The notes under the pieces: generated by a model
What the model saw: the letters and a program-made list of their open reading frames with translations, nothing else
Database searches by the model: none
Told to the model about the DNA's origin: nothing
Made by a program: the position numbers and the translations under genes
In this document: piece after piece, positions 1 through 64,000 of the stretch
How the letters are laid out: the number at the start of each line of letters is the position of its first letter
Position numbering within the stretch: the first letter of the stretch is position 1
From: Ignavibacteriota bacterium
Lineage (GTDB): Bacteria; Bacteroidota; Ignavibacteria; Tepidaquicellales; Tepidaquicellaceae
Direction of reading: 5' to 3'
Length of the DNA stretch: 64,000 nt
Assembly: GCA_026390735.1 (NCBI GenBank)
Contig: JAPLFJ010000011.1
Location: 1-64,000, forward strand

Positions 1-165
1 TAATTGGTTTGGTGAGTATAGCTTTTTGTTGGTCATTTCTGACAGGAGAATTGTTGTCGCAATCTTATAAAATTAAAGTAATCACAAATCCAAAAAGGGT
101 TAAAAGTATTTTCGATCAAGGGTTTAAGTATTTACGGAAAACCATATGTAACATAAATTGTTATC

Positions 166-876
166 TTGATGAGTTTTATAACCTTGTTAATTTACTGTCG
201 TGTGCATAGTAATGGTTCAAAAAACACATACAAAACAACAAATGGTGGCAATAATTGGGTTTTGCAACACATTCCATTGGAACCACATTTAAACAATTCG
301 TTTTCTGCATTTAATGGTGTAAAGATAATAAATAAGGATATATTATATGCAAGTAACGGAAGTTATAGCTTTACAAGCAGTGTTTATAGAGATGTTATTT
401 TTAAAACTACGAACGGAGGAAATAATTGGGGATATCAAATGCCTGATACAACAAATGGACTGTTTTACGCTGTTGCTGATTTTTTAAATGAAAACACTGG
501 ATGGCTTATAAATGCTTATACAACAAACGGCGGCGGACCAATAATCTACACGGAAATAAAGAATATAATTGTTGAGCATCCTACTGAATATCAATTAATG
601 CAGAACTATCCAAATCCGTTTAATCCTTCTACAACTATAGATTTTTATCTGCCGCATAAGGCAAGTGTAGAACTTAAAGTATTTGATATCTCCGGTAAAA
701 CAGTTCTAAGAATTATAGATAATTTCCAATTGAAGCAGGGCTATCACAGTTATAAAGTAGATGACTTCAATTCTCTCGGACTTTCCAGCGGAATGTATTT
801 CTACAGACTGACAGCATCGGACAATTCCTCAAAAACATCATTCACAGAAACAAAGCGCCTCGTTTATCTGAAATAG
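166..876 (+). CDS. C-terminal part of a T9SS-exported BNR/YCF48-like protein, possibly 5'-degraded
   Basis: The protein holds two KTTNGGNNW-type BNR/YCF48 beta-propeller repeats (near residues 22 and 81) and a C-terminal T9SS type A sorting domain of about 85 residues beginning with QNYPNPFNPSTTIDF and ending in KRLVYLK. The family is secreted through the outer membrane and often anchored at the cell surface. There is no signal peptide after the nominal start at 166. Upstream (1-209) a different frame is open but shows no recognisable propeller sequence, so the 5' part looks truncated or frameshifted, or the true N-terminus lies left of the window. The sorting domain is certain; an intact gene is not. 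No function beyond surface or secreted is supported. Confidence 0.6.
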   Translation: MMSFITLLIYCRVHSNGSKNTYKTTNGGNNWVLQHIPLEPHLNNSFSAFNGVKIINKDILYASNGSYSFTSSVYRDVIFKTTNGGNNWGYQMPDTTNGLFYAVADFLNENTGWLINAYTTNGGGPIIYTEIKNIIVEHPTEYQLMQNYPNPFNPSTTIDFYLPHKASVELKVFDISGKTVLRIIDNFQLKQGYHSYKVDDFNSLGLSSGMYFYRLTASDNSSKTSFTETKRLVYLK

Positions 877-1437
877 AGTATAATTAATCTCTGAGACACT
901 CCTTCACCTTTCTTTAATATTTCATTTCCGTAATAGCATACGAAAGCAAAGAAATCTCATAAAATGATGACAATTGAGGGTATTTTATGGCAATTTTCGG
1001 ACTATGGTAATGTGAAAAGAGAAGGTGGTTTTCAGGACTTTGAAAATACATTCAAAAGACTATTTGGAGCGCACTTTCAACGTACTTTGAACGCACTTTC
1101 AGACTTTCGGGGGATATTGAGGATAATTAGGGGAGAGGGTGGTAAAAATGGGATATAAGAGCAGATTTCATGCATACAGGTATGATTTTCAAAAGTCTTC
1201 AGGTATAAGCAAAAAATGCTTAGTGGACAAGTTCATTAGGCACTAATTTCTTTCTTTAATTAGAATGCTGAATTATTTATGTTGCAAATACATTTATAAG
1301 GGTAAAATTAATCTGGTAATCGAGACTTCTTGCGATTAACTGATTTAATTATAATAATGACTTGAATATATCAGCTGTTATTTAAAATTTACATATACTT
1401 TTATTAAAATATAAACACAAATTAAATTACTTACAGA
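877..1437. other. Intergenic region, 561 bp, no supported gene
   Basis: A 64-codon open frame at 964-1158 has low-complexity words (acgcactttca occurs twice near 1080-1105), no ribosome binding site and no recognisable family, so I do not call it a gene. The main content is the 68-bp repeat copy at 1240-1307. The last 130 bp before the methyltransferase are very A+T-rich and probably hold its promoter. Confidence 0.5.
1240..1307 (+). repeat. 68-bp dispersed repeat, copy 1
   Basis: Aligned by eye to 2369-2436 without gaps: about 56 of 68 positions match. Shared blocks are gcac, aatttctttcttt, ctgaattatttatgttg, catttat and aggg. It lies 130 bp upstream of the methyltransferase. Confidence 0.7.
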
Positions 1438-2295
1438 ATGAAAAATGATTTATTACATGCTATTTATTATTGGCTAAGGAATTTTTACTGGACGATTATA
1501 AGACGTGACCTCCAGAAAGGAAAGAGTCTTCTTCTGGCTTCAGATGAAATTACACAGGAAGAGAAAAACCTTCTTGATAAGGTTTCGCTTGATATTAATC
1601 GGAAGGATACAATGTATGCACCCGGCAGGGCAGTTGCTTATCTTTCTGTAGGTCTTTCTGCTATCCGCTGTATTAATAAAGCGCTTGAAAATTTAAGCCA
1701 TAATCTTACTGTTAAATCAATTCTCGATTTTCCCGGTGGTTCAGGAAGGGTTCTCAGGTTTCTGCGTGTGAAGTTTCCTGAGGCGGATATCACTGCATCA
1801 GAACTTGATTTAAATGCATTAGAATTCTGTAAAAACAGTTTCAATGTAAACATATTTCCTTCGAAAATTCCACTTAGCGATGTAGTAAATCCGAACAGGT
1901 ATGATCTTATATGGTGCGGTTCACTTTTTACTCATATTGATGAAAAAGAAGCAATAGAACTCCTTAAGTTTTTCTACGACCATCTTACTGATGAAGGAGT
2001 ATGTGTTTTTTCAACACACGGCACGCTTTCGATAGAATGGCTTGAAGATGTTAATAAAAATCCATACGGAATCCCCGATGATTATCAGAAGAAAGTACTT
2101 AGTGAATATTATGCAAAAGGTTACGGATATACTGATTACGTAAACGAACCGGGATACGGAATCTCGGCAGTTACACGCCAGCGTTTGAATGAAATGGCAA
2201 AAAGCGTGGGTGACTGGAACGAAATAGTGTTTTTAGAGCATGGCTGGGATAATCATCAGGATGTGTATGCATTCTCCAGACAGAAGGCTAAATAA
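1438..2295 (+). CDS. Class I SAM-dependent methyltransferase
   Basis: A 285-residue soluble protein with the Rossmann-type methyltransferase core: motif I SILDFPGGSGRVLRF at about residues 94-108 (glycine-rich SAM loop), the acidic motif II end ASELD at 120-124, and a motif IV-like stretch YDLIWCGSLFTHI near 160. The first 90 residues are helical and unassigned. A methyl-accepting substrate cannot be named from sequence. It stands alone: flanking genes are unrelated, and both it and the next gene are preceded by copies of the same 68-bp repeat. The ATG at 1438 is the first in frame and follows an A+T-rich leader. Confidence 0.75.
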   Translation: MKNDLLHAIYYWLRNFYWTIIRRDLQKGKSLLLASDEITQEEKNLLDKVSLDINRKDTMYAPGRAVAYLSVGLSAIRCINKALENLSHNLTVKSILDFPGGSGRVLRFLRVKFPEADITASELDLNALEFCKNSFNVNIFPSKIPLSDVVNPNRYDLIWCGSLFTHIDEKEAIELLKFFYDHLTDEGVCVFSTHGTLSIEWLEDVNKNPYGIPDDYQKKVLSEYYAKGYGYTDYVNEPGYGISAVTRQRLNEMAKSVGDWNEIVFLEHGWDNHQDVYAFSRQKAK

Positions 2296-2368
2296 GCTTA
2301 AAAACAGTTAATCCGCTGAATATCAGGTTATTATCATTAAGCTGCGAGGCTTTATGGTATATCTATAT

Positions 2369-2436
2369 GCACGAATTTCTTTCTTTCATTAGACAACTGA
2401 ATTATTTATGTTGTTTCTTCATTTATCAGGGAAAAA
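2369..2436 (+). repeat. 68-bp dispersed repeat, copy 2
   Basis: Matches 1240-1307 at roughly four positions in five. It ends only 6 bp before the ATG of the DNPH1-like gene, so the repeat supplies that gene's leader and probably its ribosome binding site (agggaaaaaa). Confidence 0.7.
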
Positions 2437-2442
2437 AATCCA

Positions 2443-2847
2443 ATGAAAATATATTTTGCGACCTCTATTAGAGGTGCTAATGACGCTGTAAATAGTAATA
2501 TTCTTTTAATCGGTGCTCTGAAAAAGTACGGCACTGTTTTGACAGAACATTTTGCGGGAATGACACCCGGCGGAGAGACGAATTTGTCCGACAGGGAAAT
2601 TCACGACAGGGATTTGCGGTGGATTGACGAGTGCGACGTGATTGTTGCAGAAGTTTCGAACCCGAGTCTTGGTGTTGGTTACGAAATAAGGTACGGAATC
2701 GAGAACGGGAAAAGAATTCTCTGCCTGAAAAACAAAGACGGCAAACGCCTTTCGGCAATGATTTCGGGAAGCGATTACCTTGAAGTGGAAGAGTACATAA
2801 ACGAAGAAGAGATTGCCGATATACTTAGTGATTTTTTCGAGGAATAA
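2443..2847 (+). CDS. DNPH1/Rcl-like 2'-deoxynucleoside 5'-phosphate N-hydrolase
   Basis: At 134 residues it has the usual length of the nucleoside 2-deoxyribosyltransferase superfamily members called DNPH1 (Rcl). Characteristic stretches are IYFATSIRGANDAV at the N-terminus (phosphate-binding loop), YGTVLTEHFA at 29-38, DRDLRWIDECDVIVAEVSNP at 55-74 and PSLGVGYE with the likely catalytic Glu81. Known members cleave the N-glycosidic bond of deoxynucleoside monophosphates, cleaning or scavenging nucleotide pools. The match runs along the whole length, including RILCL and LSAMISG near the C-terminus. It is monocistronic; spacing to etfB is 75 bp. A plain deoxyribosyltransferase is the alternative. 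Confidence 0.85.
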   Translation: MKIYFATSIRGANDAVNSNILLIGALKKYGTVLTEHFAGMTPGGETNLSDREIHDRDLRWIDECDVIVAEVSNPSLGVGYEIRYGIENGKRILCLKNKDGKRLSAMISGSDYLEVEEYINEEEIADILSDFFEE

Positions 2848-2922
2848 AATATTTACAATTAACATTTTTAAAAAAATTTAACTTTGGTATATTTCCAAAA
2901 ATTAAAAACGCTTTTATAATCA

Positions 2923-3807
2923 ATGTTTAAATCAATTGTATTAGTAAAACAGGTTCCTGATACTGCCAACATTACCGGTAAGGTGATGAAGGACGACGGA
3001 ACTGTTAACCGTTCGATGCTTCCGGCTATCTTCAACTACGAAGATAAAGTCGCACTGGAATTTGCACTTCAGATAAAAGACACATACGGCGGAAAAGTTA
3101 TCGCCATCACGATGGGACCCGCAAGGGCTGCCGATATTCTTCGCGAATGTCTGTTTATGGGTGCTGACGAAGTTTATGCAATCAGTGACAGAAAATTTGC
3201 AGGTGCAGATACACTCGCAACTTCATACGTTCTGAGCGAGGCAATAAAGAAAATCGGAGACTATGATTTTATCTTTGCAGGCAGACAGGCAATCGACGGA
3301 GATACCGCACAGGTTGGTCCGCAGACTGCAGAGAAGCTGGAAATTCCGCAGATAACTTATGCAGAGGAAATACTCGGAATCAAAGACGGCAAGATTAAAA
3401 TTAAAAAGAAGATTGACGGCGGATATGAAATAGTTCAGTGCAAGATGCCCGTGCTTATCACAGTGCTTAAAGGTGCTGCCGAACCAAGACCATTTCAGGC
3501 AAAGAGAATTATGGCTTACAAAGGCGCGAAGACTCTTACCGAACTTGAAAAACTTACAGAAGGAAATTCATTGCTATACGTTGATACTATGAAACACGAA
3601 TACGAAGAGAGAAATCTTTTTATAGAAACATACTCTGCCGATGATTTAAAGGTGGACGAATCGAGATGCGGAATAAAAGGTTCGCCGACGAAAGTTCATA
3701 AGGTGGAATCTGTTGTACTTTCAGGCGGAAGCAAGGAACTGATAGAGCCGACAAGAGACGGAATGGGAATATTAATCGATAAACTTCTGGAAGACAGAAT
3801 TTTTTAA
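2923..3807 (+). CDS. etfB: Electron transfer flavoprotein, beta subunit
   Basis: A 294-residue ETF beta subunit, somewhat longer than the usual 250-265. The start MFKSIVLVKQVPDTANITG and the ADP/AMP-binding core (FAGRQAIDGDTAQVGPQ near 125-141, RDGMG near the C-terminus) are diagnostic. It carries electrons from acyl-CoA dehydrogenases toward the quinone pool as a heterodimer with EtfA. It is first in an etfB-etfA-acyl-CoA dehydrogenase cluster with gaps of 30 and 18 bp, so the set is likely co-transcribed. A possible Bacteroidota-type -7 element (TATATTTC at 2888-2895) lies upstream, but no clear -33 box is seen. Confidence 0.95.
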   Translation: MFKSIVLVKQVPDTANITGKVMKDDGTVNRSMLPAIFNYEDKVALEFALQIKDTYGGKVIAITMGPARAADILRECLFMGADEVYAISDRKFAGADTLATSYVLSEAIKKIGDYDFIFAGRQAIDGDTAQVGPQTAEKLEIPQITYAEEILGIKDGKIKIKKKIDGGYEIVQCKMPVLITVLKGAAEPRPFQAKRIMAYKGAKTLTELEKLTEGNSLLYVDTMKHEYEERNLFIETYSADDLKVDESRCGIKGSPTKVHKVESVVLSGGSKELIEPTRDGMGILIDKLLEDRIF

Positions 3808-3837
3808 TTTTTCAAAAGAATTTTAAAGTATATATAA

Positions 3838-4851
3838 ATGCATAAAAATGAAGTATGGGTTTTCGTTGAACAGAGAAACGGCAAGCCCGCTGATGTAAGT
3901 TTTGAACTCTTAAGCAAAGGCAGAAAACTCGCAGACAGTATGAAGGGTGTTCTGAAGGCAATCGTTATCGGCCACGACGTAAAAGGCATCGCGACAGAAA
4001 CGTTCAAGTACGGCGCCAACGAAGCAATACTCGTTGACCATCCTGATTTAAAACTTTTCAGGACAATGCCTTACACACGCATAATGAACGACCTTATTAA
4101 ACAGCACAATCCGAGAATAATTCTTTTCGGTGCAACTGTTTACGGACGTGACCTTGCTCCGCGCGTTGCTTCAAACACAAAGAGCGGCTTAACTGCAGAC
4201 TGTACTGATTTAAAGATTTCTGACGTAAAGTATCTCGGAAAAGATTATCCGCAGCTGCTTCTGCAAATCAGACCTGCATTCGGCGGTAACATCGTTGCTA
4301 CGATTATTACTCCCGATGTACACGTGCAGATGGCAACAGTCCGCGAAGGTGTTATGGAAATGCATCCGTGCGAAAAACCTTTCCCGGTAAAGATAACGGA
4401 AGTTGCTTACAAACCTATTGACATAGACGGAATACTTGAAGTTATAGAACAGCACGTAGAAGAAAGCAAAGTGAACCTTAAAGGTGCACCGATAATCGTC
4501 GCAGGCGGATACGGACTCGGCTCGAAAGAAAACTTCAAACTTCTTCACGACCTTGCACACGTAATAGGTGGAGAAGTTGCAGGAAGCCGTGCAGCAGTTG
4601 ACGCAGGATTTATAGGTTCGGAAAGACAGGTCGGACAGACGGGTGTAACAGTAAGACCAAAGCTTTACATTGCAGTAGGAATTTCAGGTGCAATTCAGCA
4701 TCGTGCAGGAATGCAGGAAGCAAAGAAAATCATCGCAATAAACACTGACCCTGATGCACCGATATTCGGAGTTTCGCATTACGGAATAGTAGGCGATGCA
4801 GCACAGGTGATACCTTTACTGATAGAAACATACAAACATAAACTGAAATAA
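3838..4851 (+). CDS. etfA: Electron transfer flavoprotein, alpha subunit
   Basis: A 337-residue ETF alpha subunit. The C-terminal FAD domain is clear: IIVAGGYGLGSKENF at about 220-234, AGSRAAVDAGF, the ERQVGQTGVTV FAD loop, ISGAIQHRAGM and INTDPDAPIFGVSHYGIVGD. Together with EtfB it forms the FAD/AMP-containing electron carrier. It sits directly between etfB and an acyl-CoA dehydrogenase, which points to fatty-acid beta-oxidation as the electron source. No bifurcating-type partner (Bcd with FixX or similar) is seen nearby, although some electron-bifurcating ETFs cannot be told apart by eye. Confidence 0.95.
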   Translation: MHKNEVWVFVEQRNGKPADVSFELLSKGRKLADSMKGVLKAIVIGHDVKGIATETFKYGANEAILVDHPDLKLFRTMPYTRIMNDLIKQHNPRIILFGATVYGRDLAPRVASNTKSGLTADCTDLKISDVKYLGKDYPQLLLQIRPAFGGNIVATIITPDVHVQMATVREGVMEMHPCEKPFPVKITEVAYKPIDIDGILEVIEQHVEESKVNLKGAPIIVAGGYGLGSKENFKLLHDLAHVIGGEVAGSRAAVDAGFIGSERQVGQTGVTVRPKLYIAVGISGAIQHRAGMQEAKKIIAINTDPDAPIFGVSHYGIVGDAAQVIPLLIETYKHKLK

Positions 4852-4869
4852 AATTAAAGTTAAACTATA

Positions 4870-6591
4870 ATGCCAAATTTTTTCACAGATAACAGCGACT
4901 TACTCTTTCAGTTCGATAACCTTGAATACCGCAAGGTTGTTGATATGGCTGAAGACAACTATGAATTTTCGAAGGAGTTCAATCATGCTCCCGTAAATTA
5001 TGAAGACGCCATGGAAAACTATCGCAAGGTACTCGAAATGACTGGTGACCTTTGCGGTAACTTTATCGCAGACCGTGCAACTGATGTCGATATTGAAGGT
5101 GCACAGTTTGATAACGGCAAGGTTGAATACGCAAAAGGAACACAACTAAACATTAAAGAACTTACAAAGGCAGATTTAATGGGACTTGTTCTTCCGCATA
5201 AATTCGGCGGACTGAACTTTCCACTTACTATTTATATGATGGCAACAGAAATGGTTGCACGTGCCGATGCATCGCTGATGAATATTTTCGGACTGCAGGA
5301 TATTGCAGAGATGATTGAGAAGTACGGAACAGAAGAGCAAAAGGAGAAATACATTCCAGGATTCTGCACAGGGAAGTACACGGGTGCAATGTCTTTAACA
5401 GAACCTGATGCAGGTTCAGATTTACAGGCAGTAAAACTTGTTGCTTATCAGGATGAAAGCGGAAAATGGTTCTTACGCGGCGTGAAGAGATTTATCACAA
5501 ACGGAAATGCACACGTACACTTAGTACTTGCACGTTCAGAAGCAGGAACAAAAGACGGCAGGGGACTGAGTATGTTTGCATGCTTTGCGGATGAAACAGT
5601 AGTAGTAAGACGTATCGAGCATAAACTTGGTATTCACGGTTCACCAACATGCGAACTTCAGTTTAACGACACACCTGCAGAACTCGTAGGACAAAGGAAA
5701 TTCGGACTTATAAAATATGTTTTTGATTTAATGTACAGGGCAAGAATGGGAGTCTCTGCACAGGCGCTTGGAATATCACAGGCAGCATACGAAGAAGCAC
5801 TTATGTATGCAAAGGACAGAGTACAGTTTGGAAAGGCAATCTATAACATTCCTGCAGTCGCGAATATTTTAATCGATATGAGAGTAATGCTCGAATACAA
5901 CCGTTCGCTGCTTTATGCAACAGGAATGTATGTTGATTACAAAGAAAAGACAGATTACGTGATTGCAAAACTAAAGAAAGAAGGAAAACCCGTAACCGAG
6001 TTAACCGAAGACTTAAAGTATTATACTAAAGTAGCAAACTTATTAACACCTATAACAAAGTACTTCCTTACAGAATGTGCTAACAAGATAACATATGATT
6101 CACTGCAGATACACGGCGGTACAGGGTATATGCGCGAGTTCAGGATTGAGCGTCTTGCACGTGATGCCAGAATCACAAACATATACGAGGGTACATCGCA
6201 GCTTCAGATAGTTGCTGCAATCAGCGGTGTTATAAACGATATACTTAAGGATTTATTCAACGGGAAAGAAAAGAAACAGTACCCGGGCGGACTTGACAGA
6301 CTTGCAGGTTTCCTCAGGGAAATCCGCGGAATATTCTACGATTGTCTGAAGTATGTTGTGGATAAGAAAGACAATGCATTCCAGGACGTAGCCGCAAAGG
6401 ACCTTGTTGAACTGTATTCATATCTTTACATCGGTTACTTACTGCTGGACGAAGCAGAAAAGAACGACAAGAAGATTTTCATAGCAAACAGATATATAAT
6501 AACTTCTCTTGCAAACGCAAAGAAGAATGCTGATACAATCAAGAACGAACTGTTCTCTGACTTGCTTCATGCAGATAAAATACTTGTATAA
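4870..6591 (+). CDS. Acyl-CoA dehydrogenase with C-terminal helical extension
   Basis: 573 residues; the standard acyl-CoA dehydrogenase core (about 380) is preceded by about 75 residues and followed by an extra helical C-terminal region, as in long prokaryotic members. Signatures are GAMSLTEPDAGSDLQAV (about 174-190, FAD/substrate loop), the GGTGY motif in IHGGTGYMREF, and RITNIYEGTSQLQ, whose Glu is the probable catalytic base. The reaction is FAD-dependent alpha,beta-desaturation of an acyl-CoA, delivering electrons to the EtfAB encoded just upstream (18-bp gap). Chain-length preference cannot be read from the sequence. Confidence 0.93.
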   Translation: MPNFFTDNSDLLFQFDNLEYRKVVDMAEDNYEFSKEFNHAPVNYEDAMENYRKVLEMTGDLCGNFIADRATDVDIEGAQFDNGKVEYAKGTQLNIKELTKADLMGLVLPHKFGGLNFPLTIYMMATEMVARADASLMNIFGLQDIAEMIEKYGTEEQKEKYIPGFCTGKYTGAMSLTEPDAGSDLQAVKLVAYQDESGKWFLRGVKRFITNGNAHVHLVLARSEAGTKDGRGLSMFACFADETVVVRRIEHKLGIHGSPTCELQFNDTPAELVGQRKFGLIKYVFDLMYRARMGVSAQALGISQAAYEEALMYAKDRVQFGKAIYNIPAVANILIDMRVMLEYNRSLLYATGMYVDYKEKTDYVIAKLKKEGKPVTELTEDLKYYTKVANLLTPITKYFLTECANKITYDSLQIHGGTGYMREFRIERLARDARITNIYEGTSQLQIVAAISGVINDILKDLFNGKEKKQYPGGLDRLAGFLREIRGIFYDCLKYVVDKKDNAFQDVAAKDLVELYSYLYIGYLLLDEAEKNDKKIFIANRYIITSLANAKKNADTIKNELFSDLLHADKILV

Positions 6592-6618
6592 ATTATTCAG
6601 ACACGGAGGATTTAAAAC

Positions 6619-6816
6619 ATGTTCTATTACAGAATATTTGACGACAAAGAAGAACTTAACTTTTTCAAGAGTTCTTTAGAGTACCCGAAGATAGCAGAAT
6701 ATATGAAAGAGTTTGAAAAAACTCACAGTGAATATTGTAACTCTGATTTCATCTGTTTCCTTAAAGAGAAGGACAAAGAAGCAGAACTAATAGACGTTAC
6801 CAATATTTATTATTAA
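6619..6816 (+). CDS. Small conserved-looking ORF at the end of the etf-acd cluster
   Basis: A 65-residue acidic soluble protein starting 27 bp after the acyl-CoA dehydrogenase, with the strongest Shine-Dalgarno sequence in this cluster (acggagga, 10 bp before the ATG) and followed by a perfect stem-loop. It has no signal peptide, membrane segment or metal motif; notable are many Tyr, Phe, Glu and Lys residues and the ending VTNIYY. I do not recognise the family. Position and start signals argue that it is translated with the dehydrogenase. Confidence 0.6.
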   Translation: MFYYRIFDDKEELNFFKSSLEYPKIAEYMKEFEKTHSEYCNSDFICFLKEKDKEAELIDVTNIYY

Positions 6817-6823
6817 TTTTAAC

Positions 6824-6864
6824 AGGGTTATTCATTGCTTCCCTTAATCTGCGGGAATAACCCT
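6824..6864 (+). terminator. Stem-loop after the etf-acd cluster
   Basis: Perfect 10-bp inverted repeat, agggttattc (6824-6833) with gaataaccct (6855-6864), and a 21-nt loop. It is followed by tttaag rather than a long T run, so it could be a weak terminator or an mRNA 3'-end stabiliser. Confidence 0.55.
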
Positions 6865-6897
6865 TTAAGAAGTATTTAACCTTAAAATATTATTAAT

Positions 6898-8283
6898 GTG
6901 TTAAACTTCGTTCCCTCACATACGATAGATTTTGAACAGCTCTGGACGCTTATCTCCACGCGTAACAAGTGGTTTATAAATGTACGATATTTTGTTGTTG
7001 CGGCGTTTGCCTTGTTTGTTCTGGTGATGCAGCATCTCTTTAAAATCAATTTCACTTACGAACAGTTATGGGCTTTTACAGTTATAGCTGCCGCAATATT
7101 CTTTGTTAACATTATTTACAATTACGTCGATCTCTCAGGTTTTGTTAAAAATGATTCTGAAGGGTTTAACCAGCTGCATTTTGCGTTTAACCAGATAATA
7201 GTTGACCTTCTTGCTATTGCTCTGCTTACTTATTATACCGGAGGTATTGAGAGTCCATTCTATCTGTTCTTTGTTTTTCATATGTTTATCGGAAGCATGA
7301 TTCTTCCTAACTATGTTGTATACAGTCTTTCGGGAATTATCATTTCGTATATGGGTGTTCTGTCTTACCTGGAATTCAACGGGCTTCTTGCACACTTTAC
7401 TTTTGGTAACCTTCTTGCTGCTCCTTTATACACTAACCCAAGGTACATCGTGATTTTTGTTACAGCATTCACGATAATGATGCTCGTTAGTGTCTTTCTT
7501 GCAAACAACATATCCCGTGCTCACTTTCTCAGGTCACAGCAGTTAAAACTTACGCTTAACAGACTGAAGAATGCCGAAAAGACAAAGATGAAGTACACAA
7601 TGGGAATCGTTCACGAGATAAAAAGTCCTATCGTCGGTGCACAGTCAAACCTTGACCTTGTCCTTAAAGGATTTACGGGAGAGGTTAATACTGCCTCACA
7701 GGAAAAGATTAAACGTGCAAGAATCAGGACTGATGAAGCAATCGCAATCATTAACGATATACTTAAAATTTCAAAGCTGAAACTGCTTGAAAGCCTGAAT
7801 AAGGAAGAAGTGAATATTGTAAAGTTCGTTGAAGATACATTCGCTAAAAAAGATTCGCAGATTCTTTCTATGGAAGTATCGACTAAGATAGCCGATAAGA
7901 GAAAAGATAAACTTCCTGTCAGTATAGACCCTGCCTTATTCGAACTCGTATTCTCAAACCTGATAGGTAATGCGATAAAATACAATACACCAGGCGGAAA
8001 CATAGAAGTAATAATCGGTACCAATGAAAACGGCGAAGTTGAGATAATTGTTGCGGATGACGGAATGGGAATTCCTGATGATGACAAGCATAAAATGTTT
8101 CAGGACTTCTACCGTTCTTCAAACGCAAAGCATAAAGGCATTGAAGGGACAGGACTTGGATTATCGGTGGTGAAGGAAATTATTGAACAGCACGACGGAA
8201 CGATAACATTTAACAGTCCATCAAGACTTACCAAAGAAGGAAGAAGAGGAACGGAGTTTATACTTACGCTTCCTGCAGTTTAG
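6898..8283 (+). CDS. Orphan membrane sensor histidine kinase
   Basis: 461 residues. The first 210 or so contain about five hydrophobic segments that form a membrane sensor with no large external loop. A HisKA domain follows with the H box MGIVHEIKSPIVGAQ, then HATPase_c with N box FSNLIGNAIKYN, G1 box VADDGMGIP and G2 box GTGLGLSVVKEII. It should autophosphorylate on the H-box His and signal to a response regulator, but none is encoded nearby. The start is GTG at 6898; the overlapping ATG at 6896 runs into a stop at once. Its stop codon overlaps the stop of the convergent chromate transporter gene (TTAG shared at 8280-8283). Confidence 0.9.
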   Translation: MLNFVPSHTIDFEQLWTLISTRNKWFINVRYFVVAAFALFVLVMQHLFKINFTYEQLWAFTVIAAAIFFVNIIYNYVDLSGFVKNDSEGFNQLHFAFNQIIVDLLAIALLTYYTGGIESPFYLFFVFHMFIGSMILPNYVVYSLSGIIISYMGVLSYLEFNGLLAHFTFGNLLAAPLYTNPRYIVIFVTAFTIMMLVSVFLANNISRAHFLRSQQLKLTLNRLKNAEKTKMKYTMGIVHEIKSPIVGAQSNLDLVLKGFTGEVNTASQEKIKRARIRTDEAIAIINDILKISKLKLLESLNKEEVNIVKFVEDTFAKKDSQILSMEVSTKIADKRKDKLPVSIDPALFELVFSNLIGNAIKYNTPGGNIEVIIGTNENGEVEIIVADDGMGIPDDDKHKMFQDFYRSSNAKHKGIEGTGLGLSVVKEIIEQHDGTITFNSPSRLTKEGRRGTEFILTLPAV

Positions 8284-9449
8284 AAAAAGAACTTTATCGC
8301 AATTCCCGCTGTCGCACTTAAGATAATCAGGTAATAAGGTTTTAACTTTGTGTAGAAAAGTATACCGATTCCGGAAAGGAACATTCCGTATGTCCAGTAA
8401 TCAATGAGCGCATCCTTTGAAAGGAAGTATGCAGTTGTAATGATTGCACCAATTGCCGCAGCATTGGCACCTTTGATAGCTGCCTTTAAGTAGAAATTAT
8501 CTTTAACCTTTTCGATTACCTGTGCAAGGATTAAAACTATAATGAACGTCGGAAGAAATACAGATATAGTAGCAACCACAGAGCCGGGTATGCCCGAAAC
8601 CATATATCCGATGAATGTTGAAGTTATCACAACAGGCCCCGGTGTTATCTGTCCGAATGCAATACCGTCAATAAATTCCTTTGCAGTAAGCCATTTAAAG
8701 TTTTCAACCACGTCGTGCCGTAACACTCCTATAATCACAAAGCCGCTTCCGTATGTTAATGCACCTGCTTTCATAAACACAAGTGCAATGTCCAGAAGTT
8801 TATTGTTCACGTAATCGATAAACTGATTCAGCACAACGGGTACATAATTAATCGCAGATAAAATTGCGGTTATTGCAAGAACAGATATGGAATTTACTTT
8901 ATCACTCTTAAACTTTTCTTTCAGTGTGTAATACGTCAGTGCAATGAATGCAAAGGAAAGAATTAAGATGAGTATGTGTACTTTGAAAAATATTGAAACT
9001 GCTACTGCGGAGAAGAAAAGTACGTACTGGAATATATCTTTTGTGAATACAGTTCTTGTAAGGTTGAATCCTGAATAAAATATAATTGATATTATTATGG
9101 GACCGATTCCGTAAAGTCCCCACACAATATAACTTATATCGTTAAACTCTTTATAGAAGATTGAAAAAATAAGCACAATCGAGAACGAAGGGATTACGAG
9201 CCCTATCAAAGTAAGTACCGCAGCCCAAAACCCCTTTTTAAAATAAGCAAAATAAACTGCTACCTGAAATGCTAAAGGACCAGGGGCTATTTGAGCATAA
9301 CCGAAGTAATTCTTAAACTCTTCAAGCGTCATCCATTTCTTTTTAATAACCAAATCACGTCTCATATACTCTATAAAGGCAAACGGGCCTCCAAAGCCCG
9401 TTATGCCAAGATATAAAAAGTATCTGAAAATTTGAAAGTTTGTAATCAC
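8280..9449 (-). CDS. chrA: Chromate transporter family protein (fused two-domain CHR type)
   Basis: 389 residues with two tandem CHR-type membrane domains. Each starts with a similar block: FGYAQIAPGPLAFQVAVYF in the first half and IAFGQITPGPVVITSTFIGY in the second. The N-terminal GITGFGGPFAFIEYMRRDLV is the family signature. Characterised ChrA proteins export chromate, apparently in exchange with sulfate; many homologues have no proven substrate. It is third in an icd-dehydratase-chrA operon, starting 3 bp after the dehydratase stop, probably from GTG at 9449. No chromate regulator (ChrB) is present, so a role in metal resistance is not assured. Confidence 0.88.
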   Translation of the reverse strand: MITNFQIFRYFLYLGITGFGGPFAFIEYMRRDLVIKKKWMTLEEFKNYFGYAQIAPGPLAFQVAVYFAYFKKGFWAAVLTLIGLVIPSFSIVLIFSIFYKEFNDISYIVWGLYGIGPIIISIIFYSGFNLTRTVFTKDIFQYVLFFSAVAVSIFFKVHILILILSFAFIALTYYTLKEKFKSDKVNSISVLAITAILSAINYVPVVLNQFIDYVNNKLLDIALVFMKAGALTYGSGFVIIGVLRHDVVENFKWLTAKEFIDGIAFGQITPGPVVITSTFIGYMVSGIPGSVVATISVFLPTFIIVLILAQVIEKVKDNFYLKAAIKGANAAAIGAIITTAYFLSKDALIDYWTYGMFLSGIGILFYTKLKPYYLIILSATAGIAIKFFF

Positions 9450-9452
9450 TTG

Positions 9453-9734
9453 CTATGCAAACGAATTTATCTCTTTTGCTATGTCAATATCTTTTTGAGT
9501 TATGCCGCCTGCCGTGTGTGTCGAAAATGCAACTTCCACTTCCGAGTATTTCACTGTCATATAATCTGGATGATGGTCGAACTGCTGGCAGACTGCTCCA
9601 ATCATAGAAACTAATCCCATAGTTGCAGGGAAACCTTTTGTCTTAAAAGTTTTCCTGATTGAATTTCCGTCAACGAACCATCCGCTGATTTCTTTTATCT
9701 TTTCGAACACTACGTCAGGATTCATCTTTTCCAT
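9453..9734 (-). CDS. Pterin-4a-carbinolamine dehydratase-like protein
   Basis: 93 residues, normal length for the PCD/DCoH family. The core is visible: SGWFVDGNSIRKTFKTKGFP, then the active-site HHPD (in QFDHHPDYMTVKY), and VEVAFSTHTAGGIT near the C-terminus. The family dehydrates 4a-hydroxytetrahydrobiopterin after aromatic amino acid hydroxylation; many bacterial members have no adjacent hydroxylase, as here, and may have another role. It lies between icd (6-bp gap) and chrA (3-bp gap), so it is almost certainly co-transcribed with them. Confidence 0.88.
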   Translation of the reverse strand: MEKMNPDVVFEKIKEISGWFVDGNSIRKTFKTKGFPATMGLVSMIGAVCQQFDHHPDYMTVKYSEVEVAFSTHTAGGITQKDIDIAKEINSFA

Positions 9735-9740
9735 ATTGTC

Positions 9741-11180
9741 TTATGCTGAGTAACCTGCTTCGCCGTCGAAGTTGTACAGGTTTTCGGTCTTAATGAAATC
9801 AAAACCACTCTCTCTGATTTTGCTTAAAAGATTAATGATGTCGTCATGATGAATAACTCTTCCTTTTTCTGTGCTGAAATATCTGCATCTCCACTGGTCT
9901 GCACAGTTAATGTCAGGCGAACCGTTCGGATAAACTGTTACTCCGCGGTTACTGATTACCTGTAACTCTAAAGTATCTGTCTTCATTCTGCTGAGCATAT
10001 TCCCTAAATCGTCAGGTGAGCCGTTGTTCCAGTCGAGGAATACATCAACGCCGACTAAATCTTTTCTTTCGACTGCCCCTGCTTTTTCTTTTACTGATTC
10101 AATTTTATGTACGGGTTCTGAAGAGTATTCAACAACTTTCAAAGTTGAAGGTACCTGTCCGAGTCTTTCGATTACTGCGTCTGCAAATTCTTTTGTGCCT
10201 ACAGGCGGAGTATTATGAACTTCGTCTTTAATGTCATAAGTGTGAACACCGTCTTCCAATGTCTTCAACCATGCATTATGCACTTTCGATGCAATTGCAG
10301 GTTGTCCGATGTGAACAAGCATCATCACTGCTCCGAGGAGTAATGCAGATGGGTTTGCTGAATTCTGTCCTGCTCTTCTTGGCGCTGAACCGTGAATCGC
10401 TTCGAACATCGCAAACTTGTCTCCGATGTTTGCAGAACCGCCAAGACCAACTGAACCTGTCATCTGTGCTGTTACGTCTGAAAGTATATCTCCGTAAAGG
10501 TTTTCCATAACGAGTACGTCGAACGACTCAGGCGAAGTTGCAAGCTTTGCTGCGCCGATATCCACAATCCATAATTCTTTTTCAATCGTCGGATACTGTT
10601 CGCCGATTTCATCGAAAACCTTGTGGAACAATCCGTCTGTGATTTTCATAATGTTATCTTTGACGAAGCACGTAACTTTTTTCCTGTTATTGTTGATGGC
10701 ATATTCAAAAGCATACCTTACAATCTTTTCTGTTCCAGGTCTTGAAATAATTTTCAGTGCCTGTGTTACCTGTTTCGATTGTCTGTATTCGATACCTGCA
10801 TAAAGGTCTTCTTCATTTTCCCTTACGATAACTAAATCCATTACAGGATGTTTTGTTCTGATAAACGGAGCGTAAGAAACGCAAGGTCTGATGTTAGCGT
10901 ACAAGCCGAACATCTTTCTTGTAGTAACGTTTAAACTTTTGAAACCTCCGCCCTGAGGAGTTGTGATAGGTGCTTTAAGAAAAACTTTTGTTCTTCTTAA
11001 AGAATCCCACGATTCGGGAGCAATACCAGTATTGTTACCCGCTAAATAAACTTTCTCTCCTACTTCAATAGTTTCAATTTCCAGTTCAGCTCCTGCTGCC
11101 AGAATTATTTTTAAAGTAGCCTCCATAATTTCGGGACCGATTCCGTCTCCGTGTGCGACTGTAATTGGTGTTTTAGCCAT
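9741..11180 (-). CDS. icd: Isocitrate dehydrogenase, long C-terminally extended type
   Basis: 479 residues. The isocitrate/isopropylmalate dehydrogenase core spans about 1-330: HGDGIGPEI at the N-terminus, substrate-binding SLNVTTRKMFGLYANIRP (about 83-100), VIVRENEEDLYAG, VMENLYGDILSD with metal-binding aspartates, and GSAPRRAGQNSANPSALLLG. An extra domain of about 140 residues follows (EVISNRGVTVYPNG-like region, near 410), as in the Thermus/Rickettsia-type NADP isocitrate dehydrogenase. It oxidatively decarboxylates isocitrate to 2-oxoglutarate in the TCA cycle. It is first in a three-gene operon with the pterin dehydratase and chrA. Cofactor choice (NADP) is inferred from family resemblance only. 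Confidence 0.9.
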   Translation of the reverse strand: MAKTPITVAHGDGIGPEIMEATLKIILAAGAELEIETIEVGEKVYLAGNNTGIAPESWDSLRRTKVFLKAPITTPQGGGFKSLNVTTRKMFGLYANIRPCVSYAPFIRTKHPVMDLVIVRENEEDLYAGIEYRQSKQVTQALKIISRPGTEKIVRYAFEYAINNNRKKVTCFVKDNIMKITDGLFHKVFDEIGEQYPTIEKELWIVDIGAAKLATSPESFDVLVMENLYGDILSDVTAQMTGSVGLGGSANIGDKFAMFEAIHGSAPRRAGQNSANPSALLLGAVMMLVHIGQPAIASKVHNAWLKTLEDGVHTYDIKDEVHNTPPVGTKEFADAVIERLGQVPSTLKVVEYSSEPVHKIESVKEKAGAVERKDLVGVDVFLDWNNGSPDDLGNMLSRMKTDTLELQVISNRGVTVYPNGSPDINCADQWRCRYFSTEKGRVIHHDDIINLLSKIRESGFDFIKTENLYNFDGEAGYSA

Positions 11181-11918
11181 TTTTTAACCTTTCAAATATA
11201 TTTTATAATTTCAAATTACTAATTAGTGTATAGAAAATAAACATTAAACGTGATATACAAAAGAATGAATCTTAAGATTTGTGCAAAAAGAACTTACAAA
11301 ATATTAAAACCAAATTGTATATAAATAAGTTCGTGTTTTATTGCAATTATAATGCACCATCTTAATTCTTCCAAAAATACCGCAGCGTTTTTCGGAAGTA
11401 ATGCTCCTTTCGGAAATCCCTAGAGGGAAAATTCCTTTTAAAAGATGCGCATTGAAAATCCCGGCAGACAGTCTTTGCCTCAGAAAACGTCCTTTCCCAT
11501 AGTTGCTAAACTCCGGTCCGCCGCCAAATCATCCCCTGAATAGTACGAAAACTATGTAAATACAAACAAAATGCCCCCTTTCGGGATTGACAGAGGGCAT
11601 TTTGCTAACAAAACACGGTCTGTCGGACCCGTCAGAGGGCATTTTGTTAGCAAAACACGGTCTTTCGGACCTGGTAGAGGGCATTTTGTAAGCAAAATAC
11701 GGCCTCCCCGAGCTGGTAAAGTGCGATTTTGAGCTAAAAAGGGGGTATTCCTATTTTCCGGACCCATTTCTCACGTAACCAAAGTTCTGAGGCTTTGAAA
11801 ATAAAACTAAATGTGGAGCGAAATTCACTCAAGCGGGAATCCTGAGGGGATTACTCTATATATAGAATTAATTTGTAGCTAAGGAAAGAAGACAAAGATA
11901 AAAAGTTAAATGTGCATT
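11181..11918. other. Intergenic region, 738 bp, with decayed and intact tandem repeats
   Basis: Between divergent icd (left) and the end of a T9SS gene (right). The icd promoter must lie near 11181-11340. From about 11360 to 11590 there are fragments resembling the 42-bp repeat described separately (words such as tttcgga and agaggg), apparently decayed copies. No gene is supported. Confidence 0.5.
11592..11759. repeat. 42-bp tandem repeat, four units
   Basis: Units start at 11592, 11634, 11676 and 11718, exactly 42 bp apart. The first three are close; the fourth is degenerate, and a more decayed copy precedes at 11550. Each good unit starts agagggcatttt and contains the small inverted repeat ttttg-N4-caaaa. 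The minus strand is open for 71 codons through the array (14 codons per unit), but I treat that frame as a by-product of the 42-bp period. Confidence 0.85.
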
Positions 11919-13505
11919 CTACTTTATCAGCACCATACGGTTTGTCTGAACAAAATCTCCGCATTGAAGTTTGTAGAAGTAAACTCCGCTTGTGAATGCC
12001 GAACCGTCAAACGTTACTTCATACGTTCCTGGTTTCAGTGATTGATTCACCATTGTTTGAACTTCGCGACCCATCACATCATAGACTTTTAGCTGAACAA
12101 GATCCCCGCCTAAAACATGCGGGGATGATCCACCCAAAAGATGGCGGACCTGTGGCACTGAAAACCTTATCTTTGTACTAGGATTAAACGGGTTCGGATA
12201 GTTCTGTCCTAACGAATATGAAGATGGTATTTCTGCTGTAATGGCTGTAACACTTGTAACGCTATCAGGATTAGTGAATGATCGTATATTACAGAATATA
12301 TCAGAATTACCGTTTCTTTCATCAGATATAACACTAATTATTTTATTATTGAACAAAGTTGCATCACCAAACCAATTACTTAAATTTGTTGCTTGATTTG
12401 AAACTTGAAAAACATTTCCCAAAACTACGCCGGAGGCTAATCTTCTTTGTATAAACTGTCTATATATTAAACCATAATCATAAATATAACCTATTATCAT
12501 GTCACCGTTACTTCTTTTACTTATGACTTTTCCAAATGCATCTGTATTGCCGATAACATTAATATTATTTCCGATTTTATTTCCGTTTTTATCGTAATAT
12601 TGTATAACCGCATTAGTAGTGTTTGGAATAAAATTCCATCTTGAAAAAACTATACAAAAAGCTCCTGACGTATCTGAAGAAATAGAGGGTTCATATTCTT
12701 CATCTTGAAGATCTATTATATCATTTACTCTGCTGTTATTCCCAATTTTTGTACCACTGCTGTCATACATCTGCATAAAAATATCATCAGCGTGTGGATA
12801 TGGTACCGGTGGTCTTGCATCTTGCCAGCAAACTATGAAACTCCTATCTTGTCGAAACACAATATCAGTATTTAACTGTCCGTAAGAACCTGTATCGTCA
12901 TTAATTTTAACATTAGCACCATTTTTATTCCCAAATTTATCAATATTCTGAAAGAAAATATCACCGTTAAAATGAAAGGTGGCAACAAATCTCCCTGATG
13001 AATCCGTATCAATTGCATTCCTTGAACTTGGTGTAATAATATTAACATTATCGTTTACTACAATCTCATTGCTTATTGGAATTCCAAGATTATTAAATAT
13101 TCGGAATTTAAACCTGGCTCTATTTGCAACAACGCCGTTAGTTTCATACCAACATACTCCAAAACTTCCATCCTTTCTTACCGCAATTTTTGGTAAGGAA
13201 GCAGTATCCAGTACTGAATTAATAATAAAATTGTTTCCAATTCTATGCGCCAAGCTATCAAATCTTTGGCAATAGATATTTCCCCTTCCATTCCTACGTC
13301 CATCCTCCCAAACAATAACAAAATTGCCTAATTTATCTACACCTAATTGCGCATTACCTTGATTATAAGTTGTCGTATCATCATTCACCCTGAAATCATT
13401 CACAAGTTGGGCAAAGAGTAAATTTGGTACAACGACTAATATTAATAAGATTAACTTTATCAAATGAGCAGAATTATCTAATGTTAAATTTCCTATAACC
13501 TGCAC
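11919..13505 (-). CDS. Secreted T9SS-sorted protein with repeated VNDD/DSSG beta modules
   Basis: 528 residues: hydrophobic signal segment (about 15-31, ending LLFAQ), then about 400 residues of repeating beta modules with motifs such as KIGNNSRVNDI, DTSGAFCIVF and WEDGRRNGRG, and a C-terminal T9SS type A domain (GQNYPNPFNPSTKIRFSVP to TNRMVLIK). Proteins of this make-up are surface-exposed beta-propeller-like proteins of unknown ligand. The sorting domain carries an unusual 15-residue insertion after RFSVPQ (see 12102-12147). The nominal start is GTG at 13505; the true start is uncertain because the N-terminal 14 residues before the hydrophobic segment are atypical. Confidence 0.8.
   Translation of the reverse strand: MQVIGNLTLDNSAHLIKLILLILVVVPNLLFAQLVNDFRVNDDTTTYNQGNAQLGVDKLGNFVIVWEDGRRNGRGNIYCQRFDSLAHRIGNNFIINSVLDTASLPKIAVRKDGSFGVCWYETNGVVANRARFKFRIFNNLGIPISNEIVVNDNVNIITPSSRNAIDTDSSGRFVATFHFNGDIFFQNIDKFGNKNGANVKINDDTGSYGQLNTDIVFRQDRSFIVCWQDARPPVPYPHADDIFMQMYDSSGTKIGNNSRVNDIIDLQDEEYEPSISSDTSGAFCIVFSRWNFIPNTTNAVIQYYDKNGNKIGNNINVIGNTDAFGKVISKRSNGDMIIGYIYDYGLIYRQFIQRRLASGVVLGNVFQVSNQATNLSNWFGDATLFNNKIISVISDERNGNSDIFCNIRSFTNPDSVTSVTAITAEIPSSYSLGQNYPNPFNPSTKIRFSVPQVRHLLGGSSPHVLGGDLVQLKVYDVMGREVQTMVNQSLKPGTYEVTFDGSAFTSGVYFYKLQCGDFVQTNRMVLIK
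12102..12147 (-). repeat. Hairpin-forming insertion inside the T9SS sorting domain
   Basis: Perfect 8-bp arms atccccgc (12102-12109) and gcggggat (12119-12126) with a 9-nt loop, plus an outer ccgcc/ggcgg pair. In the sense strand two similar 18-bp halves, CATCTTTTGGGTGGATC and CATGTTTTAGGCGGGGATC, encode HLLGGSS and HVLGGD. The insertion keeps the reading frame and sits in the loop between the first two strands of the sorting domain. Confidence 0.7.
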
Positions 13506-13610
13506 ATTTAATTCATTTATTTCAATTCGATTATAAAGACACCTTCTATGTAGTTATAATCGACTTTAATTTTTACATTAATATAATTAATTATACATAA
13601 ACCATACGAA

Positions 13611-14600
13611 ATGATAGACAGAAGAAAATTCATCAAGAGCGTTTCACTGCTGGCAGGTACTTTGCCGTTTGTTAAGCCTTTAAACTTTTCGAAGTTTGCC
13701 AAGACAAATGTCGAAAAGCCGATTGTGATTTCTACATGGGACTTTGGTCTTCCCGCAAACGAAGAAGCGTGGAAGGTTCTTAGTTCGGGCGGAAGAGCAC
13801 TCGATGCAGTTGAGGCAGGTGTGAAGGTTCCCGAGGGCGACCCGAATGTTAACACTGTGGGATACGGCGGACTTCCTGACCGCGATGGTCACGTGACGCT
13901 CGATGCCTGCATTATGGATGAGAACTTTCGCTGCGGCTCGGTGATGTTTCTGGAAGGAATCAAACATCCGATTTCTGTAGCACGTGCTGTGATGGAAAAG
14001 ACTCCGCATATTATTTTTGCGGGTGATGGTGCTTTGCAGTTTGCACTGCAGAATGGTTTTAAAGAAGAAAATCTATTAACACCTGAATCGGAAGCCGCAT
14101 GGAAAGAATGGCTGAAGACGGGAGTTTACAAACCGTGGGAGAAAAAAGACTGGGACAATAAGGACAGCCACGATACGATTGGAATGATTGCGATTGACAG
14201 CAACGGAAATCTTTCGGGTGCGTGTACAACGAGCGGACTGAAGTTTAAGATGCACGGACGTGTTGGTGATTCGCCTGTTATCGGAGCGGCTCTGTATGTG
14301 GATAATGATTATGGTGCGGCGGTTTCTACGGGAGTCGGCGAAGAAGTGATTCGAATATCGGGAGCGCATACTGTTGTTGAACTTATGCGTAACGGCTACA
14401 GCCCTGCCGATGCGTGCAAAGGTGCAGTGGACAGAATCATAAAGATTAATAAGGATAAAGCAAAAGAACTGCAGGTTGGATTTCTGGCACTGAATAAGTT
14501 CGGCGAGTACGGTTCGTATGCAATTCAGCCTGAGTTTCAGTATGCAGTTTATTCAAACAAAGAGAAGAACGTTTTAAAGAATTCAATAAGTCATTTTTAA
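13611..14600 (+). CDS. Glycosylasparaginase / isoaspartyl peptidase family (Ntn hydrolase)
   Basis: 329 residues. The N-terminus MIDRRKFIKSVSLLAGTLPF looks like a twin-arginine or Sec signal. The Ntn-hydrolase core follows: STWDFGLPANEEAWKVLSSG, EGDPNVNTVGYGGLPDRDG and, at 187-191, HDTIG, where Thr189 is the expected autocleavage site and nucleophile; GRVGDSPVIGAALY and STGVGE complete the signature. Glycosylasparaginases hydrolyse the GlcNAc-Asn bond of glycopeptides; close relatives hydrolyse isoaspartyl peptides or asparagine. The signal suggests periplasmic degradation of glycopeptides. It ends 6 bp before xdhA and is likely co-transcribed with it. Confidence 0.88.
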   Translation: MIDRRKFIKSVSLLAGTLPFVKPLNFSKFAKTNVEKPIVISTWDFGLPANEEAWKVLSSGGRALDAVEAGVKVPEGDPNVNTVGYGGLPDRDGHVTLDACIMDENFRCGSVMFLEGIKHPISVARAVMEKTPHIIFAGDGALQFALQNGFKEENLLTPESEAAWKEWLKTGVYKPWEKKDWDNKDSHDTIGMIAIDSNGNLSGACTTSGLKFKMHGRVGDSPVIGAALYVDNDYGAAVSTGVGEEVIRISGAHTVVELMRNGYSPADACKGAVDRIIKINKDKAKELQVGFLALNKFGEYGSYAIQPEFQYAVYSNKEKNVLKNSISHF

Positions 14601-14606
14601 ATAATA

Positions 14607-16025
14607 ATGAAAGCTCAGTTAAAGTTTATTTGTAACAAAGAGATTATATCGGGAGAGTTCAATCCCGCTATGACAGTCCTCGATTTCCTTCGCAATATGA
14701 AGGAACTGAAGGGGACGAAGGAAGGATGCAGAGAAGGGGACTGCGGTGCGTGCACAGTGCTGGTTGGAGAACTGTCTGGTAATTATGTTAACTATAAAAA
14801 TATAAATTCCTGCCTGCTGCCGATGGGTGACATAGACGGCAAGCACGTGATATCGATAGAAGGTTTAAACATAGAGGGCGTAAATCTGTTCCAGCAGTTC
14901 CTTGTGGATGAAGGCGGAACTCAATGCGGTTTCTGCACACCGGGGTTTGTTGTGTCGTTCACTTCGTACCTGCTTACTGCAGAAACTTTCGATACTGAAA
15001 AGGCAATCGACTATCTAACGGGCAACCTTTGCAGATGCACAGGGCATCCCGGAATAATCAGAGCAGCGCAGGACGTAATAAAGATTTTAAACAAGAAGGA
15101 AGTTCTAACGGATAGAATCACATTCCTGATTGAGAACAAATTAATTCCCGAGTACTTCAAGGTTGCTGCTTCGAAGTTAAAGCAAATGCAGAAACCAAGA
15201 ACGCACATTAACTATGAAGGCACAAAACTTATAGTGTCGGGCGGCACAGATTTATACGTTCAGCAGGGAGATGTAATTGCAGGAAAGGAAATCAATCTGA
15301 TTTCCGAACTTATAAACGCAGAGATAATAAAAATACAGAATGATGAATGCATCGTCTCCGCATCGGCTACAGTTGCTGACCTTGAGACATCTTCCATCTT
15401 CAATAATATGTTCAAAGGTTTTAAGGATGTTGCTGAGTTGTTCGGTTCAAAGCAAATACGTAACCGTGCAACCATCGGAGGAAACATTAATAATGCTTCA
15501 CCTATTGGTGATATGACGGCTTTCTTCCTGTCTTTAAATGCTAAACTGATTTTATCGGGAAAGAGCCAGACGCGCGAAGTATTACTGAAAGATTATTACA
15601 AAGGATACAAACAGCTCGACAGACAAGCTGATGAAGTAGTTTCGAGGATTGTGTTTAAAATCCCTTCGGGAAATTCGAAGTACAGTTTCGAAAAAGTATG
15701 CCGCCGCAAGTATCTGGATATTGCGAGCGTGAACACCTCTTTCTACTGCGAAGTTGCTGACAATAAGTTTTCCGTAGTACATATATCTGCAGGCGGTGTG
15801 GGACCGATACCTACATATCTTTCAAAGATGGTTGAGTCTTTAAACGGTAAGGAAATTAATTATGATAACATAAAGCAGAGCATTGAAACAGCACTCACGG
15901 AAATAACTCCAATCAGTGACGTGCGTGGTTCAGTCGAATACAAGAGACTATTACTGAGGAACCTGTTGTATGCACACTTTATGAAGTTGTTCCCTGAAGT
16001 TATAAGCGAGGAGGTTGTATTATGA
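14607..16025 (+). CDS. xdhA: Xanthine dehydrogenase-type small subunit (2Fe-2S plus FAD domains fused)
   Basis: 472 residues. The plant-type 2Fe-2S domain has Cys41, Cys46 and Cys49 (KEGCREGDCGACTVLVG) and Cys69; the second cluster has Cys107, Cys110, Cys142 and Cys144 (GGTQCGFCTPGF and GNLCRCTGHPG). An FAD-binding domain starts near 205 (IVSGGTDLYVQ) with FGSKQIRNRATIGGNINNASP, and a CO-dehydrogenase-type C-terminal domain follows. Electrons from the molybdenum subunit pass through two Fe-S clusters to FAD. The overlap ATGA with the next gene (16022-16025) implies translational coupling. The fused domain order matches bacterial XdhA; purine specificity is likely but not proven. Confidence 0.92.
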   Translation: MKAQLKFICNKEIISGEFNPAMTVLDFLRNMKELKGTKEGCREGDCGACTVLVGELSGNYVNYKNINSCLLPMGDIDGKHVISIEGLNIEGVNLFQQFLVDEGGTQCGFCTPGFVVSFTSYLLTAETFDTEKAIDYLTGNLCRCTGHPGIIRAAQDVIKILNKKEVLTDRITFLIENKLIPEYFKVAASKLKQMQKPRTHINYEGTKLIVSGGTDLYVQQGDVIAGKEINLISELINAEIIKIQNDECIVSASATVADLETSSIFNNMFKGFKDVAELFGSKQIRNRATIGGNINNASPIGDMTAFFLSLNAKLILSGKSQTREVLLKDYYKGYKQLDRQADEVVSRIVFKIPSGNSKYSFEKVCRRKYLDIASVNTSFYCEVADNKFSVVHISAGGVGPIPTYLSKMVESLNGKEINYDNIKQSIETALTEITPISDVRGSVEYKRLLLRNLLYAHFMKLFPEVISEEVVL

Positions 16026-18283
16026 AAAACTACGATTCCATAAGACACGTAAAAGGGGAATCTTTATTCATAGATGATTTAAGCATACCTTCGTCGGCAT
16101 TGTACTGTGCGGTTTACGCTTCGCCGATAGCACACGGAAAGATATTAAGCATAAACCTTGATGAAGCAAAAGCATCCGAAGGAGTCGTTGCAGTTTATAC
16201 TCACAGCGATATTCCCGGAGAGAATCAGATAGGCGGAATAATTCAGGATGAGGAACTTCTCGCATCTGACCACGTTCATTTTATAGGTGAACCTATCGCG
16301 CTGATTGTTGCGAAGACACAGTCAAACGCAAGACTTGCTGCAAAGAAAGTGAAAGTGGAGTTTGAAAAACTTGAAGTAATAACCGACCCTAAAGACGCGT
16401 TCCAAAAAGGAAGTCTGATTGTAAAAGAACCTAAAGTATACATTAGCGGAAACGTTGACGAAGTATGGGATAAGTGTGATTTGATAATTGAAGACACAGT
16501 TGAATCGGGCGGACAGGAACACCTGTACCTTGAAACACAGTCGTCATTATGCTATCCGACAGAAGGCAGCGGACTAAAGATTATATCATCAACTCAGAAC
16601 CCTACTGCGATACAAAGAACAGCGGCAAAGGTCTTAAACATACCGACGAATCAGATTGAGTCGGAAGTATCAAGGCTCGGCGGCGGTTTTGGCGGAAAGG
16701 AAGATCAGGCAACTGCCTGGGCTTGCCTCGCGGCACTCGCTGCTTATAAACTTAAGAAGCCTGTAAAGATAATTTTATCAAGACAGGATGATATGAAGAT
16801 GACGGGTAAACGTCATCCGTACACATCAGATTATAAAATCGGATTTTCAAAAGAAGGAAAGATACTTGCTTACGAAGTTACGTACTTCCAGAACTCAGGT
16901 GCTGCAGCAGATCTATCAACTGCAATACTCGACAGAACTATGGCACACTGTACTAACAGTTACTTTGTACCTAACGTAAAAGCGACAGGATGGTGCTGCA
17001 AAACAAACCTTCCTCCGAACACTGCCTTCAGAGGCTTCGGCGGACCGCAGGGAATGTTTGTAATTGAATCGGCAATTCACAAAGCTTCGAAGAAACTTGG
17101 AATGGAGCCTTATCAGATACAGGCAGTAAACCTTTTTGCCGAAGGCGATGAATTCCCGTACGGACAAAAGATAGAGAACGGAAAAGCAAAAGAATGTTGG
17201 GAAAGAATGTTTGCGAAGTATGATGTAGAGTCAGTTAAAAGAGAAATAGACCAATTTAATACAAGCAACAAACTCTTTAAGAAGGGCTTTGCATTGATGC
17301 CGATTTGTTTCGGAATCTCGTTTACGCATACAATGCTCAATCAGGCAAGTGCACTGGTACATGTGTATTCAGACGGAAGCGTTGGAATAAGCACGGGTGC
17401 TATTGAAATGGGACAGGGTGTGAATATGAAGATACGTCAGGTTGCAGCAAACATATTCAACATTGATGGCGCAAGAATTAAATCCGAAACGACAAATACA
17501 ACAAGGAATGCAAACACATCTGCAACTGCTGCAAGCAGCGGAGCTGACCTGAACGGTAATGCCACTGCTATTGCCTGCAATGCAATACTTAAGAGACTTA
17601 TTAATTTTTACGCAGCGAAGAATAACGTAACCGATGTAAACTCTGTGGAGATAAGAAATGAAAAGCTGTACGTTAACGGTGCAGAACAAAACTACAACTG
17701 GACTGACTTAATTTTAAATGCATACCAGAACAGAATTGATTTATCTGAACATAGTTTCTATGCAACTCCTGAAATATACTTTGACACTAAAACAAATAAG
17801 GGTAAACCGTTTGCTTATCACGTTTACGGAACTGCATTAACCGTTGCAAAGGTCGATTGTCTTCGCGGCACGTATGAAATAGAAAGCGTTAAAATCATAC
17901 ACGACTTCGGGCAGAGCATAAACAAGGTTATTGACAGGAGTCAAACCGAAGGTGCACTAATGCAGGGAATCGGATGGGTGACGCTTGAGGAAATAATATA
18001 CAATGTTGACGGCAAGCTGCTGACGGATAATCTTTCAACTTATAAAGTACCTGATATAAATTTTACTCCGAAGGACATTGATATAGAGTTTCTTGAGAAC
18101 TCATTTAACAAGCCCGGTCCAATGAACTCAAAGGCAATAGGCGAGCCGCCGTTTATGTACGGCATCGGCGCTTACTTTGCACTCAGGAATGCTGTAGAGT
18201 CCTTTAAAGGAAATACAGGAATAAAATATGAAATACCTTTGAGTCCCGAAAGAGTATTGATGAATTTATACGAGGCAAAGTAA
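16022..18283 (+). CDS. xdhB: Xanthine dehydrogenase-type molybdenum-binding large subunit
   Basis: 753 residues, typical for XdhB. Visible signatures are the substrate-channel and cofactor loops SRLGGGFGGKEDQATAWA (near 215-232), NTAFRGFGGPQGMF (near 336), IEMGQGVNMKIRQVAA (near 460) and KAIGEPPFMYGIG (near 700), in which the Glu is the conserved catalytic base. The N-terminal a/b hammerhead domain covers about 1-120. It hydroxylates hypoxanthine/xanthine or a related heterocycle at a molybdenum-pterin centre. It sits between xdhA and xdhC, as expected. Within the wider family (nicotinate, isoquinoline or aldehyde oxidases) the exact substrate cannot be assigned by eye. Confidence 0.92.
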   Translation: MKNYDSIRHVKGESLFIDDLSIPSSALYCAVYASPIAHGKILSINLDEAKASEGVVAVYTHSDIPGENQIGGIIQDEELLASDHVHFIGEPIALIVAKTQSNARLAAKKVKVEFEKLEVITDPKDAFQKGSLIVKEPKVYISGNVDEVWDKCDLIIEDTVESGGQEHLYLETQSSLCYPTEGSGLKIISSTQNPTAIQRTAAKVLNIPTNQIESEVSRLGGGFGGKEDQATAWACLAALAAYKLKKPVKIILSRQDDMKMTGKRHPYTSDYKIGFSKEGKILAYEVTYFQNSGAAADLSTAILDRTMAHCTNSYFVPNVKATGWCCKTNLPPNTAFRGFGGPQGMFVIESAIHKASKKLGMEPYQIQAVNLFAEGDEFPYGQKIENGKAKECWERMFAKYDVESVKREIDQFNTSNKLFKKGFALMPICFGISFTHTMLNQASALVHVYSDGSVGISTGAIEMGQGVNMKIRQVAANIFNIDGARIKSETTNTTRNANTSATAASSGADLNGNATAIACNAILKRLINFYAAKNNVTDVNSVEIRNEKLYVNGAEQNYNWTDLILNAYQNRIDLSEHSFYATPEIYFDTKTNKGKPFAYHVYGTALTVAKVDCLRGTYEIESVKIIHDFGQSINKVIDRSQTEGALMQGIGWVTLEEIIYNVDGKLLTDNLSTYKVPDINFTPKDIDIEFLENSFNKPGPMNSKAIGEPPFMYGIGAYFALRNAVESFKGNTGIKYEIPLSPERVLMNLYEAK

Positions 18284-18285
18284 AT

Positions 18286-19233
18286 ATGAAGCAATTAGAT
18301 TTCTGGAATAAAATAAGAGAAAATATAGTAAGTCACAAAAAGCTTTCACTGGCTATAGTTTTTGATGCAGACCATTCAACTCCGGGAAGACAGGGATTCA
18401 AGATGTACGTAACTCCTGACGGAAACGTCCGCGGAAGTGTTGGCGGCGGTCTTGTGGAAAGTATGGTAATGGATGAGTGCAAGGCAAACCTTAAGAAAAA
18501 AGCCTTTAAGAGCTACTTCAAAGAATACAAACTTCTTGGCAAAGCAGAGGAAAGCATCGGGATGATTTGCAACGGTGTCCAGATAATCGGGTTTCTTGTG
18601 CTTGAAGAAAAGCATCTTCCCTTAATCACGGGAATAATTGAAAGCGTTAAAAGTCACAAAGAAGGATATATTCAGGTAAAAGAAAATGATTTTAAGTATG
18701 TAGAAGAAAGTATTCCGAAAGACTCATTCAGCCGTGAAGAATTTATATATGCTGAACGTGTCGGTGCTAAGAACAAAGTTTATATTTTCGGCGGCGGACA
18801 CGTCGGACTTGCTATATCCCGTGTTATGTCGCAGTTGGATTTCTACGTTATAGTAATTGACAGCCGTAAGGATGTTAATACTTTGGTTGAGAATACTTTT
18901 GCTGATGAGATTGTGATAAAAGATTTTGTAGAAGCAACAAACGATATTATCGAGGATAAATATTCTTACGTAGTGATAGTTACTCCCGGGCACATACAGG
19001 ACAAGGGAGTTCTCAAAGCGGTGCTGAGTAAGAATGTTAAATATATCGGAATGATGGGAAGTGCTTCAAAAGTCGGGACAGTGTATAAAGAACTGGTAGC
19101 CGAAGGTATCAATCCCAATTATTTATCGAGGGTTCATTCTCCAATCGGCATAAAAATCAAAAGCGAGACCCCGGAAGAAATAGCAATCAGCATTGCCGCT
19201 GAAATAATCGGGATAAAGAATGCGATAAAATAG
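18286..19233 (+). CDS. xdhC: XdhC-type molybdenum cofactor insertion/sulfuration chaperone
   Basis: 315 residues. The N-terminal XdhC/CoxI domain shows DHSTPGRQGFKMYV and GSVGGGLVESMV (about 28-56); the C-terminal Rossmann domain has YIFGGGHVGLAISRVMSQL (about 165-183), DSRKD and IGMMGSASKVG. XdhC binds the sulfurated molybdenum cofactor and loads it into XdhB. It starts 3 bp after xdhB, completing an xdhA-xdhB-xdhC operon. The presence of its own XdhC supports assignment of the operon to the xanthine dehydrogenase group. Confidence 0.92.
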   Translation: MKQLDFWNKIRENIVSHKKLSLAIVFDADHSTPGRQGFKMYVTPDGNVRGSVGGGLVESMVMDECKANLKKKAFKSYFKEYKLLGKAEESIGMICNGVQIIGFLVLEEKHLPLITGIIESVKSHKEGYIQVKENDFKYVEESIPKDSFSREEFIYAERVGAKNKVYIFGGGHVGLAISRVMSQLDFYVIVIDSRKDVNTLVENTFADEIVIKDFVEATNDIIEDKYSYVVIVTPGHIQDKGVLKAVLSKNVKYIGMMGSASKVGTVYKELVAEGINPNYLSRVHSPIGIKIKSETPEEIAISIAAEIIGIKNAIK

Positions 19234-19262
19234 CGTTTTATGATTCTTTTGAGGTGCAATGT

Positions 19263-19280
19263 AAGTTTATACATAAACTT
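19263..19280. promoter_or_regulatory. 18-bp palindrome upstream of the S9 peptidase gene
   Basis: Perfect inverted repeat aagtttat-ac-ataaactt, followed 5 bp later by ttgacat (19286). It could be an operator or the end signal of xdhC; there is no T run. A second small inverted repeat, tacgtt/aacgta (19314-19331), has aaggag in its loop. Confidence 0.4.
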
Positions 19281-19366
19281 TTCTATTGACATATCTTAAT
19301 ATTTTCACAACTTTACGTTAAGGAGAACGTAACAAACTTATATACTAAATTAAACCATTTAAGCTT

Positions 19367-21235
19367 ATGAAAAAACCATTTTTATTATTAATTATTCTAT
19401 GTATGACTATTATTGCAAACGCACAGGTAAGACAGATTCCTTTAAAGGATTTCTTCAAAAATGCAGAGAAAAACGGATACCAGATATCACCCGATGGAAA
19501 TTATTTCTCTTATCTAACTTCCTGGGAAAACCGTATGAATGTATTTGTTCAGAAGGTTGGTTCCAATGAAGCAGTGCGCGTTACATCTGCAACAGAAAGG
19601 GACATCTCATCTTATTTCTGGAAGGGTAACAATAAAATAATGTACCTGCAGGATAAAGCAGGTGACGAAAACTTCAAACTTTATTCTGTTAATAAAGACG
19701 GAAGTGGTTTGAAACTTCTTTCACCCGAAGATAAAGTCAGGACTGAAATAGTTGACGACCTTGAAGATATCGATGACTATATGCTCGTTAACATGAACGA
19801 AAGAAATCCTCAGGCATTCGATGTTTACAGGATTAACGTAAACACAGGCGAAAAGAAAATGATTGCCGAAAACCCGGGTAATATAATGAGCTGGATGACT
19901 GACCACGACGGCAAACTCAGAATTGCCACTGCAAGCGATGGCGTTAACAGTATACTGATGTACAGAGAGACCGAAGATGCTCCATTCAAAGAAGTTCTCG
20001 TTACTAATTTCAGAGAGTCAGTTGAACCATTGTTCTTTTCATTTGATAATAAATTTGTCTATGCATCTTCAAACCTCGGAAGAGATAAGAGTGCAATAGT
20101 TAAATTCGATATTGCCAACGGTAAAGAAATGGAAATGATGTATGAAAACCCAAATGTTGACGTAAGCGGTTTAAGTTATTCGAAGAAAAGAAAAGTCCTG
20201 ACAGCAATTTCATACGTTAAGGAAAAAAGAGAAATGAAGTTCCTTGATGCCGTAGCAGAGAAAAGATACAACAGGCTTAAAAAAGAACTCGGTGATTATG
20301 AAGTTGTAATTGCAGGTGCCAATAAAAACGAAGATAAATTCTTAGTAAGAACATACAGCGACAGATCACTCGGTTCGTATTATTTCTACGACCAGGCATC
20401 TGACAAACTTTCAAAGATTGCAGAAGTCAGTCCTTGGATAAACGAAAGTGAACTTGCAGTTCAAAAACCTGTAAGCTACACTTCCCGTGACGGCTTAACT
20501 ATCAACGGATACCTTACATTACCCGTAGGTGTTGAGGCAAAGAATCTTCCCGTGGTAATGAATATTCATGGCGGACCGTGGGCAAGAGATAACTGGGGAT
20601 TCAATCCCGAAGTGCAGTTCCTCGTAAACAGAGGCTATGCAGTTCTTCAGGTAAACTACAGAGGTTCAACAGGTTACGGAAGAAAATTCTGGGAGGCTTC
20701 ATTCAAAGAGTGGGGAAAGAAAATGCAGGACGACGTTTCCGACGGTGTGAAGTGGTTAATTTCCGAAGGTATTGCAAATCCTAAAAAGGTTGGAATATAC
20801 GGCGGCAGTTACGGCGGTTATGCAACACTCGCAGGTCTGGCATTCTCTCCAGAACTTTATGCATGCGGAGTTGATTACGTTGGTGTTTCAAACCTGTTTA
20901 CATTTATGAAAACCATTCCTCCTTACTGGGAGCCATTCAGAAAGATGATGTATGAAATGGTCGGAAACCCTGAGACTGACAGTGCATTGTTTGTAGCAGC
21001 ATCACCAGTGTATCACGCAGATAAAATCGTTGCTCCGCTATTCGTAGCACAGGGCAAGATGGACCCGAGAGTGAATATAGCTGAATCAGACCAGATGGTA
21101 GACGCAATGAAGAAACGCGGCATCGATGTTGAATATCTTGTAAAGGATAATGAAGGACATGGATTCCGCAATCAGGAAAACCGTTTCGACTTCTACGGTT
21201 CAATGGAAAAATTCCTTGCAAAGCATTTAAAATAA
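19367..21235 (+). CDS. Secreted S9 family serine peptidase (prolyl oligopeptidase / acylaminoacyl peptidase-like)
   Basis: 622 residues: signal peptide MKKPFLLLIILCMTIIANAQ, a beta-propeller region (about 30-360) and a C-terminal alpha/beta hydrolase domain. The catalytic triad reads Ser481 in GGSYGGYA, Asp566 in GKMDPRV and His598 in EGHGF; the oxyanion-region motif NIHGGPWARD also fits. The family cleaves short peptides after Pro or releases N-terminal residues, here in the periplasm or outside the cell. Monocistronic, with a strong terminator at 21279-21308. Confidence 0.92.
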   Translation: MKKPFLLLIILCMTIIANAQVRQIPLKDFFKNAEKNGYQISPDGNYFSYLTSWENRMNVFVQKVGSNEAVRVTSATERDISSYFWKGNNKIMYLQDKAGDENFKLYSVNKDGSGLKLLSPEDKVRTEIVDDLEDIDDYMLVNMNERNPQAFDVYRINVNTGEKKMIAENPGNIMSWMTDHDGKLRIATASDGVNSILMYRETEDAPFKEVLVTNFRESVEPLFFSFDNKFVYASSNLGRDKSAIVKFDIANGKEMEMMYENPNVDVSGLSYSKKRKVLTAISYVKEKREMKFLDAVAEKRYNRLKKELGDYEVVIAGANKNEDKFLVRTYSDRSLGSYYFYDQASDKLSKIAEVSPWINESELAVQKPVSYTSRDGLTINGYLTLPVGVEAKNLPVVMNIHGGPWARDNWGFNPEVQFLVNRGYAVLQVNYRGSTGYGRKFWEASFKEWGKKMQDDVSDGVKWLISEGIANPKKVGIYGGSYGGYATLAGLAFSPELYACGVDYVGVSNLFTFMKTIPPYWEPFRKMMYEMVGNPETDSALFVAASPVYHADKIVAPLFVAQGKMDPRVNIAESDQMVDAMKKRGIDVEYLVKDNEGHGFRNQENRFDFYGSMEKFLAKHLK

Positions 21236-21240
21236 AGTAA

Positions 21241-21260
21241 CTCAATCATCCTTGATTGAG
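21241..21260. repeat. Short inverted repeat after the S9 peptidase
   Basis: ctcaatca (21241-21248) with tgattgag (21253-21260), 4-nt loop. The right arm and part of the loop (ccttgattgag) resemble ccctgattgag at the broken end of the hsdR remnant (24648-24658). Confidence 0.5.
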
Positions 21261-21278
21261 GATAAATAGTATAAACAA

Positions 21279-21308
21279 AAGTCCGTACTTTGCAGTACGG
21301 ACTTTTTT
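21279..21308 (+). terminator. Rho-independent terminator of the S9 peptidase gene
   Basis: Arms aagtccgtac (21279-21288) and gtacggactt (21295-21304), loop tttgca, then a run of six T. Confidence 0.9.
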
Positions 21309-21325
21309 GTTGTAGTTCAAACATT

Positions 21326-21366
21326 CTTGTTTGAAACAATATTGCACTTGTTTGAAACAATATTGC
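21326..21366. repeat. Two identical 20-bp direct repeats, 21 bp apart
   Basis: cttgtttgaaacaatattgc at 21326-21345 and again at 21347-21366. The first copy is also part of an inverted repeat ttcaaac/gtttgaa (21317-21335). Confidence 0.75.
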
Positions 21367-21420
21367 CTCTTCACTATGTTTTCAAAGGCCAGTTACTTTT
21401 CACCTTCTCACTTCCACACA

Positions 21421-22632
21421 TCACAACTCCCAAGGGTAATATTGCTTTTCAGAAACAGATTTATTCTTTGTAAGAGTAATTATGCCCGTATCTGCAGTCT
21501 CATATTTTGATTTAAATGACTTTAACCCCGAGTGAACCTTAAATTGTTCTCCAAGTTTCACTTCTCTTGCTGAAATACTTTCACCACTGATAATAAAATC
21601 AACCTCTTGTTTTGATGCCGTCCTCCAGAATGAAATATCATCGGGTGAATAAATGCGTCTCAAAGTTGTATAAATACTATTCTCAAACAACTCACCGTCA
21701 GGTTTGTCTAAAAGTTTTTTATTCCTTAATAAATTCAGAATTCCGTTGTCCTCAAAAAAGACTTTTGGCATTTTGGAAAGTTCACTTCGTACATTACCGA
21801 AAAAAGGCTTCAGCAATTTTATTATATAAGTATTCTCAAGGATAAACAGATAATCTTCTATTGTTTGTCTGGAAATTTTAAGAGTATTTGAAATTTCATT
21901 CAAGTTTACAAGACCACATACCTGAGAAGCAAGATAAGTTAAAAGTTGATTGAACTTAGTTATATTCCTTACATTTGCAATATCCCGAATATCTTTGTAA
22001 ATATATTTGTCAACTATACCATTCAGATAAATTTCTTTTTGCTCTGCATACTCTGCAAGTACTACCTGCGGGTAATAACCATAAATGCAGTACTCCTTAT
22101 AATATTTAGTAATCTCATAATCAGCCAAATCATTTCGTTCGTTTAGATTAAATTCCTGACCTTTAAAATCAAGAAACTCTGTAAAACTTAATCCGAACAA
22201 TTCAACATCTAATATTCTTCCCACAAGTGAATTCTTAAACTTATGTTTCATAGCAAAACTTGATGACCCGCTGACAATAAGTTTTACCGAATCTTTATAC
22301 TCATCATAAAACAATTTTAAAAGTGAAGATGGATTATCAAGATACTGTATTTCATCTATAAACAAATATGTTTTCTTCCCTCCAGCAATATCTCCATTTT
22401 TAGCCTTCATATAAGACACAATATCGTTAATACCTTTATTACATAAATTCAAATATTCTATCCTTTCAAGGTCAAAGAAGAATATATTATGATTACTATT
22501 ATTTTTCAGGTAATCCACAAGCATCTTCATTAATGTTGTTTTTCCAACTTGCCTTGCTCCATGAATAACAATAGATTCAGGTAAATCTATATATTTTAAT
22601 AACTTATCAAAGACTTCCCGCTTTTTTATCAT
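21421..22632 (-). CDS. AAA-type ATPase with DUF4143-like C-terminus
   Basis: 403 residues. The Walker A motif HGARQVGKTTLM lies at 24-35 and the Walker B YLFIDEIQYLDN near 90; the sensor-like SGSSSFAM and a C-terminal REVK/nuclease-like domain (EVDFIISGESISAREVK near 350) fit the large ATP_bind/DUF4143 group. Members are common in archaea and bacteria, often in accessory regions, and their molecular role is largely unknown; the C-terminal domain resembles restriction-endonuclease folds. It stands alone with two 19-bp direct repeats just upstream of its ATG that may be its operators. Confidence 0.85.
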   Translation of the reverse strand: MIKKREVFDKLLKYIDLPESIVIHGARQVGKTTLMKMLVDYLKNNSNHNIFFFDLERIEYLNLCNKGINDIVSYMKAKNGDIAGGKKTYLFIDEIQYLDNPSSLLKLFYDEYKDSVKLIVSGSSSFAMKHKFKNSLVGRILDVELFGLSFTEFLDFKGQEFNLNERNDLADYEITKYYKEYCIYGYYPQVVLAEYAEQKEIYLNGIVDKYIYKDIRDIANVRNITKFNQLLTYLASQVCGLVNLNEISNTLKISRQTIEDYLFILENTYIIKLLKPFFGNVRSELSKMPKVFFEDNGILNLLRNKKLLDKPDGELFENSIYTTLRRIYSPDDISFWRTASKQEVDFIISGESISAREVKLGEQFKVHSGLKSFKSKYETADTGIITLTKNKSVSEKQYYPWEL

Positions 22633-22651
22633 ACTGACTTGTAATATTATT

Positions 22652-22703
22652 AAAGAATTTGTAAAGTATACTTATAAATATATCAAAGAATATGTAAAGT
22701 ATA
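22652..22703 (-). promoter_or_regulatory. Two direct repeats upstream of the DUF4143 ATPase
   Basis: aaagaatttgtaaagtata (22652-22670) and aaagaatatgtaaagtata (22685-22703), one mismatch, 33 bp apart, in the 70 bp upstream of the ATPase start at 22632. Likely operator or promoter repeats. Confidence 0.5.
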
Positions 22704-22859
22704 GTACAAATATATGCAAATTATCTTTATATATCAACAAATATTGTTTGTCTTATTATGTTAATATCCTGCAAAAGAATGGCATCATATCATCGCTCCC
22801 TCACCCGCGTTCTTTGCGTCCGCAGTCTTGTTGGCTGAACATCACTTCATCACTGCTCT

Positions 22860-24557
22860 TCAAACCTTACTCAACTCATCCAGCAGCGCAGGTCTTCTTG
22901 GATACTCTTTCCTCAATTTCTCAATCATCAAATCCACTCTTTCCCTTGCACCAAGTTTCAACATTCTTCTCATATACCTGCAGGCTTCCTTATAATGATG
23001 TCTTTCCGCAAAACCTTTCATATAGTTGTAAATACCAGTTTCATAAAAACCTATTATCTCATCTTTATAATCCTGCTTAAGATATTTTTCGTAATACTGA
23101 ACCTCGCTCAGCGATGGGTCTTTTTTAAGTGATTCGTAAAGCCTGTCCCACCATTGTTCCTTAATGTAAACATTCCTTACTTCATGACTTCTCTTTCGTT
23201 TCTTTAAATCAGTAATTAATCCCTCCACAAACTCACTCCATTTATCAGTCTCTACATTCTTTTTCAATATTCCGTAGTAATCTTTCTCACGCCCGTTTTC
23301 ATCAAGAAAAAGTACCCTTGAATATTCAATCACTTTTTCTCTATCACCCTGTAACTCTGCTATTCTGAAAAGCAGCCCATTCCATAAATCAAAATCATAC
23401 CAATTGCTTTTTTTCTCCTTCAGTCCCTCCTTTGCAAGTTTTATTGCCTTTTCAAAATCCTTATCTTCTATTGCCTTATTAATAAGCTGTCTCCTGAAAT
23501 CAGGATTGGAAATATTTTTCTCTAAAAACTTCTTAATCTCTTCATCACTCTTAGTATTCTTATATATCATTAACTCAATATCTCTCGAAAAATTTTCCCT
23601 ATATCCGTCCCTATCTTCATTCTTCGCAAACGCAATTATTCTTTCTCCTTCCTCATCACTCTTAACAAGCATTGCCGAAAGAACAAGAATCTCCGTATGC
23701 CAGTCCCAATCCTCAAAAACATTTTTTAGATATGCTGAAACAAAATACTCAAGCAGCATCAATCTTATTTCTTCTTCCATATTGCTCGAAATCATTTCTT
23801 CCAGAATCGAAAGAGCATCCGAAACACAATCGCTTACATCACCGTTACTGTCATCCGAATATTGCAGCGCTTCTACCATCTCTTCCATCACTGCCGTGCA
23901 TATATTGAAGCACCCCTGATACCTTCCATTTTTCAGAAGTTTTCGTGCAGCATCTAAAAACTCATTCACCGAACTTGTAACATTCCTTACATCAGACCAT
24001 TCTATAAATCCATTTTTTCCTGAACCTCTTATCAGTATTGTTTCAATCTGCTTTCTATAATACTCCTTAGAATAGTCATCGTTCAAATGCGCGAACGAAG
24101 TTAAAAACATATTTCTGAACGATGGCTCCTCCTTTGCCTTCTCGCGTATAAAAACTTTCATATCTTCAAAGCTTAATTTTCCCAGTAGTATATTAACCTG
24201 TTCATTCACATTCTTCGGGTCATTTGGATTACTTACACTTCTTTTCCTCTCCTTCTTCTCCTTCTTATGCTTAGCACCTAAATCCAACACATCTTTCTGC
24301 AGGTAAAATATCGCCGCCGCTACGTGCTTACACACAGCACCCATATCATAAGGACAATCGCATGAATAATCCACAACAATATTCTCATTCACAGTAAGCC
24401 GGACAAGATAGTCATCACTGCCTCTCACGTCAAACTCATATTTCCCCTTATCTATTACAATCGGCTCCGCAACCCTTCCTTTTTGAAAATAGTTAAGCCC
24501 TCGTTCTAAAATAATCTCGCCTATATAATCCTCAAACCCATTTAACGGAATCTGCAT
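22860..24557 (-). CDS. SWIM zinc-finger protein with long helical C-terminus
   Basis: 565 residues. A SWIM motif lies at 66-78 (Cys66-x-Cys68-x7-Cys76-x-His78 in CDCPYDMGAVCKH), preceded by the usual beta-rich segment (FQKGRVAEPIVIDKGKYEF). The rest, about 110-560, is helical, Lys/Glu-rich and repeat-like, consistent with TPR/HEAT-type arrays. SWIM domains bind zinc and are found in SWI2/SNF2 ATPases and in proteins that act with them on DNA or protein. No helicase partner is encoded next to it here. It ends on the left at a spacer with dispersed words (ccgcgttctttgcgt) seen elsewhere in the window. Function unknown. Confidence 0.82.
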   Translation of the reverse strand: MQIPLNGFEDYIGEIILERGLNYFQKGRVAEPIVIDKGKYEFDVRGSDDYLVRLTVNENIVVDYSCDCPYDMGAVCKHVAAAIFYLQKDVLDLGAKHKKEKKERKRSVSNPNDPKNVNEQVNILLGKLSFEDMKVFIREKAKEEPSFRNMFLTSFAHLNDDYSKEYYRKQIETILIRGSGKNGFIEWSDVRNVTSSVNEFLDAARKLLKNGRYQGCFNICTAVMEEMVEALQYSDDSNGDVSDCVSDALSILEEMISSNMEEEIRLMLLEYFVSAYLKNVFEDWDWHTEILVLSAMLVKSDEEGERIIAFAKNEDRDGYRENFSRDIELMIYKNTKSDEEIKKFLEKNISNPDFRRQLINKAIEDKDFEKAIKLAKEGLKEKKSNWYDFDLWNGLLFRIAELQGDREKVIEYSRVLFLDENGREKDYYGILKKNVETDKWSEFVEGLITDLKKRKRSHEVRNVYIKEQWWDRLYESLKKDPSLSEVQYYEKYLKQDYKDEIIGFYETGIYNYMKGFAERHHYKEACRYMRRMLKLGARERVDLMIEKLRKEYPRRPALLDELSKV

Positions 24558-24628
24558 AAATACTCTCCCTTGTTTTAAATTATCTTATTATTCCGCAAAT
24601 TTACTATTCTTGCATCCAAAAATAAACA

Positions 24629-24829
24629 TCAAACATCTAAAAACCATCCCTGATTGAGAACCCTATCAAACTCTTTCCTTGAAAATGGAATGTTATTGTG
24701 TTTCTAAATCTGTGCTTTCAGTTTAGCAAGTGAATCCTTCTCGTTTGTTATTGTCACATACTCATAACCCGGCTTCGTCAGCAGCTTTACAAGTTCATCC
24801 TCAAATATTTGTTCAGGTTGTTTAGTCAT
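24629..24829 (-). pseudogene. hsdR: Remnant of type I restriction endonuclease subunit R
   Basis: Reading from ATG at 24829: MTKQPEQIFEDELVKLL, then GYEYVTITNEKDSLAKLKAQ, then a TAG at 24706-24704, then in the same frame KHNNIPFSRKEFDRVLN before sequence diverges and stops at 24629. This is the N-terminus of HsdR proteins (compare the usual LKAQLEKHN...FSDKEFERVLN); the TAG stands where Glu (GAG) is expected. About 66 codons remain of roughly 1000. The ATG overlaps the Fic stop codon (shared ATGACTAA), the usual coupling seen when a Fic gene precedes hsdR in type I restriction loci. hsdM and hsdS are absent. Confidence 0.88.
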
Positions 24830-26360
24830 TTATCACAAATATTTCTTTGTATATATCTTCAATTTCTCTAACTTCTTTTTCTGTTAATATTTCAAACTCT
24901 TTTTCTTTAGCTCTGTTAGATAGTGTACCTTTGTTCTGTTCTAAAAATCTTATCAGCAGCGCAATCAGTTTATCAGGCATTTGATATTTTTCGTTCAATC
25001 GGTTTTTCATCTTGTCAAAGTTCTGCAAATATTCCACTTCCTCCGGTATAACCTTTTCTACTGTGTATTTCACGCACTCATACAAAAATTCCGCCTGTGT
25101 TGTTGCATCAAAATACCTGTAAAAATCTATTATATCATTTGCTACTTCTACATTGTTCTTGTCTGTTTTCTTCCATTCTATAAAATTAAGCAGGGGATGT
25201 GAATAACTTTCCAGCACTTTTCTGTAATCATCTATTCTCTCTAATATCGCTGCCGAAACAGGAAAAATAATTCCCTGTTGTGTTAATTTCATCACAGACA
25301 ACAAATGATGAATTAAATATCGGTGCAGCCTTCCGTTACCGTCAACAAATGGATGAATAAACACAAACCCAAATGCTATTTTAGCAGCCGTTAGCACCGG
25401 ATAAAATTCGTCCTTCTCCATTTTGTTTGCCGCACCCATTAGTCCTGCCATCAGTTTTTCTACATCCTGCCAGCGTGCTGATATGTGCTCTGGAATAGGT
25501 TCTCCTGAAACTCTGTCGTGCTCACCAACAAACCCTCCTTCAGTTCTGTATCCCATCTTTACAAACCTGCTGTTTTCTATTACTATTTGTTGAAGTCTAA
25601 GTAACTCATCTTTGCTCAACGGTTTACTACCCGCTTGACCGATTGCTTTTCCCCAACGAACTGCCCTATTATGAACTGGTGTTTCTCCTTCAATGGTAAA
25701 TGATGCCTTAGAATCCTTAAGCAGTAAAAATGCAGAAGTTCTTAATAGTATGTCTTTATGCACCCCGCTTATTAAATCGGAAGTCTTCTTTGAAAGATTT
25801 TCTTCTATGTATTCTTCCAGTTTTGGTGTCTTGTGTATAAGCGGACAAAAGTCAACCGTTCCCGGCAGGTTATTCTTTATTCCATGCCTGCTCGAGTTTA
25901 TCACTTTCGATGATGCGTATTGAAGTTTTCCATCTACTAATGGAAAATATTTCGCTCCTTTTACATCTGGAATGTTCAATTGCTTTTGCATAAGCCATTC
26001 ATAAAGAAACCATATCCTGCGGCTATATTGACTGTATGGCTCTGCTTTTATAAAATCTTCTATTGTTTCTACTTTTATCTTTTCAAACAGTTTCTTGAAA
26101 AATAATAAATTAATACCTTCATACTTCAATGCAAAAACTAAATTACCGTACAGTGTATCTTCGGGTTTATAACTTATTGTAAACACCTTCCATTCTGATG
26201 TTGTATAGTTTCTGCTTTTTGAACCGATAATTGCCAAAGCAATTGGCAGAGGCATCTGCAATTTATAAAATTCTATCAAGGCTCCATACCCAACTAAAAT
26301 AGACTCTTCGGGTGCCATTCGTCCTTGGTATGCTAATATTTTAGGTGATATAATTTCCAT
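24822..26360 (-). CDS. Fic family protein (class II, inhibitory helix at N-terminal side)
   Basis: 512 residues. The Fic motif HPFVDGNGRLHR starts at His336; it is the AMPylation/nucleotide-transfer loop. The auto-inhibitory motif [ST]xxxE[GN] is present as SFTIEG (Ser220-Glu224-Gly225), placing it in class II. The N-terminal 180 residues are a separate, unassigned domain; the C-terminus is helical. Fic enzymes transfer AMP or related groups to Ser/Thr/Tyr of target proteins. Its stop overlaps the start of the hsdR remnant, so it originally belonged to a type I restriction operon. Six AAAA(T/A)NCACAT-like repeats precede the gene. Confidence 0.88.
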   Translation of the reverse strand: MEIISPKILAYQGRMAPEESILVGYGALIEFYKLQMPLPIALAIIGSKSRNYTTSEWKVFTISYKPEDTLYGNLVFALKYEGINLLFFKKLFEKIKVETIEDFIKAEPYSQYSRRIWFLYEWLMQKQLNIPDVKGAKYFPLVDGKLQYASSKVINSSRHGIKNNLPGTVDFCPLIHKTPKLEEYIEENLSKKTSDLISGVHKDILLRTSAFLLLKDSKASFTIEGETPVHNRAVRWGKAIGQAGSKPLSKDELLRLQQIVIENSRFVKMGYRTEGGFVGEHDRVSGEPIPEHISARWQDVEKLMAGLMGAANKMEKDEFYPVLTAAKIAFGFVFIHPFVDGNGRLHRYLIHHLLSVMKLTQQGIIFPVSAAILERIDDYRKVLESYSHPLLNFIEWKKTDKNNVEVANDIIDFYRYFDATTQAEFLYECVKYTVEKVIPEEVEYLQNFDKMKNRLNEKYQMPDKLIALLIRFLEQNKGTLSNRAKEKEFEILTEKEVREIEDIYKEIFVIND

Positions 26361-26410
26361 ATCTCATTATTTTTTAAATATCATTTTCCCATAATATATA
26401 ATGCAGAAAA

Positions 26411-26577
26411 TGCACATTATATAGACCGTATGACAAAATACACACATTTTAAGATATAGTAAATACATTTATACTAAATTATGCAAAAAATACACATCAA
26501 GTTACCTTTTTAGGAAAATATGCACATTCTTTGTAAAATATACACATCAAACAATCCAATTGATAAAAAACGCACAT
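26411..26577 (-). promoter_or_regulatory. Six phased CACAT repeats upstream of the Fic gene
   Basis: cacat begins at 26413, 26443, 26493, 26523, 26543 and 26573, each preceded by an A-rich block (aaaatg, aaaatac, aaaaatac, aaaatatg, aaaatata, aaaaacg). Intervals are 30, 50, 30, 20 and 30 bp, all multiples of ten. A seventh, less similar copy is at 26642. They cover -50 to -215 relative to the Fic start. Confidence 0.6.
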
Positions 26578-26767
26578 TTTGCTTTTAGTAAATATAGGTA
26601 TCTTATAAATGGAAAAAACACTTAGATTTAGTAAAAAATGCCACATCTGTCCAAAATCATTCTTTTAAGAAAATGTTTTTCACAGCAAAGGGTAACTCAG
26701 TCATCCTCTTGTTAATGACCGGCTTCTTTATTATCGGGTGAGTAACCCCCCTTGCAATTCTCTTATG

Positions 26768-27217
26768 GAAAAGATAACAGTAGAACAATAATCAACACAA
26801 TGAATTTTTCCCCTTAGGTCGAAGATTCGCCTCCGCGTTCATAGTCGTAGATTCGCCTCGGAGAAAGTCCGCCGATCTTTGTGGCGGATGGCGGAGAAAA
26901 AATATGAGTAGGTCATAAAACCACCACCCCAATTTCCCTTTAGGTCGAAGATCCGCCTCTCTCTTTGGCGGAGAAAAAATCTCAGTAGTTTGTTATACCA
27001 CAACAATCATTTCCCTATAGGGAAAAAATATCAGTAGGGGTGAGATACAACCAAATTAATTTCCCTTTAGGGAATATATGTTAGTATTGTAGAAAGCTAA
27101 ATCTTATTCACGTTTGGAGTCATAGATTCGACTCGGCAAACGCCCTTTAGGGAATATATATCAGTAGAACAAAAATCACCACAAAGAATTTTTCCCTTTA
27201 GGAAAAATATCAGTAGT
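26768..27217. repeat. 50-bp palindromic repeat array with nested small insertions
   Basis: Core unit: palindrome ttccctttagggaa, then atatatcagtag, then about 24 bp of A-rich spacer. Palindromes begin near 26806, 26933, 27010, 27061, 27141 and 27190; the best is tttccctatagggaaa (27010-27025). Clean neighbours are 50 bp apart. Two units are interrupted inside the palindrome by a foreign stem-loop module (gtcgaagatccgcct...ggcggag at 26943-26972, and a longer double version at 26818-26895), and a third by a related fragment (27119-27140). Confidence 0.8.
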
Positions 27218-27422
27218 CAGGAATCCAGCCACTTTTAACAACGCACAAGAAAAGGAAATCAGAGAGTTTAAAATTGAACTTACAAATTGAATAATAAAAG
27301 AGATACAGGGGTTATAATTACATGTAACATTATAGTTGCTATCTTTCGAACATTCTGTAGATTTTATTTTTAGAAGGGTTATAAAACCAAATAAGCCAGT
27401 TTTTCAAAATTATAATATCGTT

Positions 27423-27914
27423 TTATCTTATCTCTTCCCCTAAATAATCATTCAAATTAATACTCCCCAAATCTATCTTCTTTGATTCAAATGGGGCAAT
27501 ATTGTTTTCTATAACAAATAAATCATTACTCCCGAATCTTGCAAGAAATATATCATTTGGTACATAGCTGAATTTTCTTCTCAAAAACTTAACAAAATTC
27601 TTTTCTTCTTCTGTAATTTGAAGATCTGCATTCACAATCTTAAGCAGGATTTCAAAAATCAATAAGATTTCAACAATTGACAGATAATTATTCTCAAATA
27701 TCTCAAAATACTCTTTATATACTATTCGAAAGTCAGAGTTCGCTTTTTCAATTAATTCCTTTACCTCTTGTTTATAGTTAATATCTGTAAAATAGTTTTG
27801 AGATTCCGCAATTTTGTTAATTTCTTTTAATTCATCTTCATGTATTATTCCATCTGCTGTCATTGCTAAAACAGCTGTTTTAAGAAGTATTCTTTGTAAT
27901 TCTATTTTTTCCAT
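27423..27914 (-). CDS. TerB-like protein, last gene of the chaperone-kinase operon
   Basis: 163 residues, all-helical, soluble. The signature AMTADGIIHEDELKEI (about 17-32) and the second half VNADLQITEEEKNFVKFL (about 113-130) match the paired acidic loops of the TerB/TerB-like fold. TerB domains bind metal and occur in tellurite-resistance and phage-defence related multi-protein systems, often with membrane and signalling partners. The ATG overlaps the stop of the upstream kinase-AAA gene (TAATG at 27916-27912), so translation is coupled. The C-terminal 40 residues (NDIFLARFGSNDLFVIENNI onward) are not part of the fold. Confidence 0.7.
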   Translation of the reverse strand: MEKIELQRILLKTAVLAMTADGIIHEDELKEINKIAESQNYFTDINYKQEVKELIEKANSDFRIVYKEYFEIFENNYLSIVEILLIFEILLKIVNADLQITEEEKNFVKFLRRKFSYVPNDIFLARFGSNDLFVIENNIAPFESKKIDLGSINLNDYLGEEIR

Positions 27915-29641
27915 TAGTCGAATTCCCTCTTATCTTTAAATTTATTATATATTTCTAATGAAGCCATTGATATTGAAGGCTTTGTATTATTTAATATATC
28001 AATCATTATTTGATTTGTAATTAAGGAATTGCTTAGTAAAGCTTTTCGAGATGCTTCATTAACTACAAAGTCTATATCTGATGCAACATATCCTGTAGTA
28101 AGCTTAGCAAAATCCTCATAAGAAAGATTTTTGTCTAAAGGTCTACACTTGAGCAAAAGTTGAAAAAGCTTAACCCTCGCTATGTTATCTGGTGGTCCTA
28201 CAAAAAATAATTTGTCAATTCTTCCTGTTCTTAATATTGCAGAATCTATTTTATCAGGCCTGTTCGATGTACCAATCATTAGAATACCAAAATTACTGCA
28301 ATTACTTAGCTGAGTTAAAAATTCGTTCACTTCTTGGGAATAAGAGTGTCCTAAATTGTCATCTCTTCTCGGCATTACCGCATCTAATTCGTCTATGAAT
28401 AAAATTGTAGGAGCATTCTTTTTTGCATCTTCAAATAGTTTGCCAATTTTTTCTTGAGTACCATGAACATATACACTTGCTAAATCTGATGGTTTTACAG
28501 AAACAAAATTGTAATTTACTTCCTGTGCAAGTTTTTGACATATAAATGTTTTTCCACAACCTGGAGGTCCATAAAGCAATATTCCATTTGGAACTGTTAT
28601 TTTGTACTTCTCGTACAATTCTTTTTGCTCAAGAGGTAGAATTATATCCTGATACAACGTTTTCTTTAAATCATCCATACCCGCTATTTCATCAAAACCT
28701 TTACCATGTTCCTTGACGGTTATACTCTCATTTGAATTTAAAACAACTGTAATTTTGTTATTCTCTTCCTTCTCGGCTTCGTACTCAAGCAAAGCATTTA
28801 AAAAATCACTACCATTTTTAAACCTGCTATCCATTTTGGGATCTATTGCCTTAAGGATTATAGATTGGAGCTTCTCATCACATAAGCCGTTTATATCTCG
28901 TGGTAAAACGGGTTTATTCTTTCGCGTTTTTAGTATCATCGTTTCTACAGCTTCTTTGTCGTTGTTATCAATTAAATCAAAATCATAATACCATGCTTGT
29001 CTACCGGTTATCATCTGATAAAAAATTATTCCAGCAGAAAATACATCACTTGAAGGTGTTTGAAATCCCCAAAAACCCTCATTTGCAAGATAAGTCATTG
29101 TTCCTGCTACTGATGAGGTTATATACTCATCTTCTATCTTAATGGCTAACCCAAAATCACCAAGTTTGGCTAAAGGTACTTTATTTTGATAGGAAACCAA
29201 CACATTCTGTGGTTTAACATCTCTATGAAGAATAATTGGAGAATTTTCATGTACAAATTTAAGCGCAGAGCAAATATCTTTTTGAAATGACAATGCTACG
29301 TCTATATCCAAAGTAAATTTTCGTTTAAACAAATCCATCAACGATTCACCTGCTACAAATTCCGAACTTATATAAAACAGAATTTGCCCGTTTTTAACAA
29401 AAGTATTTGCATCGAAAACCCTAATAATATTCTGATGAGTTATTTTTGATAATATTCTTGCTTCATTCATCATTTTATCATAATCATACAAAACCTCATT
29501 TCCGGGCTTTAAAACCTTAAGTGCCAATTTTCCTAAATATTTATGGTCTACATAATACACCTCGGAAAAATTTCCTTCTCCAAGAAAATTAATAACTGTA
29601 ATTACATTTGACACTATTTCATCTTTTTCTAATATTCTCAT
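27914..29641 (-). CDS. Fused Ser/Thr protein kinase - AAA+ ATPase
   Basis: 575 residues. The kinase domain (about 10-290) has glycine loop GEGNFSEVY (21-29), Lys42, catalytic HRDVKPQN (139-146), DFG (162-164) and the region MTYLANEGFWG in place of the canonical APE, all consistent with an active Hanks-type kinase. The AAA+ domain (about 315-560) has Walker A GPPGCGKT (358-365), Walker B ILFIDE (413-418), sensor 1 TSN (458-460) and arginine fingers in RTGRIDK (471-477), of the Cdc48/FtsH classic type. No membrane segment. The start follows the Hsp70 stop by 7 bp. The AAA ring may remodel targets chosen or gated by phosphorylation. A kinase and a AAA unfoldase in one chain is unusual. Confidence 0.9.
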   Translation of the reverse strand: MRILEKDEIVSNVITVINFLGEGNFSEVYYVDHKYLGKLALKVLKPGNEVLYDYDKMMNEARILSKITHQNIIRVFDANTFVKNGQILFYISSEFVAGESLMDLFKRKFTLDIDVALSFQKDICSALKFVHENSPIILHRDVKPQNVLVSYQNKVPLAKLGDFGLAIKIEDEYITSSVAGTMTYLANEGFWGFQTPSSDVFSAGIIFYQMITGRQAWYYDFDLIDNNDKEAVETMILKTRKNKPVLPRDINGLCDEKLQSIILKAIDPKMDSRFKNGSDFLNALLEYEAEKEENNKITVVLNSNESITVKEHGKGFDEIAGMDDLKKTLYQDIILPLEQKELYEKYKITVPNGILLYGPPGCGKTFICQKLAQEVNYNFVSVKPSDLASVYVHGTQEKIGKLFEDAKKNAPTILFIDELDAVMPRRDDNLGHSYSQEVNEFLTQLSNCSNFGILMIGTSNRPDKIDSAILRTGRIDKLFFVGPPDNIARVKLFQLLLKCRPLDKNLSYEDFAKLTTGYVASDIDFVVNEASRKALLSNSLITNQIMIDILNNTKPSISMASLEIYNKFKDKREFD

Positions 29642-29648
29642 ATTGTAC

Positions 29649-32213
29649 TTATTTTGTTAAAGCTCCTGTATCTATAGGTCCATTTGGAACACCATCCTCC
29701 ATCAAATCCCATAGTTTAAACATAATGCTTCTCAATGATTCGGTTGTTGGTCCGGAAGCAATAATTGATTTAGCATTAGCTAAAACTTGCTTTGCCTGGC
29801 TTTGTGTACCTGGTTTCCACGATATAGTATTAAAATACTTGTCAACATCAAGTACTTCATTTACCCAATATTCAATCCTTTCATTCAGAATTTTAAAGTT
29901 GAAACTATAAATATTTGTTAGAACTTGTTTTCCAAACTTGGTATCTTTATTGTTTATAAATTCCTCGTATTGTTTATTCAATGTACCAAGTTCTTTTTGA
30001 GTATCGTTATCTCCGTATCTATCTTGTAACTGTTTTGCATTATTTAATGCCTGAGTAATATTATCACCTACTATAAGATGCCTGATTCTGTTATCTATTT
30101 CATCTAATTCTTTTTGTAATTCGTTCACCCTGTCTTTTATTTGTTTCTTTTTATCATCATCTGTCCTGTGTGAGTTTGTAAGTTCATTTATTTCTTCTGC
30201 TTCCTTTTTTAGCTTCTCAATATGACTATTATCAATTTTATAATTACTAAAGTTATGACCAAGTATAACTTCAAGACGTTCATTAGCTTCACCCAGTTCA
30301 CCAACAATGATATCTTCTATATTGACCCCTACCAATTTTTCTCTTATATCTGGAACTTCATCAGTTCCCTCCTTAAAATCAAATGACTCATCTAATAAAG
30401 GAATATACATAGTAACATCAACTTTCAGAGATGAATCTATCTTCATTTCAACTTCAACTTCAGTCCCCGACGGAATTAGTCTTGAAATTTTTTCATTATT
30501 CCCATATTTATAAAGCCATTTTGCAGTGTTATTCCTAATTAATTTTGTACCATGAACCCCTTCAAGAATCGGGATCCATATATAATCTTCAATTTTTCCC
30601 GGACGCACTTCCTTCTTTGTTTTGAATTTTGCCTTTCCAACAGTTGGAAGATTTGTATTCTCTTTAATAATTCTTTCAAACATTAATACTGTTTTACCCT
30701 CATCGTCTGTTGTTTCTATACCTATACCGTAATCGTAAGCTGTAACTTGCGGTGCGATTGTTGTTCCCTGATAAATAGATATCCTGTTAGGTTCACAATC
30801 TAACTTATTCGCAAATTCGTCATAAATAACAATGTCAAATAAATTAGATTTGTTATCTGCAATCTCTAACTCTATCACTCCTTTATTCTGACTTATCGAA
30901 TATTTACCACTATCAAAACCTTCATCTCTTCTTATAATTTGAATATTGAATTTTTTGAAATTATCCTCGTAATTTAGTATTTCATAAGATAATAAAACTT
31001 CATTATCAACAGAATTCGAAGGATATGTAAGTTTCAATTGTATTTTTGTAAGGTCTCTTACCTGATTTATAGTAGGGATATCTCTCGTTGATGCATAAAT
31101 TGCGGCACCTTTTGCTACTACCGTCATAGGGTCAACACTAACATTAATATTCTGAGAAATTTGTTCTTTTACCATTTGTCTTAAAAGTGGTGTATAAGTT
31201 GGTCCGCCAACCATAAGAACCGTCTTTAACTCTTCTTTCGAAATATTATGCTTTTTTAAAAGATTTATAGAAAGGTTTATTGATCTTTGTACAATTGGTT
31301 TTATTAAGTCCTCATACTCTTTTCTTGATATTTCATAGTCAAGATGAATCTCCTTACCATTATCATCTTCATATTCAAGCGGAAATAGTTCATCTACCAA
31401 TTCTGTGGAATTAACTGAAGATGTTGACAAGTTAATTTTGGCGTTTTCAGAATAACTCTTCAAAGGTGTTAAAAATGGGATTCTCAATTTGGTTTCGAGC
31501 AAATCTGAAATCTCGTAGTCATTCATAATTCTTTTTAGGATTATATCTTCGAGTAGAATGTTATCAAAGTCTTTTCCTCCAAGATGTGTGTCGCCTGCTG
31601 TCCCAACTACATTCATAATACCATCCATTGAACACATTAATGCAACATCGAATGTACCACCTCCAAAATCATAAACAAGCCAGTATCCTTCTGTAAATTT
31701 TGATTCTATCGCAAAAGCAGTTGAGGCAGCTATCGGTTCAAGAAGTAATTCAACGTAATCAAATCCTGCAAGTTTAGCGGCTCTTAAAGTAGCATCACAC
31801 TGTACCCTTTCAAACCTTGCAGGTATCGTAATAACTACAGTCTTAACCGTATCATCCGTTACATAATTTTTCAAAGTTTTTAGGACTTCAGCAGATAACT
31901 CTTCAGAATTTAATCGTTTTTCAATGTCTGAATTATATTCATTTGGATAATCAATTGGATACAAAGTGTCCAATCCCATTGTCCTCTTGAATTCAACTGA
32001 TGTCCTGTTGATGTCCTGAATTCTGTATAACTTTGTGTAAGCCAAATCACCAGAGACAATTTGATACTTCTTGTTAATATGTACGCAAGATGGTGTAGTA
32101 TCTTTCTGAGACCGGCTGCTTTTTATTATTCTGACAACTCCATCATCACATCTTGCAATAGCAGAATTTGTGGTTCCTAAATCAATTCCATAATCTATTT
32201 TATGTCTTGCCAT
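29649..32213 (-). CDS. Divergent Hsp70 (DnaK-like) chaperone with long C-terminal extension
   Basis: 854 residues against about 640 for DnaK. The ATPase domain (1-380) is intact: phosphate-1 loop GIDLGTTNSAIA (9-20), LEPIAASTAFA (158-168), phosphate-2 loop YDFGGGTFDVA (181-191), GGKDFDN, and adenosine loop VLMVGGPTYTPLL (332-344). The substrate-binding part is divergent, with a beta-rich region about 400-640, then a charged coiled-coil (about 660-740, EEINELTNSHRTDDDKKKQ) and an unassigned helical end. No C-terminal EEVD-type tail. It is the housekeeping-unlike Hsp70 of an operon that also encodes GrpE-like and J-like membrane proteins, so it probably acts at the inner membrane surface. Confidence 0.9.
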   Translation of the reverse strand: MARHKIDYGIDLGTTNSAIARCDDGVVRIIKSSRSQKDTTPSCVHINKKYQIVSGDLAYTKLYRIQDINRTSVEFKRTMGLDTLYPIDYPNEYNSDIEKRLNSEELSAEVLKTLKNYVTDDTVKTVVITIPARFERVQCDATLRAAKLAGFDYVELLLEPIAASTAFAIESKFTEGYWLVYDFGGGTFDVALMCSMDGIMNVVGTAGDTHLGGKDFDNILLEDIILKRIMNDYEISDLLETKLRIPFLTPLKSYSENAKINLSTSSVNSTELVDELFPLEYEDDNGKEIHLDYEISRKEYEDLIKPIVQRSINLSINLLKKHNISKEELKTVLMVGGPTYTPLLRQMVKEQISQNINVSVDPMTVVAKGAAIYASTRDIPTINQVRDLTKIQLKLTYPSNSVDNEVLLSYEILNYEDNFKKFNIQIIRRDEGFDSGKYSISQNKGVIELEIADNKSNLFDIVIYDEFANKLDCEPNRISIYQGTTIAPQVTAYDYGIGIETTDDEGKTVLMFERIIKENTNLPTVGKAKFKTKKEVRPGKIEDYIWIPILEGVHGTKLIRNNTAKWLYKYGNNEKISRLIPSGTEVEVEMKIDSSLKVDVTMYIPLLDESFDFKEGTDEVPDIREKLVGVNIEDIIVGELGEANERLEVILGHNFSNYKIDNSHIEKLKKEAEEINELTNSHRTDDDKKKQIKDRVNELQKELDEIDNRIRHLIVGDNITQALNNAKQLQDRYGDNDTQKELGTLNKQYEEFINNKDTKFGKQVLTNIYSFNFKILNERIEYWVNEVLDVDKYFNTISWKPGTQSQAKQVLANAKSIIASGPTTESLRSIMFKLWDLMEDGVPNGPIDTGALTK

Positions 32214-32240
32214 GTTTTATTATATATATATTAATAATTA

Positions 32241-33122
32241 TTATACTAAATCGCTTTCATTTACTCCAACTTCTATTTCTCCCTGTTGTATTGATTGAGA
32301 ATTATATAGTATTTGAGGTTTAATTGTTCTGAAGATTATTTGCTCACCAGGTTTAAGCCCTTCCACAGCAATAAAGTTTATAGGGATAAATGTGCTTGTA
32401 TCTGTAAATGGCAAACCATTTCTTATTATAATTTCATACCCCTGTTGATTCAGCTCGCTTTCCATCCTTTTTAATGCATTTCTGACTGCTTGAACATCAC
32501 GGGAACTGTCGTCCATTTTAGTCAATCTCATACTTATTCTGTTTATTTCATCAGCTACTCTCATAGCAAAAGAATGGTCTGATTCATTTGTGGATTTACC
32601 TTCAGAAGAACTCTTTTCCGATTCCTTTATTATATTCATTTGCTTCGACATCAGCTCTAATAATTCTTTGTCTATTTTAAGCGCCTTTTCTTCTACTGTC
32701 TTATTTGATTCTTTAAATTTTCTAATTATTATTAAAACCAAGAATACTATAACTCCTATAATTATAGCCGCTATAACTATCCCGATGATATTAGATTTGT
32801 TAAATTTTGAAGAAATATTCTCTAAATCCCTGTCCTTGAATTTCTTTTCGTTTTCAAAGTCTTTCTTTAAATTATTGTTTTCTTCTGTAATCTTTTTATT
32901 GGCATTTTCAATAGTGCTAATCTTGTTCTTTAATGAATCAATTGTTTTTTTCTCTGTATCATTTTGCAAATCAGTACTTTTTATAAGGTCATCAATTCTT
33001 TGATTCAACTTTTTATTGTCATTTTCAATTTTGTTGATACTGTTTCTTATCAATAAAGTATCAACCTGCGAGTAACAAATACTCTGAATGGCTATAAAGA
33101 TAATTAATAATGTTAGTCTCAT
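32241..33122 (-). CDS. Membrane-anchored coiled-coil protein with GrpE-like cytosolic domain
   Basis: 293 residues: signal peptide (1-19, CYSQ cleavage region), periplasmic coiled coil (about 25-108, heptads with KNKISTIENANKK), one transmembrane helix (about 112-133) and a cytosolic part. Residues 185-290 read as a helix pair plus small beta domain resembling the nucleotide exchange factor GrpE: LKRMESELNQQGYEII, NGLPF, and KPGEQIIFRTIKPQILYN, comparable to the GrpE head where GY and R-x-x-RPA precede a beta strand. If correct it would tether nucleotide exchange for the adjacent Hsp70 to the membrane. The assignment is by pattern and context, not by strong identity. Confidence 0.6.
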   Translation of the reverse strand: MRLTLLIIFIAIQSICYSQVDTLLIRNSINKIENDNKKLNQRIDDLIKSTDLQNDTEKKTIDSLKNKISTIENANKKITEENNNLKKDFENEKKFKDRDLENISSKFNKSNIIGIVIAAIIIGVIVFLVLIIIRKFKESNKTVEEKALKIDKELLELMSKQMNIIKESEKSSSEGKSTNESDHSFAMRVADEINRISMRLTKMDDSSRDVQAVRNALKRMESELNQQGYEIIIRNGLPFTDTSTFIPINFIAVEGLKPGEQIIFRTIKPQILYNSQSIQQGEIEVGVNESDLV

Positions 33123-33128
33123 AATTAT

Positions 33129-35294
33129 TTAATCATTAAAAAAATCACTGGAGGTTGATGAATTAAAACCATATGAAGAGGTAGTAGTTATCGTATACAA
33201 CGTCCAGTCTCCACTTGAATACGATAATCCCTTTGAAGTTTTATATTGCTCTATGTCAACTGCTGTATTGAATTTTGCAAAATCTTCGTGGAATTTGAAA
33301 CCGCCCTTTATTTGATTGCTTTTAAATGTTTTTTCGTTGCTCCATGCAGTTCCTTTATAAACTTTCATATAGTATTTTCCGGTTGGCACATTTTTTAATG
33401 TGTATTTATCATTTGATCTGACATAGACACATCTTATAACTTTATCGGTTGTATTTCTAACTAAACTTATCAGTGCGTCTTCTTCTGTTTCATTTATAAG
33501 AGTAAGACGGCAATAAGACCCTTTGTCTGAACGAATACTTGAAAAATATGAGTTGTAAGGTGTAGCACCTGTTTTAAGACGAGTTACTTTAAGATCAGGG
33601 GGTGTATCATTCTTAACTTCTTCTTTTGTCGAATTACTTTGTGTTGTATTTGTTGTTTTATTAGAGCTTGTAGTAGATGTATTATTTTGAGAATTGTTTG
33701 ATGAATTACTATTTGAGCTTGAATTCTTATATTTATCAATCTTATTTTCAGATTTGCATGACTTTGAATTTGCACTAATTATACCTACAAGCAAAATGAT
33801 ACCAAAAATAATTCCCCAAATCCAATTTGATTTACTATCAGAACTTGTTGAATCAGTACTTGAATTATTAGTTGATTTGTATGGGTATCCTGTTAGACTA
33901 ATTTTAATATTATTATTAATAATTTCTAAATCATCCAAAATCTTCATTTTTATACTTGAGTCTTTAACATATTCCAAACTCTTTTCAAGTATTTCCTTTG
34001 CTCTAATATAATCTTTCAGATTATTTGATAAATTTACTGCACAATTCCTGAATAAAGAAGCTGACAGATTTAATATCATACTTCTGTATTCATCTTTAAT
34101 ATTTATATCTACCTTCGACAAAGTATACTTTAAAACCACTAAAAAATCGAAATAAACAGTATATGGATTTATAAGATTATCTAATTTTCTATTACTTTCT
34201 TCTAATTTTTCAAAAAACTCTGAAATAATACTATCATTAGAAGATAAATTAACGGCTTCATTGAAAGCCGTTTCATTTTCTCTTACTCTTCTCTTCGTAA
34301 TATCCCCTATTGCATATTCACCTGCATAATTGAATAAAGTTTCAACTTTGGTATTAGTGTATCTCTCGTCAAAATTATTTTTGAAAGTTGTAATAGCGCA
34401 ATTAAGAAATTCATCAGCTATTTTATCAGATAACATTTGAAAACGATAATCATTTTCCCCTAATATATTCTTTATAAAGAAAATGCTATCTTTAATATTA
34501 TTGTATAAATTATTCCCAAAATCGTAAGATTGAGATTTGTTTGAATTACATAAGGTGTTACATTCCTCAACATTAAATTCTATACTTTTAATTTTATCGT
34601 AAACTAAACTCGAAACTATCTCTTCTCTGAATTCATCCGGTATTTGCTTGTGATTTATAAGTGTTTTTACAAATTCAACATCTTCTTCAATATTGTACTT
34701 TTCCTGTATTTCGTTGAATATTGTTCTGAACAAATAACTTAAAGTATCATTTCGATTTCCGGCATTTAATAATATTGAGTTGTTAAAATGTGAAATATAT
34801 AATTCCCAGAATTCTTCCGAATTAAACGACTTACCGTAAAGCGTAATCGATTTTCTCAAACTCTTTAAATCAACTACCCCGTTTTGAAAAGATTTATAGT
34901 AATAAAGAAGCCCTAAGTTTTTGTATGAAGTAAAATTGTTTTCATTTATCTGATTATTAGATATTGTGCTTTCCCATTTCTCTATTGCCTCATCTACTTC
35001 ATTAGCTTTCAGGTCTGAAAATGCTTCGTTGTCTGCCTCGGTTACTTTGGAAAACCAGAATAATGAATAATTTATTCTATCTTTTGGTGCTTCAATTTTT
35101 CTAATAGTTTCGCTTAGGGTTGAACTATCCCTGTTCAAAACTCCGAGAAATTCAAAATCTGTCTCCTGGGGTTTTGGCTGTTGCCCAATAGATAAGAAAA
35201 CCTCAAAATTTTGAATATTCTTTTTGATTGTCCTTTCAGCAGCATTTACAGGTAATCCCAATATCCTAAAAGGATTATTAACTATTGTATACAA
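33129..35294 (-). CDS. Single-pass membrane protein with degenerate J-like N-terminus and helical repeats
   Basis: 721 residues. The start YTIVNNPFRILGLPVNAAERTIKK resembles helix I/II of J domains (NPYEILGV...A...IK) but has no HPD. Residues 100-480 are helical (TPR-like); a transmembrane helix lies near 490-510 (WIWGIIFGIILLVGII); a Ser/Asn/Thr-rich linker (about 515-560) and a beta-rich external domain of about 150 residues (near YNSYFSSIRS to SSDFFND) follow. The start codon is TTG at 35294, immediately after the TAA of the preceding gene in the same frame; no ATG lies near. It may be the co-chaperone and sensor of the system, binding something outside the membrane. Confidence 0.65.
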   Translation of the reverse strand: MYTIVNNPFRILGLPVNAAERTIKKNIQNFEVFLSIGQQPKPQETDFEFLGVLNRDSSTLSETIRKIEAPKDRINYSLFWFSKVTEADNEAFSDLKANEVDEAIEKWESTISNNQINENNFTSYKNLGLLYYYKSFQNGVVDLKSLRKSITLYGKSFNSEEFWELYISHFNNSILLNAGNRNDTLSYLFRTIFNEIQEKYNIEEDVEFVKTLINHKQIPDEFREEIVSSLVYDKIKSIEFNVEECNTLCNSNKSQSYDFGNNLYNNIKDSIFFIKNILGENDYRFQMLSDKIADEFLNCAITTFKNNFDERYTNTKVETLFNYAGEYAIGDITKRRVRENETAFNEAVNLSSNDSIISEFFEKLEESNRKLDNLINPYTVYFDFLVVLKYTLSKVDINIKDEYRSMILNLSASLFRNCAVNLSNNLKDYIRAKEILEKSLEYVKDSSIKMKILDDLEIINNNIKISLTGYPYKSTNNSSTDSTSSDSKSNWIWGIIFGIILLVGIISANSKSCKSENKIDKYKNSSSNSNSSNNSQNNTSTTSSNKTTNTTQSNSTKEEVKNDTPPDLKVTRLKTGATPYNSYFSSIRSDKGSYCRLTLINETEEDALISLVRNTTDKVIRCVYVRSNDKYTLKNVPTGKYYMKVYKGTAWSNEKTFKSNQIKGGFKFHEDFAKFNTAVDIEQYKTSKGLSYSSGDWTLYTITTTSSYGFNSSTSSDFFND

Positions 35295-36065
35295 TTAGTT
35301 CTTCATAAAAATTTTAAAAAAGGATTTTAATTTATTTGGCTTTGTCGATTCGACATCCTTGTTTAAATCATTAATTTCTTTAAACGAAGGTCCTCCGCTC
35401 AAATTTGTTGTTATAGGTACTTTAAGTCCTTTCTTTGACATCTTAATATATAACAATTCATTCATTGCTGTTCCATTTTGTTCATATTCCAAAGATTCAT
35501 TAAAATATATTTCTGCATTATCATAATTCTGTAATTCAATTTCGCAAAAGCCGATTCCTCTTAATGCTCTTGCTTTAAGATATTTTGTAATATAAGGACG
35601 AGAATCGAACGCTTTCCTGAAATATTTAATACCTTCTTTGTAATAATTAAGGTCGTTATACGCCTTCGCTTTATAAGTACTGAGCATTCCCATTTCATTC
35701 AATAAAAGAGGATTATCCATTTCTAAAGATAATCCTGTTTGAAGATATTTTTCGGCGGATAATATGTCATTTGTTTCTAATAAAGCCACTGTTATGAAAT
35801 AACAGGCTTTTGGGTATATATTGCCAATCCACTTAACATTTAACTGACTTCCTGTTTTCTTTACAAATTCTACATATTCGAGAAATTCTTCTTTATCCCA
35901 GAATTCAATATATTCAGTATCACCTTCAATTGTACGATATTGATAATCTGAAGGAATATTACTTAATATCTCTTTTAGAATTATTATCCCTTCGTTAAAC
36001 CTTTTATCTTCTTGAATCAACTTTTGCGCTATGTTTATCTTTTGAAGTAAAGAATCTCTATTCAT
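35295..36065 (-). CDS. Tetratricopeptide-repeat protein
   Basis: 256 residues, soluble, helical. TPR signatures are visible at about 90-190: TVALLETNDILSAEKYLQTG, LNYYKEGIKYFRKAFDSRP, RALRGIGFCEIELQNYDNAE and IYFNESLEYE. TPR arrays mediate protein contacts and often bind chaperones. It starts 1 bp after the stop of the SH3b gene and ends with a TAA directly followed by the TTG start of the 721-residue protein, so the two are in one frame separated by a single stop codon. Confidence 0.75.
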   Translation of the reverse strand: MNRDSLLQKINIAQKLIQEDKRFNEGIIILKEILSNIPSDYQYRTIEGDTEYIEFWDKEEFLEYVEFVKKTGSQLNVKWIGNIYPKACYFITVALLETNDILSAEKYLQTGLSLEMDNPLLLNEMGMLSTYKAKAYNDLNYYKEGIKYFRKAFDSRPYITKYLKARALRGIGFCEIELQNYDNAEIYFNESLEYEQNGTAMNELLYIKMSKKGLKVPITTNLSGGPSFKEINDLNKDVESTKPNKLKSFFKIFMKN

Positions 36066-36066
36066 C

Positions 36067-36612
36067 TCAATACCTCCTTGTAACTATATAAAACTCCCAA
36101 TTATAGCCCATACCTTTTTCAAAAAATTTACTTCCATAATTAGGTATCACACCTGAGGCTGAGGCAACAAAACTGTATGTCCCCTGTGTCAAGGAAATTG
36201 ATTTTCTTTCTTGAGGAGAAAAGACATAAGCTGAGGAATTTAATTTCAATGTCATAGTTTTTGAAGTATTATTATAAACACTTACTTCAGAATATGACGA
36301 AGTGATCCTTCCTGTTGGGGCAAATACTTTATCAGATGTTTTTTCTAATGCTTCGATTGACTTAACGTAAGATGAAAGAACATATCCCTCGGTATTACTC
36401 TCAATATCTATAATATGATAATATCCGTCTTCTGTATCCATTGAATATAAGAATACGGGAGCGTTTTTTATTAAAGTAGTAATAACCTCGTATTGCTTTC
36501 CTGGTCCATCTCTCATCGATGTTTTTTTTGATATGTATCCAAGATATGACTGAGAAAATGCTTGAAGGGTAAAAAATAACAATAATAAAATGACAAAACT
36601 TATTTTTCTCAT
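36067..36612 (-). CDS. Secreted SH3b-domain protein, first gene of the chaperone-kinase operon
   Basis: Start chosen at ATG 36612, where MRKISFVILLLLFFTLQAFSQ is a clean signal peptide; an upstream in-frame ATG (36648) would add 12 residues before it. Mature protein about 160 residues: a bacterial SH3 domain (about 20-75: KTSMRDGPGKQYEVITTLIK, then GYVLSSYV) and a C-terminal beta domain (VSVYNNTSKTMTLKLNS ... SLTQGTYSFVASASG). Bacterial SH3b domains bind peptidoglycan or peptides in the periplasm. As the first gene with a predicted export signal it may supply the periplasmic side of the membrane system encoded downstream. Confidence 0.75.
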   Translation of the reverse strand: MRKISFVILLLLFFTLQAFSQSYLGYISKKTSMRDGPGKQYEVITTLIKNAPVFLYSMDTEDGYYHIIDIESNTEGYVLSSYVKSIEALEKTSDKVFAPTGRITSSYSEVSVYNNTSKTMTLKLNSSAYVFSPQERKSISLTQGTYSFVASASGVIPNYGSKFFEKGMGYNWEFYIVTRRY

Positions 36613-36658
36613 AAAAAATAAATAATAATTTGTAAAAATTGTTTCCAATAGATAATTG

Positions 36659-36687
36659 CAAACAATATATTTTAGTGTTTTGTCAAA
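36659..36687 (-). promoter_or_regulatory. Candidate Bacteroidota-type promoter of the chaperone-kinase operon
   Basis: On the minus strand TTTG (36687-36684) is followed, 17 bp later, by TATTGTTTG (36667-36659), close to the Bacteroidota consensus TTTG-N17-19-TAnnTTTG though with one extra base inside the -7 box. It would give a leader of about 40 nt before ATG 36612. Confidence 0.4.
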
Positions 36688-36855
36688 CCCCTAATATTAA
36701 AAAACCAACAAGGTAGATTAGTTTTATATAAATTATAAATTGAGTATATATAATGCAACATCCAAATTAGTATCTGTGTTTTTGCGCATAGCAGCGGTTT
36801 CCAGCATCAGTTTTTTAAACTTGCTTATATTAGAAATTATTTCTTATTTTTCATT

Positions 36856-37299
36856 ATGAAGCGAACACTGCAAATATTAATTACCATTTTATTGTTTTCA
36901 ACAATAAGCTATTCACAGGTTAAAATATTAGATAAAGAAGCACCTTACAGAATAACAAATAATTATGGTGATGACGTAATCTATCATCTTACACTGAAAC
37001 TTGAACACTTTGACTCAACAAAGTTTTGCAACTACGCAGAGAAATTGCTAAACAGTCTGGGAATGTTCAGTGTAAGCAATATTACAAGTTCAGGACACCT
37101 TAACGTTGGCGGTGGATGTTGGTTAAAGGGGAAATATGATGATTTCTCATTGGACTTCTATTATAGAGACAACGAATTAAGCATAAGAAATTACTTTGCA
37201 AACTATAATACTGCATTTACCGAAGAACAGGTAACGGAGTACAAGTTAAGGTTAAGCCAGTTACAAACAAAAATAATAACAGATATTCAAGCATTATAA
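36856..37299 (+). CDS. Small secreted protein of unknown function
   Basis: 147 residues with a signal peptide (MKRTLQILITILLFSTISYSQ). The mature part has two Cys (in FCNYAEKL and GGGCWLKG), alternating beta segments (LDFYYRDNELSIRNYF) and a helical C-terminus. I do not recognise a family. It is divergent from the chaperone-kinase operon across a 240-bp spacer and precedes the integrase remnant, so it may belong to the same island. It is followed by an imperfect stem-loop (37324-37346). Confidence 0.6.
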   Translation: MKRTLQILITILLFSTISYSQVKILDKEAPYRITNNYGDDVIYHLTLKLEHFDSTKFCNYAEKLLNSLGMFSVSNITSSGHLNVGGGCWLKGKYDDFSLDFYYRDNELSIRNYFANYNTAFTEEQVTEYKLRLSQLQTKIITDIQAL

Positions 37300-37323
37300 G
37301 TTTACCATACTCTAACACAAAAG

Positions 37324-37346
37324 CCCTGTTTAACCTATAAACGGGG
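37324..37346. terminator. Stem-loop between the small secreted gene and the integrase remnant
   Basis: ccctgttta (37324-37332) pairs with taaacgggg (37338-37346) with one G-U pair. Downstream on the minus strand is cttttgtg; on the plus strand ttgattatt. It lies at the 3' end of both converging genes. Confidence 0.5.
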
Positions 37347-37577
37347 TTGATTATTATATTCCAACACTTCTAATTCTACCGCTATTAGCCTTAGTAATCG
37401 ACTTCGATAATATTTTTGAGTTGTTTCTATACTGGCATGACCGAGTTGAGCAGAGACGTACTCAATCGGATTATCCGCATTCAATAATAGAATAGCAAAA
37501 GTAGAACGGAAAGACTTTAAATTATGAGTAGTATCTTTAGGTAAGAACTTTTTTGAGCTGCTTAGTGATTTTATCTT
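37335..37577 (-). pseudogene. C-terminal remnant of a tyrosine recombinase/integrase
   Basis: The minus strand reads LPKDTTHNLKSFRSTFAILL, then NADNPIEYVSAQLGHASIET, then TQKYYRSRLLRLIAVELEVLEY to a TAG at 37335. The H-x-x-x-x-x-R pair (His and Arg of HNLKSFR), the LGH His and the KYY tyrosine are the C-terminal catalytic set of tyrosine recombinases. The N-terminal arm-binding and first catalytic Arg regions are missing: the frame meets a TAA just upstream and the DNA then turns into palindromic repeats. This is most likely what is left of the integrase of a former mobile element adjacent to the chaperone-kinase island. Confidence 0.85.
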
Positions 37578-37579
37578 TT

Positions 37580-37703
37580 ACAGATATGCAATCCCGATGG
37601 GATTGTGTTGCTTGGTTATGCGTACCTACTTATATTCAATCCCTAAGGGATTTGTGATTGTTTCCGATAAGAATATCGGAACTACAGATATGCAATCCCG
37701 ATG
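37580..37703. repeat. Interspersed palindromic repeats caatccc-N3-gggattg
   Basis: The 20-bp string acagatatgcaatcccgatg occurs at 37580-37599 and 37684-37703. The first copy is part of palindrome caatcccgatgggattg (37589-37605); between the copies are a related palindrome (caatccctaagggattt, 37637-37653) and tccgata/tatcgga (37663-37680). Confidence 0.75.
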
Positions 37704-37952
37704 TGATTTAAAAATTCAAGAATATAATATCCGTGCAAATCCGTTCAATCCGTGATAATCCGCGTTCAATTTCCTTTTTTATTTAATATCCGTTCAATCA
37801 GCCTTCCTTTTTCTTCTGATCCAGATTGCTCTTCCTTTCTGACCAAAACGTCAATAAATTGAAATTATGTGTAATTTGACTGAAAATTATTTGCACGTGC
37901 CTGCCACTCTCTAACAAATATACAGGGAAGCTTAGCTAAAGTCCTCGACCAT

Positions 37953-38060
37953 AATGCGGTGCCTTAAGGAGACTCTTTCGACTGGAATGCGGTTTGTGTG
38001 CGGTGGTAATGCGGTGAGTTTAGTACAAAAGTGCGGTGAGAATGCGGTGATATTGCGGTG
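37953..38060 (+). repeat. Cluster of seven gcggt motifs
   Basis: Variants tgcggtg, tgcggtt occur seven times in about 110 bp, mostly preceded by aa or gt and irregularly spaced. Purpose unknown. Confidence 0.6.
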
Positions 38061-38214
38061 GGTTATTTGAAATCAATGTATTTTTGAGCCTTTTATTCAT
38101 TCTTATGCTAAAAACGGTATTGATTGTTATAATCATATTGATTATCTTAAGTATGTTAATATAAATAATTGTAACTTCAAAAGCAAGTTAAAAGTTCCCT
38201 TAATTATATAAATT

Positions 38215-38949
38215 ATGGCTAAATTTATTCCTTCAGTGATTGGTAAGATTATTGGCAAGCTCGGTGCTACCACTTTCTACGATAGAGATGGTGAACATTT
38301 CGCTAAAACTTCAAAAGGCGAACACAAAAAGTCTCGCGCCAATTCCGTTCCCGCTGCAAATAACAGAAAAAAGTTTGCTCAGTCACACTATTTCGCAAAA
38401 TCACTTAAACTTCATAAAGAACTTGCTGACTTTTGGAATGCTATTAACATCAAAGGTTCCTCCGCTTATTTTAAACTGCATGGTTTCAATAGAATGAGAT
38501 GCACTTTCGATTCCCTTACTCAGGATAATGGCATTACTCCCGCAGGTATTAACATCGGTGTTCAAGATCTTTCTCTTAATAAAAATACGCTGTCATTCAA
38601 ATATAAAATCTTCCGTACTTACGAAGGCTATCTTGAAATGCCTTGCAAACTTTTCGTTGTCGCTTACCTGAACATTGAACCTTTGTCGCAGAAAGAACAT
38701 AATTATGTTTCTCATTTTCGTTCTCTCGAAATTACTGAGGAGTCTGAGGATTATAATCATGCGAAAGTTGATTTTATGGAATCACTCGCTGATAAAGATA
38801 TTCCTGAACTTAAGAAACTTTACTTCTTTATTGCTGCTGTAAAAAAGATTCCCGGCAGAACCGCTTACGAATGGTCTTCCTCTTTCGTGAAATCGTTTGA
38901 TATTTCCACCTTTGAAAAAGGCTGGTATAACTCTTTTGAATTAAAGTAA
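38215..38949 (+). CDS. Conserved-looking hypothetical protein
   Basis: 244 residues, soluble, no signal peptide. The N-terminus FIPSVIGKIIGKLGATTFYDRDGEHFAKTS is glycine-rich with a basic run KGEHKKSRANS, recalling the short G-K-x-G repeats at the start of Bacteroidota proteins of the DUF6266 kind, but I cannot confirm membership. The remainder is mixed alpha/beta (FKYKIFRTYEGYLEMPCKLFVVAYLN, KKLYFFIAAVKKIPGRTAYEWSSSFVKSF). Codon use is richer in C and T at third positions than the chaperone operon. Function unknown. Confidence 0.6.
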   Translation: MAKFIPSVIGKIIGKLGATTFYDRDGEHFAKTSKGEHKKSRANSVPAANNRKKFAQSHYFAKSLKLHKELADFWNAINIKGSSAYFKLHGFNRMRCTFDSLTQDNGITPAGINIGVQDLSLNKNTLSFKYKIFRTYEGYLEMPCKLFVVAYLNIEPLSQKEHNYVSHFRSLEITEESEDYNHAKVDFMESLADKDIPELKKLYFFIAAVKKIPGRTAYEWSSSFVKSFDISTFEKGWYNSFELK

Positions 38950-39313
38950 TCTTTAGCAAAATCAATTATATTCTTTCTCTTTGACTGAAATTATCCGTCA
39001 ACATCAGTCCTTATAATCTTTTAACTGTGATCTATATTCTTTCTCTTAGCATGAATAAATTTCTTCTTTGCGTTCCTGTTTTTCTTTGCGGTAAAATCTT
39101 TTCTCTTAGATTGAATCAATATCAGTGAGAATCAGTTTGTGTTAATTTCTATGTTGTGCCATTTTTTCTTTTCTTTGCTTCGCCGAGGCGGATACAGTTT
39201 TTCACCCGTAACTATTTAATTATAAACCCGCTCACAGAGGAATCCAAAATTTGACTTCTTTATTTAATCGCATACATTTATATTGAAATACATATTAACT
39301 TAAAAGTTTGATT
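38950..39313. other. Spacer of about 360 bp with short direct repeats
   Basis: tatattctttctctt occurs at 38967-38981 and 39033-39047 (66 bp apart), with a degenerate third copy near 39100. A cgccgaggcggata element (39181-39194) belongs to the same family as the elements at 59696 and 61940. The promoter of the next gene should lie at about 39230-39300. Confidence 0.5.
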
Positions 39314-41341
39314 ATGAAAAAATTTACTGTATTAAGAAAAAAGTTAATACTTCCCTTACTTTTAATTATTTCTTCTTCAGGTGTTTTATTGTTTCAGGCA
39401 CAGAAATATGATGAACCCATAAACGACAATGACCCAAGATTTGAAAGACCTACACAGGAATCCCGCGCAGTTTTCGTACCGCCAAGAATTCAGGGCCAGC
39501 CTATGGTTGTTACTATAAATAATTTTGATAACTTTGATATCGGGGTTGATTATTATGAACAGTACGGCTCATCAAACCCTCTTAATCCAATGTGGTTATT
39601 CTTCGGAGCCAATGGTTCAAGTTTGCCTCAAAATGGACACGGGACAACTAATGGAGGCATCAACTGGTATACTACTAATCCCAGTTATCCTGCAGGAACT
39701 TGCTGTGATCCCTGGGCAACTCATACAGGTAACGGAGTTTTAATTTACGCATCGGGTGTAACAGGTCAGTATGTATACCGTTCGACAAATAACGGTGTGA
39801 ACTGGTCAGCACCGATTTTATCTGTAAGCGGAAATGACAGAAACCACGTAACCGCTGAGTATACAGGTAACGGTCCTTATGCTAATTATGTCTATGCAGC
39901 AATGACCCCCGGTAATTTTGCCAGAAGCACTGATGCAGGTTTAACTTGGACAACAACTTTCTCGCCCAGTAATGCGCTGCCTGGATGCTACATTGCTGTC
40001 GGTCCGGATGGAGCAACTGACGGAGGTTGTGTAATGTATGTTACGAATACAGGTACTTCAGGCGGCGGAAGAATTTATAATTATTACCGCTCAACAAACG
40101 GAGGTGCAAACTTTTCACTTATGTCGAGCCAGAGTGGATGGGCAGGTTATGTAGGTTATTACACAGGCAGCAGACATACAATTAATAATGCAAGAACAGA
40201 TGCTCACCCTAAAATTGCAATGGATAATTCCAACGGTCCTTACAGAGGAAGATTGTATCACGTAAACGCATCCAATGACCCTCCGGGAAACGGAAACAAA
40301 CCTGATATCTGGTTACGTTATTCTACAGATCAGGGAGCAAACTGGTCAGCAGCAGTGAGGGTTAACGACAATCCAAATCCGACAGCGAGTGACCAATGGT
40401 TCCCTGAAATATTTTGTGAAAGAACTACCGGAAAACTTTATATTCACTGGTATGATGACAGGGCTAATCCGACGACTTTTGAGACTGCTTTATACGCAAC
40501 TTATACAACAGACGGCGGACAAACATTTGCACCAAGCCAGCAGATTTCAAATTCTACTTTCACTTATCCTAATCCTCCGGTTACGCCTAACACATACAGA
40601 GGGGATTATACTACAATGACTGCAAATAATCCGAAAGTCGGTTTCAGTGTATGGAGCGACCACAGAAACGCGACAGCACAAAATATGGGCGCCTATTTCC
40701 CTGACTTTGCAATGAGGGTAAATCCAACATCATTTGGTATGGGTGGATTAAATGACAGTGCTTTTGTAATCGTAAGTGTCCCCGGTGTTAAATTATACAC
40801 TGATACTGCATTATTTTCTGCGGCGGTTATAACTCCTCCGGGTACAGGCTCAATCACTATGACATTCTTAAATAAAACTACTAATACTACACAGAATATA
40901 CTGACGTCATATCCTGACTCTCTGAGATTAAGAATAAAAACTACAGGCGGAGTTCCTGCAGGAGCATATACTGTAAGGGTTCAGGGCAATGGACCTAACG
41001 GAACACCTGTACACGAAAGATTTATTAATGTTTCGGTCGGTCTTGTGGGTATAACTACTAATAACGATGTACCGGATAAGTTTAATTTACTTCAGAACTA
41101 TCCGAATCCTTTTAATCCGATAACTAATATTGAATTCGGTATTCCGAAAACCAGTTTAGTATCTCTTGTAGTGTATGATATTACGGGAAAGGAAGTTAAA
41201 AGAATTCTGAACAATGTAATTTATAATGCAGGTAATCATAAAGTTCTCTTTTCAGGAAGCGAATTGTCATCAGGAATTTATTTTTACAGATTAAATGCAG
41301 ACGGATTCAGCGATATGAAGAAGATGATATTATTAAAATAA
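39314..41341 (+). CDS. Secreted T9SS-sorted sialidase/BNR-like propeller protein
   Basis: Start chosen at ATG 39314 (the in-frame TTG two codons earlier is less likely); about 675 residues. A signal peptide (KKLILPLLLIISSSGVLLFQAQ) is followed by a six-bladed-propeller region with Asp-box-like repeats (YRSTNNGVNWS, ARSTDAGLTWT, YRSTNGGANFS, RYSTDQGANWS, TYTTDGGQTF), a small beta domain, and a T9SS type A domain (LLQNYPNPFNPITNIEFGIP to MKKMILLK). It is exported to the surface or medium. Asp boxes occur in sialidases but also in many non-enzymatic propellers, and no sialidase Arg triad is obvious. Confidence 0.85.
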   Translation: MKKFTVLRKKLILPLLLIISSSGVLLFQAQKYDEPINDNDPRFERPTQESRAVFVPPRIQGQPMVVTINNFDNFDIGVDYYEQYGSSNPLNPMWLFFGANGSSLPQNGHGTTNGGINWYTTNPSYPAGTCCDPWATHTGNGVLIYASGVTGQYVYRSTNNGVNWSAPILSVSGNDRNHVTAEYTGNGPYANYVYAAMTPGNFARSTDAGLTWTTTFSPSNALPGCYIAVGPDGATDGGCVMYVTNTGTSGGGRIYNYYRSTNGGANFSLMSSQSGWAGYVGYYTGSRHTINNARTDAHPKIAMDNSNGPYRGRLYHVNASNDPPGNGNKPDIWLRYSTDQGANWSAAVRVNDNPNPTASDQWFPEIFCERTTGKLYIHWYDDRANPTTFETALYATYTTDGGQTFAPSQQISNSTFTYPNPPVTPNTYRGDYTTMTANNPKVGFSVWSDHRNATAQNMGAYFPDFAMRVNPTSFGMGGLNDSAFVIVSVPGVKLYTDTALFSAAVITPPGTGSITMTFLNKTTNTTQNILTSYPDSLRLRIKTTGGVPAGAYTVRVQGNGPNGTPVHERFINVSVGLVGITTNNDVPDKFNLLQNYPNPFNPITNIEFGIPKTSLVSLVVYDITGKEVKRILNNVIYNAGNHKVLFSGSELSSGIYFYRLNADGFSDMKKMILLK

Positions 41342-41361
41342 ATATTACCATTCTCGATTTT

Positions 41362-41392
41362 AAAAGCCGGGAGTTTATCTTCCGGCTTTTTT
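41362..41392 (+). terminator. Rho-independent terminator
   Basis: aaaagccgg (41362-41370) and ccggctttt (41382-41390), followed by tt; a clear hairpin with T tract just after the T9SS gene. Confidence 0.85.
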
Positions 41393-41486
41393 ATACCCGG
41401 ATATTGACAATCATAAGCGAATATTTTCTCTTGTTTAAATCGGATAAAACTATTATCTTTAAACAGATTAAATTATCTGATTAATT

Positions 41487-41927
41487 ATGACTGTTATATT
41501 TTCAAAGAAATGTGAGTATGGGCTTCAGGCCGTACTGTATCTGTCAACTATTGAAGATGGCAGAACTGCACCTGCGGAAGAGATTTCTAAAAAGTTGAAT
41601 ATTCCGAAGGAATTCGTTTCGAAAATTCTGCAAAGTCTTGCATTAAAAAAGATTGTCGGTTCTAAAAAAGGTAACTCGGGTGGTTTCTTTCTTGGTAAAC
41701 CTGCTTCACAGATTAAACTTATTGAAATTGTAGAAGCAATTGACGGATTGTCTTTATTTCATAATTGTGTTCTTGGGTTTCCGGATTGCAGTCCTGAAAG
41801 TCCGTGTCCTGTTCATAATAAATGGGGTAAACTGAGAAGTGATGCTTATGATATGCTTACAAAAGAAACACTCGAACAGTTTAAGAAAAAAAGCATAGCC
41901 AAAATTAAGATGATGAATGATGTCTGA
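41487..41927 (+). CDS. Rrf2-family transcription regulator with Fe-S ligand cysteines
   Basis: 146 residues. Winged-helix N-terminus: SKKCEYGLQAVLYLS, EEISKKLNIPKEFVSKILQSL (helix-turn-helix), and GSKKGNSGGFFLGK (wing). Three cysteines, Cys94, Cys101 and Cys107 (C-x6-C-x5-C), match the Fe-S cluster ligands of IscR/NsrR/RsrR-type regulators. Such proteins sense Fe-S status, nitric oxide or redox. It is followed 61 bp later by a membrane ferredoxin of the NapH kind, its likely target or partner. The isc operon is not here, so an NsrR-like or redox-sensing role is more likely than IscR. Confidence 0.88.
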   Translation: MTVIFSKKCEYGLQAVLYLSTIEDGRTAPAEEISKKLNIPKEFVSKILQSLALKKIVGSKKGNSGGFFLGKPASQIKLIEIVEAIDGLSLFHNCVLGFPDCSPESPCPVHNKWGKLRSDAYDMLTKETLEQFKKKSIAKIKMMNDV

Positions 41928-41988
41928 TTGTTTTCTTTCATAGAAAATATCAATGCTGAAGAGGAATGTAATTTAAATATTTGTTGTT

Positions 41989-43056
41989 ATGAACACCGAT
42001 AAATTCAGTGGTAAGAAGTTTAAAATCCGTGATTTCAGATTCTATGTGCAAACTGCTTTTGTTCTTTTGTGTGTTTGGATTGGGATAGAATTCTATTTCT
42101 TCATAAAGTTTCTGGATTCTGGCGGAATTGGTAATCCTGTTTCACGTCCTCCGGGTGTCGATGGTTTCCTTCCTATTAGTTCTTTTATGAGTTTCTACCT
42201 TTTTCTCCTAACGGGTGAGGTGAGTCTAATTCATCCCGCAGGATTTTTCATTTTTACTGCAATCGTAATCGTTTCTCTTGTATTCGGGAAATCTTTCTGC
42301 AGCTGGTTCTGTCCTGTGGGTTTTATTTCTGAACTGCTTGGTGACCTGGGGGAAAAGATTTTCAGGAGAAAACTAAAACTCCCGAAGTTCCTCGATTATC
42401 CGTTGCGCAGTCTGAAATACCTGCTGCTTGCTTTCTTCGTTTATTCTATAATATTCCTTATGACAGATATGGCTGTAAAAGCCTTTCTGGAAGGGCCTTA
42501 CAACGTTATGGCAGACGTGAAGATGTATTACTTTTTTGCCGATATCACCCGCTTTTCCATAATCGTTTTATCAATACTGTTTGTGCTGTCAATAATCATC
42601 CGCGGATTCTGGTGCAGATACCTCTGCCCTTACGGCGCCTTTCTCGGTTTAACTTCTTTAATAAGTCCGAATAAGATTAAAAGGAATAACGATACATGTA
42701 TTAACTGCGAAATGTGCACTAAAGTATGTCCGTCATTTATTGATGTTCATAAAATAAATACTGTCATATCCGATGAATGTACTTCATGTCTGAGCTGCGT
42801 GGATGTATGCCCTGTAAAAGACACGCTTGAATTACAGAATGTTATTGTTAAGAAAACCATTAATAAAAAGTATGTTGCATTCGGAGTTGTATTAATATTC
42901 ATAATCATCACGGGCTTTGGTATGGTTACAGGTTACTGGCAGAATAAGGTTACCAACGAAGAATATATGTTCTATCATCAGAGCATCGAAGAACTCGGAC
43001 ATCCAACCGATACCAAAGGAATAGAAAAAATGAATGAGGATGTTAAGAGAAAGTGA
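41989..43056 (+). CDS. Membrane-bound 4Fe-4S ferredoxin of the NapH/CcoG-like family
   Basis: 355 residues with about five transmembrane helices. Two CxxxCP clusters are on cytoplasmic loops (CSWFCPVGF near 104, CRYLCPYGAF near 206) and two C-terminal ferredoxin clusters (CINCEMCTKVCP near 242, CTSCLSCVDVCP near 268). NapH, MauN and NosR-C-like proteins carry electrons across or to the membrane for nitrate, nitrous oxide or other reductases. No reductase follows. The adjacent Rrf2 regulator makes redox or nitric-oxide control plausible. Confidence 0.82.
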   Translation: MNTDKFSGKKFKIRDFRFYVQTAFVLLCVWIGIEFYFFIKFLDSGGIGNPVSRPPGVDGFLPISSFMSFYLFLLTGEVSLIHPAGFFIFTAIVIVSLVFGKSFCSWFCPVGFISELLGDLGEKIFRRKLKLPKFLDYPLRSLKYLLLAFFVYSIIFLMTDMAVKAFLEGPYNVMADVKMYYFFADITRFSIIVLSILFVLSIIIRGFWCRYLCPYGAFLGLTSLISPNKIKRNNDTCINCEMCTKVCPSFIDVHKINTVISDECTSCLSCVDVCPVKDTLELQNVIVKKTINKKYVAFGVVLIFIIITGFGMVTGYWQNKVTNEEYMFYHQSIEELGHPTDTKGIEKMNEDVKRK

Positions 43057-43182
43057 TTTGTAAGTAAGTGAAAGAGTGAGTGACAACATAAAGGAACAAA
43101 GTTCGTTTATTAGAAGTACAATCAAAAGTAATGATATTCGATGTTTCAAGTATTGTTAAAATTGAATATATTTACTTTCACT

Positions 43183-43995
43183 ATGAAAAAAGGCTTTAAT
43201 AAAATATCATCTGTAATTACAGGATTACTGTTAACACTTCTTGCAGTGTACATTTCTTCCTGTGATTCTAAAACAGGGATTACGAACTATAATCCTCCTC
43301 CTCCTCCTATAGACACTAACGTCTACGGCACAGGGAACGGAAAGATTACTTTTTTCAGGACAGAACAAATAACCGGTCTTGTGGTCATCAGAGTTTCAAA
43401 CTATCAGCTCACAGATTCAATCGTTTGGCAGGTTACGCCAGATTGTGATACAAACGTTGCAGTTTCTAAAATATTAAAAGCAGGCAGTTATTCTGTTTCA
43501 ATAGAAGGCGCAGTGTTTTTATGTAACTATAACGTTACCGTTGAAGAGAAGAAATGCAAACTTCTGAATTATACAAACTGTAATAACGGGTATGTTGGAT
43601 GTTATACTTTAAACGGTACCTGGCTAAGAACTGCAGACGGCCCATGTCCGAATTGTGCAGGCCTTAAGATTCAGTTTACTGACGGCGTTGGTGAAGTTGT
43701 ATACACTCCGCAAGGCTGCCGTTTTCCTTTGGGTGATATTAAGTGGAAAGATTTCAACCTTTCAGACTGCACAGTTAACGATGTTGCAAGAGACCAGTAC
43801 GGCGGCTCGCCTGAGTATCAGCTGGCAAACCTGATTTTTTATAACAAAGATTCATTATCTATAAACGGACCTTCGAGGGTTATACCATATTCGAGAACAG
43901 CAAACACAAATGTTAAAACACATAAAAAGCAAAATACTGTTGTTATGCCTGACGTTGTTACTGATAAGTCAGCAAAGCTGCAAGTTGAACGATGA
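43183..43995 (+). CDS. Lipoprotein of unknown function
   Basis: Start chosen at ATG 43183, giving MKKGFNKISSVITGLLLTLLAVYISSC with a lipobox ending ISSC; the in-frame ATG at 43141 would add 14 residues in front. About 270 residues. A proline run (PPPPPID) after the lipobox is a linker; the core is beta-rich with at least nine Cys after the lipobox, including a cluster CKLLNYTNCNNGYVGC and CPNCAGL, which suggests disulfide bonds. The end overlaps the next gene by 86 nt. No family recognised. Confidence 0.7.
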   Translation: MKKGFNKISSVITGLLLTLLAVYISSCDSKTGITNYNPPPPPIDTNVYGTGNGKITFFRTEQITGLVVIRVSNYQLTDSIVWQVTPDCDTNVAVSKILKAGSYSVSIEGAVFLCNYNVTVEEKKCKLLNYTNCNNGYVGCYTLNGTWLRTADGPCPNCAGLKIQFTDGVGEVVYTPQGCRFPLGDIKWKDFNLSDCTVNDVARDQYGGSPEYQLANLIFYNKDSLSINGPSRVIPYSRTANTNVKTHKKQNTVVMPDVVTDKSAKLQVER

Positions 43996-44929
43996 ATATG
44001 TCGAAGACCCGGTCATTCCTGATTCGGGGACTGGTATGTGGTTTGTCGGACAGCTTAATACAAACGGAAATGCAGTTTACGTAAAAGGTAAAATTGTAAA
44101 CGGTACTCAGTATGCATTTGTTGCTAACGGTCCTGCGGGACTTTCCGTCGTTAATATTTCAAATGCTGCCGCTCCGATTATTGCATCGTCTTACCAGACG
44201 AATGGTTTTACGAGGGAAGTGTTTGTCGATACAGTCAACGGCGTTAATTATGCATTTGTTTCTGATTCTGTCAAAGGTCTTTATATACTTAATACTGCAA
44301 ACCCGGACTCGTTATCCTTCGATACACTGATTTCTTACTCAGGTGTAAATTCTGTTAACCGGAAAAACAATTATCTCTTTGTTGCACTCACAGGCGGTAA
44401 TGTTAAGGTTCTTAATGTATCACAACTGCCGTTATCAGTATCCGAAGTATTTACTTATACTTCTGCAAACATTGTTAACCATATCGAAGTATCGGGTAAC
44501 ACCGCATACCTTGTTGAAAACATAACGGGACTTGAACTCGTGAATGTCAATAATCCTGAAAACCCCGTGCAGTATTCCACGTTCCATTCTCCGGGAAACT
44601 GTTACGATGTTAAAGTATCTGATAATCTTATCTACGTTGCAGACGGTAATGCAGGTATAAGTGTTATCAATATATCAAACCCCTCTCAGCCTTATTTTAT
44701 TAACACAAAGAACACAGAAACAAACGTCAGATACATAGACTATTCACCAAACTTTCTTTTTACGGGTGAAGGCAGTTCAGGTGTTGAAGTCCTTAATGTA
44801 TTTAACACCGTCGGACCAGAATACACGGGCTATTATGAACCGGGCGGCTTCTGCAACTCAGTTCATTACTTCAAAGCAAAAGTTTTAGTCGCAAACGGAA
44901 CTGCTGGTTTGCTAATTCTTAGATTCTGA
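43910..44929 (+). CDS. LVIVD-repeat lipoprotein
   Basis: 339 residues with a lipoprotein signal (ILLLCLTLLLISQQSC). The mature part consists of LVIVD-type beta-propeller repeats: GPAGLSVVNISNAAAPIIAS, VKGLYILNTANPDSL, GNVKVLNVSQLP, ITGLELVNVNNPENPVQY, NAGISVINISNPSQPYF and SSGVEVLNVFNTVGPEY. The protein is probably anchored in the outer membrane. Its ATG lies 86 nt inside the preceding lipoprotein gene in another frame; downstream ATGs would lose the signal peptide, so this start is retained. The two lipoproteins are probably a functional pair. Confidence 0.85.
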   Translation: MLKHIKSKILLLCLTLLLISQQSCKLNDEYVEDPVIPDSGTGMWFVGQLNTNGNAVYVKGKIVNGTQYAFVANGPAGLSVVNISNAAAPIIASSYQTNGFTREVFVDTVNGVNYAFVSDSVKGLYILNTANPDSLSFDTLISYSGVNSVNRKNNYLFVALTGGNVKVLNVSQLPLSVSEVFTYTSANIVNHIEVSGNTAYLVENITGLELVNVNNPENPVQYSTFHSPGNCYDVKVSDNLIYVADGNAGISVINISNPSQPYFINTKNTETNVRYIDYSPNFLFTGEGSSGVEVLNVFNTVGPEYTGYYEPGGFCNSVHYFKAKVLVANGTAGLLILRF

Positions 44930-45055
44930 TTGGAATAATAGCTTTCTTACTATCTTTGAATTATTTGTCAAAACCCCCAAATCTCTCTGATTTTATTAAT
45001 ACATAATTTATCAGTATTTTATTTGGTCATCTGAGTATTTGTTGATCTTGGCCTG

Positions 45056-45099
45056 TAATTAGTATCTAATTAGTATCTAATTGGTCTCTAATTAGTATA
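45056..45099 (+). repeat. 11-bp tandem repeat (taattagtatc), four units
   Basis: Units start at 45056, 45067, 45078 and 45089; the third has ggtctc in place of agtatc. It lies 120 bp upstream of the amidohydrolase gene and may reflect slippage in an A+T-rich promoter region. Confidence 0.8.
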
Positions 45100-45218
45100 A
45101 AGAATATTGAAGTATTTGTCACTCGAATAATTATAGTCAATCAACTATCTTTCCACTAAATTTAAAATTTATTTTGCTTTTACGTTGTTCTGAAATATTA
45201 CTTTAAATAATTTTGCCT

Positions 45219-46787
45219 ATGAAAACATTATTGTTCAACGGGAAAATCTGGATTGGTAAAAACTACTTTGCTTCTTCTGTCGGTTTCGATTCTGAAACAG
45301 GTAAGATTATATTTGTTGGCAAAGGAAAAGCCGATGATAAAAATATTTACAGCGATGCGGTTGATTTAAAGGGTAAACTGGTTCTTCCTGCCTTTACGGA
45401 CGGGCATTGCCACTTGTTCAAGGGTGCTCTCGTAAACTCCGAAGTTAACCTCAGGTACTCTTCAACTCAGAAAGATTTTGCCGGTACTATTAATGATTAT
45501 AAAAACAAATTAACAAAAGGGGACTGGATTGTCGGCGGTTATTTCTCCGAAGCAAATTTCACAGAAGACATTACAATCAATAAAGATTTCATTGACAATA
45601 TCTGCAGCGATGTTCCTGTTGTGTTATTCAGGACAGACATCCATTCCTTAGTCTGCAATTCTCTGGCACTTGAAAAAGTTGACCTGCAGAATCATTTATG
45701 CGAATTCACAAACGATGAAGTTATAAGGGATAAAAATAATAACCTGACGGGCGAACTGAAAGAAAAGGGAATGTATTTTGTCATCGGCGCATTGCCAAAA
45801 ATAACAATCGAAGAAAAGAAAGAAATACTTAAGAAACAAATTCACAAACTTCATTCACTCGGAATCACATCAGTAACAGATATTTCCTGGAGGGAAGACC
45901 TCGATGTTTATAAAGCTCTGCTTGAAGACAATAATCTGAATCTGAAAATAAACTCCGTTATCCCGTTTGAAGAAATAGACAGCGTTAATGATTATAAGAA
46001 AGAATTTGCTGAATACAAACCTTTTATTCGCTTCGGTGCTCTTAAAGCATTCTACGATGGCTCTCTTTCAAGTCATACTGCATTATTCTTTGATAACTAT
46101 AAAGGTACAGACAAAAACGGAATAAGAACCGAACAGGTTACAAGCGGTAAGCTCAAAGAACTTGCATATAAAATAGACCTGGCAGGATGCCAGCTTGTAA
46201 TTCACGTCATAGGTGACCTTGCAGTCAGCGAAGCACTCGATCTTATTGAAGAAATCAGGAATACAAATCCTTTGTGGGACAGAAGAGTCAGACTTGAACA
46301 CATTCAGCACGTTCAGGAAAAAGATTTATACAGGTTTAAAATGCTCGATGTCATTTCGTCTGTTCAGCCGGCACATTTGTACTTCGATGCCAGAGTTGCA
46401 ACTCAGTCTATTCAAAATCCCGAAACTACTCACGTATTTAAAAAACTGATTGACGACGGAAACAGAGTCTGTTTCGGTACTGATTTTCCTGTCGTTACCG
46501 AAAACCCCTTCGATACTATTCATTCTGCAATGACGCGTGAAGCAGTCGGATACCCTGATGGTTTCAATACCGCTATGTGTCTGGACCTTGTTACCTGTCT
46601 TGAAGCATACACTATTAACAATGCCTGCGCAAGTTATGAGGAGAACACAAAAGGCAGCATAAGAGAAGATAAGTATGCAGATTTAATAGTTGTGGACAGG
46701 GATATTTTCAGCATCTCAGCAAAGGATATAAAAAATGCCGTTGTCGAAACTACGTTCATCAACGGCAGAATTGTGTATTCGGTTTAA
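45219..46787 (+). CDS. Amidohydrolase family protein (YtcJ/amidohydrolase_3 type)
   Basis: Start taken as ATG 45219 rather than the TTG at 45213; 522 residues. The metal-dependent hydrolase fold is shown by LPAFTDGHCHLFKGAL (HxH metal ligands near 63-73), the long insert typical of YtcJ-type members, VIHVIGDLAVSEALDLI (metal His), RVRLEHIQHVQEKDL, VQPAHLYFD and GTDFPVVTENPF with the metal-binding Asp. Family members hydrolyse N-formyl, cyclic amide or carbamoyl bonds; the substrate is not predictable. The C-terminal LIVVDRDIFSI belongs to the small beta domain. Confidence 0.85.
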   Translation: MKTLLFNGKIWIGKNYFASSVGFDSETGKIIFVGKGKADDKNIYSDAVDLKGKLVLPAFTDGHCHLFKGALVNSEVNLRYSSTQKDFAGTINDYKNKLTKGDWIVGGYFSEANFTEDITINKDFIDNICSDVPVVLFRTDIHSLVCNSLALEKVDLQNHLCEFTNDEVIRDKNNNLTGELKEKGMYFVIGALPKITIEEKKEILKKQIHKLHSLGITSVTDISWREDLDVYKALLEDNNLNLKINSVIPFEEIDSVNDYKKEFAEYKPFIRFGALKAFYDGSLSSHTALFFDNYKGTDKNGIRTEQVTSGKLKELAYKIDLAGCQLVIHVIGDLAVSEALDLIEEIRNTNPLWDRRVRLEHIQHVQEKDLYRFKMLDVISSVQPAHLYFDARVATQSIQNPETTHVFKKLIDDGNRVCFGTDFPVVTENPFDTIHSAMTREAVGYPDGFNTAMCLDLVTCLEAYTINNACASYEENTKGSIREDKYADLIVVDRDIFSISAKDIKNAVVETTFINGRIVYSV

Positions 46788-46789
46788 AC

Positions 46790-47488
46790 TTATTTTACGA
46801 GTATAACTTCCAGGTATATTCTCTGGTCCTTGTTGTTCATTAATTCAACAAGCGGGAACGACCATTTTCCTGTCTTGCCGTCAAAACTCTGACCGTTGCT
46901 TTTTTCTATGTTGTAAGGAAATTCTATATCAAACTTTATGTACTTGTTAGCGAATAAATACGCTAACGCTTTATTGTTGTCATCGTTGGAGCTTTCACTT
47001 TCGGTATTAGGCTTGTACAGCAAACTGAATTTAACCCTGTCACCACTGTCTTTCCATACGACTTCAGATTTGTTCTTCTCTTCTCCTGATAATTCTTTGG
47101 GCGATATGTTCGTAGCATAACCAATCTTGTCAATCGAATTAAACAGGTAACTAAACCTGTAAGTCGCTGATGAATCGGCATTCGTTGTTCCTGTTAATTC
47201 CGTTATTTCGATGCCTTCCTGCTTGCTGAGGTTTTGTCTTATCTTGCCAAGCATATCCTCGTGGTTGTACAGCGAGTCTTTTATGCTCTTTGATTTCGTC
47301 GAGTCCATACTGCTTACCATACTGAAAATCAAATCGTAGAATGTCCTGTCTATGTTGAATGTCTGTGTCTCTGTACCGCTCCCGTCTGCATTAATCTTTA
47401 TTTTCCTGTCAATGTCTATGCATGAACTCAGTGTGAACAGAATAACCGCTATTACTGCCAGCGGTAATTTGCTGAATAATTTTTTCAT
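46790..47488 (-). CDS. Lipoprotein of unknown function
   Basis: 232 residues with a lipobox (VILFTLSSC at about 15-23). The mature start IDIDRKIKINADGSGTETQTF resembles the opening of bacterial DUF3153/LppM-like lipoproteins (R-x-I-x-V-N-x-D-G-S-G). A beta-rich fold with a helical middle and few cysteines follows. The stop lies 2 bp from the stop of the convergent amidohydrolase gene; its start is 85 bp from the divergent subtilase gene, so they may share a regulatory region. Function unknown. Confidence 0.7.
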   Translation of the reverse strand: MKKLFSKLPLAVIAVILFTLSSCIDIDRKIKINADGSGTETQTFNIDRTFYDLIFSMVSSMDSTKSKSIKDSLYNHEDMLGKIRQNLSKQEGIEITELTGTTNADSSATYRFSYLFNSIDKIGYATNISPKELSGEEKNKSEVVWKDSGDRVKFSLLYKPNTESESSNDDNNKALAYLFANKYIKFDIEFPYNIEKSNGQSFDGKTGKWSFPLVELMNNKDQRIYLEVILVK

Positions 47489-47573
47489 CTTAATATATTT
47501 GTTTGATTATTATAAATTTGTCTTTTCTTTTTGTAATACTATTTTACTTTTGAACTTGTTATTATTACAAGAT

Positions 47574-50500
47574 ATGATTCGCCTTAAAATAATATCATTA
47601 TGCGTTTTTCTCCTTGTCTCTGTGTCTTTATTCTCACAGACTCAGAGAATCGTTGTAAAGTTTAAACAAAATACTCCTGTAAACATTCTGAATGACTTTA
47701 AACAGAATAATATCAGAGGTTCTGTGAACCCTCTTGCAAAAATCATTGAAAGATATGATATATTCAATTCAGAACAATTATTCGGAAAATATACTGCCAG
47801 ACTCAGGAATATTGAATCAACAGGTCTCGACAGGATTTTTATTCTTCAAACTAATACGGCGTATCCCGCAGATTGTATAAACAGTTTAAAACTAAACACG
47901 AATGTTGAATACGCAAAGCCGGTCGACAAACTGAAACTTGAATCATTCACTCCTAACGATACATACTACAACAATCAGTACTATCTTCAGAATATTAATA
48001 TCCCTCCTGTCTGGGATTTCCAGCAGGGAACTAATGCTTTGGTTGGAATCATAGACTCGGGTATAGATTTTCTTCATCCCGACCTGCAGCAGAGTTACTT
48101 TATTAATACGGGTGAATACGGTAACGGAAAAGAAAATAACGGAATTGATGACGACGGTGACGGATACATAGACAACTGGAGAGGGTGGAATTTTATCGAT
48201 AACAACAACAACCCTGTTGACGATAATATCGTATCACATGGTTCCTGTGTTGCGGGTATCATCTCTGCGGGGTTTAATAATGGAATTGGTATTTCATCAA
48301 TAACAGGCGGAAGCAAATCTTTAATCCTTAAATGCTTCAACTCACAGGGCGTTGGTTACGAAGACCAGATTGCCACTGCTATTTTATACGGAGTTATGCA
48401 GGGCGTAAAAGTTTTTAATTTCAGTTTTGGTGATTATATATACAGTGATTTGCTCAGGGATGTTGTCAGGTATGCATATCAGAATAATGTAACGATTGTT
48501 TGTTCTGCAGGAAACGATAATTCTAACGTGCTTCACTATCCTTCTGCATTCGATGAAGTTATATCCGTCGCTGCATCTGATGAACTCGACAGAAAAGCAA
48601 CATTCTCTGCCTACGGAGAAACAGTCGATATTTATGCTCCGGGTGTGAATATTCTTACTACCTCACGCGTGGGACAGGGCAGTGCGGAATACGGAAATAA
48701 TTATACTCTGGCGAACGGAACATCTTTTTCATCACCTATAGTGGCTGCTGTTGCCGCAGTATTAAAGACAAAGAACCCAAACCTTACTAACGAAGAAATA
48801 AGAGGTATACTCGTTTTCTCGGCACAGTATTTCTCGGGACAGAGCGAATGGAATAATTATTATTCTTCAGGACTGCTTAACGCCCAGTCCGCTTTTCAGA
48901 ATTATAACAACCCTTCAGTAGTACGGATATTCACTCCTTCACTGAATTATAGTTTCACGAACGATACCGTACCCGTTGCAGTAACGGCAGCATCTGCTTT
49001 CTTCCGTTCTTATTCTTTAAAGTATGGTGTCGGAGAAAACCCCTCATCGTACCACGACCTGTTCTCTTCAGGCTCACAGGTTATTAAAGATACAGTCTAT
49101 AGATGGAATACGGTTTCTTTACCCGATACTTCTTACACACTTAAACTTATAGTCTACACAAATAACGGAAAGACTGTAGAACATTCCACGATAATCAGAA
49201 AAAATAAATCCAATCCTGTAATTACAGGTTATTCAAACGGTGAAATCCTGTTCAAAGACGGATTTTCCGAGTTGATTACTTTCTTCTCAAAAGAACCGTC
49301 AAAAGGATTAGTGTATTTCAAAAGAAAGAATGTAAACGAACCGTACAGCAGCATCTATGCGGATGACGGTAACATAGGGTTCTTCACCACAGACCATTAT
49401 GCTCTGCTCAATCACTTTTCATTAATACCCGAAACCGAATATGAGTTTTATCTGGAAGCAGTTTCTCTGAACGGAAAGAAGGTAAGCGTAAACGATACTT
49501 CTTTTCATTTCCGTGCAAAGAAACAAATCGATAAGTATTCATACATTAAAAAACCTTACAATCTCCCCAGGAGTCAGGTTAACGATAAGGTCGTTGATAT
49601 TTTTAATAACGGAAGCAGGAATGTTTTTACAAACAATGTACAACTTGGTTTAACAGCGGAGATTTATAACTTCATCAACAACAGGTTTGAAAAGGTTTCG
49701 AGCGGATGGATAGGGAATAATGTTGTGAGAGATGTTATTCTAAGGAACAATAAATGGGACCTGCTTTCTTCTCAGCAAAGAACCGGCAATGTATTTGAAT
49801 CGCCTTCCGTATACCAGATTCCATCGATTAAAATCTGGAGCAATGATGCCGGTGATGAATTCTGGTCGTCAAAGTTTGCAGATGTTGATGGAGACGGAGT
49901 TGACGAGATACTCGGCTTTGGCGCACAGGGACTGCGCATAATGAAATTCCAGGGTTCTGTAACACCTTTTGCAGTGTTGAATTATTTACCTGCTAATGCA
50001 GGCAACTATGCCAACTCCCAGAATGTTATAGTCGGCGATTTTGATAATGACGCTAAAAAGGAAATAGTATTCACTAACTCTTTTATAGACGCAAACAATA
50101 ATCAGAATACTTCTGTTAACATATATAAATATTCATCGGGAAACAGTTTCTCGCTTGTGTTCCACGAAGAATATCCTCTTGTAATTAAAGGTGATAACCT
50201 CACTGCAGGTGACTTTGACGGCGATGGTAAGAAGGAAATTGCTGTCGGATTCAGTACAGACCTTGCAATACCGGTTAAACTGTTTTCTGTCCTGTTCATT
50301 AAGAGCACAGGCATCGGTACATTCAGTGAGTATAATTCTGTTGAGATGTATAACAGCGATGCACAGGGTGAGTTAAGCATTAAGGCAGGCGACATAGATA
50401 ATGACGGACGCGATGAACTTATCTCAAACGAAGGCAAACTGCTTTATGTACTTAAATATAATCTGTCGTCATCTTCATTTGAACCTCAGTACTTCAGGGA

Positions 50501-51776
50501 AAATATAAACTCCTATAACTCTATAGTATATGACTTTGATAATAACGGTGTAAAGGAAATCGGTATTAATAATAATGATTCCGTAATATTTATCGAAAAG
50601 AATATTGCGTTTGCAGGCCCGAAAACCCCAACAGGCTTAGCGGGTTACATCCTGGATTCAAACAGGGTTGCATTGTCTTTCCAGGGAGTGACAGGTGCAC
50701 AGTATTATAAAGTTTACAGGGGACTGAGTGATTCTACAGGATATAACCTGTACGATTCAACATACACTTCCGTATACAATGATATTCAGGTAAACAACAA
50801 AAGAGATTACTATTACAAAATATCCGCAGTTGATACAACAAAGCAGATAAGGGAAAGCGTGTTGTCGGAATACGTAAAAGTTTATGTACACAATAAATCT
50901 AAAATCACAGGTGCTGTATACAGCAAAGGACTTCTTTCAGTGAAGTTCTCTGAAAAGATACAACTGTTCATACCTGACATAAAAACATTCAGGCTCAACG
51001 GCACAATATACCCTTCAAGTATTGGCATAGTAAATAATTATGAATACGGTTTGTCTTTTAAAGGCCTGATAAACGGTAACTACTTAATCAATGCAGCGGA
51101 CTTAAAAGATTTTTACGGCGCCCCTGTCGATACAGGTTCTGTAGCATTTGCAGTCAGTACAACGGATTCTAATTCGTTCTACATATCAAATTTAATACTT
51201 ACAAACCCGAATACTTTAAAAGTGCAATTCAATACCGTCGTTGATACGGTTACTTCGTACAATACTTCAAATTACAGCATCGACCCTTTTAACCTGAAGA
51301 TTATTGCCGCAGAAAGAGATAAAACAGATAAGAAAATTCTCTACCTAACAGTTAACAGTAATAACAATATTGGACCGGGCGGGAAGACATATTTTATACG
51401 TATAAACAATGTATACTCAGAAAGCGGTATTAAGATTGTCAGTGGCAGCGGAAGTGTCTTCAGTCTTACCTTTGTAAAGGAAGACCTGACAGGCGTTGTG
51501 GCTTATCCAAATCCTTACAGTAAAACCAAATCAGCAAAACAAATCATTACTTTTGCCAACCTTACAAAAACAGCAAAGGTTTATGTCTTCAGTCTCAGCG
51601 GTGAATCGATAAACGAACTGTCGGAAACAAACGGAGACGGAGGAATTGAGTGGGATTTAAGGGATACCAGAGGAAACGAAATTCCATCGGGTATTTACAT
51701 ATACAAAGTTGAAGGTAAAAATTCTCTTGGTGCTGATGTTGAAAGTAAAATGGGAAAGTTTGCAGTGGTCAAATAA
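47574..51776 (+). CDS. Large T9SS-secreted subtilisin-like (S8) serine peptidase
   Basis: Start chosen at ATG 47574, where a signal peptide begins (MIRLKIISLCVFLLVSVSLFSQ); longer in-frame upstream sequence lacks export features. 1400 residues. The S8 catalytic triad is Asp161 (GIIDSGIDFLHPD), His222 (SHGSCVAGIISAG) and Ser384 (NGTSFSSPIVAAV). A pre-domain lies at 22-130. After the peptidase are beta-rich segments, FG-GAP/VCBS-like calcium loops (DVDGDGVDEILGFG, DFDGDGKKEIAVGF, DIDNDGRDELIS), fibronectin-like modules and a C-terminal T9SS-type domain (VAYPNPYSK ... SGIYIYKVEG). A secreted protease for extracellular protein turnover is likely. Confidence 0.92.
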   Translation: MIRLKIISLCVFLLVSVSLFSQTQRIVVKFKQNTPVNILNDFKQNNIRGSVNPLAKIIERYDIFNSEQLFGKYTARLRNIESTGLDRIFILQTNTAYPADCINSLKLNTNVEYAKPVDKLKLESFTPNDTYYNNQYYLQNINIPPVWDFQQGTNALVGIIDSGIDFLHPDLQQSYFINTGEYGNGKENNGIDDDGDGYIDNWRGWNFIDNNNNPVDDNIVSHGSCVAGIISAGFNNGIGISSITGGSKSLILKCFNSQGVGYEDQIATAILYGVMQGVKVFNFSFGDYIYSDLLRDVVRYAYQNNVTIVCSAGNDNSNVLHYPSAFDEVISVAASDELDRKATFSAYGETVDIYAPGVNILTTSRVGQGSAEYGNNYTLANGTSFSSPIVAAVAAVLKTKNPNLTNEEIRGILVFSAQYFSGQSEWNNYYSSGLLNAQSAFQNYNNPSVVRIFTPSLNYSFTNDTVPVAVTAASAFFRSYSLKYGVGENPSSYHDLFSSGSQVIKDTVYRWNTVSLPDTSYTLKLIVYTNNGKTVEHSTIIRKNKSNPVITGYSNGEILFKDGFSELITFFSKEPSKGLVYFKRKNVNEPYSSIYADDGNIGFFTTDHYALLNHFSLIPETEYEFYLEAVSLNGKKVSVNDTSFHFRAKKQIDKYSYIKKPYNLPRSQVNDKVVDIFNNGSRNVFTNNVQLGLTAEIYNFINNRFEKVSSGWIGNNVVRDVILRNNKWDLLSSQQRTGNVFESPSVYQIPSIKIWSNDAGDEFWSSKFADVDGDGVDEILGFGAQGLRIMKFQGSVTPFAVLNYLPANAGNYANSQNVIVGDFDNDAKKEIVFTNSFIDANNNQNTSVNIYKYSSGNSFSLVFHEEYPLVIKGDNLTAGDFDGDGKKEIAVGFSTDLAIPVKLFSVLFIKSTGIGTFSEYNSVEMYNSDAQGELSIKAGDIDNDGRDELISNEGKLLYVLKYNLSSSSFEPQYFRENINSYNSIVYDFDNNGVKEIGINNNDSVIFIEKNIAFAGPKTPTGLAGYILDSNRVALSFQGVTGAQYYKVYRGLSDSTGYNLYDSTYTSVYNDIQVNNKRDYYYKISAVDTTKQIRESVLSEYVKVYVHNKSKITGAVYSKGLLSVKFSEKIQLFIPDIKTFRLNGTIYPSSIGIVNNYEYGLSFKGLINGNYLINAADLKDFYGAPVDTGSVAFAVSTTDSNSFYISNLILTNPNTLKVQFNTVVDTVTSYNTSNYSIDPFNLKIIAAERDKTDKKILYLTVNSNNNIGPGGKTYFIRINNVYSESGIKIVSGSGSVFSLTFVKEDLTGVVAYPNPYSKTKSAKQIITFANLTKTAKVYVFSLSGESINELSETNGDGGIEWDLRDTRGNEIPSGIYIYKVEGKNSLGADVESKMGKFAVVK

Positions 51777-51806
51777 AAAAGGCATTGCTTATTCAATGCC
51801 TTTTTT
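51775..51806. terminator. Bidirectional terminator between the subtilase and HU genes
   Basis: aaaaaaggcattg (51775-51787) and caatgcctttttt (51794-51806), loop cttatt. T tracts in both directions serve the two convergent genes. Confidence 0.92.
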
Positions 51807-51825
51807 AAAAAAGTTCAAATGATAA

Positions 51826-52107
51826 TTATTTTTTACCGTTTACAAAATCACTGAAATCTTTTCCTGCTTTAAATTTCACAGTTTTCTTTGCGGCAATCTT
51901 GATAGGTTTTCCGGTTTGTGGGTTTCTTCCGATTCTTGCTTTTCTCTTACCTGATGAAAAAGTTCCGAAACCTACGAGACCTAATCTGTCACCTTTTTTT
52001 ACTGTCTTTTTTACAGCTTCAATAAAAGATGCAAGTACTGCTCTTGCAGCTACTTTTGTGATCTTAGCATCACCTGCTAATTTGTCAATGAGTTGTTCTT
52101 TGTTCAT
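51826..52107 (-). CDS. hup: HU-family histone-like DNA-binding protein
   Basis: 93 residues. MNKEQLIDKLAGDAKITKVAARAVLASF starts the dimerisation helices; GRNPQTGKPIKIAAKKTVKF is the HU signature of the DNA-binding arms, and the KAGKDFSDFVN ending is typical. The protein is a small basic nucleoid architectural protein that bends DNA as a dimer. It is transcribed alone, convergent to the subtilase gene, with the shared terminator between them. Confidence 0.95.
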   Translation of the reverse strand: MNKEQLIDKLAGDAKITKVAARAVLASFIEAVKKTVKKGDRLGLVGFGTFSSGKRKARIGRNPQTGKPIKIAAKKTVKFKAGKDFSDFVNGKK

Positions 52108-52248
52108 GGTATTAAATTAGTTTAGTTTATTAACAAACAAAAATAGTATTGTATTATCTAAAAAGCAAGAAGTAAACTAGTACTGATAATTTTCGACCCG
52201 CCCGTAAGTCTAATCAGTGCTGAGTTTCCTTAATGTCCGTTTCCGCAA

Positions 52249-55188
52249 TTATCTGCCGTCACCTGGAATCCCTTGCTGTTCCTGACTTTCCCGATGCTGC
52301 CTTTTCTTTATCTCGAAGGGCTTCTCTGAAATGCCCGTTTTACCTGATATTCTTGCCGTGTATTTTCCCTCTGTTAAATATTCCTTTCTGTTATCTTTTT
52401 CCTTTAATTCAGGTTTCTTCCCGTTTTTGCAGTACTCTTTGTACATTTCGGTGAATGCTTCACCAACAGTTAAATTGTATTCATAAAAATTAATTCCTGC
52501 TGAAAATGTTTTTTCTTCTTCGAATAATTTTACGCCGCCGCCTGTTATTATTTCTATTTTCAATGTACCTGCATCGTTAACGTAGAATGGTATAACCAGG
52601 TCTTTCGGCAGTGTATAATTCCAGTCGAATGTTCTGTTTCCCCATTCGGGATTGTGTTCGGTGTTTTCGGGTTCAAAGACGTACAGGTTCCCTGTATTTT
52701 TTACTGACAGGAATTTGTGAATTATACTTAAATCCGCTATGTATACGGAACGGCCGTGAGTCCCGACTATTAATTCTTTTGCAGTCGGATGCACCGCTAA
52801 ATCATGTACGGGTACATTCGGTAACGTACCTTTCATAGGAGTGAACGAAGAACCCCTGTCAATCGATACGTATACTCCTGCGTCCGTTCCTAAATATAAT
52901 ATTCTTTTGTTATCATTATCTTCTTTAATCACGTTAACAGGTTCGGGTGATAAGTTCGTTCCTATCCTTGTCCATGTTTTGCCGTAATTGTCGGAACGGT
53001 ATACGTAAGATTCAAAGTTATCCCATCTGCATCCGTTAAGTGTTACGTATACTGTCGGAGCATCAAACTTTGAAGCAGTTACCCTGCTGACCCATAATTC
53101 TTTCGGCAATCCTGCGGATATGTTTTCCCATTTCTCTCCGTCATCTTTTGTCACGTATACCAGACCGTCATCGCTTCCTGTGTAGATAAGCCCTTTCGTT
53201 AATTGCGATACAGAAATTGTTGTCAGTGTTCCGTAAGGTACATTACCTGCCTTGCCTCCGTTTGTTAAATCACCTGATACTGTTTCAAAATTATCTCCTT
53301 TGTCTGTTGACCTGTGTAATCTGTTGGAACCAAAATACACTATATCCATATCGAAAGGTGAAAGTTGTATCGGTGCCTGCCAGTTGAACCTGTATGGCCT
53401 TTCGCCGAGTTTGTGTTTGGGTGTTATATATTTGTAATCTTTCTTCGATTTTGAAATCCTGTAGTAATTGCCGAACTGGTAACCCGTATAAACTAAATCA
53501 TTATTCCTCGTATCTATAACTACCTGCATTCCGTCTCCGCCCATCAGGTTTTTAAAAGGATAGTCACCTGAATTCTGCCAGTCAGTATTTATTTCCGTCT
53601 TCGATGAACCGTACCACACTCCGTTATCCTGCAGCCCGCCGTATACATTGTATGTCTTCTCTAAATCGTAATTAACCGAATAGAACTGACCGACGGCTGG
53701 TGTGTTTGCCTTGTACCAGTTTAACCCGTCATCGTACGATATGTTTATTCCGCCGTCATTGCCGTTGATAATGTGTCCGTCTTTTTTCGGATTAATCCAT
53801 AAACCATGATGGTCGGCGTGAACGTTGTCTCCGTTCAGTGAACTGAAACTCTTTCCTCCGTCATCAGAACGTATTATCGGAACACCAAGCAGATATACCT
53901 TCTCGGGATTGTTCGGAGAAACTCTTATGTTTGCAAAATAATATCCGTATGTGTAGAAAAGCCCGTCGAGATAACCTTCGTGAGTTTTTTTCCACGTACT
54001 GCCGCCGTCATCTGAACGGTAAACCTCTCCGCCCTTTACGTCAGTCTCAAACAGTTTACTGTTGCCGTCTTCAAGGTATTCCACAAGTGCAGACGGTTTA
54101 AGTTTGTCGTCTTTCACCATCTCCGACACATATTCGTAATTGTATTCTTTCGGAAACCCGTATTTAGATAAATATTCTTCTACCAGAGATTTCTCAAGTT
54201 TAAGAAAATTCTCTTTAGATATTTTTCTTAATATATCCTTTGTGACTTTTGCGCTGTCCTTCTTTACTTCTGTGGATTTCGGAGAGTTGTTATCTATCAG
54301 TGCGTACACAGTTTCGGGATTGGAACTGCTGATTGCAAGACCGCATCTTCCGAATCCGTCTCCGTCAGGAAGTCCTTTTCCTGTTAACTTTTCCCACGTT
54401 GCACCTCCGTCTGTAGTCCTGAAAATACCCGAATTCTTTCCTGCGCCTCTGAAATCCCATGCACGTCTTTCCCTTTCCCACATCGCGGCATACAGTATGC
54501 CGGGGTTCTTCGGATTAATCTCAATATCGATTGCACCCGTTACATCATTCACGTAAAGAACTTTTTCAAAATGGTTTCCGCCGTCAGTGCTTTTGTAAAC
54601 TCCTCTTTCACTGTTCGATGAATATAAATGTCCGAGTGCCGCGACGTATACATTCTCAGGGTTTACAGGGTCAATCACAATCCTTCCTATTCTGTGCGTC
54701 TCTTCAAGCCCGAGGTGTATCCAGTTCTTACCGTCATCAGTACTCTTATAAATACCCGTACCCGGATAACTCGAACGGCTTGAATTGTTCTCGCCTGTTC
54801 CAACGTATATTGTTTTATTCTTCCAGTCAACTGCTATATCTCCTATTATAAGCGAGGCCTCATTGTCGAATATCGGATTAAAAGTAATCCCGTTGTTAGA
54901 TGTCTTAAATAATCCGCCTGATGCATATGCAACATAGAATACAGTAGGGTCGTCAGGGTTTGCCTCTATGTCAACTACTCGTCCGCTCATTATTGTCGGG
55001 CCTATTGACCTGAAAGGAATTTCCCTGAACAGTGAATATTTTAATAAATCTGATTTCTGGCTGTAACCTTTTAATCTGTCTGAAGAAACGGTGTATGGTG
55101 TTTTGTTTTCTTCATACACACTTTGTGAAAATACAGTACTGATACTGAATAATAACAAAAATAAAACGGGCAATGTGTTCTTTCGCAT
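52249..55188 (-). CDS. Large secreted BNR/sortilin-like beta-propeller protein
   Basis: 979 residues; signal peptide MRKNTLPVLFLLLFSISTVFSQ, then two propeller-type regions made of BNR/Asp-box repeats such as GLFKTSNNGITF, GIYKSTDDGKNW, GVYKSTDGGNHF, GIFRTTDGGATW, EVYRSDDGGSTW and YVTKDDGEKWEN. The layout matches the large WD40/YVTN/BNR-like secreted proteins of Bacteroidota often annotated as glycosyl-hydrolase-like; no catalytic residues are seen. The last 60 residues are charged (KKRQHRESQEQQG) and lack a T9SS domain, unlike its distant relative at 56532. It is divergent from the C1 peptidase gene across 97 bp. Confidence 0.85.
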   Translation of the reverse strand: MRKNTLPVLFLLLFSISTVFSQSVYEENKTPYTVSSDRLKGYSQKSDLLKYSLFREIPFRSIGPTIMSGRVVDIEANPDDPTVFYVAYASGGLFKTSNNGITFNPIFDNEASLIIGDIAVDWKNKTIYVGTGENNSSRSSYPGTGIYKSTDDGKNWIHLGLEETHRIGRIVIDPVNPENVYVAALGHLYSSNSERGVYKSTDGGNHFEKVLYVNDVTGAIDIEINPKNPGILYAAMWERERRAWDFRGAGKNSGIFRTTDGGATWEKLTGKGLPDGDGFGRCGLAISSSNPETVYALIDNNSPKSTEVKKDSAKVTKDILRKISKENFLKLEKSLVEEYLSKYGFPKEYNYEYVSEMVKDDKLKPSALVEYLEDGNSKLFETDVKGGEVYRSDDGGSTWKKTHEGYLDGLFYTYGYYFANIRVSPNNPEKVYLLGVPIIRSDDGGKSFSSLNGDNVHADHHGLWINPKKDGHIINGNDGGINISYDDGLNWYKANTPAVGQFYSVNYDLEKTYNVYGGLQDNGVWYGSSKTEINTDWQNSGDYPFKNLMGGDGMQVVIDTRNNDLVYTGYQFGNYYRISKSKKDYKYITPKHKLGERPYRFNWQAPIQLSPFDMDIVYFGSNRLHRSTDKGDNFETVSGDLTNGGKAGNVPYGTLTTISVSQLTKGLIYTGSDDGLVYVTKDDGEKWENISAGLPKELWVSRVTASKFDAPTVYVTLNGCRWDNFESYVYRSDNYGKTWTRIGTNLSPEPVNVIKEDNDNKRILYLGTDAGVYVSIDRGSSFTPMKGTLPNVPVHDLAVHPTAKELIVGTHGRSVYIADLSIIHKFLSVKNTGNLYVFEPENTEHNPEWGNRTFDWNYTLPKDLVIPFYVNDAGTLKIEIITGGGVKLFEEEKTFSAGINFYEYNLTVGEAFTEMYKEYCKNGKKPELKEKDNRKEYLTEGKYTARISGKTGISEKPFEIKKRQHRESQEQQGIPGDGR

Positions 55189-55285
55189 TAGTTAAAATTT
55201 GAATATTAAATATTAATTAATTAGGTTAATTTACACTAAACAATTAATATTTAAAATATACATAAATATAAAGGAAATTAAGAGC

Positions 55286-56509
55286 ATGCAAAACTACAGA
55301 TTACTTTTTCTATTGGTTCTTATAGTCATTTCAAATTCTCTGTTCTCTCAGGAAAAAAATAAAGGTGTATTCACAGAACCTAAGTCAGGGTTCTTTGATG
55401 ACATAAGCAAAGAGGCCGATCGTTATGCTTCTAAGCCGAAAGCCGATACAAAGAACTTTAAGGTCGATTTTACAGGAATGGATTTGCCTAAGAATCTTTC
55501 CGAATTTACTTATGCCTGGCACAACGAAACCGTTTCGCAGGGCTTAACAGGCACCTGCTGGTCGTTTTCAACCACTTCGTACTTTGAGTCTGAAGTTTAC
55601 AGAATACATAACAGAAAAATAAAAATATCTCCTCTGTTTACTGTTTACTGGGAATACGTTGAAAAGGCAAAACGTTTTGTCAGCGAACGCGGCAACTCAC
55701 TGTTCTCTGAAGGTTCTGAAGCAAATGCAGTACTGAGAATATGGCAGGAATACGGCGCGGTTCCTGAAAAAGATTATACTGGGCTGAAGCAGGGACAGGT
55801 ATTCCACGATCATCGGAAAATGATTGAAGAAATGACTGCTTACCTCGAGGGTATTAAAAAATCAAACAACTGGAATGAAGAAGAAGTCGTCAGTACAGTA
55901 AAATCCATTATGAATTTCTACATGGGTGCCCCTCCTTCAAAAGTAAACGTTGACGGAGATGATATGACACCAAAAGAATATTTCAAAAATGTTATTGCAC
56001 TTAATCCGGATGATTATGTGGAAATCCTTTCGTACATGCAGCAGCCGTATAATCAGTTCGTTGAGTACGAAGTCTCTGATAACTGGTGGCACAGCAGGGA
56101 ATACTATAACATTCCTCTCGATGAATTTATGACAATCTTAAAAGATGCAGTGAAAAAAGGATATACTGTTTCAATCGGTGGTGATGTCTCGGAACCGGGA
56201 ATGGATTCCTGGAATAAGGTTGCGATGATTCCTACGTTCGATATCCCTTCTCAGTATATAGATGAAAGCGCAAGACAGTTCAGGTTCTCAAACCAGACTA
56301 CAACAGATGACCACGGAATACATCTGGTCGGTATGACAACAAAGAACGGCAAGGACTGGTACCTTATCAAAGACTCGGGTGCTGGCTCAAAGAATGTTGA
56401 CCCTAAAGGATATTATTTCTATAACGATGATTTCGTAAAACTTAAAATGATGAACTTTACCGTACACAAAGATGCTTTACCGCAATCAATAAAATCCAAA
56501 CTGAAATAA
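55286..56509 (+). CDS. Secreted C1 (papain-like) cysteine peptidase
   Basis: 407 residues, signal peptide LLFLLVLIVISNSLFSQ. The catalytic Cys91 lies in GLTGTCWSFSTTSYFES and the His343 in DDHGIHLVGM. The third position, usually Asn in K-N-S-W-G, reads IKDSGAG, with Asp; this matches the aminopeptidase C/bleomycin-hydrolase-like secreted C1 subgroup of Bacteroidota (KDS motif). The protein probably trims peptides in the periplasm. It is followed 22 bp later by the T9SS propeller protein, likely in one transcript. Confidence 0.88.
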   Translation: MQNYRLLFLLVLIVISNSLFSQEKNKGVFTEPKSGFFDDISKEADRYASKPKADTKNFKVDFTGMDLPKNLSEFTYAWHNETVSQGLTGTCWSFSTTSYFESEVYRIHNRKIKISPLFTVYWEYVEKAKRFVSERGNSLFSEGSEANAVLRIWQEYGAVPEKDYTGLKQGQVFHDHRKMIEEMTAYLEGIKKSNNWNEEEVVSTVKSIMNFYMGAPPSKVNVDGDDMTPKEYFKNVIALNPDDYVEILSYMQQPYNQFVEYEVSDNWWHSREYYNIPLDEFMTILKDAVKKGYTVSIGGDVSEPGMDSWNKVAMIPTFDIPSQYIDESARQFRFSNQTTTDDHGIHLVGMTTKNGKDWYLIKDSGAGSKNVDPKGYYFYNDDFVKLKMMNFTVHKDALPQSIKSKLK

Positions 56510-56531
56510 TCTAACATAATATAAATTTAAT

Positions 56532-59138
56532 ATGAATAAAAAATATTTCTACGGTTCTGCAGTTGTTGTATTACTCGTTTCTGTGATGCTCATTGTACTG
56601 AACCTGAAAAACAACAACAGGAATGTTGAGTTTGAGGAAGAAGAAAACGGTCCGTCGGGTGCAATGCAGTCGTTGCAGTTTATGAGCGAAATCCGCGCTT
56701 ATCCCGAAAAGGATATTCCTGCAGATAAATTTTATAAAGCGTTTGAGTATTCACAGCAGCACCTTTCAAACGTCTTTGACAGTCCCGATGCTCAGCAATG
56801 GACATCTATCGGACCGAATAACATCGGCGGAAGAAGTATCGCCCTTGCTGTACATCCTGTCGATACAGGTATAGTCTTTATTGGTTCAGCTTCAGGCGGT
56901 CTCTGGAAATCAACTACCGGCGGTGTCGGAGCAAGTGCCTGGACTCTTATCAACACAGGTTATCCATCGCTTGCAGTGAGTTCTATTGCAATCGATTCCG
57001 TTAATCCGAACATTATGTACATCGGTACGGGCGAAAATTACGGATATCAGTATTCAGATTATCACGGAGTGAACCTTCGCCTGACAAGAGGTATGTATGG
57101 AATAGGTATTCTCAAAACTACTAACGGCGGAACAACCTGGACCAAGTCACTCGACTGGTCATACAATAACCAGCGTGGTGTATGGAAGGTTATGATAAAC
57201 CCGAAGAATCCGAACATCATATATTCCGCTACTTCGGAAGGTGTGTATAAATCTTATAATGCAGGCGGAAGCTGGTCTCAGGTACTGAACTATCCTATGG
57301 CAATGGATATGCTTATAAATACTACTGATACAAACATCGTCTATGCTTCAATCGGAAATCTGAGCAATAACATCCCGAATGCTAATGTTGGTCTGTACAA
57401 GTCAACTAATGGCGGTGCCAACTGGTCTAAACTCGCTGGTGGTCTCCCTGCCACCTGGTCTGGTAAGGCAACTTTGCAGATGTACAGAGGGAATCCGAAT
57501 TATATCTATGCTAACATTGCTAACGATATTACAACCTATGTCGGCTATTATAAAAGTACTGACGCAGGAACTACCTGGACTCTCGGCTCTACTACCGTTC
57601 CTTCAAGCAATCAGGGCTGGTACAATCAGGCTCATCTTGTAAAAGCTAATGACCCGAACGCAATTCTTGTCGGATGCCTTGATGTTCATAAATCTACAAA
57701 CGGCGGTACATCTTTTACTATTAAATCAAACTGGTCTGCATGGAATACTGGTGCAACTCCTCCGGGACAACCCGAAGGCCCGTCTAACTTCGTTCACGCA
57801 GACGTTCACTATTATGCGGATAATCCTAAAGACCCTAATAAAGTGTACATCGCAGCAGACGGCGGTCTTTACCGTTCAGATAATTTCGGCGAGACATTCT
57901 ATTCCTGCAACGGCGGTTATGTAACATCGCAGTTCTATGCAACACTCGGAAATTCATTCACCGATTCAGTCTTCTGTCTTGGCGGTCTGCAGGATAACCG
58001 TGCCGCTTATTATCAGGGAACAACTGCCTGGTATAAAACTTTCGGCGGTGATGGTTTCTGCTCGCAGGTGAGTTCTGCAAGCCCGCTCGTATGTTATACT
58101 GAATACACTTACGGTGATATTGCTAAATCAGTTAACGGAGGTTCTGTTTTGAATTACCTGAATAATATTCCTAACTCAGGTTCGGAAACTTATTATTGTT
58201 TCAACACTCCGTTTATAGTTGCTCCTTCAAACCCGAATATACTTTATGTTGCAGGAACTGACTTCTATAAATCTACAAATGCAGGAACTACTTTCTCTGC
58301 ATCACTTAAAAACTTCGGCGGCGGTAAGGCATTGTCTATGGCAACTTCCTGGCTGTCTGTTGATACTGTATATGTCGGCACAACTCCTGAAGGTGCAGTT
58401 GTTGCAGCTGTCTGGCGTTCTGTAAACGGTGGTACTTCCTGGACAAATATCACGGCCGCTCTTCCAAACAGATATCCTACACGCATCGTAACCAATCCTT
58501 ACAAGGCAAGCGATGTATACGTAACTTTCGGCGGATTCGGAACAGGACACGTTTATAAATCATCCGACGCAGGAACTACATGGATAAATATCACTAACAA
58601 TCTGCCCGATGTTTCTACACAGTCAGTATTCTCCGACCCTGTTTATCCGAACAACGTATACGTCGGTAATGACCTTGGCGTTTATGCAAGTACTAACGGC
58701 GGAACTACATGGGGCGAGTACAGAAACGGAATGCCGTATTCAATCGTATTCGATTTATCCTATGTACCTGTCAGCAGGAAAATGCGTGCATTGACTCATG
58801 GTGCAGGTATCTGGGAAATAAAATTATCTTCAGTACCTACAAGTGTTCTTAACGAAGGAAGCGGACTGCCAAAGGAATTTGCCCTTAAACAGAATTATCC
58901 AAACCCTTTTAATCCTGTTACACGTATAGATTTCTCTGTTGCAAAACAATCTGAAGTCAGGATTAATGTCTATGATGTATCTGGTAAACTCGTAAAGACA
59001 CTGGTTAATAAAAATCATTCGGCAGGTAATTATTATGTCAACTACGATTCGTACGGATTACCGAGCGGAGTGTATTTTTATGCTATGATAATTAACGGAA
59101 GTCTCTTCAAAACCAACAGAATGACACTCATTAAATAA
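56532..59138 (+). CDS. Secreted T9SS-sorted BNR-repeat propeller protein
   Basis: 868 residues. An N-terminal hydrophobic segment (GSAVVVLLVSVMLIVLNL) serves as signal or anchor. Two propeller regions with YCF48/BNR repeats are visible: GLWKSTTGG, GILKTTNGGTTW, GVYKSYNAGGSW, GLYKSTNGGANW, YYKSTDAGTTW, GLYRSDNFGETF, VYKSSDAGTTW and VYASTNGGTTW. The ending is a T9SS type A domain (LKQNYPNPFNPVTRIDFSV to TNRMTLIK). It resembles the 52249-55188 protein in its first blade (PNNIGGRSIALAVHP versus PTIMSGRVVDIEANP). It has its own strong terminator. Confidence 0.88.
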   Translation: MNKKYFYGSAVVVLLVSVMLIVLNLKNNNRNVEFEEEENGPSGAMQSLQFMSEIRAYPEKDIPADKFYKAFEYSQQHLSNVFDSPDAQQWTSIGPNNIGGRSIALAVHPVDTGIVFIGSASGGLWKSTTGGVGASAWTLINTGYPSLAVSSIAIDSVNPNIMYIGTGENYGYQYSDYHGVNLRLTRGMYGIGILKTTNGGTTWTKSLDWSYNNQRGVWKVMINPKNPNIIYSATSEGVYKSYNAGGSWSQVLNYPMAMDMLINTTDTNIVYASIGNLSNNIPNANVGLYKSTNGGANWSKLAGGLPATWSGKATLQMYRGNPNYIYANIANDITTYVGYYKSTDAGTTWTLGSTTVPSSNQGWYNQAHLVKANDPNAILVGCLDVHKSTNGGTSFTIKSNWSAWNTGATPPGQPEGPSNFVHADVHYYADNPKDPNKVYIAADGGLYRSDNFGETFYSCNGGYVTSQFYATLGNSFTDSVFCLGGLQDNRAAYYQGTTAWYKTFGGDGFCSQVSSASPLVCYTEYTYGDIAKSVNGGSVLNYLNNIPNSGSETYYCFNTPFIVAPSNPNILYVAGTDFYKSTNAGTTFSASLKNFGGGKALSMATSWLSVDTVYVGTTPEGAVVAAVWRSVNGGTSWTNITAALPNRYPTRIVTNPYKASDVYVTFGGFGTGHVYKSSDAGTTWINITNNLPDVSTQSVFSDPVYPNNVYVGNDLGVYASTNGGTTWGEYRNGMPYSIVFDLSYVPVSRKMRALTHGAGIWEIKLSSVPTSVLNEGSGLPKEFALKQNYPNPFNPVTRIDFSVAKQSEVRINVYDVSGKLVKTLVNKNHSAGNYYVNYDSYGLPSGVYFYAMIINGSLFKTNRMTLIK

Positions 59139-59150
59139 TCAGAATTTCAT

Positions 59151-59182
59151 GTGCCGGAACCCTGAAAACTCCGGCACTATTT
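59151..59182 (+). terminator. Rho-independent terminator
   Basis: gtgccgga (59151-59158) pairs with tccggcac (59170-59177), 11-nt loop, followed by tatttctt. Confidence 0.8.
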
Positions 59183-59203
59183 CTTCTGAATTTCTTAAAA
59201 TCT

Positions 59204-59238
59204 GTCTCAAAATGAGAAAATCTGTCTCAAAATGAGAC
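59204..59238. promoter_or_regulatory. Tandem palindromic sites, enhancer-like
   Basis: TCTCA-AAA-TGAGA at 59205-59217 and, in phase 20 bp later, GTCTCA-AAA-TGAGAC at 59224-59238. They lie 96-130 bp upstream of the TGGCAC element at 59334, the usual distance of activator sites from a sigma-54 promoter. Confidence 0.65.
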
Positions 59239-59333
59239 AAATATTCTCGTTTTTTTATTGTACGAATTCTCTCGCTCTTCTCTAAACTTGTATTAATACA
59301 GTGTTTATAAACATTCTTTTCTTTTCATTTTTC

Positions 59334-59350
59334 TGGCACAATAATTGATA
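59334..59350 (+). promoter_or_regulatory. Sigma-54-like promoter element, site 1
   Basis: TGGCAC (59334-59339) - AATAA - TTGATA (59345-59350). The spacing of the GG and the TTG is exactly that of -24/-12 promoters; the -12 dinucleotide is GA instead of the consensus GC. Expected start of transcription is near 59360. Confidence 0.55.
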
Positions 59351-59359
59351 TATTATTAT

Positions 59360-59522
59360 GCAAAGGGGTAATATTTACTATTGTAAAAATGTAATCCCTT
59401 TTCAAAAAAGAATATGGAAAATCATGCTCTGGTAAAGCATGATTCTTAAACATAAAAGAGTACCCCAAATTACCCTTTACTTAATTCAAGTGCTGTTGAA
59501 TTTTCAACAGCACTTGTTTTTT
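59360..59522 (+). ncRNA. Putative structured small RNA of about 163 nt
   Basis: No ORF of note lies between the promoter-like element and a strong terminator. The 5' end gcaaaggggtaat (59360-59372) can pair with attaccctttac (59469-59480), closing a domain that contains a perfect 9-bp hairpin (aatcatgct 59420-59428 / agcatgatt 59436-59444). The 5' end has an alternative partner, aaaggg with cccttt (59397-59402). The terminator has 12-bp arms (59487-59498 and 59505-59516) and six T (59517-59522). I do not recognise a known RNA family; a 6S-like RNA is the main alternative. Confidence 0.6.
59487..59522 (+). terminator. Terminator of the putative small RNA
   Basis: caagtgctgttg (59487-59498) and caacagcacttg (59505-59516), loop aatttt, then tttttt. 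One of the strongest terminators in the window, with no protein gene before it. Confidence 0.92.
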
Positions 59523-59658
59523 ATATAAGGTTTTCCTGCTTTGAATTATTAATACTATTGTCTGCCTGGAACAAGTTGATTATTTTTCACCCCGCTATAA
59601 TGTTTCGTCTTATCTTTAACCCTGAAAAATCCGCGTTCTTTGCGTTCCCCGTGGCGAA

Positions 59659-59723
59659 TTTTAATCAGCGGAAATCAGCCCCCGTCAGTTCTTATTCCGC
59701 CGAGGCGGATGCCATTTCTGTTT
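59659..59723. repeat. 65-bp dispersed repeat with ccgccgaggcgg core, copy 1
   Basis: Matches 61902-61966 in 63 of 65 positions. The core tccgccgaggcgga is nearly palindromic. Preceding words (cttatctttaaccctgaaa at about 59610) also occur in the 177-bp tandem repeat, so the same modules are shared. Confidence 0.85.
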
Positions 59724-59772
59724 ACTTTTTTGTAGCAGGTAAGTTCATTCCCCCCGATAATCCGCATTGTAA

Positions 59773-61221
59773 CTAAACCGGTAAAAGTCCTGTCACCTTT
59801 GCTTTCAGCCATTGTATATCTGCAGAGGGAAGAAGTGTTTTGGTATATTTCTCCGCAAGTGTACTGAATCCTTTTGACTGTCCTGATTCTTTCAGTTCAA
59901 TAAGTTTATAGTAGTTAACAAGAAAATTATTAGTGGCTTCCCTGTGTTTTTTGTCGATACCCTTTTTCCTGAAATATTTTTTCAGCAGTGCAATCTCGTC
60001 TTCATTCCTTGCTGAGCGGTCAAGGTCGTAGTTAATCATTATTTTCATCCTGTACATATCAAGGTTGTGAATATGATTACTGCTTTGTTTCTGTTTGTTT
60101 ATCACGTGAAGTGCGTTCAGGAGGTCTTTCTTCTGCGTATAAAGACTAACCATCGCATTTGTGTATTCATCTTCTCGTATTGACGCAGGAATCTGAGGCG
60201 AATATTTCTTAATAAAGTTTTCAACCCAGGCAGTTTCGCCGTTTAATAATCCGATAGCAACAAAATCCCTGAATTCGGTTGCGGGGTAACGCTGATGTGA
60301 AAAGTCCACAGTTTCTCCGTCATGTATTCTTGATTTCATCAGTTCAAACATGTCGGGTATGCACTTCGCAGCCCTTGTGTTATGCATATGCACGTACTGC
60401 GACATCATTTTCATGTAGTAATCAGTCTTTATCAGCATGGAAAAGTAACGCATATTATTCTCAAAATATTCTATCACTCTGCGATGCATTTCCTTATCGG
60501 ATGCATTCAGCAGATATTTATAAATATAGTACATTAGTACAGCGGGTTTAAAGACAGGACTGTCTTTGGCAATAATACTCTGCATCTGTTCGTCAATATT
60601 CAGTATGTCGAAATATTTATTATAAACTTCATACTCACCGTCGTAGCCATGCAGTTTCATAAAATGAAAATCCATCGCGAGTAATATAGATTTGTTCAGG
60701 AAATATGCCGCATAATATTCTGAATGCTCAAGATATTTTTGTAATACAACAGGAATCTCGCCATTAATCCTGTGGTAGTGTGCTTCCGAAACCAGGACTT
60801 TACAGTAATCGGGATAGTCCTCTGTATCGTTTGGAACAAGTTTTTCCTTAACAGGATTGTGTATGTAATTGAAATTTGAGAAAAGGTTTCTGCCTAACAG
60901 TTTGCCGTACAGGTTGCTTCTGAAGGAAACCGTTTTATCGTCAATCGAATCAATCACAAGGAATTTTTCCGCAAGTTTATTTATCTCTGAAAGTCGGTTT
61001 GTAAGTGTATGCCTGCTTATCTTCTCTTTCATTTCTACAAAGAAACACTCTTCAGTAAGCTCCTCAGTTTTTTTTGACTTAAGAATATATTTTCTCAGCA
61101 CAGACATTATCTCTTTGTAATCCCTGCTTTTTGCAAAATACCTGTTCGATACGAAATCGTCAAACTTATTCCATTCATCTGCGGAAAAAGACCCGAGTAA
61201 ATTATATAGATTCTTATTCAT
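59773..61221 (-). CDS. Helical hypothetical protein (Bacteroidota-type)
   Basis: 482 residues, soluble, almost entirely helical. The start LYNLLGSFSADEWNKFDDFVSNRYFAKS has the pattern F-S-x-x-E-x-x-x-F-x-x-F-x-x-S-x-Y-F that opens many Bacteroidota/Ignavibacteria hypothetical proteins; the rest is TPR-like (ALHVINKQKQSSNHIHNLD, NNFLVNYYKLIELKESGQS). No enzymatic motif. It is monocistronic between two repeat-rich spacers. Function unknown; a protein-interaction scaffold is plausible. Confidence 0.75.
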   Translation of the reverse strand: MNKNLYNLLGSFSADEWNKFDDFVSNRYFAKSRDYKEIMSVLRKYILKSKKTEELTEECFFVEMKEKISRHTLTNRLSEINKLAEKFLVIDSIDDKTVSFRSNLYGKLLGRNLFSNFNYIHNPVKEKLVPNDTEDYPDYCKVLVSEAHYHRINGEIPVVLQKYLEHSEYYAAYFLNKSILLAMDFHFMKLHGYDGEYEVYNKYFDILNIDEQMQSIIAKDSPVFKPAVLMYYIYKYLLNASDKEMHRRVIEYFENNMRYFSMLIKTDYYMKMMSQYVHMHNTRAAKCIPDMFELMKSRIHDGETVDFSHQRYPATEFRDFVAIGLLNGETAWVENFIKKYSPQIPASIREDEYTNAMVSLYTQKKDLLNALHVINKQKQSSNHIHNLDMYRMKIMINYDLDRSARNEDEIALLKKYFRKKGIDKKHREATNNFLVNYYKLIELKESGQSKGFSTLAEKYTKTLLPSADIQWLKAKVTGLLPV

Positions 61222-61293
61222 AGTGCTTCATTTATCTAAAATACTAAAATCATTCCACTTAATATATAAAATAATTCAGTCTGCACGTTCTGT

Positions 61294-61911
61294 AAATCTC
61301 TTATCTCTATTTCGTGAGTTTCGTGAATTTAGCGGGAGAAGTTCTTCTCTTATCTTTAACCCTGAAATATCTCTTTCTTTAATCTCATCTTTAACCCTGA
61401 AAAATCTCTTGCTCTTTCTCTAATTCGTTAAATTAGTCTAATTCGTCTAATTAGCGGATATCTTTTCTATAAATCTCTTATCTCTATTTCGTGACTTTCG
61501 TGAATTTAGCGGGAGAAGTTCTTCTCTCATCTTTAACCCTGAAATATCTCTTTCTTTAATCTCATCTCTAACCCTGAAAAATCTCTTGCTCTTTCTCTAA
61601 TTCGGTAAATTAGTCTAATTCGTCTAATTAGCGGACATCTTTTCTACAAATCTCTTATCTCTATTTCGTGACTTTCGTGAATTTAGCGGGAGAAGTTCTT
61701 CTCTCATCTCTAACCCTGAAAAATCTCTTTCTTTAATCTCATCTCTAACCCTGAAAATTCTCTTGCTCTTTCTCTAATTCGTTAAATTAGTCTAATTCGT
61801 CTAATTAGCGGACATCTTTTCTACAAATCTCTTTTCTCTATTTCGTGACTTCCGTGAATTTAGCGGGAGAAGTTCTTCTCTCATCTTTAACCCTGAAAAT
61901 CTTTTAATCAG
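61294..61911. repeat. 177-bp tandem repeat, about 3.5 units
   Basis: aaatctctt(a/t)tctctatttcgtga starts at 61294, 61471, 61648 and 61825, exactly 177 bp apart; the fourth unit is cut short at about 61911. Each unit contains two copies of atct(t/c)taaccctgaaa and a ctaattcg-type cluster ending ctaattagcgga. Units differ by only a few substitutions. Confidence 0.95.
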
Positions 61912-61966
61912 TGGAAATCAGCCCCCATCAGTTCTTATTCCGCCGAGGCGGATGCCATTTCTGTTT
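61902..61966. repeat. 65-bp dispersed repeat with ccgccgaggcgg core, copy 2
   Basis: Second copy of the 59659-59723 repeat, placed directly after the last 177-bp unit. Related shorter cores are at 26821-26895, 26943-26972, 27119-27140 and 39181-39194. Confidence 0.85.
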
Positions 61967-62000
61967 TATCTCTAACCCTGGAAAATTCTCTATCCGTGAA

Positions 62001-62118
62001 AATCCGCTCTTTCCGCGTCATCCGCGTTCCATTCCTAATTATTTTGTAACAGTGCAAATCAGTGTGCCATCTCTTCTTCTAATCCGTTCTTTCCGCGTCA
62101 TCCGCGTTCCATTCCTAA
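62001..62118. repeat. 38-bp direct repeat, 80-bp interval
   Basis: aatccgctctttccgcgtca and the following ttccgcg-type words (62001-62038) recur at 62081-62118 with a single difference. Both copies contain ccgcgtcatccgcgttcc. Confidence 0.9.
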
Positions 62119-62232
62119 GTCTCTTACTTTTCTAATTACCTGACATCTTCCTCACACATCCCCCCCATTACAAAAATCACCCCGAAAACCTGGGGTAACA
62201 GCCCCTTTCTGTTTTGCCCAAAATCGCCCATT

Positions 62233-62247
62233 TTCTCAATTTGAGAA
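62233..62247. promoter_or_regulatory. Palindrome ttctcaatttgagaa
   Basis: Perfect inverted repeat (7-bp arms, central T), resembling the sites at 59204-59238 but about 310 bp upstream of the next promoter element. A second palindrome, gcactatagtgc, is at 62276-62287. Confidence 0.5.
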
Positions 62248-62459
62248 TACTATTTCCAAAAACTAATCTGAAATCGCACTATAGTGCAAAAATTAATGCA
62301 TAATATACATAAACCACTCTCCTGAGACCATAAAAATCCTTGGGGTAGTCAGCAAATCATATTTCTCAGAAACTCTCAGAATCAACCCTAAACTCCTGAT
62401 ATATCATAGTATTACGCCCACCTTCCCGTTTTTTCTTATTTTACATTAAACAATGCCTT

Positions 62460-62490
62460 TCTCAAAACGAGACTCGTGTCTCAGAATGAA
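62460..62490. promoter_or_regulatory. Two TCTCA-type sites upstream of the beta-helix gene
   Basis: tctcaaaacgaga (62460-62472) and gtctcagaatga (62478-62489) match the TCTCA-NAA-TGAGA pattern with one or two changes, 66-96 bp upstream of the TGGCAC element at 62556. Confidence 0.5.
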
Positions 62491-62555
62491 AAGAAAAACC
62501 TCTGTCTCTCTCATCAAAAAACCTTAATTGTAAGCCGTAATCGCCGTTTTCATCC

Positions 62556-62572
62556 TGGCACGCTAATTGATA
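62556..62572 (+). promoter_or_regulatory. Sigma-54-like promoter element, site 2
   Basis: TGGCAC (62556-62561) - GCTAA - TTGATA (62567-62572). It shares TGGCAC-N2-TAATTGATA with the element at 59334. The expected start near 62585 gives a 31-nt leader for the gene at 62616. Confidence 0.55.
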
Positions 62573-62615
62573 ATAATAATGTAATTCATTAACTAATTTT
62601 AAAAAGGATATTAAA

Positions 62616-64000
62616 ATGAAAAAGACATTTCTCACCGTTTTAACGACGGTTCTGCTCACAGTTTTATTTGTGCAATCTGGAAATGCACAGGTAACTGTAT
62701 CTGGTTCAAACACAAAAGATGGCACCTACACTTCACTTACAAAAGCAGGCGGTGCATTTGCTGCACTTAATCTTGTATCTCAAGTAGGATATACCATTAC
62801 TATTTCCATTACTGCGGATGTCACTACCGAAGACGGCACAAATGCTTTAACCGGTGCAGCAGGTATGTGGACAAGCCTTACCATTACCCCAAGCGGAAAC
62901 AGGACAATTTCGGGCGGAGTTGCCATGCCATTAATCGATCTTTCCGGAGCAGATTACGTAACAATAAACGGCGTTGGTCTCACTGGCAGCAATACGCTAA
63001 CAATTTCCAATACCAGCGTCGCTACGACAGCAGGCACTTCTACCATTCGTTTGATAAATGGCGCTACGAACAATACAGTGAAGTATTGTACCATTAAAGG
63101 TTCTGAAATGGTACCAAACGTGAATGCTCCTGCAGCAGGTAGCGGTGTTATACTTTTCTCAACAACAACTGCTCTTTTAGGAGGTAACAACAATAATACT
63201 ATCGATCACAATAATATTACCTGTGCTGCAGATGCAAACAGACCTTTGAATGCTATATACTCACTTGGGACTGCTTCATACGAAAACGTTACAAACACAA
63301 TCAGCAACAACAATATTTATGATTTTCTTAACAAAACAGCTGCCTCAAACGGAATATTCCTTACCAGTAATACAAGTGCCTGGACAATTTCTGATAACAA
63401 TTTTTATGAAACAGCACTCTTCACTGCAACTACTCCCAATGCTGCTTATGTTATCATTAATGTTTTGAATAGCACAGGAGTAAACTTTACCGTCTCAGGT
63501 AACTATATAGGTGGTTCGGCAGCAGACCACAGCGGGACGTGGACAAAAACAGGGTCATACGGTACTTTTAATGGTATTTCTGTTACCGCAGGCACAGCCT
63601 CAGCAAGTAATATACAAGGGAATACCGTCAGTAAATTTAACTGGTCTAATGAAGCTAATACTGTATGGTTGGGAATATTTGTTAGTACCGGTAATTTCAA
63701 TATAGGAACTACAAGTCCAAACACAATTGGAGCTGCAACTGGAACCGGTTCCATTATCGTAAATCAAACAAGTCCTTCATATAGCTCCCCTACGTATGTA
63801 TTTGGAATTCAAACCGGCGGTAATATTGTAAACTGTAACAATAATATAATTGGCTCTATAACTGCAACACACTCAACCATTGAAAAAGGTGCAGGGATTA
63901 CGGGCATCTATATAAATAGCACGACAACTACAACAAGCAACAACACAATAGGAAGCACTACAACAGCAAACAGTATTAATGCAACTTCCATTTCCACTTT
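62616..64000 (+). CDS. Secreted beta-helix-like repeat protein, 3' end outside the window
   Basis: The frame is open from ATG 62616 to the end of the window (at least 461 residues, no stop). Signal peptide: MKKTFLTVLTTVLLTVLFVQ then SGNAQ. The mature chain is rich in Asn, Thr, Ser and Gly with NNT/GNN turns (GGNNNNTIDHNNI, ISNNNIYDFLN, ISDNNFYET, VSGNYIGGS, NIQGNTVSKFN), the usual look of right-handed parallel beta-helix or pectate-lyase-like surface proteins. A T9SS domain may follow outside the window. An A-rich Shine-Dalgarno (aaaaagga) is 8 bp upstream. It is probably driven by the sigma-54-like element at 62556. Confidence 0.85.
   Translation, partial: MKKTFLTVLTTVLLTVLFVQSGNAQVTVSGSNTKDGTYTSLTKAGGAFAALNLVSQVGYTITISITADVTTEDGTNALTGAAGMWTSLTITPSGNRTISGGVAMPLIDLSGADYVTINGVGLTGSNTLTISNTSVATTAGTSTIRLINGATNNTVKYCTIKGSEMVPNVNAPAAGSGVILFSTTTALLGGNNNNTIDHNNITCAADANRPLNAIYSLGTASYENVTNTISNNNIYDFLNKTAASNGIFLTSNTSAWTISDNNFYETALFTATTPNAAYVIINVLNSTGVNFTVSGNYIGGSAADHSGTWTKTGSYGTFNGISVTAGTASASNIQGNTVSKFNWSNEANTVWLGIFVSTGNFNIGTTSPNTIGAATGTGSIIVNQTSPSYSSPTYVFGIQTGGNIVNCNNNIIGSITATHSTIEKGAGITGIYINSTTTTTSNNTIGSTTTANSINATSIST

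What the first reader, a model, noticed from the sequence alone, without database searches (positions are those of the whole stretch)
32241..33122. GrpE-like nucleotide exchange domain tethered to the membrane by a periplasmic coiled coil
Seen: signal peptide, about 85-residue coiled coil, one transmembrane helix and a cytosolic C-terminus with a helix-plus-beta pattern resembling GrpE (NGLPF ... KPGEQIIFRTIKPQILYN). GrpE is normally soluble. Here the coiled coil lies on the opposite side of the membrane from the exchange domain, which could convert an outside signal into Hsp70 nucleotide exchange.
Basis: inference. Interest (0 to 1): 0.6.

Follow-up and report, generated by a model that had tools for sequence, protein, structure and literature searches.

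The report
Membrane-spanning GrpE in a chaperone-kinase operon
This gene encodes a version of GrpE, the protein that resets Hsp70 chaperones, built into the inner membrane with an extra arm outside the cytoplasm; it belongs to a patchily distributed chaperone-plus-kinase gene cluster that probably defends bacteria against phages or other invaders.

Summary
The 293-aa protein has a signal peptide, a periplasmic coiled coil, one TM helix, a cytosolic stalk helix and a C-terminal GrpE head. AlphaFold2 gives pLDDT above 90 for the head. The twelve best Foldseek hits in the PDB are all GrpE or GrpEL1 (best E 2.7e-6); the next unrelated hit is at 0.67. Profile-profile comparison of the C-terminal domain alone with canonical GrpE gives 78-85% probability, against at most 1.8% in shuffled controls.
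Fifty-five homologues keep this architecture. The gene lies directly before a divergent Hsp70 in 52 of 53 testable loci, within a conserved operon: SH3 protein, J-like TPR membrane protein, TM-GrpE, Hsp70, Ser/Thr kinase-AAA+ ATPase, TerB. A normal soluble GrpE lies elsewhere in the genome. The operon is rare and patchy (6 of 395 Bacteroidota genomes) and often neighbours restriction, BREX, RloAB or mobility genes.
Most likely it is a dedicated, membrane-spanning exchange factor for the operon's Hsp70, in a defence-like envelope-linked chaperone/kinase system. Exchange activity, signal sensing and anti-phage function were not tested. New variant of a known kind; no earlier description of a transmembrane GrpE was found.

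The parts
32241..33122 (-). TM-GrpE gene, 293 aa
   Evidence: 55 homologues with the same architecture
33066..33122 (-). signal-peptide-like N-terminus, residues 1-19
   Evidence: hydrophobic N-terminus in 55 of 55 homologues
32793..33059 (-). periplasmic coiled coil, residues 22-110
   Evidence: continuous helix in the AF2 model; heptad-like hydrophobic moment; poorly conserved sequence (mean entropy 2.3 bits)
32724..32780 (-). transmembrane helix, residues 115-133
   Evidence: Kyte-Doolittle mean 3.73; TM in 53 of 55 homologues, C-side K/R bias
32607..32723 (-). cytosolic stalk helix, residues 134-172, equivalent in position to the GrpE stalk
   Evidence: AF2; aligned to the GrpE stalk of 1dkg_A
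32439..32585 (-). GrpE helical-bundle hairpin, residues 180-228, with family-invariant E180, D182, H183
   Evidence: most conserved segment (mean entropy 0.8-1.3 bits)
32253..32438 (-). GrpE beta-wing domain, residues 229-290
   Evidence: AF2 strands; Foldseek hits all GrpE; profile-profile match
29649..32213 (-). partner Hsp70, 854 aa: intact NBD motifs, inserted beta-rich segment of about 90 aa between NBD and SBD, recognisable SBDbeta, helical C-terminus
   Evidence: Pfam HSP70 E 1.1e-68; alignment with the genome's own DnaK
27914..29641 (-). Ser/Thr kinase fused to a classical AAA+ ATPase
   Evidence: Pkinase E 6.8e-41, AAA E 7.4e-36
27423..27914 (-). TerB-like protein
   Evidence: weak Pfam TerB match, E 3.4e-4, below cut-off; homologous gene found in 25 of 55 loci by a single-sequence search; gene at the same operon position on pHALHY02 annotated TerB family
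33129..35294 (-). HPD-less J-like N-terminus, helical repeats, TM, C-terminal beta domain
   Evidence: profile match to J helices I-II, 57-73% probability, no HPD in any of 52; AF2; upstream gene in 50 of 55 loci
35295..36065 (-). TPR protein
   Evidence: Pfam TPR_8 E 3.6e-8
36067..36648 (-). secreted SH3_3 protein, probable first gene of the operon
   Evidence: Pfam SH3_3 E 1.9e-7; homologue present in several loci

Best explanation
The protein is a membrane-spanning GrpE that serves as the dedicated nucleotide-exchange factor of the Hsp70 encoded next to it. Shown by sequence and model: the GrpE head (helical hairpin plus beta wing) sits, by predicted topology, in the cytosol on a stalk helix that continues through one TM helix into a periplasmic coiled coil, and the gene is locked into an operon with Hsp70, an HPD-less J-like membrane protein, a kinase-AAA+ ATPase and TerB. 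Inferred: it dimerises through stalk, TM and coiled coil; the beta wing opens the Hsp70 NBD to release ADP, so client release is confined to the inner face of the inner membrane; and changes in the outer coil or membrane could alter dimer geometry and so gate exchange, as heat does with the stalk of soluble GrpE. Also inferred: the whole cassette is a mobile defence system in which Hsp70 holds or releases a client (possibly the kinase-AAA+ protein or TerB) when the envelope or a phage component is sensed.
For: GrpE fold: AF2 head pLDDT above 90; the top 12 PDB hits are all GrpE/GrpEL1, E 2.7e-6 to 5e-3, then a gap to 0.67; 4ani_A Z 8.6, rmsd 3.3 A over 105 residues; 1dkg_A Z 9.5 over 109-290. 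Homology: hhalign of the coil-free C-terminal domain against canonical GrpE gives 78-85% probability, E 1.9e-5 and 6e-6, against at most 1.8% in 30 column shuffles run in both directions; Pfam GrpE matches 10 of 46 members, best E 7.4e-7. Partner: Hsp70 is the next gene in 52 of 53 loci, median gap 16 bp over all scored loci. Hsp70 NBD motifs intact. Separate housekeeping GrpE and DnaK genes exist. Topology conserved. Defence-like: rare and patchy; beside BREX and other defence-type genes on a plasmid, beside RloAB-like genes, beside ResIII, methylase, McrBC and relaxase genes in flanks, which do not appear among the families listed for control stretches.
Against: The window protein scores below the Pfam GrpE cut-off (16.2 against 25.8 bits), and only about 13% of aligned residues are identical to canonical GrpE. 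Z of 8-10 can occur by chance for helical models (note); the case rests on Foldseek and profiles. No complex with the Hsp70 could be modelled, so docking and exchange are untested. The J-like protein lacks HPD, so the full DnaK-DnaJ-GrpE cycle is not reproduced within the operon. Defence is inferred from neighbours only; around the window copy the only such candidate recognised is a Fic gene.
Confidence: 0.62

Rival explanations
1. Recruiter, not exchange factor: the GrpE head has lost wedge activity and only pins the Hsp70 to the membrane or clusters it, with the housekeeping GrpE (or no factor) doing the exchange.
For: Head sequence is very diverged from canonical GrpE (about 13% identity); the KGY.L segment of canonical GrpE is replaced by a conserved KPQV.Y in the family; a housekeeping GrpE is present in the genome.
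Against: The beta wing, the part that does the exchange in GrpE, is complete in the model and much better conserved than the coil or TM; a mere tether would not need it.
Confidence: 0.2
2. Housekeeping or stress role: the TM-GrpE is a real exchange factor, but the cassette is an envelope protein quality-control chaperone system, not a defence system.
For: Chaperone composition; SH3 and other envelope-associated parts; some copies lie among metabolic genes, including the window copy.
Against: Found in 6 of 395 Bacteroidota genomes and 3 of 29 of its own family (one of the three weak), and in none of four same-genus genomes, which is unlike housekeeping; plasmid copy and defence neighbours.
Confidence: 0.3
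3. Unrelated coiled-coil membrane protein (a 'septum formation initiator', as the plasmid homologue is annotated) whose GrpE resemblance is a coiled-coil artefact.
For: Annotation on pHALHY02; weak DivIC and EssA Pfam matches in 17 of 46 members each.
Against: The GrpE match persists when the coil, TM and stalk are removed, and the fold search finds only GrpE at significant E.
Confidence: 0.03

Closest known systems
GrpE / GrpEL1 (Pfam PF01025; PDB 1DKG, 4ANI, 9BLS)
   Same: stalk helix, helical hairpin that would form the four-helix bundle in a dimer, six-stranded beta wing, coupling to an Hsp70 gene
   Different: signal peptide, periplasmic coiled coil and TM helix added; compact bundle hairpin; invariant E-x-D-H at the bundle start; beta-wing sequence strongly diverged; partner is a divergent Hsp70 paralogue, not DnaK
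GAP1-N2 conflict systems with HSP70 + GrpE + DnaJ-FNIII (eLife 2020, PMC7159879)
   Same: predicted conflict operons pairing a special Hsp70, a GrpE and a J-domain or TPR protein with a beta domain; protein kinases in another theme of the same systems
   Different: those are GTPase-centred, mainly actinobacteria and firmicutes; no transmembrane GrpE is mentioned in the passages read; here a kinase-AAA+ and TerB accompany the chaperones
Snl1, yeast ER-anchored BAG exchange factor (PMC3962485)
   Same: membrane-anchored Hsp70 nucleotide-exchange factor
   Different: BAG fold, unrelated to GrpE; eukaryotic ER; no outer coiled coil known to me (general knowledge)

Membership tests
GrpE | beta-wing domain fold after a helical bundle | tested here: met
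   AF2 plus Foldseek: top 12 hits all GrpE; rmsd 3.3 A over 105 residues to 4ani_A
GrpE | sequence-profile homology | tested here: met
   hhalign 78-85% against at most 1.8% shuffled; 10 of 46 members match Pfam GrpE at E up to 0.1, best 7.4e-7; the window protein itself is below the curated cut-off
GrpE | long helical stalk before the bundle | tested here: met
   helix 111-172 in the model (TM plus cytosolic stalk), aligned to the stalk of 1dkg_A
GrpE | dimer, and beta wing inserted in the Hsp70 NBD cleft | not testable with these tools
   only single-chain prediction was available
GrpE | nucleotide-exchange activity on an Hsp70 | not testable with these tools
   needs biochemistry
GrpE | soluble cytosolic protein (customary, not a structural criterion) | tested here: not met
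   conserved signal-like N-terminus and TM in the family; hence called a membrane variant rather than an ordinary GrpE
J-domain protein (33129-35294 protein) | HPD motif | tested here: not met
   0 of 52 homologues have HPD; only helices I-II match
Hsp70 (29649-32213 protein) | actin-like ATPase with conserved phosphate motifs, plus SBD | tested here: met
   E 1.1e-68; motifs and SBDbeta aligned; unusual insert at the linker
GAP1-N2 Hsp70/GrpE conflict system | GAP1-N2 GTPase genes in the neighbourhood | tested here: inconclusive
   no GTPase recognised among the seven operon genes, but no GAP1-N2 model was searched for by name

The most novel reading that the evidence does not exclude
A bacterial transmembrane GrpE couples an envelope event (periplasmic coiled-coil rearrangement on phage attack or membrane damage) to nucleotide exchange on a dedicated Hsp70, which then releases a kinase-AAA+ effector: an Hsp70 cycle used as a transmembrane signalling switch in anti-phage defence.
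Probability: 0.22. Interest if true: 0.85.

Novelty: new variant of a known kind. Interest (0 to 1): 0.6.

Why it matters
GrpE is described as the only known type of Hsp70 nucleotide-exchange factor in bacteria (PMC4753570). A conserved, membrane-spanning version paired with its own Hsp70 would show that the Hsp70 cycle can be localised to, and perhaps gated from across, the membrane. It would also define a chaperone-kinase cassette, probably for defence, one of whose members is currently annotated 'septum formation initiator'.

Tried and rejected
A coiled-coil artefact was excluded by using only the C-terminal domain and column-shuffled controls. DivIC/septum initiator rejected (weak coil-type matches, absent from the fold search). 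An HMM of canonical GrpE alone does not find the family at E below 0.01, so one-directional sequence search is insufficient. A five-sequence profile against the PDB was not significant (GrpE 4ani E 0.33). PADLOC names no component of the operon beyond generic kinase and AAA matches. No phage record holds the gene at the sensitivity used. The fold search of the J-like protein gave no significant hit, J domains included, and does not exclude one. PADLOC family counts in flanks against controls (130 against 54) are confounded by many models per family and are not used as a statistic. Paper searches for a transmembrane GrpE found none; preprints and most subscription journals were not searchable.

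Full report
Observation. The gene at 32241-33122 (- strand) encodes 293 aa: signal-like N-terminus, long periplasmic helix with heptad-like hydrophobicity, TM helix 115-133, then a cytosolic helix and a mixed helix/strand domain. A profile-guided scan of GTDB contigs found 55 loci, mostly Bacteroidota with a few labelled Proteobacteria. All 55 have a hydrophobic N-terminus; 53 have a TM before the invariant E-x-D-H motif (TM end to motif 48-68 residues); and in 53 the C-terminal side of the TM carries more K/R. L038, one of the two exceptions, is a truncated ORF. Whether or not the signal peptide is cleaved, the head is predicted to be cytosolic (inference).

Is it GrpE? Single-sequence Pfam is only suggestive (GrpE 16.2 bits, cut-off 25.8), but 10 of 46 family members match, best E 7.4e-7. 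With coil, TM and stalk removed, the family profile matches a profile of 33 canonical GrpE proteins at 78-85% probability (E 1.9e-5 and 6e-6, depending on direction), over part of the bundle and the whole beta domain; 30 column shuffles run in both directions gave at most 1.8%. AlphaFold2 with 46 sequences gave mean pLDDT 87, with the head above 90. Foldseek against the PDB returned GrpE or GrpEL1 in ranks 1-12 (E 2.7e-6 to 5e-3) and nothing else below 0.67. VIA-align superposes 105 head residues on 4ani_A at 3.3 A, Z 8.6, and aligns residues 109-290 with nearly all of 1dkg_A, Z 9.5, at a large rmsd (22.8 A) that I read as a different angle between stalk and head. So the TM helix and cytosolic helix take the place of the GrpE stalk, and the periplasmic coiled coil is an extra extension of it.

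Surroundings. The operon reads SH3 protein, TPR protein, J-like/TPR/TM protein, TM-GrpE, Hsp70, kinase-AAA+ ATPase, TerB. Over the 55 loci the J-like protein is upstream in 50, Hsp70 is the next downstream gene in 52 of 53 with room (median gap 16 bp), and the kinase-AAA+ is found in 48. The Hsp70 keeps the ATPase motifs, including GIDLGTTNS and DFGGGTFD, but carries an inserted beta-rich segment of about 90 residues before a recognisable SBDbeta, in place of the usual linker. The J-like N-terminus matches J-domain helices I-II by profile (57-73%, shuffles at most 2.3%), yet none of 52 has HPD. The genome also carries a normal GrpE, a normal DnaK and DnaJ-domain genes.

Distribution and context. 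Profile search found the gene in 6 of 395 Bacteroidota genomes and 3 of 29 genomes of its own family, one of them a weak N-terminal match, and in none of four same-genus genomes. On plasmid pHALHY02 the cassette is next to BREX brxL and pglZ and a 5-methylcytosine restriction component, with a SIR2 gene further upstream; there the TM-GrpE is annotated 'septum formation initiator'. In a same-family genome it is near RloB and an AAA_21 ATPase. Flanking genes of the loci include ResIII (4), relaxase (3), N6 and EcoRI methylases and McrBC; genes from the middle of random stretches of relatives list as metabolic and transport genes. This is suggestive, not a formal enrichment test.

Mechanism. Shown by computation: fold, predicted topology, operon. 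Inferred: homodimer, wedge-type exchange on the neighbouring Hsp70, confinement at the membrane, and possible gating from outside. The stalk of E. coli GrpE unfolds with heat, which limits its action on DnaK (PMC4753570), and stalk and beta wing contact the Hsp70 linker and lid (PMC11685456); extending that stalk through a membrane would be a simple way to pass a signal. The main rivals are a recruiter without exchange activity, and a non-defence envelope chaperone role.

Known parallels. Conflict systems with HSP70, GrpE and DnaJ have been described in GAP1-N2 neighbourhoods (PMC7159879), so a special Hsp70-GrpE pair in predicted conflict operons is not new; I found no description of a transmembrane GrpE or of this gene set. 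Snl1 is a membrane-anchored exchange factor of a different fold (PMC3962485).

Verdict. New variant of a known kind.

Noticed in passing
window 29649-32213: The operon Hsp70 has a conserved beta-rich insert of about 90 aa between NBD and SBD in place of the usual hydrophobic linker; unusual for Hsp70.
   Followed up: partly
window 33129-35294; L010 11201-12904: N-terminal 'NNPYRILGL' domain resembles J helices I-II but never has HPD; the L010 homologue carries a C-terminal 'CYIATMAYG' segment and the pHALHY02 homologue is annotated CFI-box-CTERM.
   Followed up: partly
L038, L042, L051: These loci encode two Hsp70 genes in tandem after TM-GrpE.
   Followed up: no
L093: A second, stand-alone soluble GrpE of about 160 aa in a same-order genome, near a long uncharacterised ORF.
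   Followed up: no
window 24822-26360: Fic-domain protein (Pfam E 5.9e-15) downstream of the operon, followed by SWIM and DUF4143/AAA_14 genes.
   Followed up: partly
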